Origin: Actinomycetota bacterium
GTDB taxonomy: Bacteria; Actinomycetota; Actinomycetes; Actinomycetales; Actinomycetaceae
DNA: 59,924 nucleotides
Direction: 5' to 3'
Assembly (NCBI GenBank): GCA_009930425.1
Contig: RZYE01000002.1
Location: 1 to 59,924, forward strand
Positions 1-59,924 of this stretch are shown here, in pieces. The position numbers were made by a program, and so were the translations under genes. Numbering within the stretch: position 1 is the stretch's first letter; every line of letters starts with the position of its first letter. The notes under the pieces are model-generated. The model did no database searches and had not been told where the DNA came from. It was given only the letters and a program-made list of their open reading frames with translations.

Positions 1-1
1 C

Positions 2-268
2 GACAGGGCACTCCGCGAGGCGCTGCTGCCGACCTTCCCCCAGATCTCGGACTTCGAGCTCATCGACTTCAAGGTCCGGATCCTCGACTCGATGCAGGGG
101 ACGGGGGCGACGATCCGGGTGCTCATCGAGACGACCGACGGCATCAGGTCCTGGTCGACCGTGGGGGTGGGATCCGACGTGGTCGCCGCCTCCTGGGAGG
201 CACTGGTCGACTCGATCACGTGGGGCCTGCTCCACCACGCGGTCGAGACCGGCCAGCACGTCGGCTGA
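2..268 (+). CDS. cimA: Citramalate/2-isopropylmalate synthase family, C-terminal part (5' truncated by window start)
   Basis: Frame 2 reads [47 protein letters not shown]...[29 protein letters not shown], typical of the regulatory domain of CimA/LeuA-type enzymes; stop TGA 266-268. Confidence 0.75.
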
Positions 269-284
269 CCGTAGAATTGCCCGC

Positions 285-1331
285 ATGCGTGGCGAGTACA
301 AGGTTCCCGGCGGCAAGCTCGTGGCCGTCGACGTCGAGGTGGAGGACGGCCTGCTCTCCTCGGTGGCGGTCTCGGGGGACTTCTTCCTCGAGCCCGACGA
401 CGCGCTGGAGGACATCAACGCCGCCCTGACGGGGATGCCCACGGCGGCCGACGTCGCCGCTCACGTCTCCGCCATCGAGGCGGCCACCCCCGGGGTCCGC
501 TTCATCGGGTTCAGCCCGGAGGCTGTCGGCATCGCCATCCGCCGGGCCCTCGGCCACGCCACCTCATGGTCGGACCACACGTTCGACATCATCCACTCGA
601 CCCCCCGGCACCCGGCCATGCACGTCGCGCTCGACGAGGTGCTGGCCGGAGAACTCGCCGCCGGGCGCCGCCGCCCGACCCTCGTCTTCTGGGAGTGGGA
701 CGCGCCGCTGGTCGTGATCGGCTCCTTCCAGTCCGTCCGCAACGAGATCGACCCCGACGGGCTGTCGCGGCACGGCATGATGGTGGTCCGCCGGGTCACC
801 GGGGGCGGCGCGATGTTCATGGAGGCCGGCAACTGCATCACCTACTCCCTGGTGGTCCCCACGTCGCTGGTGGAGGGGCTGAGCTTCGAGCGGTCCTACT
901 CGTTCCTGGACGACTGGGTGCTGGGCGCGCTCAAGTCGGTGGGCGTCGAGGCCCGGTACGTGCCCCTCAACGACATCGCCTCGGACAAGGGCAAGATCGG
1001 GGGAGCGGCGCAGAAGCGCTTCGCGAACGGCGTCACGCTCCACCACGTCACGATGGCCTACGACATGGACGCCGACAAGATGCTCGAGGTACTGCGGATC
1101 GGGCGCGAGAAGCTGTCCGACAAGGGCACCCGGTCCGCGAACAAGCGGGTGGACCCGATGCGATCCCAGACGGGCATGGCACGCGCCGACATCATCGACG
1201 CCTTCATCGAGCACTTCTCCTCGCTGAACGAGACCCGGCGCTCCGACTTCACCGCCGATGAGCTCGCCCGGGCGGAGGAGCTGGTGAACACCAAGTTCCT
1301 CACCCCGGAATGGACCCACCGGGTGCCGTGA
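285..1331 (+). CDS. Lipoate--protein ligase family protein with N-terminal accessory-like domain
   Basis: MRGEYKVPGGKLVAVDVEVEDGLLSSVAVSGDFFLEP (LplA accessory-domain-like) followed by ligase domain (VVRRVTGGGAMFMEAGNCITYSLVVP, DKGKIGGAAQKR). Confidence 0.85.
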   Translation: MRGEYKVPGGKLVAVDVEVEDGLLSSVAVSGDFFLEPDDALEDINAALTGMPTAADVAAHVSAIEAATPGVRFIGFSPEAVGIAIRRALGHATSWSDHTFDIIHSTPRHPAMHVALDEVLAGELAAGRRRPTLVFWEWDAPLVVIGSFQSVRNEIDPDGLSRHGMMVVRRVTGGGAMFMEAGNCITYSLVVPTSLVEGLSFERSYSFLDDWVLGALKSVGVEARYVPLNDIASDKGKIGGAAQKRFANGVTLHHVTMAYDMDADKMLEVLRIGREKLSDKGTRSANKRVDPMRSQTGMARADIIDAFIEHFSSLNETRRSDFTADELARAEELVNTKFLTPEWTHRVP

Positions 1332-1334
1332 CCC

Positions 1335-2327
1335 CTACCAGCGGTGGTGCACGGCCGCCCTGAACCAACGGTCGTAGAGGTCCTCCAGGGCGGCGTCGAG
1401 CTCGGCCCCCAACGGAGGGAGGTCCGCCGCCGCGGCGTTCCCCAGCGCCTGACGGTTGTTCCGCGCCCCCGGGATCACGGTCGTCACGCCCGGCCGGTCG
1501 ATGATCCACCGAAGTGCCACCTGCGCCGGTGTCGCACCCTCAGGACCGAGCTCACGGGCGAGCGCGGTGAACTCCGCGGCGGCCTTCACGCCGTCCTCGT
1601 AGTCGACTCCCGCGAAGGTCTCGCCGACGTCGAAGGCCTCGCCGTGCCGGTTGTAGTTGCGGTGGTCGGTCGGGGCGAACGTGGTCTCCGCCGTGTACCG
1701 CCCCGAGAGCAGCCCGGAGGCGAGCGGTACGCGGGCGATGATGCCGATGCCCTTCTCGAGGGCGGCCGGCAGGACCTCGTCGAGGGGCTTGCGCCGGAAC
1801 ACGTTCAGGATGATCTGGACCGAGGCGACGTTCCGTTCCATCGCGGCGAGCGCCTCGTCGCACGTCTCCACCGAGACGCCGTAGTGGGCGATCCGCCCCT
1901 CATCCACCATGCGGTCGAGGGCGTCGTAGACGCGGTCGTCGGAGAAGACCGGGGTCGGCGGGCAGTGCAGTTGCACGAGGTCGAGGGTGTCGACGCCGAG
2001 GTTCGCGCGCGACCGGTCGTTCCAGGCACGGAAGTTGGCCTCCGTGTAGTTCTCCGGGACCTGGTCCACCCGCCGTCCCATCTTGGTGGCCACGAAGGGG
2101 CGTGGGCCGTCGATCGCGGCGAGGTAGCGCCCGATGAGGGCCTCGGAGCGGCCGTCGCCGTAGACGTCCGCCGTGTCGAGGAAGTCGACCCCGCTTCCCT
2201 GGGCGTCGCCGAGCAGGGTGAGAGCGTCGTCGTCGTTCACGTCCCCCCAGTCAGACCCCAGCTGCCAGGTCCCGAGACCGACCACGGAGACCCCTGCCCC
2301 CGTCCGTCCCAACGCGCGATGTTCCAT
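1335..2327 (-). CDS. Aldo/keto reductase
   Basis: MEHRALGRTGAGVSVVGLGTWQLG..DFLDTADVYGDGRSE..LVQLHCPP; SD AGGAGG upstream. Confidence 0.92.
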   Translation of the reverse strand: MEHRALGRTGAGVSVVGLGTWQLGSDWGDVNDDDALTLLGDAQGSGVDFLDTADVYGDGRSEALIGRYLAAIDGPRPFVATKMGRRVDQVPENYTEANFRAWNDRSRANLGVDTLDLVQLHCPPTPVFSDDRVYDALDRMVDEGRIAHYGVSVETCDEALAAMERNVASVQIILNVFRRKPLDEVLPAALEKGIGIIARVPLASGLLSGRYTAETTFAPTDHRNYNRHGEAFDVGETFAGVDYEDGVKAAAEFTALARELGPEGATPAQVALRWIIDRPGVTTVIPGARNNRQALGNAAAADLPPLGAELDAALEDLYDRWFRAAVHHRW

Positions 2328-2531
2328 TGCGGCCCTCCTTGGTTCCCGTCCAGCCTAAGCTCCGCGTGTCAGGCGTGCGGCCGGGTTGCTGTCCCGAAAG
2401 TGGCCAGATTCGCCACAATTCGGCCGTTTCAGGCGTTTGGGGCAGACATTGGCGCACGCAACTGCGTAAGGTCGGGACAGCGGCACCCAAAAAGCGGGGC
2501 CTGCACCTGACCCAACCAAGGAGAGCCATAC

Positions 2532-2813
2532 ATGTCCGTGAACCGTACTGATCTCGTCGCCGCCGTCGCGGAGCGCGCCTCGCTCACCAAGGCGCAGGCG
2601 GACGCCGCCCTGGCCGCCATCCAGGACGTGATGGTGGAGTCGATCGCCAAGGGAGAGGCCGTCAAGGTCACCGGCCTGCTGTCGGTGGAGCGCGTGGACC
2701 GCGCCGCCCGCACCGGCCGGAACCCCCGCACGGGCGAGGAGATCGCCATCCCCGCCGGCTACGGTGTCAAGATCACCGCGGGCTCGGCGCTGAAGAAGGC
2801 AGTGGCCAAGTAG
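2532..2813 (+). CDS. hup: DNA-binding protein HU (short form)
   Basis: MSVNRTDLVAAVAERASLTKAQADAALAAIQDVMVESIAKGEAVKVTGLLSVERVDRAARTGRNPRTGEEIAIPA; 93 aa, no basic C-terminal tail. Confidence 0.95.
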   Translation: MSVNRTDLVAAVAERASLTKAQADAALAAIQDVMVESIAKGEAVKVTGLLSVERVDRAARTGRNPRTGEEIAIPAGYGVKITAGSALKKAVAK

Positions 2814-2823
2814 GCGCCCCAGG

Positions 2824-2853
2824 AGGCGGCCGACCGGTAAGGTCGGTCGCCTT
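2824..2853 (+). terminator. Hairpin downstream of HU
   Basis: AGGCGGCCGACC-GGTAA-GGTCGGTCGCCT stem (one G-U pair), directly after the HU stop. Confidence 0.6.
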
Positions 2854-2882
2854 CGTCGTGTCCGCGTCCTAGACTGCTCGCC

Positions 2883-3218
2883 ATGAGGAACCGCTTCCGC
2901 GCCGCCCACGACGCCCCGGGGAGCCCCGGAGCGCCCGACTCCCCGTCCGCCGACGGGGCGACCACGCTGCTCGAGCGCGAGGAGACCGCCGAGGACTCCT
3001 CGGAGGGCGACCGTTTCGCCCACTACGTGCGCAAGGACCGGATCGCGGCCTCGGCGGCGTCCGGACGGCCCGTGGTGGCGCTGTGCGGGAAGGTGTGGAC
3101 CCCCCGACGGGACCCGAGCAGGTACCCCGTCTGTCCGGCCTGCAAGGAGATCCTCGAGAGCCTCCAGTCCGGCGGCAGGGGTGGGGACGGCGGCAGGGGT
3201 GGGGACAAGGGCGACTAG
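2883..3218 (+). CDS. DUF3039 family protein
   Basis: C-terminal HYVRKDRIAASAASGRPVVALCGKVWTPRRDPSRYPVCPACKEIL motif; TAGACT -10 seven nt before ATG. Confidence 0.85.
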   Translation: MRNRFRAAHDAPGSPGAPDSPSADGATTLLEREETAEDSSEGDRFAHYVRKDRIAASAASGRPVVALCGKVWTPRRDPSRYPVCPACKEILESLQSGGRGGDGGRGGDKGD

Positions 3219-4555
3219 GAACCCAGCGACACGTGCCGCGTGGTGAGGGCCGGCTCTCCCTCCGAGAGCCGCCAGGCCGGGTACGGCAGCTCCGCACGTG
3301 ACGCCAGGTGGCGTTCCGTGGCCCGCTGCAGGGCCTCCGGCCCGCGATGCTCCTCGACCACGGCGCCGTCGCGTATCAACTCGACCTGGAGTGGGCGGGC
3401 CCCGAGGTCCTCGAGGTGGCGTTCCGCGTCACCCGGGTCACCCCCGGTCACGGTGACCTCCTCGACGGCGTGGCCCTCCTCCAGCACCCGTCCCGCGAGC
3501 TTCCGGCCGCCGATCGACCTCTTGGACTCCGACTCCTTCTGGACGGGCTCGAAGCGCCCATCGGTACCCTCCCGGGCCACGAGCTTGTACACGAGCTCGG
3601 CCGTCGGATGGCCGGAGCCGGTCACCAGCTTCGTGCCGACGCCGTAGGCATCCACCGGCGCGGCATTCAGCGCGGCGATGGCGTACTCGTCGAGGTCGGA
3701 GGTGACGGTGATCCGGGTGGAGGTCGCTCCGAGGTCGTCGAGCTGCTGGCGGACCGTGAAGGCCTGGGCCACGAGGTCACCGGAGTCCAGTCGCACCGCT
3801 CCCAGCTCCCCACCCGCCGCCCGTGCGGCGGCCACGGCGCGCTCCACTCCGCGCGGGACATCGTAGGTGTCCACGAGGAGGGTGGTGCCGGGCCCGAGAG
3901 CCGCGACCTGGGCGGCGAACGCCGACTCCTCGTCGTCGTGGAGGAGCGTGAACGAGTGGGCTGCCGTGCCGATGGGCCGGATGCCGTAGCGGTGGGCAGC
4001 CTCGAGGTCCGAGGTCCCCGCGAAGCCGGCGACCACTGCGGCGCGGGCGGCCGCCACCGCGGCCTCCTCGTGGGTGCGGCGCGCCCCCATCTCCAGGCAC
4101 GGCCGGCCGTGCGCCGCAGTCGTCATCCGCGAGGCGGCGGCCGCCACCGCGCAGTCATGGTTCAGCACGGACAGCACCACCGTCTCCAGCACCACCGCCT
4201 CGGCGAACGTGCCCTCGACGGTCAGGACGGGTGAGCCGGGGAAGAAGCACTCGCCCTCCGCGTACCCGGTGATCGAACCTGTGAAGCGGAGGCCGGCGAG
4301 GAATTCGAGGGTCTGGGGCCGGACGACGCCCCTCTCGCCGAGCCAGCCGAGCTGCGCGTCGGTGAACCGGAAGGCCTCGACCGCGTCCAGGAGCCGGGCC
4401 ACGCCCGCCACCACCCCATAGCGCCGCCGCGAGGGCAGGCGGCGGTTGAACACCTCGAAGACGCACGCGCGAGACGCGGTCCCCGACTCGAGGGCGGCAT
4501 CGATCATGGTGAGCTCGTACATGTCGGTGAACAGGGCGGTGGATTGGCACGGCAT
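3215..4555 (-). CDS. pncB: Nicotinate phosphoribosyltransferase
   Basis: ALFTDMYELTMIDAALESG..CVFEVFNRRLPSRRRYGVVAG; GVGTKLVTGSGHPTAELVYKLV. Confidence 0.93.
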   Translation of the reverse strand: MPCQSTALFTDMYELTMIDAALESGTASRACVFEVFNRRLPSRRRYGVVAGVARLLDAVEAFRFTDAQLGWLGERGVVRPQTLEFLAGLRFTGSITGYAEGECFFPGSPVLTVEGTFAEAVVLETVVLSVLNHDCAVAAAASRMTTAAHGRPCLEMGARRTHEEAAVAAARAAVVAGFAGTSDLEAAHRYGIRPIGTAAHSFTLLHDDEESAFAAQVAALGPGTTLLVDTYDVPRGVERAVAAARAAGGELGAVRLDSGDLVAQAFTVRQQLDDLGATSTRITVTSDLDEYAIAALNAAPVDAYGVGTKLVTGSGHPTAELVYKLVAREGTDGRFEPVQKESESKRSIGGRKLAGRVLEEGHAVEEVTVTGGDPGDAERHLEDLGARPLQVELIRDGAVVEEHRGPEALQRATERHLASRAELPYPAWRLSEGEPALTTRHVSLGS

Positions 4556-4626
4556 GGTCGAAACGCTAGCGCGTGACCTGCCGTTCGGCCCCGTGCTCCG
4601 TGGGACGGGTGGGACAATTGGCCACG

Positions 4627-4905
4627 ATGACCTCCCTGCCGGACCAGCAACTCGACGACCAGGCGACGACGCAGAGCGCCTGGCGCGTGGTGGTGTGGGA
4701 CGACCCCGTCAACCTCATGAGCTACGTGACTTACGTGTTCGAGACCCACTTCGGCCATCCGCACGACAGGGCGCACGCCCTCATGATGCAGGTCCACACG
4801 GAGGGCCGGGCGGTGGTCGCCGAGGGAGGACGGGAGCCGATGGAGAGCCACGTCTCCGCGATGCACTCCTACGGGCTGTGGGCGACCCTGGAGAGCCCCG
4901 GCTGA
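4627..4905 (+). CDS. clpS: ATP-dependent Clp protease adaptor ClpS
   Basis: [46 protein letters not shown]. Confidence 0.93.
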
Positions 4906-5507
4906 TGTTCGCGTTCACCGCCACGTCCGCGGGCTACGCCTCACGGCTCGACACCTCGGAACGGGCTGTCCTCACCCGTGTCGTGGAGGACGTCGCCATC
5001 CTCGTGGCGGACGGTGAGGAGGAACGCGGCGACGATGACGATCCGATCGCCCACCTGGACTTCGAACCTGCCGGGGCCGGCGAACGGCCGGACGGGGACC
5101 CCGCCCTCGCGCGACTCTTCCCGCCCATGTCCGTCTCCGATCCGGACCTTGCCGCGGAGATGCGTGGGCTGACGGTGGACGAGGTCCGCCGCAGCAAGCT
5201 GGCCAACCTCGCCGTGGTCGCTCGCGCCCTGGCCTCCGGGTCCGAGACGGTGCTGGTCCGCCGCGGGGAGGAACTCCAGTGGCTCGCCGCGCTGACCGAT
5301 GTCCGGCTGGTGCTCGCCTCCCGCCTGGGAATCGACGACGACGCCGACTCCCGGCGGGTCCACGACCTGGCCGTTGCCTCCGCCCGCGAGGACTCGTCGG
5401 GTGGCGACGACGAGCGGCTCGTGGCGTTGGCGTCCCTGTACGCCGGTCTCACGTGGTGGCAGGAGTCACTGCTCCTCGCGGTGTCCCGGGACCGCCGGGC
5501 GATCTAA
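4905..5507 (+). CDS. DUF2017 family protein
   Basis: [34 protein letters not shown]; conserved position between clpS and murI in Actinobacteria; overlaps clpS stop (TGATG). Confidence 0.85.
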   Translation: MFAFTATSAGYASRLDTSERAVLTRVVEDVAILVADGEEERGDDDDPIAHLDFEPAGAGERPDGDPALARLFPPMSVSDPDLAAEMRGLTVDEVRRSKLANLAVVARALASGSETVLVRRGEELQWLAALTDVRLVLASRLGIDDDADSRRVHDLAVASAREDSSGGDDERLVALASLYAGLTWWQESLLLAVSRDRRAI

Positions 5508-5516
5508 GCTCGTCCT

Positions 5517-6338
5517 GTGAAGCATGCGCCCATCGGGGTCTTCGACTCGGGAGTCGGAGGACTGACGGTCGCCCGCGCGATCATCGACCAGCTGCCGGGT
5601 GAGTCGATCATCTACATCGGGGACACGGCGAACTCCCCGTACGGGCCCAAGCCGATCGCCCACGTCCGCCAGCTCGCGATGGACATCATGGACCAGCTCG
5701 TCATCTCGGGGGTCAAGGCCCTCGTGATCGCCTGCAACTCCGCCTCCGCCGCGACCCTCCGGGACGCACGGGAGCGCTACGCCGTCGACGCCGGCGTCCC
5801 GGTGGTCGAGGTGATCCACCCGGCCGTTCGCCGTGCCGTCTCCGCCACTCGCAACGGCAGGGTGGGCGTCCTCGGCACGGAGGCGACCATCACGTCGGGG
5901 GCCTACCAGGACGCGTTCGCGGCGGCGCCGCACCTCACCCTCACCATGAAGGCGTGCCCGCTGTTCGTGGACTACGTGGAGCGCGGCATCACCGCCGGCC
6001 CGGAGATCCTCCGGGTCGCCCGGGAGTACCTCGAGCCCGTTCGTGCCGCCGGGGTCGACACCCTCGTCCTGGGATGCACCCACTACCCGCTCCTCACCGG
6101 CGTCATCAGCTACGTCATGGGTGAGGACGTCACTTTGGTCTCCTCCGCCGAGGAGACGGCCAAGGACCTCTACCGCACCCTCACGGCGCACGACCTGCTC
6201 GCGGACCACCTGAGCGTCCCGGAGCACCGCTTCCTCGCCACGGGCGACGCTGCCGACTTCGCGCGCCTGGCGAGGCGCTTCCTGCCCGAGGTCCAGTCCG
6301 TCTCCGGCATCACCGCCCTGACTGGAGTCAATCGATGA
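5517..6338 (+). CDS. murI: Glutamate racemase
   Basis: [60 protein letters not shown] start. Confidence 0.96.
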
Positions 6339-7129
6339 AACTGACCGTGGTCGGCTGCTCCGGCTCGATGTCCGGCCCAACCTCCGCCGCCTCCTGCTAC
6401 CTGATCCAGGCGCGCGGGACCTCCGACGACGGCGCACGCCGGGTCTTCACCGTGGTCCTCGACCTGGGACCCGGGGCCTTCGGCCAACTCATGAACCACG
6501 TCGACCCGCGGGACGTCGACCTTGTCGTCCTGTCCCATCTCCACGCTGACCACATGGCGGACATGATCGGCTACCACGTCTTCCGGCGCTGGTATCCGAC
6601 GGGTGCGCTCGGGCCAGTCGACGTGCTCGCGCCGGGCGACGCCGTCGACCGCGTGCGCGGGGTGGGCGGCGACGGTCCGGAGGAGGACTTCTCCGCGGAC
6701 TTCACCTTCCGCCCGTTCGACGCCAACCCGGTGGTCGAGGTGGGCCCGATGCGGATCGAGGCGTTCCCCGTGCTGCACCCGGTGGAGGCGTGGGCGGTGC
6801 GGGTGACCGGGCCGTCGTCCACCGGCGACGGGGAGGTCGTGGTCACCTACTCCGGTGACACCGATGCCTGCGACGGCCTCGTGGAGTCGGCCCGCGATGT
6901 CGACCTGTTCCTGTGCGAGGCCGGGTTCGTGGAGGGTCGCGACACCGTGCGGGGCATCCACCTCACGGGCGAGCGGGCCGGGGAGATCGCATCCCTCGCC
7001 GGGGCGCGGCACCTGGTGCTCACCCACATCCAGCCGTGGACGGAGCCGCAGGAGGTCGCCCGCGCCGCGTCCACGCGGTTCGACGGCGGCATCGAGGTGG
7101 CGCGCACCGGAGCGGTCTGGGAGCTCTGA
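6335..7129 (+). CDS. MBL-fold metallohydrolase (RNase Z-like)
   Basis: [47 protein letters not shown]. Confidence 0.88.
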
Positions 7130-7147
7130 CCCGGGTAGGCTCGTGCC

Positions 7148-7882
7148 ATGGAGCACACCCGCGCGGACGGACGCACGCCCCGGGAGATGCGGGACGTCCG
7201 CATCACCCGTAACTGGCTGGACACGGCCGAGGGGAGTGCCCTCATCGAGTTCGGCGGTACCCGCGTGCTGTGCGCGGCCAGCTTCACGAGCGGGGTACCA
7301 CGGTGGCGAGCCGGTTCCGGGCTCGGCTGGGTGACCGCCGAGTACGCCATGCTGCCGCGCGCCACGTCCACCCGCACCGACCGTGAGTCCGTCCGGGGCA
7401 GGATCGGCGGGCGGACCCACGAGATCTCCCGCCTGATCGGACGCTCGCTGCGGGCGGTCGTCGACTACCGGGCGCTCGGGGAGAACACGATCGTCCTGGA
7501 CTGCGACGTCCTCCAGGCCGACGGTGGGACCAGGACCGCCGCGATCACCGGGGCGTGGGTGGCCCTCGCGGACGCGGTCGCCTGGGGGACCGAGCGGGGC
7601 CACGTCGGCCGGCGGCCGGTGCTCACGGACAGCGTGGCGGCCGTGTCCGTGGGAATCATCGACGGCGTTCCCTGCCTCGACCTGCCCTACGAGGAGGACG
7701 TCCGGGCGCACACCGACATGAACGTCGTGGCGACCGGGGCCGGCAGGTTCGTGGAGGTCCAGGGCACTGCCGAGGGTGCTCCCTTCGACCGCGCCGAACT
7801 CGACGCACTCCTCGACCTGGCGCTCGGCGGGATCGCCCACCTGACCACGGTGCAGCGCAGTGCCCTCGGGGACGGCCGATGA
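7148..7882 (+). CDS. rph: Ribonuclease PH
   Basis: [79 protein letters not shown]. Confidence 0.96.
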
Positions 7883-8577
7883 CCACGGACGGCTATGCGG
7901 GCGGGCTCATGGATGAGCATCCCGGGGACCTGAGCCCGATGCGGCGCGTGCCCCGGTCCGCGCGCCTCGTGCTCGGCACCGCGAACGCCCACAAGGTCGG
8001 GGAGCTGCGTGCGATCCTCGCCGCCGAGATCCCCGGCTTCGACACGGAGGTGGTCATCGGCGTGTCCGACCTCGGGATCGACTCGCCGGTGGAGGACGGG
8101 GTGACGTTCGAGGAGAACGCGGTCCTGAAGGCCCGCCACTTCGCGCGGGCCACCCGGCTTCCTGCGATCGCGGACGACTCGGGACTCGTGGTCGACGTGT
8201 TCGGTGGGGCGCCCGGGGTGTTCTCCGCCCGGTGGTGCGGTCACCACGGGGACGACCGCGCCAACCTGGACCTGCTCCTCGCCCAGCTCGAGGATGTCCC
8301 GGAACACCACCGCGGTGCCCGCTTCGTCTGTGCCGCTGCGCTCGTGACGCCGTCGGGGGAGCAGTACGTGGAGGTCGCCGAGGTGCGCGGCTGCCTGCTG
8401 GAGCGACCCGAGGGCACGGGGGGCTTCGGCTACGACCCGATCTTCCAGCCGCGGGGCCACTCGCGCTCGATGGCGGAGCTCACCGCGGCCGAGAAGAACG
8501 CGATCTCGCACCGGGGCAAGGCGTTCAGGGCGTTGGCCGACGAGATCGCGTCCGTGGTCGCCCGCGGAGGCCGTTGA
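7879..8577 (+). CDS. rdgB: RdgB/HAM1 family non-canonical purine NTP pyrophosphatase
   Basis: [70 protein letters not shown]. Confidence 0.95.
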
Positions 8578-8923
8578 CCAGCCGCCAGCCCAGCAACCCC
8601 GCGGCGAGCACAGCGCCCGCCACGAGGACGAAGGCGCCCTCCGCCGTCTCTCCCAACAGGAGACGGCCGACGAGGCCCCCGAGCAACGTCACCGCCCAGA
8701 CGAGGAGTCCTGCCAGGATCGGACGGGGGCTCCGGCGCCTCCATTCCAGGACCAGGTGCGCGGTCAGCGCCGCGACCCCGAAGGGGAGCGCGGTGCGCAG
8801 GACGTCCGTGGGAACGATGCCCTCGCCGTGCGTTGCCCGCCCGATCGCCGCGAAGGCCACCACCACCGCGAGGTCGAGGCCCACGGCCGGGAGGTCCTCC
8901 CGCCGCCGGCCCCCTTCGCTCAT
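8525..8923 (-). CDS. DUF3054 family membrane protein
   Basis: MSEGGRRREDLPAVGLDLAVVVAFAAIGRATHGEG..., multiple TM segments; stop codon lies inside 3' end of rdgB. Confidence 0.8.
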   Translation of the reverse strand: MSEGGRRREDLPAVGLDLAVVVAFAAIGRATHGEGIVPTDVLRTALPFGVAALTAHLVLEWRRRSPRPILAGLLVWAVTLLGGLVGRLLLGETAEGAFVLVAGAVLAAGLLGWRLVNGLRGRPRTRSRRPTP

Positions 8924-9513
8924 CCCAGTCTCCCCAGCGAGGCGAGCAGTTGGGTGAGGAGCTGGGCATGGCCGTCCAGCATCTCCTTGAGGAGGAGTGG
9001 GTCCATGGCCTCCTCCGGCGTGAACCACGAGAAGTCGAGCGCGTCGTCCTGCGGCGTGGGCTCGCCGTCGATCGGGACGGCGTAGACCAGCGCGACGGAG
9101 TGCTGGCGCGGGTCATGGAAGCCGTAGCCGGGGGTGGGGAAGTACTGCGCGACGGTGAAGGGCTGGAGGCTGGCCGGCAGCCGGGGGAAGGCCATGGCCC
9201 CGAGGTCCTTCACGAGGTGCCGGGTGAGGGCCTCACGGAGCGTCTCGTGGTACAGGACCCGGCCGGACACGAAGGACCGCTGCAGGCCGCCGTGTTCCGT
9301 TGCGGTCAGCAGCATGCCGACTGCCTCCAGGTCACCGTCGGCGCCGAGGCGCAGGGGAAGGGCCTCGACGTACAACATGGGAACCTTCCGGCGCACCTCG
9401 TCCAGGTCGTAGGGCGTCAGCCACGGTCCCTGGTCCCCGCTCGCCAGTCCTGCCACGTTCTGCCTCCACCCCGAAGAGCCCGACACGGTCGGTTCCCACT
9501 TTCTCACGAACAT
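8920..9513 (-). CDS. NUDIX/DUF4916 family protein
   Basis: WLTPYDLDEVRRKVPMLYVEALPLR...YFPTPGYGFHDPRQHSVALVYAVP; start site uncertain. Confidence 0.8.
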   Translation of the reverse strand: MFVRKWEPTVSGSSGWRQNVAGLASGDQGPWLTPYDLDEVRRKVPMLYVEALPLRLGADGDLEAVGMLLTATEHGGLQRSFVSGRVLYHETLREALTRHLVKDLGAMAFPRLPASLQPFTVAQYFPTPGYGFHDPRQHSVALVYAVPIDGEPTPQDDALDFSWFTPEEAMDPLLLKEMLDGHAQLLTQLLASLGRLG

Positions 9514-9608
9514 CGTGGGGGACGCGATGAGAGACCGCCGGTGGGGGCCGGGGGAGTGTGGCCGGGGGTGGACACGCGAGAGGGCCGGACACTCGCCCGG
9601 CCCTCCTG

Positions 9609-9684
<76 letters not shown>

Positions 9685-9800
9685 GTGCGGCTCGAAGAAC
9701 ATTACCAGCGTTGGCGGGGGCCACCAAATCCGGCGCTGGTCCGGACGGGCGAGACATGCGCCACATGCACTACCGTGTGCCGCAGGAGAGAGGAGCCCCC

Positions 9801-10271
9801 ATGACACTCGACGCCGGCCAGCCCGCGCCGCCCTTCACCCTTCCGACGGCGGACGGCGAGGTCTCGCTCGCCACGCTGCTCGAGGAGGCGGATTCCGGGG
9901 TGGTCGTGTACTTCTATCCCGCGGCCATGACGCCCGGCTGCACGACGGAGGCATGCGACTTCCGTGACTCGCTCGCCTCTCTCACGGGACACGGATACAC
10001 GGTCGTCGGCATCTCGCCGGACCCTCCGGCGAAGCTCGCGGAGTTCGCCGGTAAGGAGGGGCTGACGTTCCCGCTGGCGTCCGACCCCGACCACGCGGTG
10101 GCCGAGGCCTACGGGGCGTGGGGCGAGAAGAAGCTCTACGGCAAGGTGGTGCACGGCATCATCCGCTCCACGTTCGTCGTGGCCCCGGACGGAACGCTCC
10201 GCCACGCCTACCGGAACGTGAAGGCCACCGGGCATGTCGCCCGTGTGCGGCGTGAACTCGGCATCGACTGA
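9801..10271 (+). CDS. bcp: Thioredoxin-dependent peroxiredoxin (BCP type)
   Basis: VVVYFYPAAMTPGCTTEACDFRDSLASL motif (C-X4-C). Confidence 0.93.
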   Translation: MTLDAGQPAPPFTLPTADGEVSLATLLEEADSGVVVYFYPAAMTPGCTTEACDFRDSLASLTGHGYTVVGISPDPPAKLAEFAGKEGLTFPLASDPDHAVAEAYGAWGEKKLYGKVVHGIIRSTFVVAPDGTLRHAYRNVKATGHVARVRRELGID

Positions 10272-10306
10272 TCGGTGGGCGGTGCGCCCAGTAGACTTCA
10301 GGGCAC

Positions 10307-10388
10307 GCGCGAGTGGCGTAACTGGCAGCCGCGCTGGATTTAGGTTCCAGTGTCTTCGGACGTACGGGTTCGAGTCCCGTCTCGCGCA
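10307..10388 (+). tRNA. tRNA-Leu(TAG)
   Basis: GCGCGAGTGGCGTAACTGGCAGCCGCGCTGGATTTAGGTTCCAGTGTCTTCGGACGTACGGGTTCGAGTCCCGTCTCGCGCA; anticodon loop TTTAGGT; class II variable arm. Confidence 0.95.
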
Positions 10389-10448
10389 CCCCGGGGAGCG
10401 CGTTCGGCACGGCCGGGTGGGCCGCGCGACCGTGCTAACTTGTCGATC

Positions 10449-12146
10449 ATGACAGTCCCCCCCACGTCCGCCCCTGCCAGCGACTTCGTCCGCGAGATGG
10501 TCCGCAGGGACATGGAGGAGGGGACCTTCGCCGGCCGGGTCCAGACGCGGTTCCCCCCGGAGCCGAACGGCTATCTCCACATCGGGCACGCCAAGGCAAT
10601 CGTCCTCGACTTCGGGATCGCCCAGGAGTTCGGCGGGACGTGCAACCTGCGCTTCGACGACACGAACCCGGAGACGGAGGAGAAGCACTTCGTCGACGGG
10701 ATCATCGAGGACATCGCGTGGCTCGGTTACTTCCCGGCGCGGACGATCCATGCCTCCGACTACTTCGAGCAGCTCTACGCCTGGGCGGAGCACCTGGTCG
10801 AGCGGGGTCTCGCCTACGTCGACGACCAGGATCCGGACACCATCTCCGCGCAACGGGGCGGCTACGGCAGGCCGGGTGTCGAGAGCCCGTACCGGAACCG
10901 GGCACCGGAGGAGAACCTGGACCTCCTGCGCCGCATGAGGGCCGGCGAGTTCCCCGACGGGTCGCGCGTGCTCCGGGCCCGGATCGACATGGCCCATGAG
11001 AACATGCAGCTGCGGGACCCGATCATGTACCGGATCCGCCGCGGCCACCACTACCGCACCGGGGACGAGTGGTGCATCTACCCCACCTACGACTGGGCGC
11101 ACGGGCAGAGCGACGCGATCGAGGGCGTCACCCACTCCTTCTGCACGCTCGAGTTCGACTCCCACCGCCCGCTCTACGACTGGTTCCTCGAGCACCTGCC
11201 GCTGCCGTACGACCAGCCCCGGCAGACCGAGTTCGCCCGCCTGGAGCTCACCCACACGGTGATGTCCAAGCGGCGCCTTGCCGAGCTCGTCGCAACGGGG
11301 AGGGTGGACGGCTGGGACGACCCGCGGCTGCCCACGCTGCGGGGATTGCGACGGCGGGGCTACCCTGCCGCCGCGATCCGTGACTTCTGCACGTTCATCG
11401 GCGTGTCCCGCACGAACAGCAGGCACGAGATCGAGCTCCTCGAGTCCTTCGTGCGCACCGAGCTGAACCGCACCGCGCTGCGCCGGATGGCAGTGCTCCG
11501 GCCGCTGCGGCTCGTCATCACCAACTGGCCCGTCGACGAGGCCGGGGCACCGGCGGTGGAGTGGTTCGAGATCGGGAACAATCCCGAGAACCCTGCCGAC
11601 GGCTCGAGGCAGGTGCCCTTCAGCGGGGAGCTCCTCATCGAGCGCGACGACTTCGCCGAGGTCCCACCCCCCAAGTTCTTCCGGCTCTCACCGGGCCGGG
11701 AGGTGCGGCTCCGGGGCGCCTACCTCATCACTGCCACCGACGTGGTGAAGGACGAGGACGGCACCGTCATCGAGGTGCGAGCCACCTACGACCCGGCGAC
11801 GCGCGGCGGGAGTGCCCCCGACGGGCGGAAGGTGAAGTCGACCATGCACTGGGTGTCCGCGTCGCACGCCGTGGACGCCACGGTGGCCGAGTACGAGCGC
11901 CTGTTCTCCGCACCCGTTCCCGGTGAGGCGACCGGCAACCCCCTGGACGACCTGGATCCGGCCTCGCGGACCGTGCTGGCCGGGTGCAAGGTGGAGGCGG
12001 CGCTCGCCGACACCCCGCCCGGCGCCGTCGTCCAGTTCGAGCGACTCGGTTACTTCGCGCACGACCCGGACGACCACCTCCTGTTCCACCGCACGGTGGG
12101 CCTGCGGGACGAGTGGGCCGCCATCCAGAAGCGTCAGCGCGGGTAG
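10449..12146 (+). CDS. glnS: Glutaminyl-tRNA synthetase
   Basis: TRFPPEPNGYLHIGHAKAIVLDFGIAQEFGGTCNLRFDDTNPETEE; YPTYDWAHGQSDAIEGVTHSFCTLEF; VMSKRRL. Confidence 0.96.
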   Translation: MTVPPTSAPASDFVREMVRRDMEEGTFAGRVQTRFPPEPNGYLHIGHAKAIVLDFGIAQEFGGTCNLRFDDTNPETEEKHFVDGIIEDIAWLGYFPARTIHASDYFEQLYAWAEHLVERGLAYVDDQDPDTISAQRGGYGRPGVESPYRNRAPEENLDLLRRMRAGEFPDGSRVLRARIDMAHENMQLRDPIMYRIRRGHHYRTGDEWCIYPTYDWAHGQSDAIEGVTHSFCTLEFDSHRPLYDWFLEHLPLPYDQPRQTEFARLELTHTVMSKRRLAELVATGRVDGWDDPRLPTLRGLRRRGYPAAAIRDFCTFIGVSRTNSRHEIELLESFVRTELNRTALRRMAVLRPLRLVITNWPVDEAGAPAVEWFEIGNNPENPADGSRQVPFSGELLIERDDFAEVPPPKFFRLSPGREVRLRGAYLITATDVVKDEDGTVIEVRATYDPATRGGSAPDGRKVKSTMHWVSASHAVDATVAEYERLFSAPVPGEATGNPLDDLDPASRTVLAGCKVEAALADTPPGAVVQFERLGYFAHDPDDHLLFHRTVGLRDEWAAIQKRQRG

Positions 12147-12183
12147 CGGCGACCGCGGCGTGGTCCCGCTCGGGTGGGGGACC

Positions 12184-12891
12184 TCAGCGCGTCCGCGGCC
12201 CGAAGAGGGCCGTTCCCACCCGCACCATGGTCGAACCGGCGGCCACCGCGATGTCGAGATCGGTGCTCATGCCCATCGAGAGCTCCCCGGCATCCGCGGT
12301 TCCCGGCATCCCGGAGGAGACGAGTGCCGCGGACAGCCGTGCCATCTCCTCGAACCCCGCGCGCACCTCTCCGGCGTCCGGTGAGTTCTTCCCGATGGTC
12401 ATGAGGCCGCGCAGCCGCAAGCCCTCCATCCCGGCGACGGCCACGGCGAACTCCAGGGCCTGCTCCGGTTGGACCCCGGACTTCGTCTCCTCGCCCGAGG
12501 CGTTCACCTCGACGAAGACCTCGACGGTGCGGCCCAGCCTGCCCGCCGCCGCGGACAGCCTCTCCGCCAGGGCAGAGCGGTCGACGGACTGGATGCAACT
12601 GGCGTACCGCAGCACCTGGTTGACCTTGTTCGTCTGCAGCGCACCGATGAAGTGGGTCTCCCAGGTGCCGGGCCACGACTCGTGGAGGCGCGGCTCCAGC
12701 TCGGCCATCTCCTGGGCGCGGTTGTGCCCGAGGAGGTGGGCCCCGGCCTCCAGGACCGCCACGATGCGCTCCGGGGGCTGCGTCTTCACGGCGGCGAGGA
12801 TCGCCACCTCCGTGGGCGAGCGCCCGACGACCGCACACGCCCGGGTGACCCTCTCCTGGAGGGCGGACCAGCGTTGCGCGACGTCGTTCAC
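12184..12891 (-). CDS. YggS family pyridoxal phosphate-binding protein (PLPBP)
   Basis: ILAAVKTQPPERIVAVLEAGAHLLGHNRAQEM; HFIGALQTNKVNQVL; LSMGMSTDLDIAVAAGSTMVRVGTALFG. GTG start preceded by TACGCT + 6 nt. Confidence 0.93.
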   Translation of the reverse strand: MNDVAQRWSALQERVTRACAVVGRSPTEVAILAAVKTQPPERIVAVLEAGAHLLGHNRAQEMAELEPRLHESWPGTWETHFIGALQTNKVNQVLRYASCIQSVDRSALAERLSAAAGRLGRTVEVFVEVNASGEETKSGVQPEQALEFAVAVAGMEGLRLRGLMTIGKNSPDAGEVRAGFEEMARLSAALVSSGMPGTADAGELSMGMSTDLDIAVAAGSTMVRVGTALFGPRTR

Positions 12892-12929
12892 CCTCCGAGC
12901 GTAGCGCCGCCGCGGCCGGCCGACTCGCC

Positions 12930-13655
12930 CTAGGCCGGCACGTTGAAGAGCGTGCCGACGCCGTAGGTGACGATCATGCCCAGCGCGCCACCCAGCATGG
13001 TCCGGATCACCGCGCGTCCGGCGTGTGCCTCGCCGAGCCGCGCCGAGACGAATCCGGTGAGGGCCAACGCGAGGAGCACGGCTGCGAAGGTGGCGACGAT
13101 CCGGACGCCGGGAGGGAACAGGAGGATCGAGGCCACCGGCAGGGCTGCGCCGAGGACGAAGGAGAAGAACGACGCCCACGCCGCGTGCCACGGGTTGACG
13201 AGGTCGTCCGGGTCGATGCCCTCGACACAGGACAGCGCCCCGACCGCGTCGTGCGTGGCCATCTGCGTGGCTGCCAGCCTGGCGACGTCCGCCGAGACCC
13301 CGCGGTCCTCCAGGTCCCTCCCGAGCGTCTCCACGATGCCGTCCTGGTGTCCGCGGGACGCCGCGGACACCCGCTCCACGATGGCGGACTCGGTGTCCCG
13401 CTGGGTGGAGACGGAGATGTACTCGCCGGTGGCCATGGAGAAGGCACCCGCGGAGAGGGCAGCGAAGCCGGCGGTCGCGATGATCGGGACCGAGTCGGTA
13501 GCTGCCGCCACCCCGATCACGGTCGCCGCGACGGAGACGATCCCGTCGTTGGCACCGAGCACGCCCGCCCGCAGCTTGTTCAGCCTCGCGGACGTGGAGT
13601 CCTTCTTCTTGCCGTTCTCCGTCATCGTCCCGTCCTCGCCCCGCAGCACTGTCAT
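12930..13655 (-). CDS. VIT1/CCC1 family Fe(II)/Mn(II) transporter
   Basis: LNKLRAGVLGANDGIVSVAATVIGVAAAT; AGAFSMATGEYISVSTQRDTE. Confidence 0.92.
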   Translation of the reverse strand: MTVLRGEDGTMTENGKKKDSTSARLNKLRAGVLGANDGIVSVAATVIGVAAATDSVPIIATAGFAALSAGAFSMATGEYISVSTQRDTESAIVERVSAASRGHQDGIVETLGRDLEDRGVSADVARLAATQMATHDAVGALSCVEGIDPDDLVNPWHAAWASFFSFVLGAALPVASILLFPPGVRIVATFAAVLLALALTGFVSARLGEAHAGRAVIRTMLGGALGMIVTYGVGTLFNVPA

Positions 13656-13661
13656 GGTCAC

Positions 13662-13690
13662 ACGGTACGAAGGTCCCACGCCGCTGTCAT
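13662..13690 (-). promoter_or_regulatory. Predicted sigma70-type promoter of the VIT transporter
   Basis: Minus strand ATGACA (13690-13685) - N17 - TACCGT (13667-13662), 6 nt before ATG at 13655. Confidence 0.6.
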
Positions 13691-13694
13691 CGCA

Positions 13695-13712
13695 GGTAAG
13701 GCTAGCCTTACC
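13695..13712. promoter_or_regulatory. Perfect 18-bp palindrome GGTAAGGCTAGCCTTACC, DtxR/IdeR-type iron box candidate
   Basis: Exact inverted repeat; 14/19 match to the DtxR consensus TTAGGTTAGGCTAACCTAA by manual alignment; upstream of an Fe/Mn transporter promoter. Confidence 0.75.
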
Positions 13713-16299
13713 GGACCTCGCCCAGCGTGGCGGCGGCGACCACCACCCGGCCCGCGGCGTCGGAGGCCGCGACATCCACCCGGACGGCGAACTCCCAGTC
13801 CGCGTTGCCTGCGGGGTCGTCGAGGCGCTGGCGGGCCAGCCACCCGGTGCCGTCGCCCGGGAGCCCGGCGATCTCCCACTCGTCAGGGTCGGGGTCCTCG
13901 TCCACGGCGAACGCGGCCCGCGCCTCCGGCCCCGTCCCGAGCCAGTCGTACTCGTTCCAGTACGCCGCCGCTGCCGAGCGCCACCGTGGCGCGTCCCATC
14001 CGGGGATGTCGAGTGCTCCGAGTTCCTCGTACGCCTCACGTGCGAGCAGTTCGACCATCCGGAAGACCTCGGTGCGGATGGCGACCCGGAACGCGTGGCG
14101 GTTCCGGGAGAAGGCGAGGGTGCCGTCGTCGTCGGCTCCGAACGGAACCTCGCCGGCAGCCGCGACCGCCTCGGAGTCCTCGATGGCGTGCAGGGCGGAC
14201 CACTCGTCGAGGAGCGAGGAGTCGACTGCGCGCACCAGCGCGCCCAGCCACCGGGTGATCGCCAGGACCTCCTCGGTGCGCGCGTCCTCCGGGACCGCCT
14301 GCCGCAACGCCTGGTAGGCGTCCGACAGGTACCGCAGCACCACGCCCTCCGATCGGCCGAGGCGATAGCGGGCGATGAGGTCCGAGAACGTCATCGCGTT
14401 CTCCACCATCTCGCGCACCACGGACTTGGGACTGAGTTCGTGCTCCAGGACCCACGGATTCGTGTGGGCGTACTCCCGGAGGGCCGCGGCGAGCAGGTCG
14501 GCGAGTGGCTGCGGCCAGGTGACGTCCTCGAGGGCCTCCATCCGCTCGTCGTACTCCATCCCCTCCGCCTTCATCGCCGCCACCGCATCGCCCCGCGCCT
14601 CCCACGCCTGGGCGTACAGCAGGGGCCGCGGGTCCTCGAGCGTGGACTCCACCACGCTGACCACGTCGAGGGCGAAGGTGGGGGAGTCCTCGTCGAGCAG
14701 GGAGATCGCGGCGAGGGCGAACGGGGAGAGTGGTGCGTTGAGGGCGAAGCGATCGGGCAGGTCCACCGTCAGGCGCAGCCGGGGGCCACCGGCTGCCGCC
14801 TGGCTCGTCAGGTGCTCCACCACGCCTGCCTGGCGCAGCGAACGGTAGATGTGGGCCGCACGGCGGAGGTGGGGGTTGGCCTCGCTCGGCGGCTCGTGGT
14901 TGTCGGTCAACAGGCGGGCGAGGTGCTCGACGGGGTCGCCCGGGCGGGCGAGCACGTTCAGGACCATGGCGTGCGTGACCTGGAACTGGCTCGCGAGCGG
15001 CTCCGGTTCCGAGTCGCGCAGCCGCTCGAAGGTCTTGTCCGTCCAGTTGACCTGACCGGCCGGCGCCTTCTTGCGGACGATCTTGCGGCGCTTGCGCTCG
15101 TCGTCACCCGCCCTCGCCAGTGCCCTCGCGTTCTCGATGACGTGGTCGGGTGCCTGCACGATCACCTCGCCGACGGTGTCGAAGCCGGCCCTCCCGGCCC
15201 GCCCGGCGATCTGGTGGAACTCCCGGGCCGTGAGGTGGCGCATCCGCTCGCCGTCGAACTTGGTGAGGGCCGTGAACACCACCGTCCGGATCGGCACGTT
15301 GATGCCCACCCCCAGGGTGTCCGTGCCGCACACCACCGAGAGCAGGCCCTCCTGCGTCAGTTGCTCGACCAGTCGCCGGTAGCGGGGCAGCATGCCGGCG
15401 TGGTGCACGCCGATGCCGAGGCGCAGCAGCCGGGAGAGGGTGGCCCCGAAGCCCTTCGAGAAGCTGAAGCCGGCGATGCGGCGTGCGATCGCCTCCCGCT
15501 GCTGCTTGGGGGCCACCTGCACGGACGTCAGGGACTGCGCCCGTTCCACCGCGTCCTTCTGCGCGAAGTGCACCACGTAGGCGGGTGCCCGCCGGGTCGC
15601 CACGAGCTCCATGAGGACGTCCTGCAGCGGCTCGGTGGAGTAGGCGTAGCTCAGCGGCACGGGGCGCTTCGCCGATGTGACGGTGGTGACCTCGCGTCCG
15701 GTGCGCCGCTCCAGGTCGGCGGCGAAGAACGAGGTGTCCCCGAGGGTGGCCGACATGAGGACGAACTGGGGGGAGGAGAGCTCCAGGAGCGGGACCTGCC
15801 AGGCCCAGCCGCGCTGCGGGTCGGCGTAGAAGTGGAACTCGTCGATGACCACCACGCCGGCGTCGAGGCCGTCTCCCTCGCGCAGGGCCTGGTTGGCGAG
15901 GATCTCCGCGGTGCAACAGATGATCGGGGCCTCGGCGTTGATCGCGGTGTCGCCGGTCACCATCCCCACGTTGGCCGGCCCGAAGAGCGCGACGAGATCG
16001 AAGAACTTCTCGGACACGAGGGCCTTCAGCGGGGCGGTGTACCACGTCCGCTCGCCGCGGGCGAGTGCGACCGTGTGGGCGGCCTGTGCGATCACGGACT
16101 TCCCCGACCCCGTGGGGGTGTTCACGATCACGTGGCTGCCGGTCAGCAGGCCGGTGAGCGCCTCGTCCTGATGGGGATACAGGGGACGCCCCGTCGACTC
16201 CGCCCAGCCGTGGAAGCCCATGTAGAGGGAGTCGACGAGCTCGTCGGCACCGAGGTCCTCGAGGTCGTCGAGCAGGACGTTGAGCGCCGGTTCCGTCAT
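13708..16299 (-). CDS. DEAD/DEAH-box RNA helicase, DUF3516 family
   Basis: YPHQDEALTGLLTGSHVIVNTPTGSGKSVIAQAAH; VVIDEFHFYAD; LMSATLGDTSFF; HQIAGRAGRAGFDTVGEV. Confidence 0.92.
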   Translation of the reverse strand: MTEPALNVLLDDLEDLGADELVDSLYMGFHGWAESTGRPLYPHQDEALTGLLTGSHVIVNTPTGSGKSVIAQAAHTVALARGERTWYTAPLKALVSEKFFDLVALFGPANVGMVTGDTAINAEAPIICCTAEILANQALREGDGLDAGVVVIDEFHFYADPQRGWAWQVPLLELSSPQFVLMSATLGDTSFFAADLERRTGREVTTVTSAKRPVPLSYAYSTEPLQDVLMELVATRRAPAYVVHFAQKDAVERAQSLTSVQVAPKQQREAIARRIAGFSFSKGFGATLSRLLRLGIGVHHAGMLPRYRRLVEQLTQEGLLSVVCGTDTLGVGINVPIRTVVFTALTKFDGERMRHLTAREFHQIAGRAGRAGFDTVGEVIVQAPDHVIENARALARAGDDERKRRKIVRKKAPAGQVNWTDKTFERLRDSEPEPLASQFQVTHAMVLNVLARPGDPVEHLARLLTDNHEPPSEANPHLRRAAHIYRSLRQAGVVEHLTSQAAAGGPRLRLTVDLPDRFALNAPLSPFALAAISLLDEDSPTFALDVVSVVESTLEDPRPLLYAQAWEARGDAVAAMKAEGMEYDERMEALEDVTWPQPLADLLAAALREYAHTNPWVLEHELSPKSVVREMVENAMTFSDLIARYRLGRSEGVVLRYLSDAYQALRQAVPEDARTEEVLAITRWLGALVRAVDSSLLDEWSALHAIEDSEAVAAAGEVPFGADDDGTLAFSRNRHAFRVAIRTEVFRMVELLAREAYEELGALDIPGWDAPRWRSAAAAYWNEYDWLGTGPEARAAFAVDEDPDPDEWEIAGLPGDGTGWLARQRLDDPAGNADWEFAVRVDVAASDAAGRVVVAAATLGEVR

Positions 16300-16400
16300 C
16301 GTCCCATTGTCACACCCCGGTGAGTTGCCCCACGCTGTCGGCCGTCTTCTGCCATGCTGCCGGACAGCGGGCGCGCCCGGTCCGCGGAAGGGAGCCCCTC

Positions 16401-17846
16401 ATGGACGGACTGCTCACGGCCCTGGACTGGATCAACACCCAGATGTACTCGTGGCTGCTGATCTACCTGCTCGCCGGCGCCGGCATCTGGTTCACGGTGC
16501 GGACACGCGCGATGCAGGTCCGTTTGATCGGGAAGATGGTGAGGACGATCGCCGGATCCCGGCACGCGGAGGGTGGCGGCATCTCGCCGTTCCAGGCCTT
16601 CGCGATCGGGCTGGCCTCACGGGTCGGGACCGGCAACATCGCCGGCGTGGCCATCGCGATCACGCTGGGTGGCCCGGGTGCGGTGTTCTGGATGTGGGTG
16701 ATCGCGGCGATCGGCATGGCGACCGCCTTCATCGAGGCGACCCTCGCCCAGGTGTTCAAGGTGCGCTGGCATGACGGCACCTTCCGCGGCGGCCCGGCCT
16801 TCTACATCTGGAAGGGCCTGAGGTCGTGGCGGTGGGGGGCAACGTTCGCGGTCGCGCTCCTCTTCACCTTCGGCATCGCCTTCGAGATGGTGCAGTCCAA
16901 CACGATCGCCGAGACGCTGCGCAGTGCACACGGCGTCCCCACCTGGGTCACCGCCGTCGTCCTGGCCGTCCTCAGCGGCGCCGTCATCCTCGGCGGCATC
17001 AAGTCGGTGGCGCGCGTGGCGGAGTGGGTCGCCCCCCTCATGGCGCTCGTCTACATCCTGCTCTCGCTCGTCATCCTGGTGATGAACCTCGACCAGCTCG
17101 GCTTCGTGTTCTACGAGATCGTGGAATCCGCGTTCGGGCTCAACGAGGCCTTCGCCGGCACGGCGGGTGGCATCGTCGCCGCCATGCTGAACGGCGTCAA
17201 GCGCGGCCTGTACTCCAACGAGGCCGGCATGGGCTCGGCCCCCAACGCGGCATCCACCGCCACCACGATCCACCCCGCCCGCCAGGGCCTCATCCAGTCG
17301 GCCGGCGTGTTCGTGGACACGATGCTGGTCTGCTCCGCCACGGCCTTCATGATCCTGCTGTCGGACGAGAGCGTGTACACCCCCGGCATGGACCTCGAGG
17401 GTGCGACCCTCACCCAGTCCGCCGTCGCGCACCACCTCGGTGACTGGATGACGCTCCCGATGACGATCCTCATCTTCACCTTCGCGTTCTCCACCATCAT
17501 CGGGAACTACGCCTACGCCGAGGTCAACCTCGACTACCTCACGGGGGAGGCGCACGAGCGCGACCTGGCGCTCCGGATCACCGTGATCGCCGCCGTCGTG
17601 GTCGGAGCGTTCCTGAAGATCGACATCGTGTGGAGTCTCGCCGACGTCTCCATGGGCGTCATGACACTCATCAACCTCGTGGCCATCGTGCTGCTCGGGA
17701 AGTGGGCCTTCGCCGTGCTGGCGGACTACGAGGCCGGCAAGGGGGAGACCTCCTTCATCGCCGCGGACTCCGCGCACCTGCCGGGTGACCTGGACACCGA
17801 CATCTGGACCCACGAGAACCCCACCCTCACGCTGAACAAGGCGTGA
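16401..17846 (+). CDS. Alanine/sodium symporter (AGCS family)
   Basis: GIGLASRVGTGNIAGVAIAITLGGPGAVFWMW; GLYSNEAGMGSAPNAASTA. Confidence 0.93.
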   Translation: MDGLLTALDWINTQMYSWLLIYLLAGAGIWFTVRTRAMQVRLIGKMVRTIAGSRHAEGGGISPFQAFAIGLASRVGTGNIAGVAIAITLGGPGAVFWMWVIAAIGMATAFIEATLAQVFKVRWHDGTFRGGPAFYIWKGLRSWRWGATFAVALLFTFGIAFEMVQSNTIAETLRSAHGVPTWVTAVVLAVLSGAVILGGIKSVARVAEWVAPLMALVYILLSLVILVMNLDQLGFVFYEIVESAFGLNEAFAGTAGGIVAAMLNGVKRGLYSNEAGMGSAPNAASTATTIHPARQGLIQSAGVFVDTMLVCSATAFMILLSDESVYTPGMDLEGATLTQSAVAHHLGDWMTLPMTILIFTFAFSTIIGNYAYAEVNLDYLTGEAHERDLALRITVIAAVVVGAFLKIDIVWSLADVSMGVMTLINLVAIVLLGKWAFAVLADYEAGKGETSFIAADSAHLPGDLDTDIWTHENPTLTLNKA

Positions 17847-17885
17847 GGCGACGGCCAGCCGGCGGGTGAGGATAGCCTTGGGCCC

Positions 17886-18650
17886 ATGCAGGTCGCGCGC
17901 TTCGTCCACCATGAACTGCCCGCCTACGGGATCGTCGACGGCGAGGAGATCGTCGTCCTGAGGTCGGACCCACTGTTCGACTCCTGGGACACGACGGGGG
18001 AGCGGGTGGCGCTCGACGACGTCCGGCTGCTGTCCCCGGTCATCCCACGTTCCAAGGTGGTGGGCATCGGGCGGAACTACGCCGCCCACGCCGCCGAGAT
18101 GGGCAACGACCTGCCGGTGGAGCCGCTGGTCTTCCTGAAGCCCAACACGTCCGTCATCGGCCCCGACGACCCCATCGTGCTGCCCCCGTACTCGCGGGAG
18201 GTCCACCACGAGGTGGAACTTGCGGTGGTGATCTCGCGGATGTGCAAGTTCGTGCCCGCCGACCGGGCCGCGGACGTGATCTTCGGCTACACGGTGGGGA
18301 ACGACGCCTCCGCGCGCGACGTCCAGCGCACGGACTCCCAGTGGACCCGCGCGAAGGGCTTCGACACGTCCTGCCCGATCGGTCCCTGGATCGAGACCGA
18401 CCTCGACGTCACCGACCTGGCGGTCCGTGCCTGGGTGGACGGCGAGTTGCGGCAGGACGGCCGCACCTCGGACCTCATCTTCCCGGTCGCCGAGCTCATC
18501 GAGTACGTCTCGGGCATCTTCACCCTCCTGCCGGGTGACGTCATCCTGACCGGCACCCCCGCCGGCGTCGGTCCCATCGACGTCGGACAGCGTGTCGAGG
18601 TCGAGGTGGAGGGGATCGGGCGGTTCGGCAACCCCGTCGTTCGCCGCTGA
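17886..18650 (+). CDS. Fumarylacetoacetate hydrolase family protein
   Basis: VVGIGRNYAAHAAEMG; LPPYSREVHHEVELAVVI; GYTVGNDASARDVQ; GDVILTGTPAGVGP. Confidence 0.94.
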   Translation: MQVARFVHHELPAYGIVDGEEIVVLRSDPLFDSWDTTGERVALDDVRLLSPVIPRSKVVGIGRNYAAHAAEMGNDLPVEPLVFLKPNTSVIGPDDPIVLPPYSREVHHEVELAVVISRMCKFVPADRAADVIFGYTVGNDASARDVQRTDSQWTRAKGFDTSCPIGPWIETDLDVTDLAVRAWVDGELRQDGRTSDLIFPVAELIEYVSGIFTLLPGDVILTGTPAGVGPIDVGQRVEVEVEGIGRFGNPVVRR

Positions 18651-18690
18651 CCAGCTGGCGGCGGCTGATCAGCTGGCCGCGGCTGATCAG
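18646..18690. repeat. 18-bp tandem repeat (2.5 copies) between convergent genes
   Basis: GCTGACCAGCTGGCGGCG / GCTGATCAGCTGGCCGCG / GCTGATCAG; CTGATCAGC-N8-GCTGATCAG can fold as a hairpin. Confidence 0.8.
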
Positions 18691-19823
18691 AGGGAGGCGG
18701 CCATGCGTTCGATCGCCCGCTCGAGGGTCTCCCGCGACGCGGCGAAGTTGAAGCGGGTGAACCGTGGGACACCGCAGGCCGCCCCGTCGGTGGTGACCAC
18801 CCCGTGCTCCGCGAAGTGGCGGGCGGGGTTCTGCGGCCCCAGCGCCGTCGTGTCCAGCCAGGCCAGGTAGGTGCCCTCGGGCTCGCGGTAGCCGATCTCG
18901 GGCACCTCGCGCTCGAGCAGCTTGCCGAGGAGCGTGGCGTTGCCGCGCAGGTGCTCCACGACCTCCGCCAGCCAGCCGCCGTCGTCCGTGTACGCACGTG
19001 CCGTGGCGAGGAGGCCCGGCGTGGAGGCCTGGTGGCTGGTGATCGGGGCGAACGGGGCGAAGGTGGCAGCGTCGGCCTCGGGGAGGATCATCTGGGCGCA
19101 CTTCAGGCCGGGGATGTTCCAGCCCTTCGACGCCGCGACCGCGGTGACGGCGTGCGCGGCCGCGGTGGGGGAGATGCTGGCGTACGGGACGTGGCGGCGG
19201 GACCGGTCGAGGACGAGCGGCGCGTGGATCTCATCGCTGAACACGCGGCCGCCGTGCCGGTCGACCACCCTGGACAGGGCCTCCAGCTCGCCGCGGTCGT
19301 ACACGCGCCCCACGGGGTTGTGGGGATTGCACAGGATGAGGAGCCGGCCGCCGGCCAGGAACGCCTCGTCGATGGCGTCGAGGTCCATGGCGTACCGCCC
19401 GCGGCCGTCCGTGGTCCCCGGCACCCGGAGCACGGGGTGGCCGTACACCTCCGGAAGGGACAGGAACGGCATGTAGTTCGGGATCGGGAGGATGACGGGG
19501 GCACCGGCGGGCAGGAGGTGGCGCAGCGTGAGGAGCAGTCCGGTCAGGACGTCCGCCGTGACGTGGACCAGGTCGGGTGCGACCTCCCAGGCGAAGGTGC
19601 GGGCGTACCAGGAGGCGCAGGAGGCCCGCACGGCCGCCACCTGGCCGTCGGTGGGGTAGCCGCACGCGCCGGCGTCGACGGCGCCGCGCAGCACCTCTGC
19701 GATCGCGGGCGCGATGCCGAAGTCCATCTCCGCGACCCCGGCGCCGATCGCCCCCGGCCGGGACCACTTCTCGGAACTGCCGTGGAGGCGTTCGGGGGTG
19801 AAGGACTCGAAGTCGAGGCTCAC
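18687..19823 (-). CDS. MalY/PatB family aminotransferase (cystathionine beta-lyase-like)
   Basis: [83 protein letters not shown]. Confidence 0.9.
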
Positions 19824-19847
19824 GGGCTCTCCCTGGGGTGCGGCGTG

Positions 19848-19866
19848 GACCCCATACGATGGGGTC
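19848..19866. promoter_or_regulatory. Palindrome GACCCCAT-ACG-ATGGGGTC over the gltX/malY divergent promoter
   Basis: Perfect 8-bp arms; overlaps the TACGAT -10 of gltX. Confidence 0.55.
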
Positions 19867-19869
19867 ATC

Positions 19870-21360
19870 ATGACTGAGTCGAATGTAGCCCCTCGCCCCC
19901 GGGTGCGCTTCTGCCCCTCGCCCACCGGCAGCCCCCACGTGGGCCTCGTCCGCACCGCGTTGTTCAACTGGGCCTTCGCCCGGCACACGGGCGGGACGTT
20001 CGTGTTCCGGATCGAGGACACCGACCCGGAGCGGGACTCGGAGCAGTCCTACCGGCAACTCGTCGAGACGATGCGCTGGCTCGGCCTCGATTGGGACGAG
20101 GGGGTCGAGGTGGGTGGCCCGTACGCCCCCTACCGTCAGTCCGAGCGCATGGACAGCTACCGCGAGGCGGCCGCACGCCTCTTGGAGGCCGGGTACGCCT
20201 ATGAGTCGTTCTCGACCCCCGAGGAGGTCGAGGCGCGCCACCTGGCGGCCGGCCGTGACCCCCACGCCGGCTACGACGGCTTCGACCGCGACCTCACCGA
20301 GGCACAGCGGGCGGCCTTCCGGGCCGAGGGCCGCCAGCCCGTGCTGCGGATCCGGATGCCGGACGAGGACGTGACCTTCACCGACCTGATCCGTGGTGAG
20401 ATCACCTTCGCCGCCGGCTCGATCCCCGACTTCGTGATCGTGCGCGGCAACGGGTTCCCCCTCTACACCCTCGTCAACCCGGTGGACGACGCCGCCATGC
20501 GGATCACCCACGTGCTGCGCGGGGAGGACCTGCTGTCCTCCACCCCGCGCCAGATCGTGCTGTACCGGGCACTCATGGACCTCGGGTACGCCGAGGCCAT
20601 GCCCGAGTTCGGACACCTGCCGTACGTGATGGGCGAGGGCAACCGCAAGCTGTCCAAGCGCGACCCCGAGTCCAACGTCCTGGCGCACCGCCGCAACGGG
20701 TTCATCCCCGAGGGCCTGCTCAACTACCTCGCCCTGCTCGGTTGGTCCATCTCGCCGGAAACCGACCTGTTCACCATGGACGAGATGGCCGCGGCCTTCG
20801 ACCTCGCGCACGTCAACCCCAACCCGGCGCGCTTCGACCTCGCGAAGGCGCGGGCGATCAACGCGGCGCACGTCCGGCTGCTCCCCGCCGGGGAGTTCGC
20901 CGCCCGGATCGTCCCCCACCTCCACGAGGCGGGCCTCGTGAGCGCCCCTGCACGGGAGGCGCTCACCGAGCGGGAGCGCGCCGTCGTCGACGCCGCAGCG
21001 CCCCTGGTCCAGGAGCGCACCACGCTGCTCGGCGAGGTCCCCGCCCAGCTCGACTACCTGTTCCGGGAGGTGACGACCGAGGACGACGCCGTGGCGACCC
21101 TCCGTCCCGACGCCTCCGCGATCCTCGACGCGTCGCTCGAGGCGCTCGCGGCGGTCGGCAGCTTCGACGCCGTCACGCTCCAGGACGTCCTGCGGGCCGC
21201 GCTGGTCGAGGGCCTCGGCGTGAAGCCACGATTCGCCTACGGTCCCCTTCGCGTGGCGCTGACGGGCCGGAGGGTCTCCCCTCCGCTGTTCGAGTCGATG
21301 GAGATCCTGGGCAGGGAGGAGACCCTGGCCCGCCTGACGGCACTGCGACGGACGCTGTAG
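19870..21360 (+). CDS. gltX: Glutamyl-tRNA synthetase
   Basis: [54 protein letters not shown]. Confidence 0.96.
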
Positions 21361-21363
21361 CGG

Positions 21364-21948
21364 TCAGGAGTCCGAGCCCCCCAGGTCCAGCTCCAGGAGC
21401 GCGACGACGGAGTCGAACTCCTCGTCCGTGACCGCGTGGTCGTAGCAGGCGTGCGTGACTGCCACGGTCGCACCGGCATCCCCGAGGACCCGCATCGCCA
21501 CCTGCATGGCGAGCACCTCCGTGCCGGTGTCGACGTCCACGCGCTGCGCCCTCATGTCGAGTGCCCCCTCACCGGAGGGTAGCGCGACGTCCGGGCGGTC
21601 GACCGGGTTCGCGAAGTCCTCCCCGAGCGCGGCAAGGGCCAGTTCGGTGTCGCCGGCGTCATCCCGTGGCCCCGTGGCGGGCAGCACCACGAGCTGGACC
21701 ACGCATCGGGTGTCCTGGTACTGCACGCGGGTCCCGTCCGAGAGCTCCTCGTTGCGGACCCACCCGGCATCCTCGAGCCGGTCGGCCCGGAACGCGACGG
21801 CCGTGGTCGGGGCCGGCCGGGGGGTGCGGGTCGCGGGCAAGGTCGAACTCGTCGAGTCCCGCGGCGGGCCCTGGGTCGAGGGCGTGCACGCTCCGAGGAC
21901 AGCCGCGGCGAGGAGTGCTGCCGCGACGGTGGGCCGGGGTGAGCGCAT
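21364..21948 (-). CDS. Putative lipoprotein, unknown function
   Basis: MRSPRPTVAAALLAAAVLGACTPST lipobox; TACCCT 6 nt before ATG. Confidence 0.75.
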   Translation of the reverse strand: MRSPRPTVAAALLAAAVLGACTPSTQGPPRDSTSSTLPATRTPRPAPTTAVAFRADRLEDAGWVRNEELSDGTRVQYQDTRCVVQLVVLPATGPRDDAGDTELALAALGEDFANPVDRPDVALPSGEGALDMRAQRVDVDTGTEVLAMQVAMRVLGDAGATVAVTHACYDHAVTDEEFDSVVALLELDLGGSDS

Positions 21949-22074
21949 CCTCCGAGGGTATCCCGCGGCGGGTGGCGGAGCGTGAGTGCCGTCACTCGTG
22001 GTGATTTGGGTGGGTCCGGCCCCGCGCGGTAGAGTTGTGGGTCGGTGCAACGGCCCCCTCGGCCGGTGAACCAG

Positions 22075-22149
22075 TGGGGTATGGTGTAATTGGCAACACA
22101 ACGGATTCTGGTTCCGTCATTCTAGGTTCGAGTCCTGGTACCCCAGCCA
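22075..22149 (+). tRNA. tRNA-Gln(CTG), CCA encoded
   Basis: TGGGGTATGGTGTAATTGGCAACACAACGGATTCTGGTTCCGTCATTCTAGGTTCGAGTCCTGGTACCCCAGCCA; loop TTCTGGT. Confidence 0.95.
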
Positions 22150-22209
22150 GATCATCGAGATTTGGGACAAACGCCGGTGGCGCGGTAACGTGACTGCCGG
22201 TCCATACGA

Positions 22210-22282
22210 GGCCCCGTCGTCTAGCGGCCTAGGACACCGCCCTCTCAAGGCGGCGGCGCCGGTTCGAATCCGGTCGGGGCTA
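22210..22282 (+). tRNA. tRNA-Glu(CTC)
   Basis: GGCCCCGTCGTCTAGCGGCCTAGGACACCGCCCTCTCAAGGCGGCGGCGCCGGTTCGAATCCGGTCGGGGCTA; loop CTCTCAA. Confidence 0.95.
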
Positions 22283-22288
22283 CGAGTG

Positions 22289-22321
22289 AGAAGGTCCCCC
22301 GCACAGCGCGGGGGACCTTCT
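22289..22321. terminator. Strong hairpin after tRNA-Glu
   Basis: AGAAGGTCCCCCGC-ACAGC-GCGGGGGACCTTCT, perfect 14-bp stem between tRNA-Glu and the convergent IclR gene. Confidence 0.75.
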
Positions 22322-22352
22322 CTCGTCGTGTGGGGGACAGGCCCTGATCGCC

Positions 22353-23114
22353 TCAGGCGCTCGGCTCCTCCTGCTGGGCCTGCCGCGCCGCCTGGGCCTC
22401 CTCGCTGCGCCGCAGGACCTCGGTGAGGCGGTTGGCGGCCGAGACCACGGCGGCGGCATGCAGCCTGCCCGGCTGGCGGCCCATCCGCTCGATGGGACCG
22501 GAGACGGACACCGCGGCGATCACCCGGCCGGACGGGCCCCGCACCGGGGCCGAGACGGAGGCGACCCCGGGTTCGCGTTCCGCGACCGACTGGGCCCAGC
22601 CCCGCCGTCGGACGGCCGAGAGCACGGTGGCGGTGAAGGAGGCCCCGTGGAGGCCGCGGTGGAGCCGGTCGGGCTCCTCCCAGGCGAGGAGCACCTGGGC
22701 GGCGGAGCCGGCGAGCATCGAGAGCGTGGCGCCCACGGGGATCGAGTCGCGCAACCCGATGTGCCGCTCCGCGGCGGCCACGCAGATGCGGTGGTCACCC
22801 TGGCGGCGGTAGAGCTGGGCGGACTCGCCGGTGTGGTCCCGCAGCACGTTGAGCACGGGGGTGGCGGCGGCGAGCAGCCGGTCCTCGCCGGCAGCGGAGG
22901 CGAGTTCGGCCAGCCGCGGTCCGAGGATGAACCGTCCCTGCATGTCACGCGCCACGAACCGGTGGTGCTCGAGGGCCACGGCGAGGCGGTGCGCGGTCGG
23001 ACGGGCGAGGTGCGTCGCGTTGACGAGTTGGGCAAGGGTCGCCGGTCCGGCCTCGAGTGCGCTCAGGACGGTCGCGGCTTTGTCCAGAACGCCGACTCCA
23101 CTAGAGTTGTCCAT
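22353..23114 (-). CDS. IclR-family transcriptional regulator (NdgR/LtbR-type by position)
   Basis: MDNSSGVGVLDKAATVLSALEAGPATLAQLVNATHLARPTAHRLAVALEHHRFV; divergent from leuCD. Confidence 0.9.
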   Translation of the reverse strand: MDNSSGVGVLDKAATVLSALEAGPATLAQLVNATHLARPTAHRLAVALEHHRFVARDMQGRFILGPRLAELASAAGEDRLLAAATPVLNVLRDHTGESAQLYRRQGDHRICVAAAERHIGLRDSIPVGATLSMLAGSAAQVLLAWEEPDRLHRGLHGASFTATVLSAVRRRGWAQSVAEREPGVASVSAPVRGPSGRVIAAVSVSGPIERMGRQPGRLHAAAVVSAANRLTEVLRRSEEAQAARQAQQEEPSA

Positions 23115-23127
23115 GGCTCGATACTGA

Positions 23128-23163
23128 CATCTCAGCAGATGAGATGCAACCACCATGTGAGAT
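23128..23163. promoter_or_regulatory. IclR-regulator operator candidate
   Basis: CATCTC-AGCAGAT-GAGATG inverted repeat plus a further ATGTGAGAT half-site in the iclR/leuC divergent intergenic region. Confidence 0.55.
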
Positions 23164-23178
23164 TTCCGGGAGAATGTA

Positions 23179-24588
23179 ATGAGCGGCACACTCGCCGAGA
23201 AGGTGTGGCAGCGCCACGTCGTGCACCAGGGGGAGAACGGCGAGCCCGACCTGCTCTACATCGACCTCCACCTCATCCACGAGGTCACGAGCCCGCAGGC
23301 CTTCGAGGGGCTTCGCCTGGCCGGCCGGCCGGTCCGCCGTCCCGATCTCACGATCGCCACCGAGGACCACAACACCCCGACCCTGAACATCGACCTGCCC
23401 ATCGCGGAGCCGACGAGCCGCAAGCAGATCGAGACGTTGCGCGCGAACTGCGAGGAGTTCGGCATCCGCCTCCACTCGCTCGGCGACGCGGACCAGGGCA
23501 TCGTCCACGCCGTGGGCCCCCAACTCGGCCTCACCCAGCCAGGCCTGACCGTGGTGTGCGGCGACTCCCACACCTCCACCCACGGCGCCTTCGGCGCCCT
23601 GGCATTCGGGATCGGTACCTCGGAGGTGGAGCACGTGCTCGCCACCCAGACGCTCCCGCTGAAGCCGTTCAGGACGATGGCGATCACCATCAACGGGGAC
23701 CTGCCGCTCGGCTCCTCGGCCAAGGACATCATCCTCGCGATCATCGCGCGGATCGGTACGGGCGGTGGCCAGGGGTACGTGCTGGAGTACCGGGGCGAGG
23801 CGATCGAGAAGCTCTCGATGGAGGGCCGCATGACGATCTGCAACATGTCGATCGAGGCCGGCGCCCGCGCCGGCATGATCGCCCCCGACGAGACCACCTT
23901 CACCTACCTCAAGGGTCGCCCCCACGCTCCCGAGGGAGCCGACTGGGACGCCGCGCTGGAGTACTGGCGCACCCTGCGGACCGACGACGACGCCGTCTTC
24001 GATGCGGAGGTGGTGCTCGAGGCCGCGGACATCGAGCCCTTCGTCACCTGGGGAACCAACCCCGGCCAGGGGCTCCCGCTCTCCGCTGCCGTGCCGGATC
24101 CCGTGGAGATCGCGGACGAGTCCGAGCGCCGTGCCGCGGAGCGTGCGTTGGAGTACATGGCCCTCGTCCCGGGCACTCCGCTGCGGGACATCAAGGTGGA
24201 CACGGTCTTCATCGGCTCGTGCACCAACGGCCGGATCGAGGACCTCCGGGCGGTTGCCGAGGTGGTCAAGGGCCGCAGGAAGCACGAGGACGTCCGGGTG
24301 ATCGTGGTGCCCGCCTCCGCCCGTATCCGGCTGCAGGCCGAGGCGGAGGGGCTGGACAGGATCTTCCTCGACTTCGGCGCCGAGTGGCGCAACGCCGGCT
24401 GCTCCATGTGCCTCGGGATGAACCCGGACCAGCTTGCCCCGGGGGAGCGCGCCGCATCGACCTCGAACCGCAACTTCGAGGGACGCCAGGGCAAGGGCGG
24501 TCGCACCCACCTCGTGTCGCCCACCACGGCCGCAGCGACGGCGATCCGCGGCACGTTGTCCTCTCCCGCCGATCTCGTGAACGCCTGA
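23179..24588 (+). CDS. leuC: 3-isopropylmalate dehydratase large subunit
   Basis: [67 protein letters not shown]. Confidence 0.97.
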
Positions 24589-24598
24589 GGAGGCCACC

Positions 24599-25234
24599 AT
24601 GGAGAAGTTCACCTCCCACACCGGGGTCGGCGTGCCGCTCCGCCGCTCGAACGTCGACACCGACCAGATCATCCCCGCCGTGTACCTCAAGCGGATCACC
24701 CGCACCGGCTTCGAGGACGCGCTCTTCTCCGCGTGGCGGTCGGACCCGGACTTCGTGCTCAACAACCCGGCCTACGCGGGCGGATCGGTGCTCGTCGCCG
24801 GCTCGGACTTCGGGACGGGATCCTCCCGGGAGCACGCGGTCTGGGCCCTGAAGGACTACGGCTTCCGGGTGGTGCTCAGCCCCAAGTTCGCGGACATCTT
24901 CCGGGGCAACGCCGGCAAGCAGGGCCTCCTCACGGGCGTCATCAGCCGCGAGGACGCCGAGGCGCTCTGGAAGGCACTCGAGGCGGACCCGGGCGCCGAC
25001 GTGACGGTCGACCTCGTCAGCCGCACCGCGACCTGCGGCTCCCTGCTGGTCACCTTCGACATCGACGACTACACGAGGTGGCGCCTGCTGGAGGGGCTCG
25101 ACGACATCGCGCTCAGCCTCACGCGTGCGGACGAGATCGCCGACTTCGAGGAGCGGCGCGAGCCGTGGCGGCCACGCACGCTCCCGGCCCGGCACCTGCC
25201 GAAGGTCGAGGTGGTCTCCGCACGTCCCGTCTGA
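24599..25234 (+). CDS. leuD: 3-isopropylmalate dehydratase small subunit
   Basis: [55 protein letters not shown]. Confidence 0.97.
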
Positions 25235-25320
25235 GGGTCCACGGACCCCCGCGGGTGCGTATTCTGGGTGTCCTGACGCTTCCGTCCGCGCCCGCCGGCG
25301 GAGCAGGGAAGGGTGATCCC

Positions 25321-26637
25321 ATGAACAACGTGCTGCGCGTCCACGGCGGCACGCCCCTAGCCGGGGAGATCACGGTCCGGGGTGCGAAGAACTTCGTCTC
25401 GAAGGCGATGGTCGCCGCCCTGCTGGGCGAGACGCCGTCGTTGCTGCGCAACGTCCCGCTGATCCGCGACGTGGATGTCGTGGCCGGGTTGCTGCGCCTC
25501 CACGGCGTGCGGGTGGAGTACGACGACGACGCCGGCGAGCTGCACTTCGACTCCTCCAACGTCGAGTCCGCCCACGTCCGCGACATCGACGCCCACGCCG
25601 GTTCCTCGCGGATCCCGATCCTGTTCTGCGGTCCGCTGCTGCACCGCATCGGGGAGGCCTTCATCCCCGACCTCGGTGGCTGCCACATCGGCGACCGTCC
25701 TATCGACTACCACCTCGCGATCCTCCGGCAGTTCGGTGCGGTGGTGGACAAGCAGGAGCAGGGCATCCACATCACCGCGCCGAACGGACTCACCGGCACG
25801 AAGGTGGTACTTCCGTACCCGTCCGTCGGCGCCACGGAGCAGACCCTGTTGACGGCGGTGCGCGCCAGCGGGAAGACGGAGCTGAAGAACGCCGCCATCG
25901 AGCCCGAGATCATGGACCTCATCGCGGTGCTGCAGAAGATGGGGGCGATCATCTCGGTCGACACCGACCGCGTGATCCGGGTCGAGGGGGTCGACCGCCT
26001 GGGGGGCTACGTGCACACCTCGCTGCCCGACCGCATCGAGGCCGCGTCCTGGGCATCGGCCGCCCTCTCCACCCGTGGGGACATCTACGTGCGGGGGGCG
26101 ACCCAGCCCGACATGATGACGTTCCTGAACACCTTCCGGAAGGTGGGGGGAGCCTTCCACATCGACGACGAGGGCATCCGCTTCTTCCACCCCGGGGGCC
26201 GGCTCAACTCGATCGTGCTGGAGACCGACGTCCACCCCGGCTTCATGACCGACTGGCAGCAGCCCCTCGTCGTGGCGCTGACGCAGGCGGAGGGGCTGTC
26301 GATCGTCCACGAGACCGTGTACGAGAACAGGTTCGGCTTCACCGACGCGCTGAATGCGATGGGTGCGCAGATCCAGCTCTACCGCGAGTGCCTCGGTGGC
26401 CTCGAGTGCCGTTTCGGCCAGCACAACTTCTACCACTCGGCCGTGATCTCCGGACCGACGCCGCTGCAGGCGGCCGACATCGTGGTTCCCGACCTGCGGG
26501 GCGGGTTCTCGCACCTCATCGCCGCCCTGACCGCCGAGGGCTCCTCCCGGGTGCTCGGCATCGACGTCATCAACCGTGGGTACGAGCACTTCATGCGCAA
26601 GCTCGCCGCCTTGGGCGCGAACGTCGAGGCGGGATGA
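25321..26637 (+). CDS. murA: UDP-N-acetylglucosamine 1-carboxyvinyltransferase
   Basis: LRVHGGTPLAGEITVRGAKNFVSKAMVAALLG; DLGGCHIGDRPIDYH (active-site-loop Cys present). Confidence 0.93.
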   Translation: MNNVLRVHGGTPLAGEITVRGAKNFVSKAMVAALLGETPSLLRNVPLIRDVDVVAGLLRLHGVRVEYDDDAGELHFDSSNVESAHVRDIDAHAGSSRIPILFCGPLLHRIGEAFIPDLGGCHIGDRPIDYHLAILRQFGAVVDKQEQGIHITAPNGLTGTKVVLPYPSVGATEQTLLTAVRASGKTELKNAAIEPEIMDLIAVLQKMGAIISVDTDRVIRVEGVDRLGGYVHTSLPDRIEAASWASAALSTRGDIYVRGATQPDMMTFLNTFRKVGGAFHIDDEGIRFFHPGGRLNSIVLETDVHPGFMTDWQQPLVVALTQAEGLSIVHETVYENRFGFTDALNAMGAQIQLYRECLGGLECRFGQHNFYHSAVISGPTPLQAADIVVPDLRGGFSHLIAALTAEGSSRVLGIDVINRGYEHFMRKLAALGANVEAG

Positions 26638-27464
26638 TGCGCCCCGCCCCCGGCCGTGAGCTGACGCTGACCTACCGGCTCGTCGTCGGCCTGCTGCGGC
26701 CTCCCCTCAGCCTCTTCACGGACCGGCACTGGCACGGCGCGGAGAACCTGCCGAGAACGGGCGGGTTCATCGCGGTGGCGAACCATGTCACGAACCTCGA
26801 CCCGCTCACCTTCGCCCACTTCCTCGTCGACCACGACGTGCCGGTGAAGTTCCTCGCCAAGGCGGAGATCTTCGAGGCACCGGTGATCGGCTGGCTCGCC
26901 CACCGCGTCAAGCACATCCCGGTGTACCGTGGCTCCGCGAGGGCGGCGGAGTCTCTCGACGCCGCTCGTGCCGCACTCGCGTCCGGGGAGTGCATCGCGA
27001 TCTTCCCCGAGGGAACGCTCACCCATGACCCGGAGATGTGGCCCATGCTCGGCAAGACCGGGGTGGCGCGACTGGCGCTCACCACGAGGGTCCCGGTGGT
27101 CCCCATCGCGCAGTGGGGTGCCCACCGCGTGATCCCCCGATTCGAGTCGCTGCCCGCCACCCTGCGCCGGCAGCGGGTCGACGTCCGGGCACTGCCCCCC
27201 GTGGACCTCGAGGACCTGTACGACCGCCCCCTCGACGGCACGGTCCTCCGGGAGGCAACCGACCGCATCATGCGGCGCCTCACGGAGGGAGTTGCCGAGC
27301 TGCGGGGAGAGGAGCCGCCCGAGCGGGTGTGGGACCGCAGGGTGGACGGCGACTGGCACGACGCCTGGCGCCAGGAGCGGGCGGCGGCCCGCGCCGCCCG
27401 GCCGACGGGTGCGCTGGCCCGTGCACGCCACACGTGGACGGAGCTGACGAGGCGCAGGCCATGA
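26634..27464 (+). CDS. 1-acyl-sn-glycerol-3-phosphate acyltransferase family protein
   Basis: GGFIAVANHVTNLDPLTFAHFL; IAIFPEGTLTHDPEMWPMLGKTGVARLAL; HX4D motif NHVTNLD; ATGATG overlap with murA stop. Confidence 0.92.
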   Translation: MMRPAPGRELTLTYRLVVGLLRPPLSLFTDRHWHGAENLPRTGGFIAVANHVTNLDPLTFAHFLVDHDVPVKFLAKAEIFEAPVIGWLAHRVKHIPVYRGSARAAESLDAARAALASGECIAIFPEGTLTHDPEMWPMLGKTGVARLALTTRVPVVPIAQWGAHRVIPRFESLPATLRRQRVDVRALPPVDLEDLYDRPLDGTVLREATDRIMRRLTEGVAELRGEEPPERVWDRRVDGDWHDAWRQERAAARAARPTGALARARHTWTELTRRRP

Positions 27465-27474
27465 GGCACGGGGC

Positions 27475-28467
27475 ATGATCTCCGTCCTCGGCACCGGGGC
27501 CTGGGGCACCACCTTCGCCAAGGTGCTCGCCGACGCGGGCAACGACGTCCTCCTGTGGGGGCGCGATGCGGCCATCGTCGACGAGGTGAACGCCCGTCAC
27601 GCCAACGCGGCCTACCTGCCGGGCCACGTCCTCCCGGAGGCGATCGGCGCCACGGCAGACCTGGGCGCCGCCGTCGCCACCGCCGACACGCTGGTCCTCG
27701 CGGTGCCCTCGCAGGTGGTGCGCGAGGTGCTCACCCCGGTGGCGCACCTCGTCCAGGACCATGCCACCGTGGTCTCGCTCATGAAGGGCATCGAGCTCGG
27801 GACCGACATGCGGATGACGCAGGTCCTGGGTGGACTGGGCCTCGCGGAGGACCACCTCGTGGTCCTCTCCGGGCCGAACCTGTCGAGGGAGATCGCGGCA
27901 CGGCAACCCAGTGCCTCGGTGCTCGCGTGCACCGACGTCTCGCGTGCCGAGCAGGTCGCCCACCTGTGTGCCACGAGCTACTTCCGCCCGTATGTCAGCG
28001 ACGACGTCATCGGCGTGGAGCTGGCCGGTGCCGTGAAGAACGTCATCGCCGTCGCCGTCGGAATGGCGGCGGGCGCCGGCTACGGCGACAACACCAAGGC
28101 AACCATCATCACCCGTGGCCTGGCAGAGATCACGCGGCTGGCGGTGACGCTCGGCGCGGATCCCGCCACCATGGCCGGTCTCGCCGGGCTCGGCGACCTG
28201 GTCGCGACCTGTGCCTCACCGCTGTCCCGCAACCACACCCTCGGGCACCACATCGGATCCGGGATGACGCTGCCCGAGGCGGTCACCGCGACGGGCGGGA
28301 CGGCCGAGGGCGCGAAGTCGTGCCGTTCGGTCGCGCACCTCGCCCACGGGATGGGAGTCGACATTCCGATCACGGACGCCGTCGTCGCGGTGCTCCACGA
28401 GGGGCTCGGCGTCCTGGACATGACACGCATGCTGCTCGCGCGGCCACGCAAGGACGAACGGGCCTGA
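27475..28467 (+). CDS. gpsA: NAD(P)H-dependent glycerol-3-phosphate dehydrogenase
   Basis: ISVLGTGAWGTTFAKVLADAGNDVLLWGRD; VELAGAVKNVIAVAVGMAAGAGYGDNTKATIITRGLAEITRLAV. Confidence 0.96.
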   Translation: MISVLGTGAWGTTFAKVLADAGNDVLLWGRDAAIVDEVNARHANAAYLPGHVLPEAIGATADLGAAVATADTLVLAVPSQVVREVLTPVAHLVQDHATVVSLMKGIELGTDMRMTQVLGGLGLAEDHLVVLSGPNLSREIAARQPSASVLACTDVSRAEQVAHLCATSYFRPYVSDDVIGVELAGAVKNVIAVAVGMAAGAGYGDNTKATIITRGLAEITRLAVTLGADPATMAGLAGLGDLVATCASPLSRNHTLGHHIGSGMTLPEAVTATGGTAEGAKSCRSVAHLAHGMGVDIPITDAVVAVLHEGLGVLDMTRMLLARPRKDERA

Positions 28468-28485
28468 CGCGATACCCTCGTCCCG

Positions 28486-29637
28486 ATGAACGCGCACGAG
28501 GTACCCGTCACCCCACCACCAGCGGCCGGCCGCTCCGACGGGAAGGTCAGGGTGGCCGTCGTCTTCGGGGGACGGAGCGGTGAGCACTCCGTCTCCTGTG
28601 CCACCGCCGCCGGCGTCCTCAGGGAGATCGACCGCGAGCGCTTCGAGGTGATCCCCGTGGGGATCACGCGGACCGGACGCTGGGTGGAGGTCCCGGATGA
28701 CCCCACGCTCCTCGAGGGCGGGCGAGCCGAGGTCCCGGACACCGGGGGGACGGTCGTCCTCCCGCCGGACGGGCAGGGCGGCGCCCACCTGTGGGTGGTG
28801 TCGCCCGGCACCACGCCCGCCGATCTCGGCGCCGTCGACGTCGTGCTGCCGTTGCTCCATGGCCCGTTCGGGGAGGACGGCACCATCCAGGGCCTCCTCG
28901 AGATGGCCGACGTCCGCTACGTGGGCTCCGGCGTGCTCGCCTCCGCGGTCGGCATGGACAAGCACCACATGAAGGTGGCCCTCGCCGCCGCGGGGTTGCC
29001 CGTCGGACCCCACGTCGTCATCCCGCCCGAGCGGTGGGAGCGGGACTCCGGTGGCGTCCTCGCCGAGGTCGCCGCCCTCACCTTCCCGGTGTTCGTGAAG
29101 CCCGCGCGAGCGGGCAGCTCGCTGGGCATCTCCCGCGTGGAGCGGATCGACGACGTCGCGGCCGCCGTCAGCGCCGCGCGGGAGCACGATCCCAAGGTGA
29201 TCGTCGAGGAGGGCATCGCCGGCCGGGAGATCGAGTGCGGGGTGCTCCAGGGACGCGCCGGCTCAGCGCCGCGGGTGTCGCCCCCCGGTGAGGTGGTCAT
29301 GCACACCGGCGCGGCCGAGTTCTACGACCACGCGACCAAGTACTTCTCGACCGATGACTTCCACATGGAGTGCCCGGCCGTGCTGGAGCCAGATCAGGTG
29401 GACATCGTCCAGGAGCTCGCCGTCCGCTCGTTCGAGGCGCTGGGCTGCGAGGGGCTCGCGCGGGTCGACGTGTTCCTGGACGGCCGGCGGGCGGTCGTCA
29501 ACGAGGTGAACACGATGCCGGGCTTCACGCCGTTCTCGATGTTCCCGTTCGTCTGGTCGCATGCGGGCCTCGCGTACAGCGACCTGGTGGCCGAACTCAT
29601 CGACCTCGCGCTGGAGCGCCCGACCGGCCTCCGCTGA
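28486..29637 (+). CDS. ddl: D-alanine--D-alanine ligase
   Basis: VAVVFGGRSGEHSVSCATAAGVL; DVVLPLLHGPFGEDGTIQGLLEMADVRYVGSGVLASAVGMDKHHMK; VNEVNTMPGFTPFSMFP. Confidence 0.96.
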   Translation: MNAHEVPVTPPPAAGRSDGKVRVAVVFGGRSGEHSVSCATAAGVLREIDRERFEVIPVGITRTGRWVEVPDDPTLLEGGRAEVPDTGGTVVLPPDGQGGAHLWVVSPGTTPADLGAVDVVLPLLHGPFGEDGTIQGLLEMADVRYVGSGVLASAVGMDKHHMKVALAAAGLPVGPHVVIPPERWERDSGGVLAEVAALTFPVFVKPARAGSSLGISRVERIDDVAAAVSAAREHDPKVIVEEGIAGREIECGVLQGRAGSAPRVSPPGEVVMHTGAAEFYDHATKYFSTDDFHMECPAVLEPDQVDIVQELAVRSFEALGCEGLARVDVFLDGRRAVVNEVNTMPGFTPFSMFPFVWSHAGLAYSDLVAELIDLALERPTGLR

Positions 29638-29640
29638 TCC

Positions 29641-30153
29641 TCAGGGCACCGTGATCTCGGTGGCCGAGGTGCAGAACCGGCTCGCGGGGCTCCGCTGGAT
29701 CGCCGAGGCGAGGTCCACGAGGATCCGGTCCGGCTGATCGGTCACGGCGGCCGCGGGCACGACCACCTCGATCGCCGGCGAGCGGCCGTACGTGATGAAG
29801 GTCCAGGAGCCGATCTCGTCGTCCGCGTGCGAGGGGATCAGCGGGGATCCTGCCTCCGGGTTGATCCAGTCGACCGAGCTCCCACCGGACTCGACGGTCA
29901 CGCACCGGTCCGTCGTCGGCCCCGGCTCGTCCACGCCGCACCGCAGGGTGATGGGGGCCTCGGTCGTGCCCCAGGCGACGGTGGCCTGGGCGGTCGTTGA
30001 CGTCTGGAGCGCCCCGCCGAGTTCCTGGGGCAGGGCCTGGATCACCGCGGCGCAGACCGGGTCGGGGGCCCTGGGACCCGGCTGCAGGTGCACGTCGCCG
30101 GCACAGCCGGCGAGGAGGAGCGCCAGGCTCAGGGGGATGACAGCCACGCGCAT
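29641..30153 (-). CDS. DUF3515 family lipoprotein
   Basis: MRVAVIPLSLALLLAGCAGDVHLQPGPRAPDPVCAAVIQALPQEL; conserved between ddl and thiL in Actinobacteria. Confidence 0.87.
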   Translation of the reverse strand: MRVAVIPLSLALLLAGCAGDVHLQPGPRAPDPVCAAVIQALPQELGGALQTSTTAQATVAWGTTEAPITLRCGVDEPGPTTDRCVTVESGGSSVDWINPEAGSPLIPSHADDEIGSWTFITYGRSPAIEVVVPAAAVTDQPDRILVDLASAIQRSPASRFCTSATEITVP

Positions 30154-30175
30154 GTTCCAACTGTACGGTGGCGGG
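30154..30175. promoter_or_regulatory. 22-bp divergent intergenic with overlapping -10 boxes (TACAGT minus / TACGGT plus)
   Basis: Plus TACGGT 30164-30169 then 6 nt to thiL ATG; minus TACAGT 30165-30160 then 6 nt to the DUF3515 ATG; both hexamers use the same TA at 30164-30165. Confidence 0.65.
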
Positions 30176-31159
30176 ATGGGAACGACCGGCGCCTTGCGCG
30201 TGCACGACATGGACGAGGAGTCCCTCCTCGCAGCGTTCACACCCCTCCTGCCCCAGGGGGACGCCCAGGTGCCCAACGGGGACGACGCCGCGGTCGTCCC
30301 CCTCTCCCAGCGGAGCGTGGTCATCACCACGGACGTGCTGGTCGAGGGCCACCACTTCTCCCTCGACTGGTCCTCGGGTGCCGATGTCGGCTGGCGCGCC
30401 GTCATGCAGAACGCCGCCGACGTCGGAGCGATGGGGGCGGCCCCGGTCGCCTTCGTCACGGCGGTGGTGCTGCCCGGTGGACTCGAGGTCGCATGGGTCC
30501 GCGACCTCGCGGAGGGAATGGCGGCGGCGTGCCGGGAGAGCACGTCACGCACCGGCATCGCCTGCGGTGTCGTCGGGGGAGACCTCTCCGCTGGCGACTG
30601 TGTGGTCGTGGCCGTCACGGCGCACGGGGACCTGCTCGGCCGCCCGCCCCTGCTGCGCAGCGGCGCGAGGGTGGGCGACGTCGTCGCGCACGCCGGCACC
30701 CTGGGCTTCTCGGCCGGCGGGCTCGCCCTCCTGCGCGCCGGGCACGGTGGGGGGACCGCCGCGACGGACGCGGCGCTGGCCGTCCACCGGCGGCCGACGC
30801 CGCCGCTCGACTCGGCCCTCGTGGCCGCCCGTTCGGGGGCGCACGCCATGATGGACGTCTCGGACGGGCTGCTGCGCGATGCCGGCCGCCTCGCCCGCGC
30901 CTCCGGGGTCACCCTCGACGTGGGGCTCCCGGTGGACGAGCGGCTGGCGGAGGTCGCCGGGATTCTCGGCGCGGACCCTCGGGCATGGGTGGCGGGCGGG
31001 GGAGAGGACCACGGCTTCCTCGCCACGTTCGCGCCGGGGGAGGTGCCGCCCGGCTTCGAGGTGATCGGCCGTGTCCTTCAGCGGGGAGACCTGGACGTCC
31101 TCGTCGATGGCGCCCCACCCACCCTCGCGACGGGATGGGACCACTTCCGGGCCCCGTAG
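30176..31159 (+). CDS. thiL: Thiamine-phosphate kinase
   Basis: VPNGDDAAVVPLSQRSVVITTDVLVEGHHFSLDWSSGADVGWRAVMQNAADVGAMGA; MMDVSDGLLRDAGRLA; AGGGEDHGFLATF. Confidence 0.95.
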   Translation: MGTTGALRVHDMDEESLLAAFTPLLPQGDAQVPNGDDAAVVPLSQRSVVITTDVLVEGHHFSLDWSSGADVGWRAVMQNAADVGAMGAAPVAFVTAVVLPGGLEVAWVRDLAEGMAAACRESTSRTGIACGVVGGDLSAGDCVVVAVTAHGDLLGRPPLLRSGARVGDVVAHAGTLGFSAGGLALLRAGHGGGTAATDAALAVHRRPTPPLDSALVAARSGAHAMMDVSDGLLRDAGRLARASGVTLDVGLPVDERLAEVAGILGADPRAWVAGGGEDHGFLATFAPGEVPPGFEVIGRVLQRGDLDVLVDGAPPTLATGWDHFRAP

Positions 31160-31169
31160 GGCAAAGAAA

Positions 31170-31191
31170 AAGGCCGCCCGCAGGCGGCCTT
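31170..31191. terminator. Bidirectional terminator between convergent thiL and rpmB
   Basis: AAGGCCGCC-CGCA-GGCGGCCTT; on the minus strand followed by TTTTCTTT. Confidence 0.85.
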
Positions 31192-31205
31192 CCCCTCCCA
31201 CACGG

Positions 31206-31397
31206 TCACACGTGCCGCGTGACCTTCCCCGACTTGAGGCAGGTGGTGCAGACGTTCAGGCGCTTGGGCGCACCGTCCACGAGGGCACGCACGCGCTGGA
31301 TGTTCGGGTCCCACCGCCGCGAGGTGCGCACGTGGGAGTGCGACACGCTCTTGCCGAAGAACGGACGCTTGCCGCAGACGTCGCAGGTGGCAGCCAT
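31206..31397 (-). CDS. rpmB: 50S ribosomal protein L28 (four-cysteine form)
   Basis: [63 protein letters not shown]. Confidence 0.96.
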
Positions 31398-31452
31398 GGT
31401 GGTCTCTCCTGTGCTGGTACGAGGGCGCGAACGCGCCGGAAGCAACCTCACG

Positions 31453-31481
31453 AGGATACCCCTTTCCGACCGCTGTCTCAA
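31453..31481 (-). promoter_or_regulatory. rpmB promoter TTGAGA-N17-TATCCT
   Basis: Minus strand hexamers at 31481-31476 and 31458-31453, spacer exactly 17. Confidence 0.65.
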
Positions 31482-31574
31482 ACGGCCCCGGACGGACGAG
31501 GGCGTGGGCTCGGCCACACCGGGTACCGGAAGCGGGGAGACCGTGACAGGGTGACGCGCTACCCTTCGAGGGAC

Positions 31575-33047
31575 ATGATCTCCCGACTGGATGCACCCAC
31601 CGCGCGCCGTTGGCTCTCGGCCGCCCTCTCGGCGCTCGCGTCGGCACGCTCCCGGATCGACGCGCTCAACGTGTTCCCGGTGGCGGACTCCGACACCGGG
31701 ACGAACGTGGTGCTGACCCTGGCGGCCGGTGCCCGGACCGCCCAGGAGCTGGAGGACACCGCGACGCTCGGTGAGCTCGCCCGCGCCACGGCGGACGGGG
31801 CGCTCTGGGGCGCCCGCGGCAATTCCGGGGTGATCCTCGCGCAGGCACTCCAGGCGCTCGCCCGGACCTTCGAGGGCATGCCGTCCGCCGGGCCGAGCGA
31901 CCTCATCCGTGCCTTCGACGCCATCGCCCAGGGTGCCCACCGGGCACTCGCGGCGCCCGTCGAGGGCACGATCGTCACCGTTGCCCGTGACGTGGCCTCC
32001 GCGACCCTCGTGCTCAGCCCCCATGCCAGCCTCGCGGACGTGGTGGCCACCGCCGTCCGGGCGGCGAACGAGTCACTCGGGACCACCACCGACCTCCTGC
32101 CCGCGTTGCGCGGGACGGGCATGGTGGATGCCGGTGCGCTCGCCTTCACCATCCTGCTGGAGGCCCTCGCGGGCACCCTCGGAGTCGAGGAGTACGTCCA
32201 TCCCGACTGGCTCGCCGCCGCTCCGAGCGTGCCCGCCCACCACGGACCGCTCGAGGGGTTCGAGGTGATGTACCTGGTGCGGGCCTCGCACCGCCAGGCC
32301 ACCGCGCTGCGGATGCACCTCAGCGAGATCGGCAACTCCGTCGTGGTGGTCCAGGGCGCGCACGAGCTGTGGCACGTGCACGTCCACCTCGACCACCCCG
32401 CGCAGGCGCTGTCCGAACTCCCCATGTCCCAGGTGTGCGTGCGGCGCCTGGACTCGCCCGGGCGCCGGGTCGGCCTCGTGGCCGTCACCACCGCCCCCCT
32501 CCTGCTCGAGCCGCTCGCCCAGGCCGGCGCCGTCGCCGTGCTGGGAGGCAACGCGACGACGATCGCCCGGGCCGTCGTCGACGCCGGGTCCACGGACGTC
32601 CTGGTGCTGCCGTGCTCCACCGCCGCCGCGGCGGACGCGGCCGCCGCCGGGCTGGACCCGGTCGTCACCTCCGAGGGCCTCGGCGTCGTCGTCGCGCCCA
32701 CCCACGACGACCTCGCGGTCTACGAGGCGGTCGGGCTCCTCGAGGCCGCCGTCGACGGCGAGGTCGCCGACCACCTCGCCACCGTCCGCGAGCACGTCGC
32801 CGCCACCCGCACCCACACGGTCCCCAACGGGGACACCCGGGCCCTCGAGGCGGACGTGCACGCGCTCGCGGGAGAGCTCGTGGAGGCGGGCCCCAGCCTG
32901 GTCTCCGTCCTCGCCGGTGCGACCGTGGGCGCGCGCCGGGCCGCGAAGCAGCTCACCGCCCTGCTCCGGGCCGCCAACCCCGGCCTCGAGACCTTCATCG
33001 TGGTGGGGGGACAGAGCGAGCCCGCCCTCCTCGTCAGCGCCCAGTGA
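31575..33047 (+). CDS. DAK2/DegV-partner (DhaL-like, FakA-type) domain protein
   Basis: [63 protein letters not shown]. Confidence 0.88.
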
Positions 33048-35191
33048 CCATCCCGATCCTCGACCAGCGGCTCGAACGCCTGCTCGGCGACCGCACGGCC
33101 CGGGCGCTCGGTAAGCTCGGCCTCATCACCGTGGGCGACCTCGTGCGCCACTACCCCCGCCGCTACCAGGACCGTGGCCGGTTCACCCACCTCGGCGGTC
33201 TCCCGGTGGGCGACCACGTGACCGTGATGGCGCGGGTGCAGGACGTCACCCTGCGCACGATGCGATCGCGCCGCGGCGCGATCCTCAACGCCACCATCTC
33301 CGACGGCACGGATCAGCTCCTCCTGACCTTCTTCGCGAAGCATGAGGGTGCGCTCTCGGGCCACCGCCGGCGCCTCGCCACCGGCGCCGTCGGGCTCTTC
33401 ACCGGGACGGTGAAGGAGTACCGGGGCCAGCGCCAGCTCCTGCACCCCGACTTCGAGATGCTCGACGAGGAGGACGAGGACGCCGCCGCGATCGAGCGGC
33501 ACATGCGCCCGGTCCCGATCTACCCGGCATCCGCCTCGCTCCCCACGTGGAGCATCCGCCGTGCCGTCACCGCCGTCATGCGCGTCATCACGGACGAGGA
33601 CATCCCGGACCTCGTCCCGGCCTCGGTCCGCGCCCACGAGGGACTGCTGGGCGCAGCGGAGGCGCTGCGCCTCGTCCACTCTCCTGCCGGCGAGGACGAG
33701 TACGGCAGTGCGCGCCGCACGCTGCGGTTCGAGGAGGCCTTCGTCCTGCAGGCCACGCTCGTGCGGCGGCGCGAGCGGGTCCGTGCGCAGCACATCCGTC
33801 CCCGGGCCGGCACCTCATCAGGCGTCCTCGCAGCCTTCGACGCGGCCCTGCCCTTCACGCTCACCGCGGGCCAGAAAGACGTTGGACGCGAGATCGCGGC
33901 GGACCTGGCGAAGGAGAGCCCGATGCAGCGCCTCCTCCAGGGGGAGGTGGGCAGCGGCAAGACGGTGGTGGCGCTCCGCGCCATGCTGCAGGTGGTGGAC
34001 AGCGGCGGCCAGGCTGCCCTCCTCGCCCCCACCGAGGTCCTGGCACACCAGCACCACCGGTCGATCACGGCCCTCCTCGGCCCGCCCGCCATGGGCGGCC
34101 TCGCCGGCGAGGGCGGCACCCGCGTCGAACTGCTGACCGCGGCGCTCCCGGCACGGCAGCGCGCCCGGGTGCTCGGCGAGGTCGCCTCCGGGGAGGCCGG
34201 GATCGTCGTCGGGACCCACGCCCTGCTCTCCGAGGATGTCAGGTTCCACGACCTCGGCCTCGTCGTGGTGGACGAGCAGCACCGGTTCGGGGTCGAGCAG
34301 CGCGACGTCCTGCGCACCCGGGAGATGGCGCACTCCCTCGTCATGACCGCCACGCCGATCCCGCGCACCGTGGCGATGACCGTGTTCGGGGACCTCGAGG
34401 TCTCCACGCTCGCCGAGCTCCCGGCCGGCCGGCCCGAGGTCGAGACCTTCCTCGTGCCCCGGGAGAGGGAGGCGTGGATGCGCCGCGTGTGGCAACGGGT
34501 CGCCGAGGAGGTGGCGCAGGGAGGGCGCGCCTACGTGGTCTGCCCCCGCATCGACGCCGCGGACGCCCCGGAGGACGGTGCACTCGCCTCGGTGGTCGAC
34601 ACGGCGGCGGCCCTCGCCTCCGATCCGGTCCTCGCCGGCATCCCCATCGGCGTCCTGCACGGGCGCATGTCCACCGATGCCAAGGACCGCTCCATGGGGG
34701 ACTTCGCCACCGGGAGGACATCGCTCCTCGTCGCGACCACCGTGATCGAGGTGGGGGTGGACGTGCCCGAGGCCACGGTGATGGTCATCCTCGATGCCGA
34801 CCGGTTCGGGCTCTCGCAGCTCCACCAACTGCGCGGCCGCATCGGGCGGGGGACCCGGCCCGGGCTGTGCTTCGCAGTGAGCGCGCTGATCGCCGGGGAC
34901 ACCGGCCGGCGGCTCGAGGCGTTCCAGGGTTCCCGGGACGGTTTCGTGCTCGCCGAGACCGACCTGGCGCTGCGGCGGGAGGGCGACGTGCTGGGGGCGG
35001 CACAGTCAGGGACCTCCTCGTCGCTGGCGAACCTCCGCGTGCTCGCGGACAGGGACGTCATCGCACGGGCGCGCGCCCACGCCGTCGAACTGCTCGAGCA
35101 CGACCCCGGGCTCGTCACCATGCCCGGGCTCGCCGCCGCCGTCGACCGCATCGAGGCCTCCGGCCTCGGGGACTTCATCGAACGGAGCTGA
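33044..35191 (+). CDS. recG: ATP-dependent DNA helicase RecG
   Basis: DLVRHYPRRYQDRGRFTHLG; LQGEVGSGKTVVALRAMLQ; VVDEQHRFGVEQR; ATPIPRTVAMTVFGDLEVS. GTG start. Confidence 0.96.
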   Translation: MTIPILDQRLERLLGDRTARALGKLGLITVGDLVRHYPRRYQDRGRFTHLGGLPVGDHVTVMARVQDVTLRTMRSRRGAILNATISDGTDQLLLTFFAKHEGALSGHRRRLATGAVGLFTGTVKEYRGQRQLLHPDFEMLDEEDEDAAAIERHMRPVPIYPASASLPTWSIRRAVTAVMRVITDEDIPDLVPASVRAHEGLLGAAEALRLVHSPAGEDEYGSARRTLRFEEAFVLQATLVRRRERVRAQHIRPRAGTSSGVLAAFDAALPFTLTAGQKDVGREIAADLAKESPMQRLLQGEVGSGKTVVALRAMLQVVDSGGQAALLAPTEVLAHQHHRSITALLGPPAMGGLAGEGGTRVELLTAALPARQRARVLGEVASGEAGIVVGTHALLSEDVRFHDLGLVVVDEQHRFGVEQRDVLRTREMAHSLVMTATPIPRTVAMTVFGDLEVSTLAELPAGRPEVETFLVPREREAWMRRVWQRVAEEVAQGGRAYVVCPRIDAADAPEDGALASVVDTAAALASDPVLAGIPIGVLHGRMSTDAKDRSMGDFATGRTSLLVATTVIEVGVDVPEATVMVILDADRFGLSQLHQLRGRIGRGTRPGLCFAVSALIAGDTGRRLEAFQGSRDGFVLAETDLALRREGDVLGAAQSGTSSSLANLRVLADRDVIARARAHAVELLEHDPGLVTMPGLAAAVDRIEASGLGDFIERS

Positions 35192-35192
35192 G

Positions 35193-35747
35193 ATGCGGAT
35201 CATCGCCGGGCGGTTCCGGGGCCAGCGCATCGACGCGCCCCCCTCGGGCACGCGACCCACCTCCGACCGGGTGCGCGAGGCCCTCTTCTCCGTGCTCACG
35301 GCACGCGGTGACCTCGAGGGGGCCGTGGTCCTCGACCTCTACGCCGGCTCCGGCGCGCTCGGCCTCGAGGCACTCAGCAGGGGAGCCGCTCGCCTGGTCG
35401 CGGTCGAGAGGTCCCGTGCCGCGGCCGCGGTGCTGCGGCGGAACGCGGCTCGCCTCGGCGTGCAGGTGGAGGTGCACACAATGCCCGTGGCAACCTTCCT
35501 GGCTCGCGACGCCCCGGCCGTCGCCGACCTCGTCCTGCTGGACCCGCCCTACGACCTCGAGGTGGTGGAGGCGGACCTCGACGCGCTGGTACGCGGTGGG
35601 TGGGTGGCGCCGGGAGGGACCGTCGTCGTCGAACGCTCGAGCCGGTCGCCCGCGCCCCGGTTCGCGGGGCCATGGGAGGCACCGACCGAGCGGCGCTACG
35701 GCGAGACCGCGCTGTGGCTTTCGCGCCACGCAGGTCCGGCGGACTAA
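35193..35747 (+). CDS. rsmD: 16S rRNA (guanine(966)-N(2))-methyltransferase
   Basis: MRIIAGRFRGQRIDAPPSGTRPTSDRVREALFSVL; DLYAGSGALGLEALSRGA; LLDPPYD. TAA stop. Confidence 0.94.
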   Translation: MRIIAGRFRGQRIDAPPSGTRPTSDRVREALFSVLTARGDLEGAVVLDLYAGSGALGLEALSRGAARLVAVERSRAAAAVLRRNAARLGVQVEVHTMPVATFLARDAPAVADLVLLDPPYDLEVVEADLDALVRGGWVAPGGTVVVERSSRSPAPRFAGPWEAPTERRYGETALWLSRHAGPAD

Positions 35748-35757
35748 TCTAGGGGCC

Positions 35758-36234
35758 ATGAGATCTCTGGCGGTGTGCCCCGGTTCGTTCGACCCGATCA
35801 CGTTCGGGCACGTGGATGTGGTCAAGCGTGCGCTGAGTCTCTTCGACGAGGTGATCGTCGCAGTGGCGAACAACGCGTCCAAGACGCACCTCCTCGACAG
35901 CGACCAACGCGTCATGCTCACGCGCCAGGCGCTCCAGGGCATCGAGGGCGTCAGCGTCGAACCCGTGACCGGCCTGCTCGCGGACTTCTGCACCGAGCGG
36001 GGTGCGCGGGCCATCGTCAAGGGACTGCGGGGTTCCGCGGACTTCGACGACGAGATGTCGATGAGCCTGCTCAACCGCCACCTCTCCGGGATCGAGACCG
36101 TCTTCATCATGGGAGACCCGTCCCTGAACCACGTCTCCTCGTCCATGGTGAAGGAGATCGCGCGCTACGGGGGTGACGTCACGGGGCTGGTACCGGAGGC
36201 GGTGGCCCGCAGCCTGATGCGTTCGAAGGGGTGA
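35758..36234 (+). CDS. coaD: Pantetheine-phosphate adenylyltransferase
   Basis: AVCPGSFDPITFGHVDVVKRALSLFDEVIVAVANN; VSSSMVKEIARYGGDV. Confidence 0.97.
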   Translation: MRSLAVCPGSFDPITFGHVDVVKRALSLFDEVIVAVANNASKTHLLDSDQRVMLTRQALQGIEGVSVEPVTGLLADFCTERGARAIVKGLRGSADFDDEMSMSLLNRHLSGIETVFIMGDPSLNHVSSSMVKEIARYGGDVTGLVPEAVARSLMRSKG

Positions 36235-36728
36235 ACGAGGTGGTCGACCACACGCCGAAGGGAGAGTCCCTCCTCGCGATCATGGAGGAGCTCGCGCACC
36301 TGTTGCGCACCGCCCGGCCGATGCCCATGAGCGCCTCCGTCCTCGTGAACCGGGCGGAGGTCCTCGATCTCCTGGAGGCCGCGCGCGCGGTCGTGCCGGA
36401 GCAGGTCGCGGAGGCGGACCAGATCGTTGCCGGTGCCCGTGGAGTCGTCCAGCGCGCCGAGGAGGACGCCGCCGCCACCATCGCCGCGGCCGAGGAGCGC
36501 GCTCGCGGGCTCGTGGAACAGGAGAGCCTCGTCCAGGCTGCCAGGGCGAGAGCCGCGGAGATCGTCGCCGCGGCAGAGGAGGAGGCACGGGCACTGACCG
36601 ACAACGCCAACGACTACTGCGACCGCCAACTCGCCCAGCTCGAGATCGAGCTCGGCCAGATCGGGAAGCAGGTCAAGGCAGGACGAGCGGTGATCCAGGC
36701 GCGGCTCACGCCCCGGGACGAGACATGA
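36231..36728 (+). CDS. DivIVA-like/SepIVA-like coiled-coil protein (tentative)
   Basis: Ala/Glu-rich coiled coil (AEEDAAATIAAAEERARGLVEQE...) in conserved position before DUF177-rnc-mutM, like mycobacterial sepIVA. Confidence 0.55.
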   Translation: MNEVVDHTPKGESLLAIMEELAHLLRTARPMPMSASVLVNRAEVLDLLEAARAVVPEQVAEADQIVAGARGVVQRAEEDAAATIAAAEERARGLVEQESLVQAARARAAEIVAAAEEEARALTDNANDYCDRQLAQLEIELGQIGKQVKAGRAVIQARLTPRDET

Positions 36729-37273
36729 CCAGGCACCCGCTCGTGGTCGGGATCCACGACCTGACGCGCCGTCCCGGGAACCGGCAGGACCTCGTCCTCG
36801 ACCTGCCCGCGCCACCGGATCTCGGTACCGCCGTGATCGGGGTGAAGCCCGGCAGTGACGTGCACCTCGTCCTCGTCCTCGAGTCGGTGGCGGACGGCGT
36901 GCTCGTGTCGGGTACGGCCGCGGTCCTCCTGGAAGGGGAGTGCGTGCGCTGCCTGGAGACGGTGCGCACCGAGGCGGAGGTCCCCCTCTCGGAGCTGTAC
37001 CTCTACCCGGAGGCGCTCGCCCGCGCCGCTGACGACGGCGACGAGGAGGCAGTCGAGATGCTGCACACCGACGGGGAGACCCTCGACCTCGAGCCGATGC
37101 TGCGGGACGCCGTCGTGACGTCGCTGCCCTTCAGGCCGCTCTGCTCCGCGGACTGCCCCGGATTGTGCCCGACGTGTGGGATCCCGCTCCGCGACGCCGA
37201 ACCGGGACACTCCCACGAGACCATCGACCCCCGGTTCAAGGTGCTCGAGGGCTGGCAGGGGAACGGAGAGTGA
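36725..37273 (+). CDS. YceD family protein (DUF177)
   Basis: [53 protein letters not shown]. Confidence 0.92.
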
Positions 37274-37995
37274 ACCGGTCCCGGGTGGAGGACGAGCCGG
37301 CACGCACCGACCTGGACACGCTCCTCGGGCGTCTCGGCCTGTCGATCGAACGATCGCAGCTCGAACGCGCCCTCACCCATCGTTCCTACGCCCACGAGGC
37401 CGGCGGGATCCCGACCAACGAACGGCTCGAGTTCCTCGGGGATGCGGTGCTGGGCGTGGTGGTCACCGAGTACCTCTACCGGCTCCACCCCGACGTCACC
37501 GAGGGTGAGCTCGCGAAGATGCGTGCCGCGACCGTCTCGCAACGCGCGCTGGCCGAGGTCGCCCGCACCCTCGGGCTCGGCGACTACATCCTCCTCGGCC
37601 GTGGGGAGCTCGTCACCCATGGCCGCGACAAGGACTCGATCCTCTCGGACACGCTCGAGGCGATCATCGGGGCCGCCTACCTCGAGAACGGGCTGGAGCC
37701 CACCAGGACCATGGTGGAGCAGCTGTGCGCACCCCTGCTCACCCACGCCGCACGGCTCTCCGCGGGCCTCGACTGGAAGACCTCCCTGCAGGAGCTGGCC
37801 GGCGTCCACGGGCTGCCCGCCCCGGTCTACCAGGTCGAGGGGAGCGGCCCGGACCACGACCGCACGTTCACGGCCTCCGCCACGGTTGGGCCGTTCGTCG
37901 GATCCGGCACCGGCTCGTCCAAGAAGGTGGCCGAGCACGGGGCCGCCGAGGCGGTGTTCGAGATGATCACCGGGGCGTTCGGCTCCGATGCCTGA
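37270..37995 (+). CDS. rnc: Ribonuclease III
   Basis: [39 protein letters not shown]-terminal dsRBD. GTG start. Confidence 0.96.
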
Positions 37996-38896
37996 GCTTC
38001 CCGAGGTGGAGACGATCCGCCTGGGCCTCGAGCGACACGTGCTCGGCAAGCGGGTGGAGGAGGTGGTCATCCACTCGGCGCGAGCGGTCCGCAAGCTGGC
38101 CGATCCCGCGGCGCTCGAGGACGACTTCTCGGGCCGACGGATCGAGGAGGTGGCCCGGCGGGGCAAGTTCCTCTGGTTCGCGCTGGGTGGGGCGCCCACC
38201 GCGTTCGTCGTCCACCTGGGCATGTCCGGCCAGCTCCTCGTGCACGACACGGCTCCGCGTGAACTGCCGCGGCACACCGCGGTGACGGTCGTGCTCGACG
38301 GCGGTGCCATCCTCTTCGTCGACCAGCGCACCTTCGGGTACGTCCACTCCTCCCCGCTCGTGGAGACCCCGGACGGCCTGCCCGCCGGCACCGGTACCCG
38401 CCTGTCCGCGCTGCCGGCGCTCGCCTCCCACATCGCGCGCGACCCGCTCGACCCTCACCTCGACCTCGACGCCGTCGTGGCGCGGATGGGCCGCACCTCC
38501 AGTGCGATCAAGCGCGTCCTCCTCGACCAGCGGTACGTCTCCGGGATCGGCAACATCTACGCCGACGAGACGCTCTGGCACGCCCGGGTCCACCCTGCGA
38601 CGTCGGCGAACCAGCTGTCGCCCGAGGACCTCGGGCGCGTGGTCCGCACCGCCGCGGAGGTCATGGGCGCCGCGGTGCGGCTGGGTGGCACGAGCTTCGA
38701 CGCGATGTACGTGAACGCGGAGGGCCAGTCCGGCTACTTCGCGCGCGAACTGCGGGCCTACGGGCGCACCGGGGGGCCCTGTGCCCGGTGTTCCACGCCG
38801 CTCATCCGCCAGGTGCTGGGCGGACGGTCCACCCATCTCTGCCCGCGGTGCCAGATTTCGGAACAGCGCGCGCAGTGGATAGGCTCTGGACCGTGA
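37988..38896 (+). CDS. mutM: Formamidopyrimidine-DNA glycosylase
   Basis: [72 protein letters not shown]. Confidence 0.96.
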
Positions 38897-39546
38897 GCAC
38901 CCCTGACGAGAAGACTCGCGAGATCCGCGTGATGATCGTGGACGACCACGAGATCGTCCGCCGCGGGATTGCCGAGATCGTTGACCGGTCCGACGGCCTC
39001 GTCGTCGTCGCCGAGGCGGGCAGCGTGGCGGAGGCGCTGCGTCGCGCCGAACTCGTGCGGCCCGAGGTCGTCCTCATCGACCTCCAGCTCCCGGATGGCA
39101 CGGGGATCGACATCATCACTGCGCTCCGCGGCTCGCTGCCGCAGACACATCCCGTCGTCCTCACCTCGTTCGACGACGACGACGCCCTCTCCGAAGCCCT
39201 GCGGGCGGGCGCCAAGGCGTTCCTGCTGAAGACGGTGCGCGGGGCGGAGATCGCCGACGTGATCAAGGCGGTGGCGTCGGGCCGCACCCTGCTCGACGAC
39301 CGCACGGTGACCCGCCGCCGTGCCGACCACGCGGACCCGACCGCCCACCTGACGCCGTCCGAGCGGCGCGTGTTGGAACTGATCGGGGACGGGCTGTCCA
39401 ACAGGGAGATCGGCGACCGTCTCGGAGTGGCGGAGAAGACGGTGAAGAACCACATCACGTCCCTGCTCGCCAAGATGGGCCTCCAGCGGCGCACCCAGGC
39501 CGCCGCGTGGGTGGCAGGCCAGAGGGCTTCCTCCTGGCGCCAGTGA
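38893..39546 (+). CDS. DevR/DosR-like NarL-family response regulator
   Basis: VMIVDDHEIVRRGIAEIVDRSDGLVVVAEAGSVAEAL..LPDGTGIDI; HTH GDGLSNREIGDRLGVAEKTVKNHITSLLAKMGLQRRTQAA. GTG start. Confidence 0.93.
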   Translation: MSTPDEKTREIRVMIVDDHEIVRRGIAEIVDRSDGLVVVAEAGSVAEALRRAELVRPEVVLIDLQLPDGTGIDIITALRGSLPQTHPVVLTSFDDDDALSEALRAGAKAFLLKTVRGAEIADVIKAVASGRTLLDDRTVTRRRADHADPTAHLTPSERRVLELIGDGLSNREIGDRLGVAEKTVKNHITSLLAKMGLQRRTQAAAWVAGQRASSWRQ

Positions 39547-39563
39547 CGTGAACGGGGCTCCCG

Positions 39564-41210
39564 TCAGGCGAGCGGCACCTGCCACTCCAGCCGGCTGCCG
39601 TGCCCCCGCCCGGGAGTGTCCACGCTGAACGTCCCCCGGTGGCGCCGCGCCCTCACCGCGAGGTTCGCGAGCCCGGAGCGGCGGGTCCGGCCCGGGTCCA
39701 CGCCGATCCCGTCGTCCTCCACGACCACCGTCACGTCGCCGTCCGGGCCCTCCCCGCGGACGTCGACCCTGACCTGCACGCTGGACGAGTGGGCGTGGCG
39801 TGCGGCATTCGACAGTCCCTCCCGGACCACGGCGACGACGTCGTCCGCGATGTCCGGGTCGACCCGAGCATCGACCTGGTCGACGAGGGGGTCGTCGGTG
39901 TCGCTGCCCACGGCGTGGTCGTCCACGCGGATGATGAGCGACGGGGCGAAGCCGAGCGCCGTCCGACCGATCGAGGCCTCCCGGCGGAGCCGTTCGACGA
40001 GGTAGACCGCCTCGTCCGGTTCGCGCAGCGAATGGACGATGGCCCTGATCTGGCGTACGGACTCATCGACGGAGGTCAACGAGCGCTCCAGGATCGAGGC
40101 GAGGTCCGCGTGCCCCTCCTCCAGCAGTCGGGAACGGGCCCCGTGCAGCTGCATGCCGGTGGCGAAGAGCTGCTGGATGGCGAGGTCGTGCAGGTCGCGC
40201 CCGATGCGCTGCCGCTCGGCGAGCAGGGCCGCAACGTCCTCGGCGTGGCGGGCCGCCGCGAGCTCGAGTCCGAGTGCCGCCTGCTTCGCCAGCCCCTCCG
40301 CCATGGTCAGGTCGGAGGACTCGAACTCCGGCCTGCCCTCCTTCCGGAGGAGGAGGATCACGCCGAGGCCCGTCCCGCGGACCATCATCGGCGCGTACAT
40401 GGCGGGCCCGAAGGGGCGCAATTGGGGCACGCGCATCGGGTTGGCCTGTGCGAGCGAGTCGACGATGACGCCGACTCCCTCCCGCAGCACCGTCAGGGCG
40501 CGGCCCGCGGGGGGGAACTCGACGCCGATCAGGGCGGGGGCGAGCTCGCCATCCGCGATCTCGCAGGCCCAGGTCTCGCCGATCGAGGGCAGCACGATGA
40601 GGCAGGTGTCGGCGTCCGCCACCTCCCGCACCTCGTGCGCGATCATCTGGAGGGCCTCCTCCTCGTCGGTGCCCTCCAGCAGCATCGTGGTGATCCGCTG
40701 GCTCACCGCCAGCCAGCGCTCACGGGCCCGGGACTCGCCGTAGATCCGGGAGTTCGCGATCGCGACGCCCGCTGCCTTGGCCAGCAGTCCCACCTCGGTG
40801 ACGTCAGCCTCCCCGAAGCCGCCCTCCTTGTCGGCGAGGTAGATCCGCCCGAACACCTGCTCGTTGATGCGCAGCGGCATGCCGAGGAAGGTCCCCATCG
40901 GTGGGTGGCCCTCGGGCCACCCACCGAAGCTGGGGTGGGCGGTCACGTCGTCGAGCACGAGGGCGCCCTCCGGCGGGATCTCGCCGAGCACGCCCGTGCC
41001 GCGTGGCGGGTGGCCCAGGATGCGTTCCGTCTCCGCGCTGACGCCGTGGTGGACGAATACGACCGTCCTGCCGAGGTGGTCCAGTACTCCGAGTGCGGCG
41101 TAGCGCGCCCCCGTGAGCTCCGCGGCGGCATCGACGAAGTCCTTCAGGACGTCCGGCAGGTCCAACTGGCTCGTGAGCTCGAGCGCGACGCCCAGCAACC
41201 GTTCGTTCAT
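39564..41210 (-). CDS. DevS/DosT-like two-GAF sensor histidine kinase (HisKA_3)
   Basis: GAF1 LTGARYAALGVLD...GHPPMGTFLGMPLRINEQVFGRIYLADK; RIGRDLHDLAIQQLFATGMQLHG; HATPase VVREGLSNAARHAHSS. ATG overlaps cydC stop (ATGA). Confidence 0.92.
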   Translation of the reverse strand: MNERLLGVALELTSQLDLPDVLKDFVDAAAELTGARYAALGVLDHLGRTVVFVHHGVSAETERILGHPPRGTGVLGEIPPEGALVLDDVTAHPSFGGWPEGHPPMGTFLGMPLRINEQVFGRIYLADKEGGFGEADVTEVGLLAKAAGVAIANSRIYGESRARERWLAVSQRITTMLLEGTDEEEALQMIAHEVREVADADTCLIVLPSIGETWACEIADGELAPALIGVEFPPAGRALTVLREGVGVIVDSLAQANPMRVPQLRPFGPAMYAPMMVRGTGLGVILLLRKEGRPEFESSDLTMAEGLAKQAALGLELAAARHAEDVAALLAERQRIGRDLHDLAIQQLFATGMQLHGARSRLLEEGHADLASILERSLTSVDESVRQIRAIVHSLREPDEAVYLVERLRREASIGRTALGFAPSLIIRVDDHAVGSDTDDPLVDQVDARVDPDIADDVVAVVREGLSNAARHAHSSSVQVRVDVRGEGPDGDVTVVVEDDGIGVDPGRTRRSGLANLAVRARRHRGTFSVDTPGRGHGSRLEWQVPLA

Positions 41211-42967
41211 CCGACTCCCTCGCTCGCTGCGCCCGCGTAGGCGGCGTTCCGCCGCGACAGCTCGTCGTGCGTCCCACGATCGCACACCGTCGCGGGTTCT
41301 GCGCCCCCGAGCATCACGACCTCGTCCGCGGCTCCCAGGGCGGCGAGGTGGTGGGTGACCACGAGCACCCCACGACCCGGCTCCCGGCGGGGCAGGTCCA
41401 TGAGGTCGGACATGATCGCATCCGCGGTCGCGCTGTCGAGGTGTTCGGCCGGCTCGTCGATGAGGAGGAGCGGGGCGGGGGAGGCCAGCGCGCGTGCGAG
41501 GAGGATCCGGCGACGTTCCCCGCCGGAGACGGTGGCGCCGTCCGCTCCGAGGAGGGTGTCCATTCCGTCGGGGAGGCCCGCGAGCCAGTCCCCGAGTCCG
41601 CACCGCCCGAGGAGATCCCGGCCCTCCTCCGGGGTGAGGTCGCCTCGTGCGACCCGGAGGTTCTCCAGGAGCGTGGTGGCGAAGATGTGCGCGTCCTCCG
41701 CCGTCATGGTGACGTGGCGCGTGACGGACGGGCGGGTGGCGCGAGCGACGTCGATCCCGTCGAGGTCCACGGAACCGCCCCGAGCGGGAAGCAGGCCCGC
41801 GAGTGTGGCCAACAGGGTGGTCTTGCCGGCGCCGGACGGACCGACGATGGCGATCGCGCGCCCGGGCGTCACGGCCAGGTCGACCCCAGTGACGACGACG
41901 GGTCCGCCCGGCCACCCGACGTCGAGGGCGCGGGCGGTCAGCACAGGTGAGGCGGAGGCGGGCACCTCCTCCGTCCGTTGGTCGACCCGCTCGGCGTCGT
42001 CGAGGAGCGCCATGACGCGCTCGGCGGCGCCCGCCGAGCGGACGAGCTGGACCGCGGCGGCGCCGAGCGGCGCCGTCGCCTCGAACGCGGCGAGCGGTGT
42101 CAGCACGACGACGGCCAGCTCCACGGGCGCGAGCGTCCCGGAGACGAGCGCGGGGATCCCGACGAGGATCGCGCCGAGCACGGCGAGTGCCATTGCGGCG
42201 ACGTCCAGGCCGGCGGCGAGGGCCGCGGGCCGTGCCGCCCGGTCCTGCAGCCGTTCCAGCCGGTCCTCCGTGGCCGCGAGTTCGGTGCGGATTGCGCCGA
42301 GGCGGCCCGAGACCGTGAGCTCGGCCCCGCCGTCCACCATCGTGAGGGCGGTGGCGGAGAGGGTGGCGCGTTCCTCCAGCTGTGCGAGCTCGCTCGCGCG
42401 GGCGGCCCACGCGTTGAGGAGCGGTCCCGCCGTGGCTGCCACGAGGAGGCAGGCGAGCAGGATGAGGCCGGAGGCGGGGGAGAGCCACGAGACGAGCGCC
42501 ACCGTGCCGGTGCCCACGACGAGGGCGACCCCGGCGGGGAGCAGTGCGCGGACCACGACGTCGCCGATGGCATCCACGTCGGCGCCGGTGCGAACGAGCA
42601 GGTCCCCACGTCGCAGGCCGGCCACGGTCTCGGCGGGGGAGTCGGCGAGGCGGAGGTACACCTGCTCGCGGAGGGCGGCCATGCCGCCGAGGGCGACGCC
42701 GTGCGAGACCAGCCTCTCGGCGTAGCGGAGCACGGAGCGCGAGATCCCGAAGGTCCGTACGCCCACGGCCGCCACGGTGAGGTCGAGGACGTGCGGCATC
42801 TGGGACGCCCGCGCGATGAGCCACGCCGACGTCGCCGTGAGGGCCACCGACGAACCCAGCCCGAGTGCGCCGGTCACGATCGCGAGCCAGACCCTCGACC
42901 AGGTGAGGTCCAGCAGCCGCAGTGCGCGGCGCAGCGCCACGCGCTGGCTCCGGCTGAGCAGGATCAC
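41207..42967 (-). CDS. cydC: Thiol reductant ABC exporter subunit CydC
   Basis: TATSAWLIARASQMPHVLDLTVAAVGVRTFGISRSVLRYAERLVSHG; IVGPSGAGKTTLLATLAG. GTG overlaps cydD stop. Confidence 0.93.
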   Translation of the reverse strand: MILLSRSQRVALRRALRLLDLTWSRVWLAIVTGALGLGSSVALTATSAWLIARASQMPHVLDLTVAAVGVRTFGISRSVLRYAERLVSHGVALGGMAALREQVYLRLADSPAETVAGLRRGDLLVRTGADVDAIGDVVVRALLPAGVALVVGTGTVALVSWLSPASGLILLACLLVAATAGPLLNAWAARASELAQLEERATLSATALTMVDGGAELTVSGRLGAIRTELAATEDRLERLQDRAARPAALAAGLDVAAMALAVLGAILVGIPALVSGTLAPVELAVVVLTPLAAFEATAPLGAAAVQLVRSAGAAERVMALLDDAERVDQRTEEVPASASPVLTARALDVGWPGGPVVVTGVDLAVTPGRAIAIVGPSGAGKTTLLATLAGLLPARGGSVDLDGIDVARATRPSVTRHVTMTAEDAHIFATTLLENLRVARGDLTPEEGRDLLGRCGLGDWLAGLPDGMDTLLGADGATVSGGERRRILLARALASPAPLLLIDEPAEHLDSATADAIMSDLMDLPRREPGRGVLVVTHHLAALGAADEVVMLGGAEPATVCDRGTHDELSRRNAAYAGAASEGVG

Positions 42968-44616
42968 GGGACCGCGACCTCCTGCGCGCGCACGGTGACC
43001 ACCCGCGTCGCCGCCTCGATCACGCTGGGGCGGTGGGCGATCACGATGACGGTCCTGCCCTGGGCGTGGAGCTCCCGCACCGTGGCGACGACGGTGGCCT
43101 CGGTCGCGGCGTCGAGGTGTGCCGTGGGCTCGTCGAGCAGGACGACGGGCGCGTGGGACACGAGGGCGCGCGTGAGGGCGAGTCGTTGCCGCTGCCCCAC
43201 GCTCAGGCCCACGCCACCGTGGCCGACGCGGGTCTCCCACCCGTCCGGCAGGGCGGCGACGTCGAACCCGGCGAGCGTCGCGGCGCGCTCCACCGCCGGG
43301 GTGATCGTGGGGGCGACGTTCTCGGCGACCGTTCCGGGCAGGATGGCCGGGCGTTGTGGCACCCACGCGACCTGCCGGTGGAGCGAGGTCGGCTCGACGT
43401 CCACGAGGTCGATCTCGACCCCGGCATGGTGGAGGACGATCCGGCCCTCATCCGGTTGGAGGAGGCCGAGCAGCAGGAGCGCCGTCGTCGACTTCCCGGC
43501 ACCCGTCTCGCCGACGAGTACCGTGATCTCGCCGGGATCGATCCGCGCGTCGAGGTGGGCGGGGGCGAGCACGGCGCGGCCGGGGGCCCGCACCCCGACG
43601 TCCCGCAACTCGAGGACCGTGCTGGACAGGGGCGGGGCCGGGGCCGTGCCACGATCGCGGACGGGCAGGTCGATGACGTCGAAGGCGGCGGTGGCGGCGG
43701 CGAGGCCGTTCGCGCTGGCGTGGAAGTGGGCTGCCACCTGTCGCAGCGGCTGCAGCACCTCGGGGGCCAGCATGATGGCGGCGAGGCCGGTCGTGAGATC
43801 GAGCTGGCCGTTGACGAGCCGCATCCCGACGACCACCGCGACGAGGGCCACCGAGATGCTGGCGATGAACTCGAGGATGGCGCCGGAGAGGAAGGCGATG
43901 CGCAACGCCCCGAGCGTGGTCGCGTTGTAGGCGTCCGCGAGGACCCGGACCCGGGCGCCGGGGCCGCGCTCCCGGCCGAGCGCCTTCAGCGTGGCCAGGC
44001 CCGCCAGCAGGTCCAGCACCTGGCCGCCGAGGCGCTCCATCATGGCGAGCCGCCTCTCCGTGTGGGTCTCCGTGAGCCGCCCCACGAGCCACATGAACAC
44101 CGGGATGAGGGGGAGAGCGAACAGGAGGATGAAGCCGGACGTGAGGTCGATGGAGAAGACCACCACGAGGACGGTGGGGGAGAGGATGGCCGCGAGCAGC
44201 AATTGGGGCAGGTAGCGCACGAAGTAGGGTCCAAGGTCGTCCAGGCCGCGCGTCGCGAGGGTCACGACCTCGGCGGACCGGGTCGCGTCGAGCCAGCGCG
44301 GGCCCTGGGAGACGGCGCTGTCGAGCACCTTCTCCCGCAGTTCGGCGACCACCCGGGTGGCGGCGCGGTGGGCGAGGCTCTCCTGGACGACGAGCACGAG
44401 GACCCGTGCCACGAGCACCGCGGCGAGGGCGAGCACGATGGGGACGACGTCCGGAAGGCTGGCGCGCCCCTCGATGACGGGCGCGATGGCGTGGGCGATC
44501 AGGAGGACCTGGGCCACGACCAGCGCCGTCGTCAGCACTCCCGTGGCCGTTGTCGCGACGATGTAGGCCCGTGCCGCCGACGCGTGCGCGAGGAGGCGGC
44601 GGTCGAGCGGCTTCAT
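42964..44616 (-). CDS. cydD: Thiol reductant ABC exporter subunit CydD
   Basis: MKPLDRRLLAHASAARAYIVATTATGVLTTALVVAQVLLIAHAIAPV; VGETGAGKSTTALLLLGLL; LSVGQRQRLALTRAL. Confidence 0.94.
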   Translation of the reverse strand: MKPLDRRLLAHASAARAYIVATTATGVLTTALVVAQVLLIAHAIAPVIEGRASLPDVVPIVLALAAVLVARVLVLVVQESLAHRAATRVVAELREKVLDSAVSQGPRWLDATRSAEVVTLATRGLDDLGPYFVRYLPQLLLAAILSPTVLVVVFSIDLTSGFILLFALPLIPVFMWLVGRLTETHTERRLAMMERLGGQVLDLLAGLATLKALGRERGPGARVRVLADAYNATTLGALRIAFLSGAILEFIASISVALVAVVVGMRLVNGQLDLTTGLAAIMLAPEVLQPLRQVAAHFHASANGLAAATAAFDVIDLPVRDRGTAPAPPLSSTVLELRDVGVRAPGRAVLAPAHLDARIDPGEITVLVGETGAGKSTTALLLLGLLQPDEGRIVLHHAGVEIDLVDVEPTSLHRQVAWVPQRPAILPGTVAENVAPTITPAVERAATLAGFDVAALPDGWETRVGHGGVGLSVGQRQRLALTRALVSHAPVVLLDEPTAHLDAATEATVVATVRELHAQGRTVIVIAHRPSVIEAATRVVTVRAQEVAVP

Positions 44617-44651
44617 GGACCAACTCTGCCACCGCGCGGTGGCAGAAACGA

Positions 44652-44686
44652 AACGGCGGCGGAGCGCCTCGCGCCCCGCCGCCGTT
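44652..44686. terminator. Hairpin between cydB and cydD
   Basis: AACGGCGGCGG-N13-CCGCCGCCGTT, perfect 11-bp stem; no long T-tract. Confidence 0.5.
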
Positions 44687-44692
44687 CCTCTG

Positions 44693-45784
44693 TCACCGCA
44701 GCTCGGACAACGTGAGGCCGGCGGGATCGGTGGGGATCTGCCGCGTCGAGAGCCGACGGCGGAAGACCCAGTAGGTGTACGCCTGGTAGGCGATGACGAC
44801 CGGCACGATGGTGAGGGCGACGATCGTCATGACCCGGAGTGTGTACGGGGTGGAGGACGCCTGGACGATGGACAGCGAGTAGGCGTCGTCGATCCGCGAC
44901 GGCATCACGTACGGGTGGAGCGCCATGAAGATCCACGCGACGGCGGCCGCGATGGCCACGGAGTTCAACAGGAAGGACCACCCTTCCTTGCGCTGGCGCG
45001 TGGTGGAGACGACCGCCACCAGGCACAGGGCTGCGACCACCAGGGGGATCAGCGCGAGGGCGCTGCGAGCGTGGGCGAACTGCCCCCAGAGCGCGAACAC
45101 GGCCGTGACGGCGGCGCTGACGATCGAGAGCCGGGCCGCGAGGTCGCCCGCGCGGCGCCGCAGCTCACCGTCCGTCTTGAGCGCGAGGAAGATGGCACCC
45201 GAGGTGAGGAACAACGAGGCCGTCACCACTCCCCCGAGGAGCGTGAAGGGGGTGAGCAGCGAGAAGAAGCCACCCGTGAGCTGGTGGGAGGCAGTGCCCA
45301 GCGCGCCCTCGACGGCCTCCGGGGGGACGACGGTGCCGTCACGCTCGACGACCTCGATGTCCATCCCCTGGACGAGGTTGGCGAACGCGACGCCCCAGAG
45401 CACGGCGGGAACCCAGGCGCTGAACACGTGGATGGTGTCCCAGCGGTTGCGCCAGGCGAGGTCGGAGACCTTGGGCCGCCACTCGAGGGCGGAGATCCGG
45501 AGGATCAGCATGACGAGGATCAGGAAGAGGGGGATGTACATCCCGGAGAACATCGTGGCGTACCACTCCGGGAAGGCGGCGAAGGTCGCGCCGCCCGCGG
45601 TGAGCAGCCACACCTCGTTGCCGTCCCAGTGGGGGCCGATGGTGTTGAGCGCCACGCGGCGCTCCTGCTCGTCCCTCGGGAGGTACTTCAGCAGCATGCC
45701 GACCCCGAAGTCGAAGCCCTCGAGGACGAGGTACCCGATCCACAGGATCGCGATGAGGATGAACCAGAGCGTTGACAGTTCCAT
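44693..45784 (-). CDS. cydB: Cytochrome bd ubiquinol/menaquinol oxidase subunit II
   Basis: LWFILIAILWIGYLVLEGFDFGVGMLLKYL; RRVALNTIGPHWDGNEVWLLTAGGATFAAFPEWYA. Confidence 0.97.
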   Translation of the reverse strand: MELSTLWFILIAILWIGYLVLEGFDFGVGMLLKYLPRDEQERRVALNTIGPHWDGNEVWLLTAGGATFAAFPEWYATMFSGMYIPLFLILVMLILRISALEWRPKVSDLAWRNRWDTIHVFSAWVPAVLWGVAFANLVQGMDIEVVERDGTVVPPEAVEGALGTASHQLTGGFFSLLTPFTLLGGVVTASLFLTSGAIFLALKTDGELRRRAGDLAARLSIVSAAVTAVFALWGQFAHARSALALIPLVVAALCLVAVVSTTRQRKEGWSFLLNSVAIAAAVAWIFMALHPYVMPSRIDDAYSLSIVQASSTPYTLRVMTIVALTIVPVVIAYQAYTYWVFRRRLSTRQIPTDPAGLTLSELR

Positions 45785-45796
45785 GGCCTTACCCGA

Positions 45797-47269
45797 TCAG
45801 TAGACGAACGACATGGGGAGCTCGGACCCGGTGGCGGCGGGCGGCATCTTGTTGGTCTTCGCGTCCACTCCCTCACGGGTGTAGCGCGCCATGAGCAGGT
45901 ACCAGACCACGCCGAGGGCGCCGTACAGCAGGGTGAACCCGACCATCGAGGCCAGCACCGTGCCGGCCGACGGCATCGTGGAGACGCCGTCCTGGGTCAG
46001 CATGTACACGAAGTCGACCGGGTTGGCGGGGTTGGGGTGGACCACCCACGGCTGGCGTCCCATCTCGGTGAAGATCCAGCCGAAGGAGTTGGCGAGGAAG
46101 GGGGCGGGGATGGCGATCAGGCCGAGCGTCGCGAGCCACTTCTGGCCGAGGACCCTCTCCTTGCGCATGTACCACAGCAGGGCGAGGGCGAGGGCAGCGG
46201 AGAACCCGGCGAAGCCGATCATGAGCCGGAACGACCAGTAGGTCACCATCAGGTTGGGGACGTACTCGACATCCGTGCCGAACTGGTCGGCGTACAGCTG
46301 GGTCTTCTCCTCCTGCAGGTCGAGGACACCGGGCAACTCGGCGGTGAAGGTGTTGGTGGCGAGGAAGGAGGTGAGCCCCGGAACCTCGAGGAGGGGGGTG
46401 GTGTCCCCGCAGTAGTTCGAACCGAGGCGCCCGATGGTGAGGATCGAGAATGGCGCGCCGGTGGTGGTCTCGCACAGCGCCTCGGCGGAGGCCATCTTCA
46501 TCGGCTGCTGCTCGAACATGAGCTGCGCCTGGTGGTGGCCGGTGCCGCCGACGGCGAGCCCGGAGACCGCGATCGTGACCAGGCCGAAGATGAGGGCCGG
46601 CCGCCACACCTTCTCGGCGTGCGCACGCTCGCCCCTGTTGACCGCGCGCACCATCCACCAGATCGCGATTCCGGTCACGAAGGTCCCGGCGGTCAGGAAG
46701 GCCGCCGTGACGACGTGCATGAAGGCCGAGACCGCGGTGGGGTTGGAGATCAGGGCCCAGAAGCTCACGAGCTCGGCGCGCCCGGACTCGGGGTTGAACT
46801 CGGCACCCACCGGGTGCTGCATGAACGAGTTGGCCACGAGGATCCAGTACGCCGAGAGGTTCACCCCGATCGCCGCGAGCCAGATCGCCGTGAGGTGGAG
46901 ACCCTTGGGAAGGCGGTTCCAGCCGAAGATCCACAGGCCGAGGAACACCGACTCGAGGAAGAAGGCCGCGAGGGCCTCGATCGCGAGCGGTGCGCCGAAG
47001 ACGTCCCCGACCATCCGGGAGTACTCCGACCAGTTCATGCCGAACTGGAACTCCTGGACGATGCCGGTGGCGACCCCCAGGGCGAAGTTGATGATCAGCA
47101 ACTTGCCGAAGAACTTGGTCAGCTTGAGCCAGTGCTCCTTGCCCGTGCGGTACCAGAAGGTCTGCATCAGGGCCACGAGCGGCGTCAGGCCGATCGTCAG
47201 GGGTACGAGGATGAAGTGGTAGACGGTGGTGATCCCGAATTGCCACCGCGCGAGTTCCAGTGCGTCCAC
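45797..47269 (-). CDS. cydA: Cytochrome bd ubiquinol/menaquinol oxidase subunit I
   Basis: LARWQFGITTVYHFILVPLTIGL; GVATGIVQEFQFGMNWSEYSRMVGDVFGAPLAIEALAAFFLES; GWIFTEMGRQPWVV. GTG start with SD GGAAGG. Confidence 0.97.
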   Translation of the reverse strand: MDALELARWQFGITTVYHFILVPLTIGLTPLVALMQTFWYRTGKEHWLKLTKFFGKLLIINFALGVATGIVQEFQFGMNWSEYSRMVGDVFGAPLAIEALAAFFLESVFLGLWIFGWNRLPKGLHLTAIWLAAIGVNLSAYWILVANSFMQHPVGAEFNPESGRAELVSFWALISNPTAVSAFMHVVTAAFLTAGTFVTGIAIWWMVRAVNRGERAHAEKVWRPALIFGLVTIAVSGLAVGGTGHHQAQLMFEQQPMKMASAEALCETTTGAPFSILTIGRLGSNYCGDTTPLLEVPGLTSFLATNTFTAELPGVLDLQEEKTQLYADQFGTDVEYVPNLMVTYWSFRLMIGFAGFSAALALALLWYMRKERVLGQKWLATLGLIAIPAPFLANSFGWIFTEMGRQPWVVHPNPANPVDFVYMLTQDGVSTMPSAGTVLASMVGFTLLYGALGVVWYLLMARYTREGVDAKTNKMPPAATGSELPMSFVY

Positions 47270-47304
47270 TGAAGGCCTTCCGCGTTGAAGGAGTTGTCAT
47301 TCCA

Positions 47305-47348
47305 ACGCTATTCGCGGAGCCGTGGAAGTCGCGGGACCATTGTCCCGC
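47305..47348 (-). promoter_or_regulatory. cydA promoter region with DosR/DevR-box-like palindrome
   Basis: Palindrome GCGGGAC-CATT-GTCCCGC 47331-47348; TAGCGT -10 at 47310-47305 on the minus strand; centre about 41 nt upstream of predicted TSS. Confidence 0.65.
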
Positions 47349-47606
47349 TTTCGTGACATCTCGTCAGGTCGGAGCACTGTCCCCTCGGAATGGGGATGGG
47401 TGGGTGTGCCATAATGGCGATGGGCCGGCGGACACACCCGCCACCGGCTCCGGGATCAACCTGATGCGCCGCCGCGAGGTGCCGCTGCAGACGGTGACGG
47501 GCCCGGCACCGTACGGTGCGACCCATGACTTCCGCCGGAAGGCGACGATGACGATGACGTGGTAGGTGCCACGGGTGTACCGCCTTCCACGGGAACGGAG
47601 CCCGAC

Positions 47607-50225
47607 GTGGCTGACGAGACCGAGAACCGCCAGGACGAACAGGCAGAGGTCGCCGGAGTCGCGAGCGGCCGCAGGCGTCGCACCGTGAAGGCCGAGTTCT
47701 CCGCAGCGGATGGGGAGCAGGTTCCCCAGATGCGGCTCCCCGCCGCAGCGCTGCTGTTCCAGGCGCCCGACCTCTCCAGCGTGGCGCCGCGCCGGGCCGA
47801 GAGGCCGGGAGACGCGAACTCGGTCGGCGAGAAGCCGGCCGGCGAGGAGAAGCAGTCCGCGCGCGAGGACTCCGGGGAGGAGGACGGGCGGCGCCGGCGA
47901 AGGGGAGGCCGGGGACGCAAGAAGTCCGCCGAGCCGCCGTCGCAGGAGGGCGCGGAGGACACCACGGACGCCGGCAGGCAGGACGCCGGAAAGCAGCAGG
48001 GCGGCAAGCAGGACGCCGGAAAGCAGGATGGCGGCAGGAAGGAAGCCGCACAGGAGCCCGCGGCGGGAGAGGCGAGGGCGGAGTCCGCCACGGACACGGG
48101 GGAGGAGTCGGAGGAGGGCGGTTCGCGCCGTCGTCGCCGGCGGCGCCGGCCCACGGACTCGGAGCGTGCGCGTTCCGAGGTGACGTCGGTCGAGGGCTCG
48201 ACCCGACTGGAGGCGAAGCGGCAGCGCCGGCGGGAGGGCCGGGACGCGGGCCGTCGTCGGCAGGTGATCACGGAATCGGAGTTCCTGGCCCGCCGGGAGG
48301 CGGTGGACCGCACCATGCTCGTCCGCGAGAAGGACGGCCTCAACCAGATCGCGGTGCTGGAGGACGGGATCCTCGTCGAGCACTACGTGGCGCGGCGCAC
48401 CCAGACCTCGATGGTCGGGAACGTGTACCTCGGCCGGGTGCAGAACGTGCTGCCCTCCATGGAGGCCGCGTTCATCGACCTCGGCAAGGGCCGGAACGCC
48501 GTGCTGTACGCCGGCGAGGTCAACTGGGACGCCGCAGGCATGGAGGGCCAGCCACGCCGGATCGAGCAGGCCCTCCACAGCGGCGACACCGTGCTCGTCC
48601 AGGTCACGAAGGACCCCATCGGACACAAGGGGGCGCGTCTCACCAGCCAGGTCACCCTTGCGGGCCGCCACCTGGTGCTCGTGCCCTCGGGCGCCATGAC
48701 GGGCATCTCCCGCAAGCTTCCCGAGTCGGAGAGGGCGCGCCTGAAGAGGCTGCTGAAGGAGATCGTTCCCGACTCCGCCGGCGTCATCGTGCGCACGGCG
48801 GCGGAGGGTGCGACGGAGGAGCAGTTGAGGGACGACGTCGCCCGGCTGCTGCGGACGTGGGAGGACATCCAGTCGAAGGCGTCCTCGGCGAAGAGTGCCC
48901 CCCTGCTGCTCAAGGGCGAGCCCGAACTGGCAGTGCGGGTGGTGCGCGACGTCTTCAATGAGGACTTCACGGAACTCGTGGTCTCGGGTGACGAGGCGTG
49001 GCGCACCATCTCGAGGTACGTCGAGGAGCTGTCGCCCGACCTGGCGGGCCGCCTCCGCCACTGGGTGGAACCCCGCGACATCTTCTCCGAGTTCCGCATC
49101 GACGAGCAGCTCTCGAAGGGCATGGACCGGAAGGTCTGGCTGCCCTCGGGTGGCTCCCTGGTGATCGACCGCACCGAGGCGATGACGGTCATCGACGTCA
49201 ACACCGGCCGCTTCACCGGCGCCGGCGGCACCCTGGAGGAGACCGTCACGCGGAACAACCTCGAGGCGGCCGAGGAGATCGTGCGGCAGCTCCGGTTGCG
49301 GGACATCGGTGGGATCATCGTGATCGACTTCATCGACATGGTGCTCGAGTCGAACCGTGACCTCGTGCTGCGCCGGCTCATGGAGTGCCTGGGCCGTGAC
49401 CGCACCCGGCACCAGGTCGCCGAGGTCACCTCGCTCGGACTTGTCCAGATGACCCGGAAGCGGGTGGGCCAGGGCCTGGTCGAGGCGTTCTCGGAGCCGT
49501 GTGAGCACTGCGGCGGGCGCGGCTTCATCGTGCACACCCACCCGGTGGAGAAGGACACGGGCGAGTCGGAGGCCGACCAGCCACGGTCGCGTCGCCGCGG
49601 GCGTGGCCGGGCGGACGAGGCCCCTGCCGTCGAGCCGAACCGCAAGGTCGTGAAGGATGCGCTGGCAACGATCGCAGCAGCGGCAGCATCCGCCCACGAG
49701 GTGCACGAGACCGTGGCCCCCGAGGTCGCCGACGCGATCACGAAGGCCGCGACGGGAGTGGCCGACGCGGTCGCTGCCGACGCGCCGGACGAGTCGAGCG
49801 ACGACACCGCCGCCACCCAGCAGGCCGCCACCGAGCAGGTGGAGGCCGATGTCCCCGCCGACGCGGGGCCGGATGGCGGCGACGGGACCCCGACCCGTCC
49901 CCGCCGCGGCGGCCGGCGACGGGTGGTGGCGACCGTGGCCCCAGCAGCGGACGCCACGGCGGACATCATCACCCTTCCCACGCGTGAGGAGTCCCCGAGC
50001 GACGTCATCGTCCTTCCGAAGGGCGAGGAGACGTCCCCGGCTCCCTCACTCCCGCCCGAGACACTGGACACCCTCGTGTTCCCGGAGCGCTCCGAGTCCT
50101 CCCGGCCCTCCCGGCGCAGGCCGCGGCGTGCGACGTCCGCGACGACGGCCCCTCCCGAGGCGGAGGCACCGGACTCCGCGTCCGAGGATCAGGGGCCTGG
50201 GGACGAGGGCTCGCCGGAGGGGTGA
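47607..50225 (+). CDS. rne: Ribonuclease E/G
   Basis: [62 protein letters not shown]; low-complexity N- and C-terminal extensions. GTG start. Confidence 0.94.
47978..48037 (+). repeat. 30-bp imperfect tandem repeat in rne 5' region
   Basis: gcaggacgccggaaagcag at 47978-47996 and again at 48008-48026; encodes [20 protein letters not shown]. Confidence 0.75.
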
Positions 50226-50267
50226 GGGACACCACAGCGGCGGCCGGGCCCCGGGCGGTCGAGAGGT

Positions 50268-50296
50268 TTGCCCTCACCGGCGCTTCGGCGTAATCT
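50268..50296 (+). promoter_or_regulatory. rplU promoter TTGCCC-N17-TAATCT
   Basis: Hexamers at 50268-50273 and 50291-50296, spacer exactly 17; about 100-nt 5' leader before rplU. Confidence 0.65.
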
Positions 50297-50400
50297 TGAC
50301 CGTCGGCGCGTTGTGCGCCCCAGCATGTCATCGCGTGCGAATCCCGACCCACACCGAGTGCGGTCCGCGCGCTCACGGAACGACAGAGATGAGCAGGAAC

Positions 50401-50709
50401 GTGGTCTACGCCATCGTCAAGGCCGGCGGCCGACAGGAGAAGGTTTCCGTCGGTGACACCGTCGTCGTCAACAAGGTCGAGGGTGACGTCGGCTCGACGA
50501 TCGAGCTGACGCCGATCATGCTCGTCGACGGCGACACCGTCACCACCGCCGCGGATGCCCTCGCCGGGGTCACCGTGACCGCCGAGATCCAGGGCCCGGC
50601 GAAGGGCCCGAAGATCATCATCCAGAAGTACAAGAACAAGACCGGGTACAAGAAGCGCCAGGGCCACCGCCAGTCGCTCACGCGCCTCAAGGTCACCGGA
50701 ATCAAGTAG
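50401..50709 (+). CDS. rplU: 50S ribosomal protein L21
   Basis: [48 protein letters not shown] start preferred (SD AGGA); alternative ATG 50389. Confidence 0.95.
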
Positions 50710-50748
50710 CACGGCCGCAGGCCCTCGGAAACAAGGAGAGAGACGACA

Positions 50749-50999
50749 TGGCACACAAGAAGGGCGCCAGTTCCTCGCGCAACGGTCGTGACTCCAACGC
50801 TCAGCGCCTCGGCGTGAAGCGGTACGGCGGCCAGGTCGTCAAGGCCGGCGAGATCCTGGTCCGGCAGCGCGGCACCCACTTCCACCCCGGCGTCAACGTC
50901 GGCCGTGGCGGGGACGACACCCTGTTCGCCCTCGAGGCGGGCCAGGTGCGGTTCGGAACGCGCGGCGACCGGAAGGTCATCGACGTCGTGGCGCAGTAG
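50749..50999 (+). CDS. rpmA: 50S ribosomal protein L27
   Basis: [62 protein letters not shown]; the track gives the start as 50748. Confidence 0.97.
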
Positions 51000-51012
51000 C
51001 CACACCACTCTC

Positions 51013-51055
51013 GGCGGGAGGCGAGCGGCACGGCCGCCCGCCTCCCGCCCTTTTT
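51013..51055 (+). terminator. Strong intrinsic terminator between rpmA and obgE
   Basis: GGCGGGAGGCGAGCGGC-ACG-GCCGCCCGCCTCCCGCC (17-bp stem, one mismatch) followed by CTTTTT. Confidence 0.85.
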
Positions 51056-51080
51056 CCGGCAGTCCCCAGGGAGGACCCCA

Positions 51081-52595
51081 ATGGCAAGCTTCGTGGACCG
51101 CGTCCTGCTCCACGCGACGGGCGGGCACGGTGGCAACGGCTGCGTCTCGATCCGCCGGGAGAAGTTCAAGCCACTGGCCGGCCCGGACGGAGCGAACGGG
51201 GGCCGGGGCGGGAGCATCATCCTCGAGGTGGACCCCCAGGTCACCACGCTGCTCGCGTTCCACCACCTCCCGCACCGGCGCGCCGAGAGCGGCACCCAGG
51301 GGATGGGGGACCTGCGGCAGGGAAGGAATGGCGAGGACCTCGTGCTCCCGGTCCCGGAGGGCACGGTCGTGAAGACGGAGGACGGGGAGGTCCTCGCGGA
51401 CCTCATGGGTGCCGGCACCCGTTTCGTCGCGGCCGCGGGGGGAGCGGGAGGTCTGGGCAACGCCGCGCTGGCCTCGGACCGCCGGAAGGCGCCCGGGTTC
51501 GCCCTGCTCGGGGAGCCGGGCGAGGAGGTGCGGCTCATCCTCGAGCTGAAGTCGGTCGCCGATGTCGCGCTCGTCGGCTTCCCCTCCGCCGGCAAGTCGT
51601 CCCTCATCGCCGCCATCTCGGCCGCACGCCCCAAGATCGCGGACTACCCGTTCACCACCCTCATCCCGAACCTCGGCGTCGTCCGGGCGGGCGACCACCG
51701 GTACACGGTGGCCGATGTCCCGGGACTCATCCCCGGTGCCTCCGAGGGCCGGGGGCTCGGGCTCGAGTTCCTCCGTCACATCGAGCGGTGCGCCGTGATC
51801 GTCCACGTGCTCGACTGCGCGACCCTCGAGCCGAACCGCGACCCGGTCTCGGACCTCGACGCCCTCGAGGCCGAGCTTGCCGCCTACGCCGGGAGGCTCG
51901 AGGACGTCGGCGCAGTCCCCCTCATGGAGCGGCCCCGCCTGGTCGTCCTGAACAAGATCGACGTGCCCGAGGCCCGCGAACTCGCCGAGTTCGTCGCCCC
52001 GGAGTTGCGTGGGCGCGGACTGGAGGTCCACCTCGTCTCGACGGCGTCCCACGAGGGACTCCCGGCGCTCACCTACCTCCTCGGGCAGATCGTCGAGGAC
52101 GCCCGCTCCCGCGTGGAGGAGGCGCCGCTGCCCCGGGTGGTCATCCGTCCGGAGCCGGTGGATGACGCTGGTTTCACCGTGGTGCCCAGGAAGGGGCCCG
52201 ACGGGACCTGGTACCAGGTGCGGGGCACGAAGCCCGAGCGCTGGGTGCGCCAGACGGACTTCGCGAACGACGAGGCGGTCGGGTACCTCGCCGACCGGCT
52301 CGCGAAGCTCGGTATCGAGGACGAGCTCTTCCGCATCGGCGCGACCCCCGGGGACACGGTCGTCATCGGCCCGGAGGACTCGGGCGTGGTGTTCGACTGG
52401 GAGCCCACACTGACCACCGGCCCCGAGCTCCTCGGGCCGCGCGGCTCCGACATGCGGTTCGACGACGGTGCCCGCGCCACCCGGGGCGAGCGGCGACGCG
52501 AGTACAAGGACCGGATGGACGGCAAGACCCGCGCACGCGAGGAACTGTGGACGGAGCGGGAGGCCGGGGTCTGGACGGACCCGGCAGAGGGCTGA
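51081..52595 (+). CDS. obgE: GTPase ObgE/CgtA
   Basis: [78 protein letters not shown]. Confidence 0.97.
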
Positions 52596-52639
52596 CGAGC
52601 CGGCGCCCCTGCAGGGCCCACCGGGCGGATAATGGGCGC

Positions 52640-53782
52640 ATGAACCCGATCAACTCGCGCAGCGACCTGGCCCGGGCCCGGCGGCTGGTCATCAAGATCG
52701 GGTCATCGTCGCTCACCACCGCGGACGGACGCCTCGACACCGAGTACCTCACCCGGCTGGTGGACACCGCGGCGGTGCGGCGCCTGCGAGGCCACCAGGT
52801 GGTCCTCGTCACCTCCGGTGCGATTGCCGCCGGACTGGGGCCCTCCGGCCTCGCCCGCCGCCCGAGTGACCTCGCCACCTCGCAGGCGTTGGCCTCTGTG
52901 GGCCAGGGCCTCCTCATCGCCGAGTACGCCCGCGCCTTCGCCCGCCACGGACTCACGGTCGGCCAGGTCCTGCTGACGGCGGAGGACCTCATCCGCCCCC
53001 AGCACTACCGCAACGCGCGCCGGGCCCTCACCCGCCTGCTCGAGCTCGGCATGGTCCCCGTCGTCAACGAGAACGACGCGGTGGCGACCGATGAGATCCG
53101 GTTCGGGGACAACGACCGGCTCGCCGCCCTCGTCGCGAACCTCGTGGCGGCCGAGGTGCTGGTCCTCCTCACCGACGTCGACGGCCTGTACACCACCCGC
53201 CCCACCGAACCCGGGGCACGGCTCGTCCAGCGGGTCCACGACTCCGATCAGTTGGCGGACTACTGCATCACCGGCCGGGGGTCGGCAGTCGGGACGGGTG
53301 GCATGACCACCAAGATCGACGCCGCGATGATCGCCACGAACTCCGGCATCCCCACGCTGCTCGCGAACGCCTCCCGGGTGGATGACGCGCTGCTGGGCCA
53401 CGACGTCGGCACCTGGTTCGACGTCGCGGACCACCGGCGCTCCTCGCGGCGGCTGTGGCTGGCGTGGGCCGCCCGTTCCCGCGGCCGCGTGTGGCTCGAT
53501 TCCGGCGCGGTCGATGCCGTGACCCACGGCAAGCGTTCCCTGCTGGCCGCCGGGATCACCCAGGTGGAGGGGGACTTCGAGGCGGGGGACGCCGTCGACC
53601 TCGTCGGCCCGGAGGGACACGTCGTCGCCCGTGGACTGTCCGGGTTCGATTCCGCCGATGTCGCCCGCATGAAGGGGCGCTCGACCGTCCAGCTCCGGGT
53701 GGAGCTGGACGACTTCCACGCGCGCCCGGTCGTCCACCGGGACGACCTGGCGCCGGTGCTCGGGGGCGGACGCCGCGGCTAG
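52640..53782 (+). CDS. proB: Glutamate 5-kinase (with PUA domain)
   Basis: [68 protein letters not shown]. Confidence 0.97.
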
Positions 53783-53792
53783 GCTTGTCCCC

Positions 53793-55046
53793 ATGGACAT
53801 TCCCCAGGCGATCACCACCGTTGCCCGCAACGCGAAGGTCGCGTCGCGTTCCCTCGCCTCGGCACCCCGTTCCGTGAAGGACGCCGCCCTCCTCGCGATG
53901 GCGGACGCCCTTCTCACGGGGCAGGAGGACATCCTCGCCGCGAACGCCGAGGACGTCGCGAACGGGCGTGGCATGAAGGCCGGCCTCGTGGATCGGCTCA
54001 CCCTCACGCCCGAGCGGATCGCCGGCATCGCCGAGGCGCTCCGGGAGCTCGCCGCGTTGCCCGACCCGGTGGGCGAGGTGGTCCGCGGCTCCACCCTGCC
54101 GAACGGACTGCGCCTGCGCCAGGTGCGCGTTCCCATGGGGGTCGTCGGGATGATCTACGAGGCGCGTCCGAACGTGACCGTCGACGCGGCCGGCCTCGCG
54201 ATCAAGTCGGGCAACGCGGTCATCCTGCGGGGCGGGTCCGCCGCGGCCCGCACCAACACCGTGATCGTGCGCCTCCTCGCGGACGCGCTGGAGTCGGTGG
54301 CGCTCCCGCGTGACCTCGTGCAGTCCATCGATGCCTGGGGGCGGGAGGGTGCGGTCGAGCTCATGCACGCCCGTGGGCTGGTCGACGTCCTCGTGCCGAG
54401 GGGCGGTGCGGACCTCATCCAGACCGTCGTCCGGGAGTCCACGGTGCCCGCCATCGAGACCGGCGTCGGCAACTGCCACGTGTACGTGGACTCCTCCGCG
54501 GACCTCGAGATGGCGCGCCGCATCGCGTTCAACTCGAAGGTGCAGCGCCCCGGTGTCTGCAACGCGGCGGAGACCCTCGTCGTGCACGCGGGGATCGCCG
54601 AGGCCTTCCTGCCGCTCGTGGGCCGCGACCTCGCCGAGGCCGGCGTCACCCTCCATGCCGACGACGACGCCGCCCGCCTCCTCGGCGTCCCGAGCGTCCC
54701 GGCCGAGGCCGAGGACTGGTCGACCGAGTACCTCTCCCTCGACCTGGCCGTCCGGGTGGTCCCCGACCTCGACGCTGCGCTCGAGCACATCCGGACCTAC
54801 TCGTCGGGGCACACGGAGGCCATCGTGACGTCGTCGCTCGCGGCCGCCAACCGGTTCACCCGCGAGCTGGACGCCGCCGCGCTCATCGTCAACGCCTCGA
54901 CCCGCTTCACCGACGGCGGCCAGTTCGGCCTCGGCGCGGAGATCGGGATCTCCACGCAGAAGCTCCATGCCCGCGGCCCGATGGGGCTTGCGGAGCTCAC
55001 GACGACCACCTGGCTCGTCGAGGGCGAGGGCCAGATCCGCGCATGA
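53793..55046 (+). CDS. proA: Glutamate-5-semialdehyde dehydrogenase
   Basis: [56 protein letters not shown]. Confidence 0.97.
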
Positions 55047-55104
55047 CCGGCATCTGTGCGAAACTGGCACCATTCGGATCCACTTCCTGCGGAGGACCAC
55101 AGAT

Positions 55105-55257
55105 ATGAGGAGTTCGCTCGTCGCCCTCGAGGGCGGTCATGAGGTCGTCAACCAGCTCCCGGTGCCCGCCATCATGTACGGCGTCATCGCGCTGGTCGTG
55201 CTTCTCTTCCTGCTCCTGGTGGCGTACGCGTTCCGGTCCGTGGGCACCCGGCACTGA
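55105..55257 (+). CDS. Small single-TM protein (50 aa)
   Basis: [57 protein letters not shown]; stop overlaps nadD ATG. Confidence 0.75.
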
Positions 55258-55898
55258 TGCCGTCGGCGAGTGGTCGCCGGCGCGTCGGCGTGATGGGCGG
55301 GACGTTCGACCCGATCCACCACGGTCACCTCGTCGCGGCCAGTGAGGTCCAGGACGTCTTCGACCTCGATGAGGTGGTGTTCGTCCCCACGGGTGCCCAA
55401 CCCTTCAAGCTCGACCGGGAGGTCACGTCCGTCGAGCACCGCTACCTCATGACGGTCATCGCCACGGCCTCCAACCCCCGGTTCACGGTCTCCCGCGTGG
55501 ACATCGACCGTCCCGGGGTCACCTACACCATCGACACGCTGCGCGACCTGCGCACCCAGATGCCCGAGGACGAGCTCTTCTTCATCACCGGTGCCGACGC
55601 GATGAGCCAGATCCTGGAGTGGAAGAATGCGGGCGAGCTCTTCGAACTCGCCCACTTCATCGGCGTGACCCGTCCGGGCCACGCCCTCGACGACGCCGGG
55701 CTCCCGGAGAAGGGGGCCTCGCTGCTCGAGGTGCCCGCCCTCGCGATCTCCTCCACGGATTGCCGCGCCCGCGTCGCGGCGGGTTCGCCGGTCTGGTACC
55801 TGGTGCCCGACGGCGTGGTGCAGTACATCGCGAAGTACGAGCTCTACCGGCGCCGCGCCGCACCCTCCGGGCTGAGGGGAGTCAAGGATGACCGCTGA
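55257..55898 (+). CDS. nadD: Nicotinate-nucleotide adenylyltransferase
   Basis: [72 protein letters not shown]. Confidence 0.96.
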
Positions 55899-56604
55899 CC
55901 GTCCGCTCACCAGGCGGGAGCTGCGCGAACGTGAGCGCGCCCGCGAACAGGCGGCTTCCGCTGACGTGCCGGAGGAGGGGCCGGAGCCCGAATCTCAGGC
56001 GCAGGCGGACACGCAGGAATCGGAGGCGCAAGAATCGCAGCCGCCTGCGGACGTGCCGCCGGCGTCCCAGGCGCCCCGCCCGAGCCGGCGCGCGCTCCGC
56101 GAGGTGGCCCGGGAGACCACCACGGAGCGCGCCGCCGTACGGCGCCGCCCCGTCCAGGCCCCGACGACGACGGGCCTGACCGTGGTGGACCAGGCGACCG
56201 GTGCCATCAGTGCCGTGCCCTTGGATCGGCAGGCGGAGCCGGAGGAGCAGGAACCGGAACCCCCGTCACGGCAGGAACCGGAACCCCCGCCGCGGCAGGA
56301 ACCGGAACCCGAGCCGGACGCGGGAGCCGGCCTGCGGCGTCGGTCGGTCATGGGCCGCTCGGAGGAGGCTTCCCCCACGCGTCCCCCCATGGTCCGGGAG
56401 CCATGGCGGGAGGACACCGGGGAGGACGCCGGCGAGGCCGAACAGGTCGGCCGTTCCGCCCTGGCCACCGTCCTCCGCTTCCTGGTGCTGCTGGTCGCGG
56501 CCTTCGTCGTTGGCGCCCTCATCTGGCTGGTGGCGGACGGCGCTGCCGCCGGTGCGGTCGCGCTCACGGTCGATCTCCCGGTCGAGCCGGGAGGCGTGAC
56601 ATGA
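55888..56604 (+). CDS. Pro/Glu-rich single-TM protein of unknown function
   Basis: Charged disordered N-terminus, QEPEPP repeats, [26 protein letters not shown] near the C-terminus; overlaps nadD and rsfS ends. Confidence 0.7.
56248..56313 (+). repeat. 24-bp in-frame tandem repeat (about 3 copies)
   Basis: CAGGAACCGGAACCCCCGTCACGG / CAGGAACCGGAACCCCCGCCGCGG / CAGGAACCGGAACCCGAG, encoding [22 protein letters not shown]. Confidence 0.85.
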
Positions 56605-56975
56605 CCGCATCGGAGCGGGCGACGGAACTCGCGGTGCTCGCGGCGCGGGCCGGCAGTGCACGGAAGGCTGAGGACGTCGTCGCGCTCGACGTCTCCGATC
56701 GCCTGGTCCTCACCGACGTCTTCCTCGTGATGTCCGGCACGAACGAGCGCCAGGTGTCGGCGATCGTGGACGCCGTCGAGGAGCGGCTGGCTGAGGCGGG
56801 GGTCCATGCGGTGCGTCGCGAGGGCCGGAGCCAGGCTCGCTGGGTGCTGCTCGACTTCGGGGAGGTCATCGTCCACGTGCAGCACGAGGAGGAGCGGGAG
56901 TTCTACGCCCTGGAGCGGCTGTGGCGGGACTGCCCCGTCGTACCGCTGCCGGGGGACATGGAGACGGTGGTGTGA
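56601..56975 (+). CDS. rsfS: Ribosome silencing factor RsfS
   Basis: KAEDVVALDVSDRLVLTDVFLVMSGTNERQVSAIVDAVEERL; ARWVLLDFGEVIVHVQHEEEREFYALERLW. Confidence 0.95.
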   Translation: MTASERATELAVLAARAGSARKAEDVVALDVSDRLVLTDVFLVMSGTNERQVSAIVDAVEERLAEAGVHAVRREGRSQARWVLLDFGEVIVHVQHEEEREFYALERLWRDCPVVPLPGDMETVV

Positions 56976-57598
56976 CCGCCGGGACGGTCATCCTGTGGCG
57001 CCACGGCCAGACGGACTACAACCTCGAGTTCCGCGTCCAGGGTGGGGTGGACATCCCGTTGAACCGGACCGGGCTCGCACAGGCGGCAGCGAGCGCGGCA
57101 GCGCTGCACCGCTACCTCGGCGGCGCGCCGACCTCGATCGTGACGTCCACCCTCGTGCGGGCGCGGGACACGGCTCGGATGCTGGCCGACCTCCTCGGGG
57201 TGGAGGTTGCCGCCGACCGCCGGTTGCGGGAGCGGGCCTTCGGGCTGTGGGAGGGGCTCACCCGGGACCAGATGGTGGCGACCTGGCCGGAGGAGTACCA
57301 GCAGTGGAAGGCGGGCGAGACACCCTCCGGAATCGGCATGGAGACGCGGGCCGAGGTGGCGGAGCGCGTCCATGCGGCCGTGCTCGAGCACGCCGGACGT
57401 CTCCAACTCGAGGAGACCCTCGTGGTGGTCAGCCACGGCTCGGCGACGGCACAGGCACTGGGCCGCATGCTGAGCTCCGAGCCGGGCAGCTGGTTCCCGG
57501 TGCGAGCCCTCGACAACGCGCACTGGTCCACCCTGCAGCACGCGCCCAACCTCACGCCTCCCTGGCGTCTGAAGGCCCACAACCTCGGACCGCTGTAG
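56972..57598 (+). CDS. Histidine phosphatase family protein
   Basis: VILWRHGQTDYNLEFRVQGGVDIPLNRTGLAQA; LRERAFGLWEG; VVVSHGSATAQAL. GTG start. Confidence 0.93.
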   Translation: MTAGTVILWRHGQTDYNLEFRVQGGVDIPLNRTGLAQAAASAAALHRYLGGAPTSIVTSTLVRARDTARMLADLLGVEVAADRRLRERAFGLWEGLTRDQMVATWPEEYQQWKAGETPSGIGMETRAEVAERVHAAVLEHAGRLQLEETLVVVSHGSATAQALGRMLSSEPGSWFPVRALDNAHWSTLQHAPNLTPPWRLKAHNLGPL

Positions 57599-57682
57599 AA
57601 CCTTCACGAGGGCTTCATGGAAGCGGCGGGCGGCCCTTCACGTCCGGCCCGTTGACTGCCCGGTGAACGTGAAGGAGGAGCC

Positions 57683-58381
57683 ATGAGAAGGATCATCGCA
57701 ACGGCCGGCGTCATCGCCGTCGCCGGACTCGGATTCGTCGGACCCGCCGGTGCCGCCGTCGAGGTCGACCCCGATCTCGCGGGGCACCTGGAGTTCATGG
57801 TCGAGGAGGAGCGTCTCGCGCACGAGCTGTACACGCTCTTCGACAACGAGTACCCGGAGGCCTCCATCTTCGCCAGCATCGCCCGCAGCGAGGAGCGCCA
57901 CATGGAGGCGGTGGCGCGCCAACTCGACCTGCGCGGGCTGGACGACCCGGGCGAGGGGCTGGAGCCGGGCGACTACGCCGTCGACGAGCTCGACGAGCTG
58001 TACGCCACGTGGTCCGCGCAAGGGCTCGAGGGTGTGGAGGCGGCGCTGCAGGTCGGGATCGACCTCGAGGAGGCGGACATCGCCGATCTCGAGGAGGCGC
58101 TCGGGGACCCGAGCACCCAGCCCGTGGAGCGCGTCTTCTCGGCACTCCTCGCGGGGTCACGGCATCACCTCCAGGCCTTCACCTCGGCCCTCGAGGATGG
58201 CTGCAGCGACTGCCTCGGCGAGCCGGGGCAGAAGGTGACGGCGAAGCGCGAGGCGTGGGGCCGAGGGTGGCAGGGCGACCAGCGCCGGGGCCACGGCAAC
58301 GGCCGTGGCGACGCACCGGCTGACCCCGACCGGTACCAGAAGGGAACCCCTAGGTATCCCGCAGAGGAACCCACAGGCTGA
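57683..58381 (+). CDS. Secreted DUF2202 ferritin-like protein
   Basis: Signal peptide MRRIIATAGVIAVAGLGFVGPAGA; MVEEERLAHELYTLF, SEERHMEAVARQLD, LLAGSRHHLQAF. Confidence 0.9.
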   Translation: MRRIIATAGVIAVAGLGFVGPAGAAVEVDPDLAGHLEFMVEEERLAHELYTLFDNEYPEASIFASIARSEERHMEAVARQLDLRGLDDPGEGLEPGDYAVDELDELYATWSAQGLEGVEAALQVGIDLEEADIADLEEALGDPSTQPVERVFSALLAGSRHHLQAFTSALEDGCSDCLGEPGQKVTAKREAWGRGWQGDQRRGHGNGRGDAPADPDRYQKGTPRYPAEEPTG

Positions 58382-59417
58382 ACGTGGCGCCCCGGCCCGG
58401 TCCATCCGACCGGGCCGTGAGGTCACCGCCGTGGGCGCGCACGAGCTCCCGGGAGATGGTCAGGCCGATCCCCGATCCGCCGGCGCGCCCCTTGCGCGCC
58501 CGGTAGAAGCGCTCGAACACGCGCTCCACCTCCTCGTGCGAGAGGCCCACGCCCGAATCGGCGACGTCGATGCGCGCCCGGCCGGCCTCGCGGCGGCCGG
58601 TGACGTGCACCCACCCGCCACGGCCGGTTGCCGTCAGCGCATTGCCGAGCAGGTTGGTGACCACCTGCGTGATGCGGTCCGGGTCCACGACCGCCTGCAG
58701 TGGTGGCACGTCGACGGTCAGGGTGACGCCCTCGTCCTCGAACTGGGGCTGGAGCCGGGACGCGGTCGCGGCGACGAGGACGGCGATGTCGGCGGGTTCC
58801 GGCGTGAGGTCGAAGCGACGCTCCTGTGCCTTGGCGAGCGATGAGAAGTCCTCGGCGAGCCGGCGCAGGCGGCGGGTCTCGCCGCCGAGCTCGCCGAGGC
58901 TCTCCGGCGTGACCTGGATGACGCCGTCGATCATGCCCTCCAGGGTGCCGTCGATGACGGTCAGGGGCGTACGCATCTCGTGGGCGACGTCGGCGATGAG
59001 CTGGACGCGGGTGCGTTCGACCTGCGCCAGCCGCTCGGCCATGGTGTTGACGTCCGTGGCGAGTTCCGCGAGTTCCGTCTCCGTTGGGGGCTCCACCGTG
59101 GCGTCGTAGTTACCCGCGGCAATGTGGCGGGTGGCGAGGCGGATCTGGGTGATCGGCCTGAGGAGGCGGCGGGAGGACAGCCATCCGATCACGACGGCGA
59201 TTCCCACCCCGATCAGCCCACCGACCAGCGCTCCCGTCGTGATCGCGCCGGTGACCGTGGCGCGCAGTCCGGGCCCCCGCATCTGGGAGGGGCCGCGCGC
59301 GACCTGCTGGTCGAAGAGCGCGGGGACGAGGAGCCGGATCACGACGTAGAACGCGAGGAGGGAGAGGGCGGCGACCACGACGTGGCTGAGCACCGTCCGG
59401 GTGGTCAACCGATTCAC
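58350..59417 (-). CDS. Sensor histidine kinase (HAMP, HisKA, HATPase)
   Basis: LIADVAHEMRTPLTVIDGTLEGMIDGVIQ; GSGIGLTISRELVRAHGGDLTARSDGPGRGATFSLWVPL. GTG overlaps RR stop. Confidence 0.94.
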   Translation of the reverse strand: MNRLTTRTVLSHVVVAALSLLAFYVVIRLLVPALFDQQVARGPSQMRGPGLRATVTGAITTGALVGGLIGVGIAVVIGWLSSRRLLRPITQIRLATRHIAAGNYDATVEPPTETELAELATDVNTMAERLAQVERTRVQLIADVAHEMRTPLTVIDGTLEGMIDGVIQVTPESLGELGGETRRLRRLAEDFSSLAKAQERRFDLTPEPADIAVLVAATASRLQPQFEDEGVTLTVDVPPLQAVVDPDRITQVVTNLLGNALTATGRGGWVHVTGRREAGRARIDVADSGVGLSHEEVERVFERFYRARKGRAGGSGIGLTISRELVRAHGGDLTARSDGPGRGATFSLWVPLRDT

Positions 59418-59924
59418 GTGCTCGCCTCACGTCCGGCGAACTTGTACCCCACGGAGCGGACGGTGGCGATGAAGCGTGGCTCGTCGGCCGAGTCGCCCAG
59501 CTTCTTCCGGAGTGCGCGGATGTGGACGTCCACGACCCGTTCGTCGCCGAAGAAGTCCGAACCCCACACCTTCTCCAGCAACTGGCTCCGGGAGAACACC
59601 CGGCCGGGTTCGTCGGCCAGTGCGAGCAGCAGGTCGAACTCGAGGGCGGAGAGCTGGACGGCGTCGTTCTCCTGGATCACCTCCCGGCGTCTCGGGTCGA
59701 TGGTCAGCCCGTCGAACCGAAGCGGCGGCGAGGTGGTGACGGGCGTGGCCGGGGTTGCGGGCACGGCGCGGCGCAGCACCGCGGCGACGCGCGCGACGAC
59801 CTCGCGGGGGGAGAAGGGCTTCGTGACGTAGTCGTCCGCCCCGACCGACAGTCCGATGATCTTGTCCATCTCCTCGGCGCGAGCGGTGACGAGGAGCGTG
59901 GGCACGTCCGCGACCATGCGCATC
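59414..59924 (-). CDS. OmpR-family response regulator (5' end outside window)
   Basis: TLLVTARAEEMDKIIGLSVGADDYVTKPFSPREVVARVAAVLRR; LSALEFDLLLALADEPGRVFSRSQLLEKVWG...VDVHIRALRKKLGD. Confidence 0.94.
   Translation of the reverse strand, partial: MRMVADVPTLLVTARAEEMDKIIGLSVGADDYVTKPFSPREVVARVAAVLRRAVPATPATPVTTSPPLRFDGLTIDPRRREVIQENDAVQLSALEFDLLLALADEPGRVFSRSQLLEKVWGSDFFGDERVVDVHIRALRKKLGDSADEPRFIATVRSVGYKFAGREAST

Follow-up and report, generated by a model that had tools for sequence, protein, structure and literature searches.

A conserved palindrome upstream of the cytochrome bd operon of an actinomycete is the predicted binding site of a neighbouring DevR-like regulator

A palindrome upstream of the cytochrome bd genes of this member of the Actinomycetaceae is very probably bound by an oxygen-sensing switch encoded nearby, a relative of the tuberculosis dormancy regulator. 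Comparison of sequences makes it likely, in our assessment, that the DevR-like regulator encoded next to the operon binds this box to activate cydABDC and the kinase gene at low oxygen, together with a probable block of ctaC. The window, meaning the whole stretch of 59,924 nucleotides that was analysed, is one contig (C27) of a 2.94-Mb genome in 689 contigs. It carries the following features:

47331 to 47348, no strand assigned: palindromic box, proposed DevR-type binding site (sequence, chance expectation of 0.01, conservation upstream of cydA orthologues)
47305 to 47310, minus strand: predicted cydA −10 element TAGCGT (same-spaced TAnnnT in 24 of 29 orthologous promoters)
45797 to 47269, minus strand: cydA, cytochrome bd oxidase subunit I, GTG start (PF01654, E=3.3e-155)
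44693 to 45784, minus strand: cydB, cytochrome bd oxidase subunit II (PF02322, TIGR00203)
42964 to 44616, minus strand: cydD, thiol reductant ABC exporter subunit (TIGR02857 above cut-off)
41207 to 42967, minus strand: cydC, thiol reductant ABC exporter subunit, start inferred at 42967 (TIGR02868 above cut-off)
39564 to 41210, minus strand: DevS/DosT-like histidine kinase, last gene of the operon (Pfam: GAF, GAF, HisKA_3, HATPase_c)
38893 to 39546, plus strand: DevR/DosR-like response regulator (PF00072 receiver, PF00196 LuxR-type helix-turn-helix; nearest solved structure 3c3w)

The palindrome GCGGGAC-CATT-GTCCCGC is located 70 nt before cydA and was found as the earlier note had described it. 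A degenerate form of the box, SGGGACNWWNGTCCCS, has one match in the window, compared to 0.01 expected from dinucleotide shuffles. The core of the mycobacterial DosR box, SGGGAC-N-WW-N-GTCCCS, is matched exactly at 47332 to 47347. The full mycobacterial 20-mer, TTSGGGACTWWAGTCCCSAA, has no match in the window within 3 mismatches, and the cydA box is therefore classed as a DevR-type box and not as a mycobacterial DosR box. This agrees with the earlier observation that the core is kept and that the outer bases differ.

The genes cydA, cydB, cydD, cydC and the kinase gene follow one another in this order. Gaps between them are at most about 75 nt, with no space for a further promoter region, and the ATG of the kinase gene at 41210 overlaps the end of cydC at 41207. 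The regulator and kinase genes converge, so the former lies outside the cyd operon. Its product combines a receiver domain with a LuxR/GerE-type helix-turn-helix, and DevR of Mycobacterium tuberculosis is its closest relative among the solved NarL-family proteins (3c3w, E=5.7e-52), followed by VraR (3.6e-37). The recognition helix segment AEKTVKN is identical in both proteins, and the phospho-acceptor aspartate in IDLQLPDG aligns with that in LDVRLPDG of DevR. In the kinase, two GAF domains precede HisKA_3 and HATPase_c, and the first GAF domain is closest to those of M. tuberculosis DevS and DosT. Alignment with DosS and DosT places His102 of the kinase at the proximal His149, Tyr124 at the distal Tyr171 and Gly41 at the Glu87 position; DosT likewise has Gly there, and DosS has Glu87. 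The roles of the haem ligand His149, of the distal Tyr171 and of the Glu87 position have been described (PMC4082495). Conservation of these haem residues suggests that the kinase has a gas ligand. Both the DevS-like kinase as last gene of the operon and the DevR-like regulator with an intact AEKTVKN, as claimed before, are thus confirmed by the domain content and the alignments.

We examined genomes of the same family and of the wider class. CydA was found in all 61 sampled family genomes; at a threshold of E<=1e-30, 59 of them have the regulator and 60 the kinase, for the most part no more than several kb away from cydA according to the listed positions. All of the 16 nearest family genomes have the box upstream of cydA, matching at 11 or 12 of 12 positions. 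Among the named genomes it also occurs upstream of cydA in Cellulomonas, Occultella, Demequina (11/12), Dermabacter (11/12), Brachybacterium, Longimycelium, Prauserella, Virgisporangium, Lentzea and Saccharothrix. The recurrence at orthologous cydA genes that retain the two-component system, on which the earlier reading depended, therefore holds for the nearest genomes and for other families, but not for many distant low-GC family members, which keep the two-component genes and show no clear box near cydA. As judged from these genomes, the predicted cyd-box wiring is restricted to certain lineages.

Two observations at other cydA genes are recorded here. At six low-GC loci that lack the GGGAC box (L033, L034, L043, L074, L084 and L104), GTGAC-N6-GTCAC-like palindromes lie about 90 to 117 nt before cydA; possibly they are bound by a different regulator or are DevR-type boxes that have drifted. 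The related genome G007 has a second cydA-like copy (C1:2813379-2814805, L107), which is in pieces, with two in-frame TGA codons, and has the same perfect box upstream.

The occurrence of the box is associated with that of the kinase-regulator pair. Of the 16 named loci with the pair downstream of cyd, 13 have a box of at least 11/12, compared to 5 of 30 loci without it (Fisher p=3e-5, for loci with enough flank, counted by hand and uncorrected for relatedness). The link was also seen from the side of the regulator. We used 40 DevR-like genes, which were the best class-wide regulator matches outside the family, ranked by E-value with boxes ignored. Their flanks (104.6 kb) contain 7 exact sites and 14 sites with one mismatch, whereas the control gave 0 and 0. 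Most of these sites lie 50 to 270 nt upstream of the regulator gene, and all 40 proteins carry [AS]EKT[VI]KN. This enrichment ties the motif to DevR-type regulators, a tie that probably arises through autoregulation.

The box might instead be occupied by a different NarL-family or palindrome-binding protein, such as one of the HrrA/ChrA type, while the DevR-like pair controls something else. Such genomes encode many other response regulators, with 38 first-look candidates in the genome studied here, and HrrA controls both oxidases in corynebacteria (PMC7337898). However, the box shares its core with DosR sites, and unselected DevR-like genes have the motif in their flanks. The kinase-regulator pair goes together with cyd and the box, and no response regulator of this genome other than the adjacent one is a match at E<=1e-30. 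We regard binding by such a different regulator as unlikely.

The promoter geometry is consistent with activation by the neighbouring DevR-like regulator. The minus-strand TAGCGT (47310 to 47305) starts 29 nt from the box centre and predicts a transcription start near 47298, which puts the box centre at about −41.5. No match to a −35 consensus was found at the cydA promoter. A sigma-70 promoter with both elements was rejected there, as no −35/−10 pair of this type was detected. When 29 cydA promoters were aligned on the box centre, TAnnnT started at an offset of 29 nt in 15 promoters, 30 nt in 5 and 31 nt in 4, that is in 24 of 29. Between the box and the start codon there are 64 to 132 nt, with a variable spacer sequence. 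The conserved spacing makes TAGCGT more credible as a −10 element than a single match would be, and its constancy places the box near −41.5. The earlier proposal of this −10 element, of a start near 47298 and of a palindrome about 41 nt upstream is strengthened by these orthologues. With the predicted −10 element, cydA has the layout of a class-II activated promoter, in which the site is at about −41.5 and the −35 consensus is absent. A box that replaces the −35 element at a fixed distance of −41.5 would be typical of activation. In M. tuberculosis promoters the start-proximal DevR site overlaps the −35 element (PMC3029386), and the position of the cydA box agrees with this. On the other hand, several mycobacterial promoters have two or more cooperating DevR sites (PMC3029386), whereas only a single box was seen at cydA, which counts against the assignment to DevR.

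A scan of 16 genomes with GGGACNWWNGTCCC gave 89 occurrences, compared to 2 for the reversed control, and only six of the examined sites were located inside genes as called by a simple gene caller. Recurring genes near the sites, identified from 90-residue N-terminal pieces, are ctaC, nrdD (anaerobic ribonucleotide reductase), the formate C-acetyltransferase gene pflB, the arginine deiminase gene arcA, and genes for the menaquinone reductase MenJ, NuoA (nuo), a flavodoxin and a flavohaemoprotein. Hsp20-like and dihydrolipoamide dehydrogenase-like genes near sites were recognised by eye only. The scan reveals what is predicted to be a small respiratory and anaerobic regulon of low-oxygen type. 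The earlier note had suggested a genome scan for boxes near −41; the sites were indeed found near low-oxygen genes, but the −41.5 activator spacing was looked for and not seen at nrdD, arcA and flavodoxin. Activator spacing was rejected for these three, at which the regulator could act in either direction. Further exact boxes in the genome studied here lie upstream of small lipoprotein-like (L011:228), GMC-oxidoreductase-like (L013:136) and small membrane-protein-like (L007:2947) genes; similar genes carry boxes in genome G014, with identities assigned by eye only. At L163, upstream of nrdD, the palindrome ACACAAGATCTTGTGT is located downstream of the DevR-type box and resembles an NrdR box.

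The same regulator could bind the box but mainly repress cydA at high oxygen, or the system could sense redox state, NO or haem supply. Mycobacterial sensor kinases respond to NO and CO as well (PMC4082495). However, the box stands in place of the −35 element, which is typical of activation, and the DevR sites of M. tuberculosis overlap that element in the same way. The haem residues of the kinase argue for a gas ligand, and the genes near the sites are of low-oxygen type. It seems quite unlikely that repression or a different signal is the main function.

In addition to activation of cydA, the DevR-like regulator may act on the competing oxidase. A box of at least 10/12 was found upstream of ctaC, which encodes aa3 oxidase subunit II, in 15 of the 17 genomes that have this gene. 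The exceptions are G035 and G013; the latter has no close DevR orthologue, yet carries two 11/12 sites at cydA. In nearly all of the 15 genomes a TAnnnT ends 13 to 19 nt before the box centre, and the distance from the box to the start codon is 55 to 224 nt. The ctaC box of the genome studied here (L006:3568-3581, contig C110) is located just downstream of the −10 element. Such a box would overlie the first bases of the transcript, where repressors typically sit, and its position suggests repression. No convincing ctaC box was observed in 18 wider-class genomes with boxes elsewhere, and the aa3 arm is thus limited to this family as sampled. The previous interpretation of the cydA box is supported, but it was incomplete, as the ctaC half of the circuit was absent from it. 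From the two positions we infer a switch in which bd would be turned on and aa3 turned off.

An inverted repeat that arose by chance, or one that works as an RNA hairpin, is an extremely unlikely reading of the palindrome. As RNA the cydA copy would fold well into a 7-bp hairpin, but it lies upstream of the predicted transcription start; the ctaC copy folds no better than shuffles (z 0.65, within chance), and no T-run follows the palindrome. The chance expectation is 0.01 and the conservation is strong.

Taken as a DevR-type site, the box would act as follows. At low oxygen, or with NO or CO, the haem-GAF kinase would phosphorylate the DevR-like regulator. A dimer of the regulator would then bind the box at about −41.5 and recruit RNA polymerase to a promoter that has only a −10 element. 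This would turn on cydABDC and the kinase gene and thereby create positive feedback. The same regulator would probably block the ctaC promoter, where the box is just past the −10 element, so that cytochrome bd takes over from aa3; in addition, the regulator would help to control a small group of low-oxygen genes. Computation establishes the box, its conservation and spacing, the regulon and the homology of the proteins; the phosphorelay, the signal, the binding and the sign of regulation are what we infer from the comparisons. A hypoxia/redox two-component switch that directly drives cydABDC, as first proposed, gains support as a predicted DevR-type activator site from conservation, spacing, regulon and the tie between motif and DevR. 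We lean slightly towards a wider version, in which one oxygen-sensing DevS-DevR pair encoded in the bd locus exchanges the oxidases by box position alone. A box at about −41.5 would serve to activate cydABDC and the kinase gene, and one at about +8 to +13 to repress ctaC. In this family, the type of regulator known from mycobacterial dormancy would then be a master of the aerobic-anaerobic shift comparable to FNR or ArcA.

Rex controls streptomycete cyd. Rex of Streptomyces controls aerobic metabolism when respiration is limited (PMC5355995), and Crp1 of M. smegmatis controls cyd under the same limitation (PMC7739888). Crp1 and Rex are unrelated to the regulator described here, and they follow redox state or respiratory function instead of a gas at haem. 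HrrSA of Corynebacterium glutamicum is a two-component system that likewise sets the balance between aa3 and bd, but it is haem-responsive, activates both the aa3 and the cydAB genes and delays bd via sigC repression; opposed box positions are not described in the sections of PMC7337898 considered here. OsdK/OsdR of Streptomyces coelicolor includes a non-mycobacterial DevR orthologue with a 16-nt palindromic site (PMC5069765). Its consensus, AGGGCCGATCGGCCCT, differs from the box described here, and the text of that paper does not mention cyd or cytochrome (PMC5069765).

There is also a close resemblance to DosS-DosT/DosR (DevS/DevR) of M. tuberculosis and M. smegmatis, which share the type of haem-GAF kinase, the NarL-family regulator with the same recognition helix, the GGGAC-N4-GTCCC core and the start-proximal site overlapping −35. 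In contrast to those systems, the kinase and regulator genes belong to or adjoin the cyd operon, the box has different outer bases, and a further box is placed at an aa3 oxidase gene as it would be for a repressor. Moreover, cydA of M. smegmatis is induced without DevR (PMC7739888), which counts against the generality of the wiring. Within the open-access literature, including that on Actinomyces and Cellulomonas, we found no report of a DosR/DevR system wired to cydA or ctaC in this way. To that extent, the type of regulator is known and the predicted wiring is new, namely the target set and the opposed geometry at the two oxidases.

While bd of M. smegmatis is reported to be DevR-independent, the same type of sensor appears here to be wired directly to bd. 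In Actinomycetaceae it appears to be wired to the rival aa3 oxidase as well, with the geometry reversed. This is a specific prediction that is testable in cultured bacteria, and the motif offers a means of mapping oxygen regulons in many actinobacteria. If the prediction is true, different actinobacteria would have used one box-and-regulator pair for two purposes, as a switch to dormancy and as a switch between oxidases.
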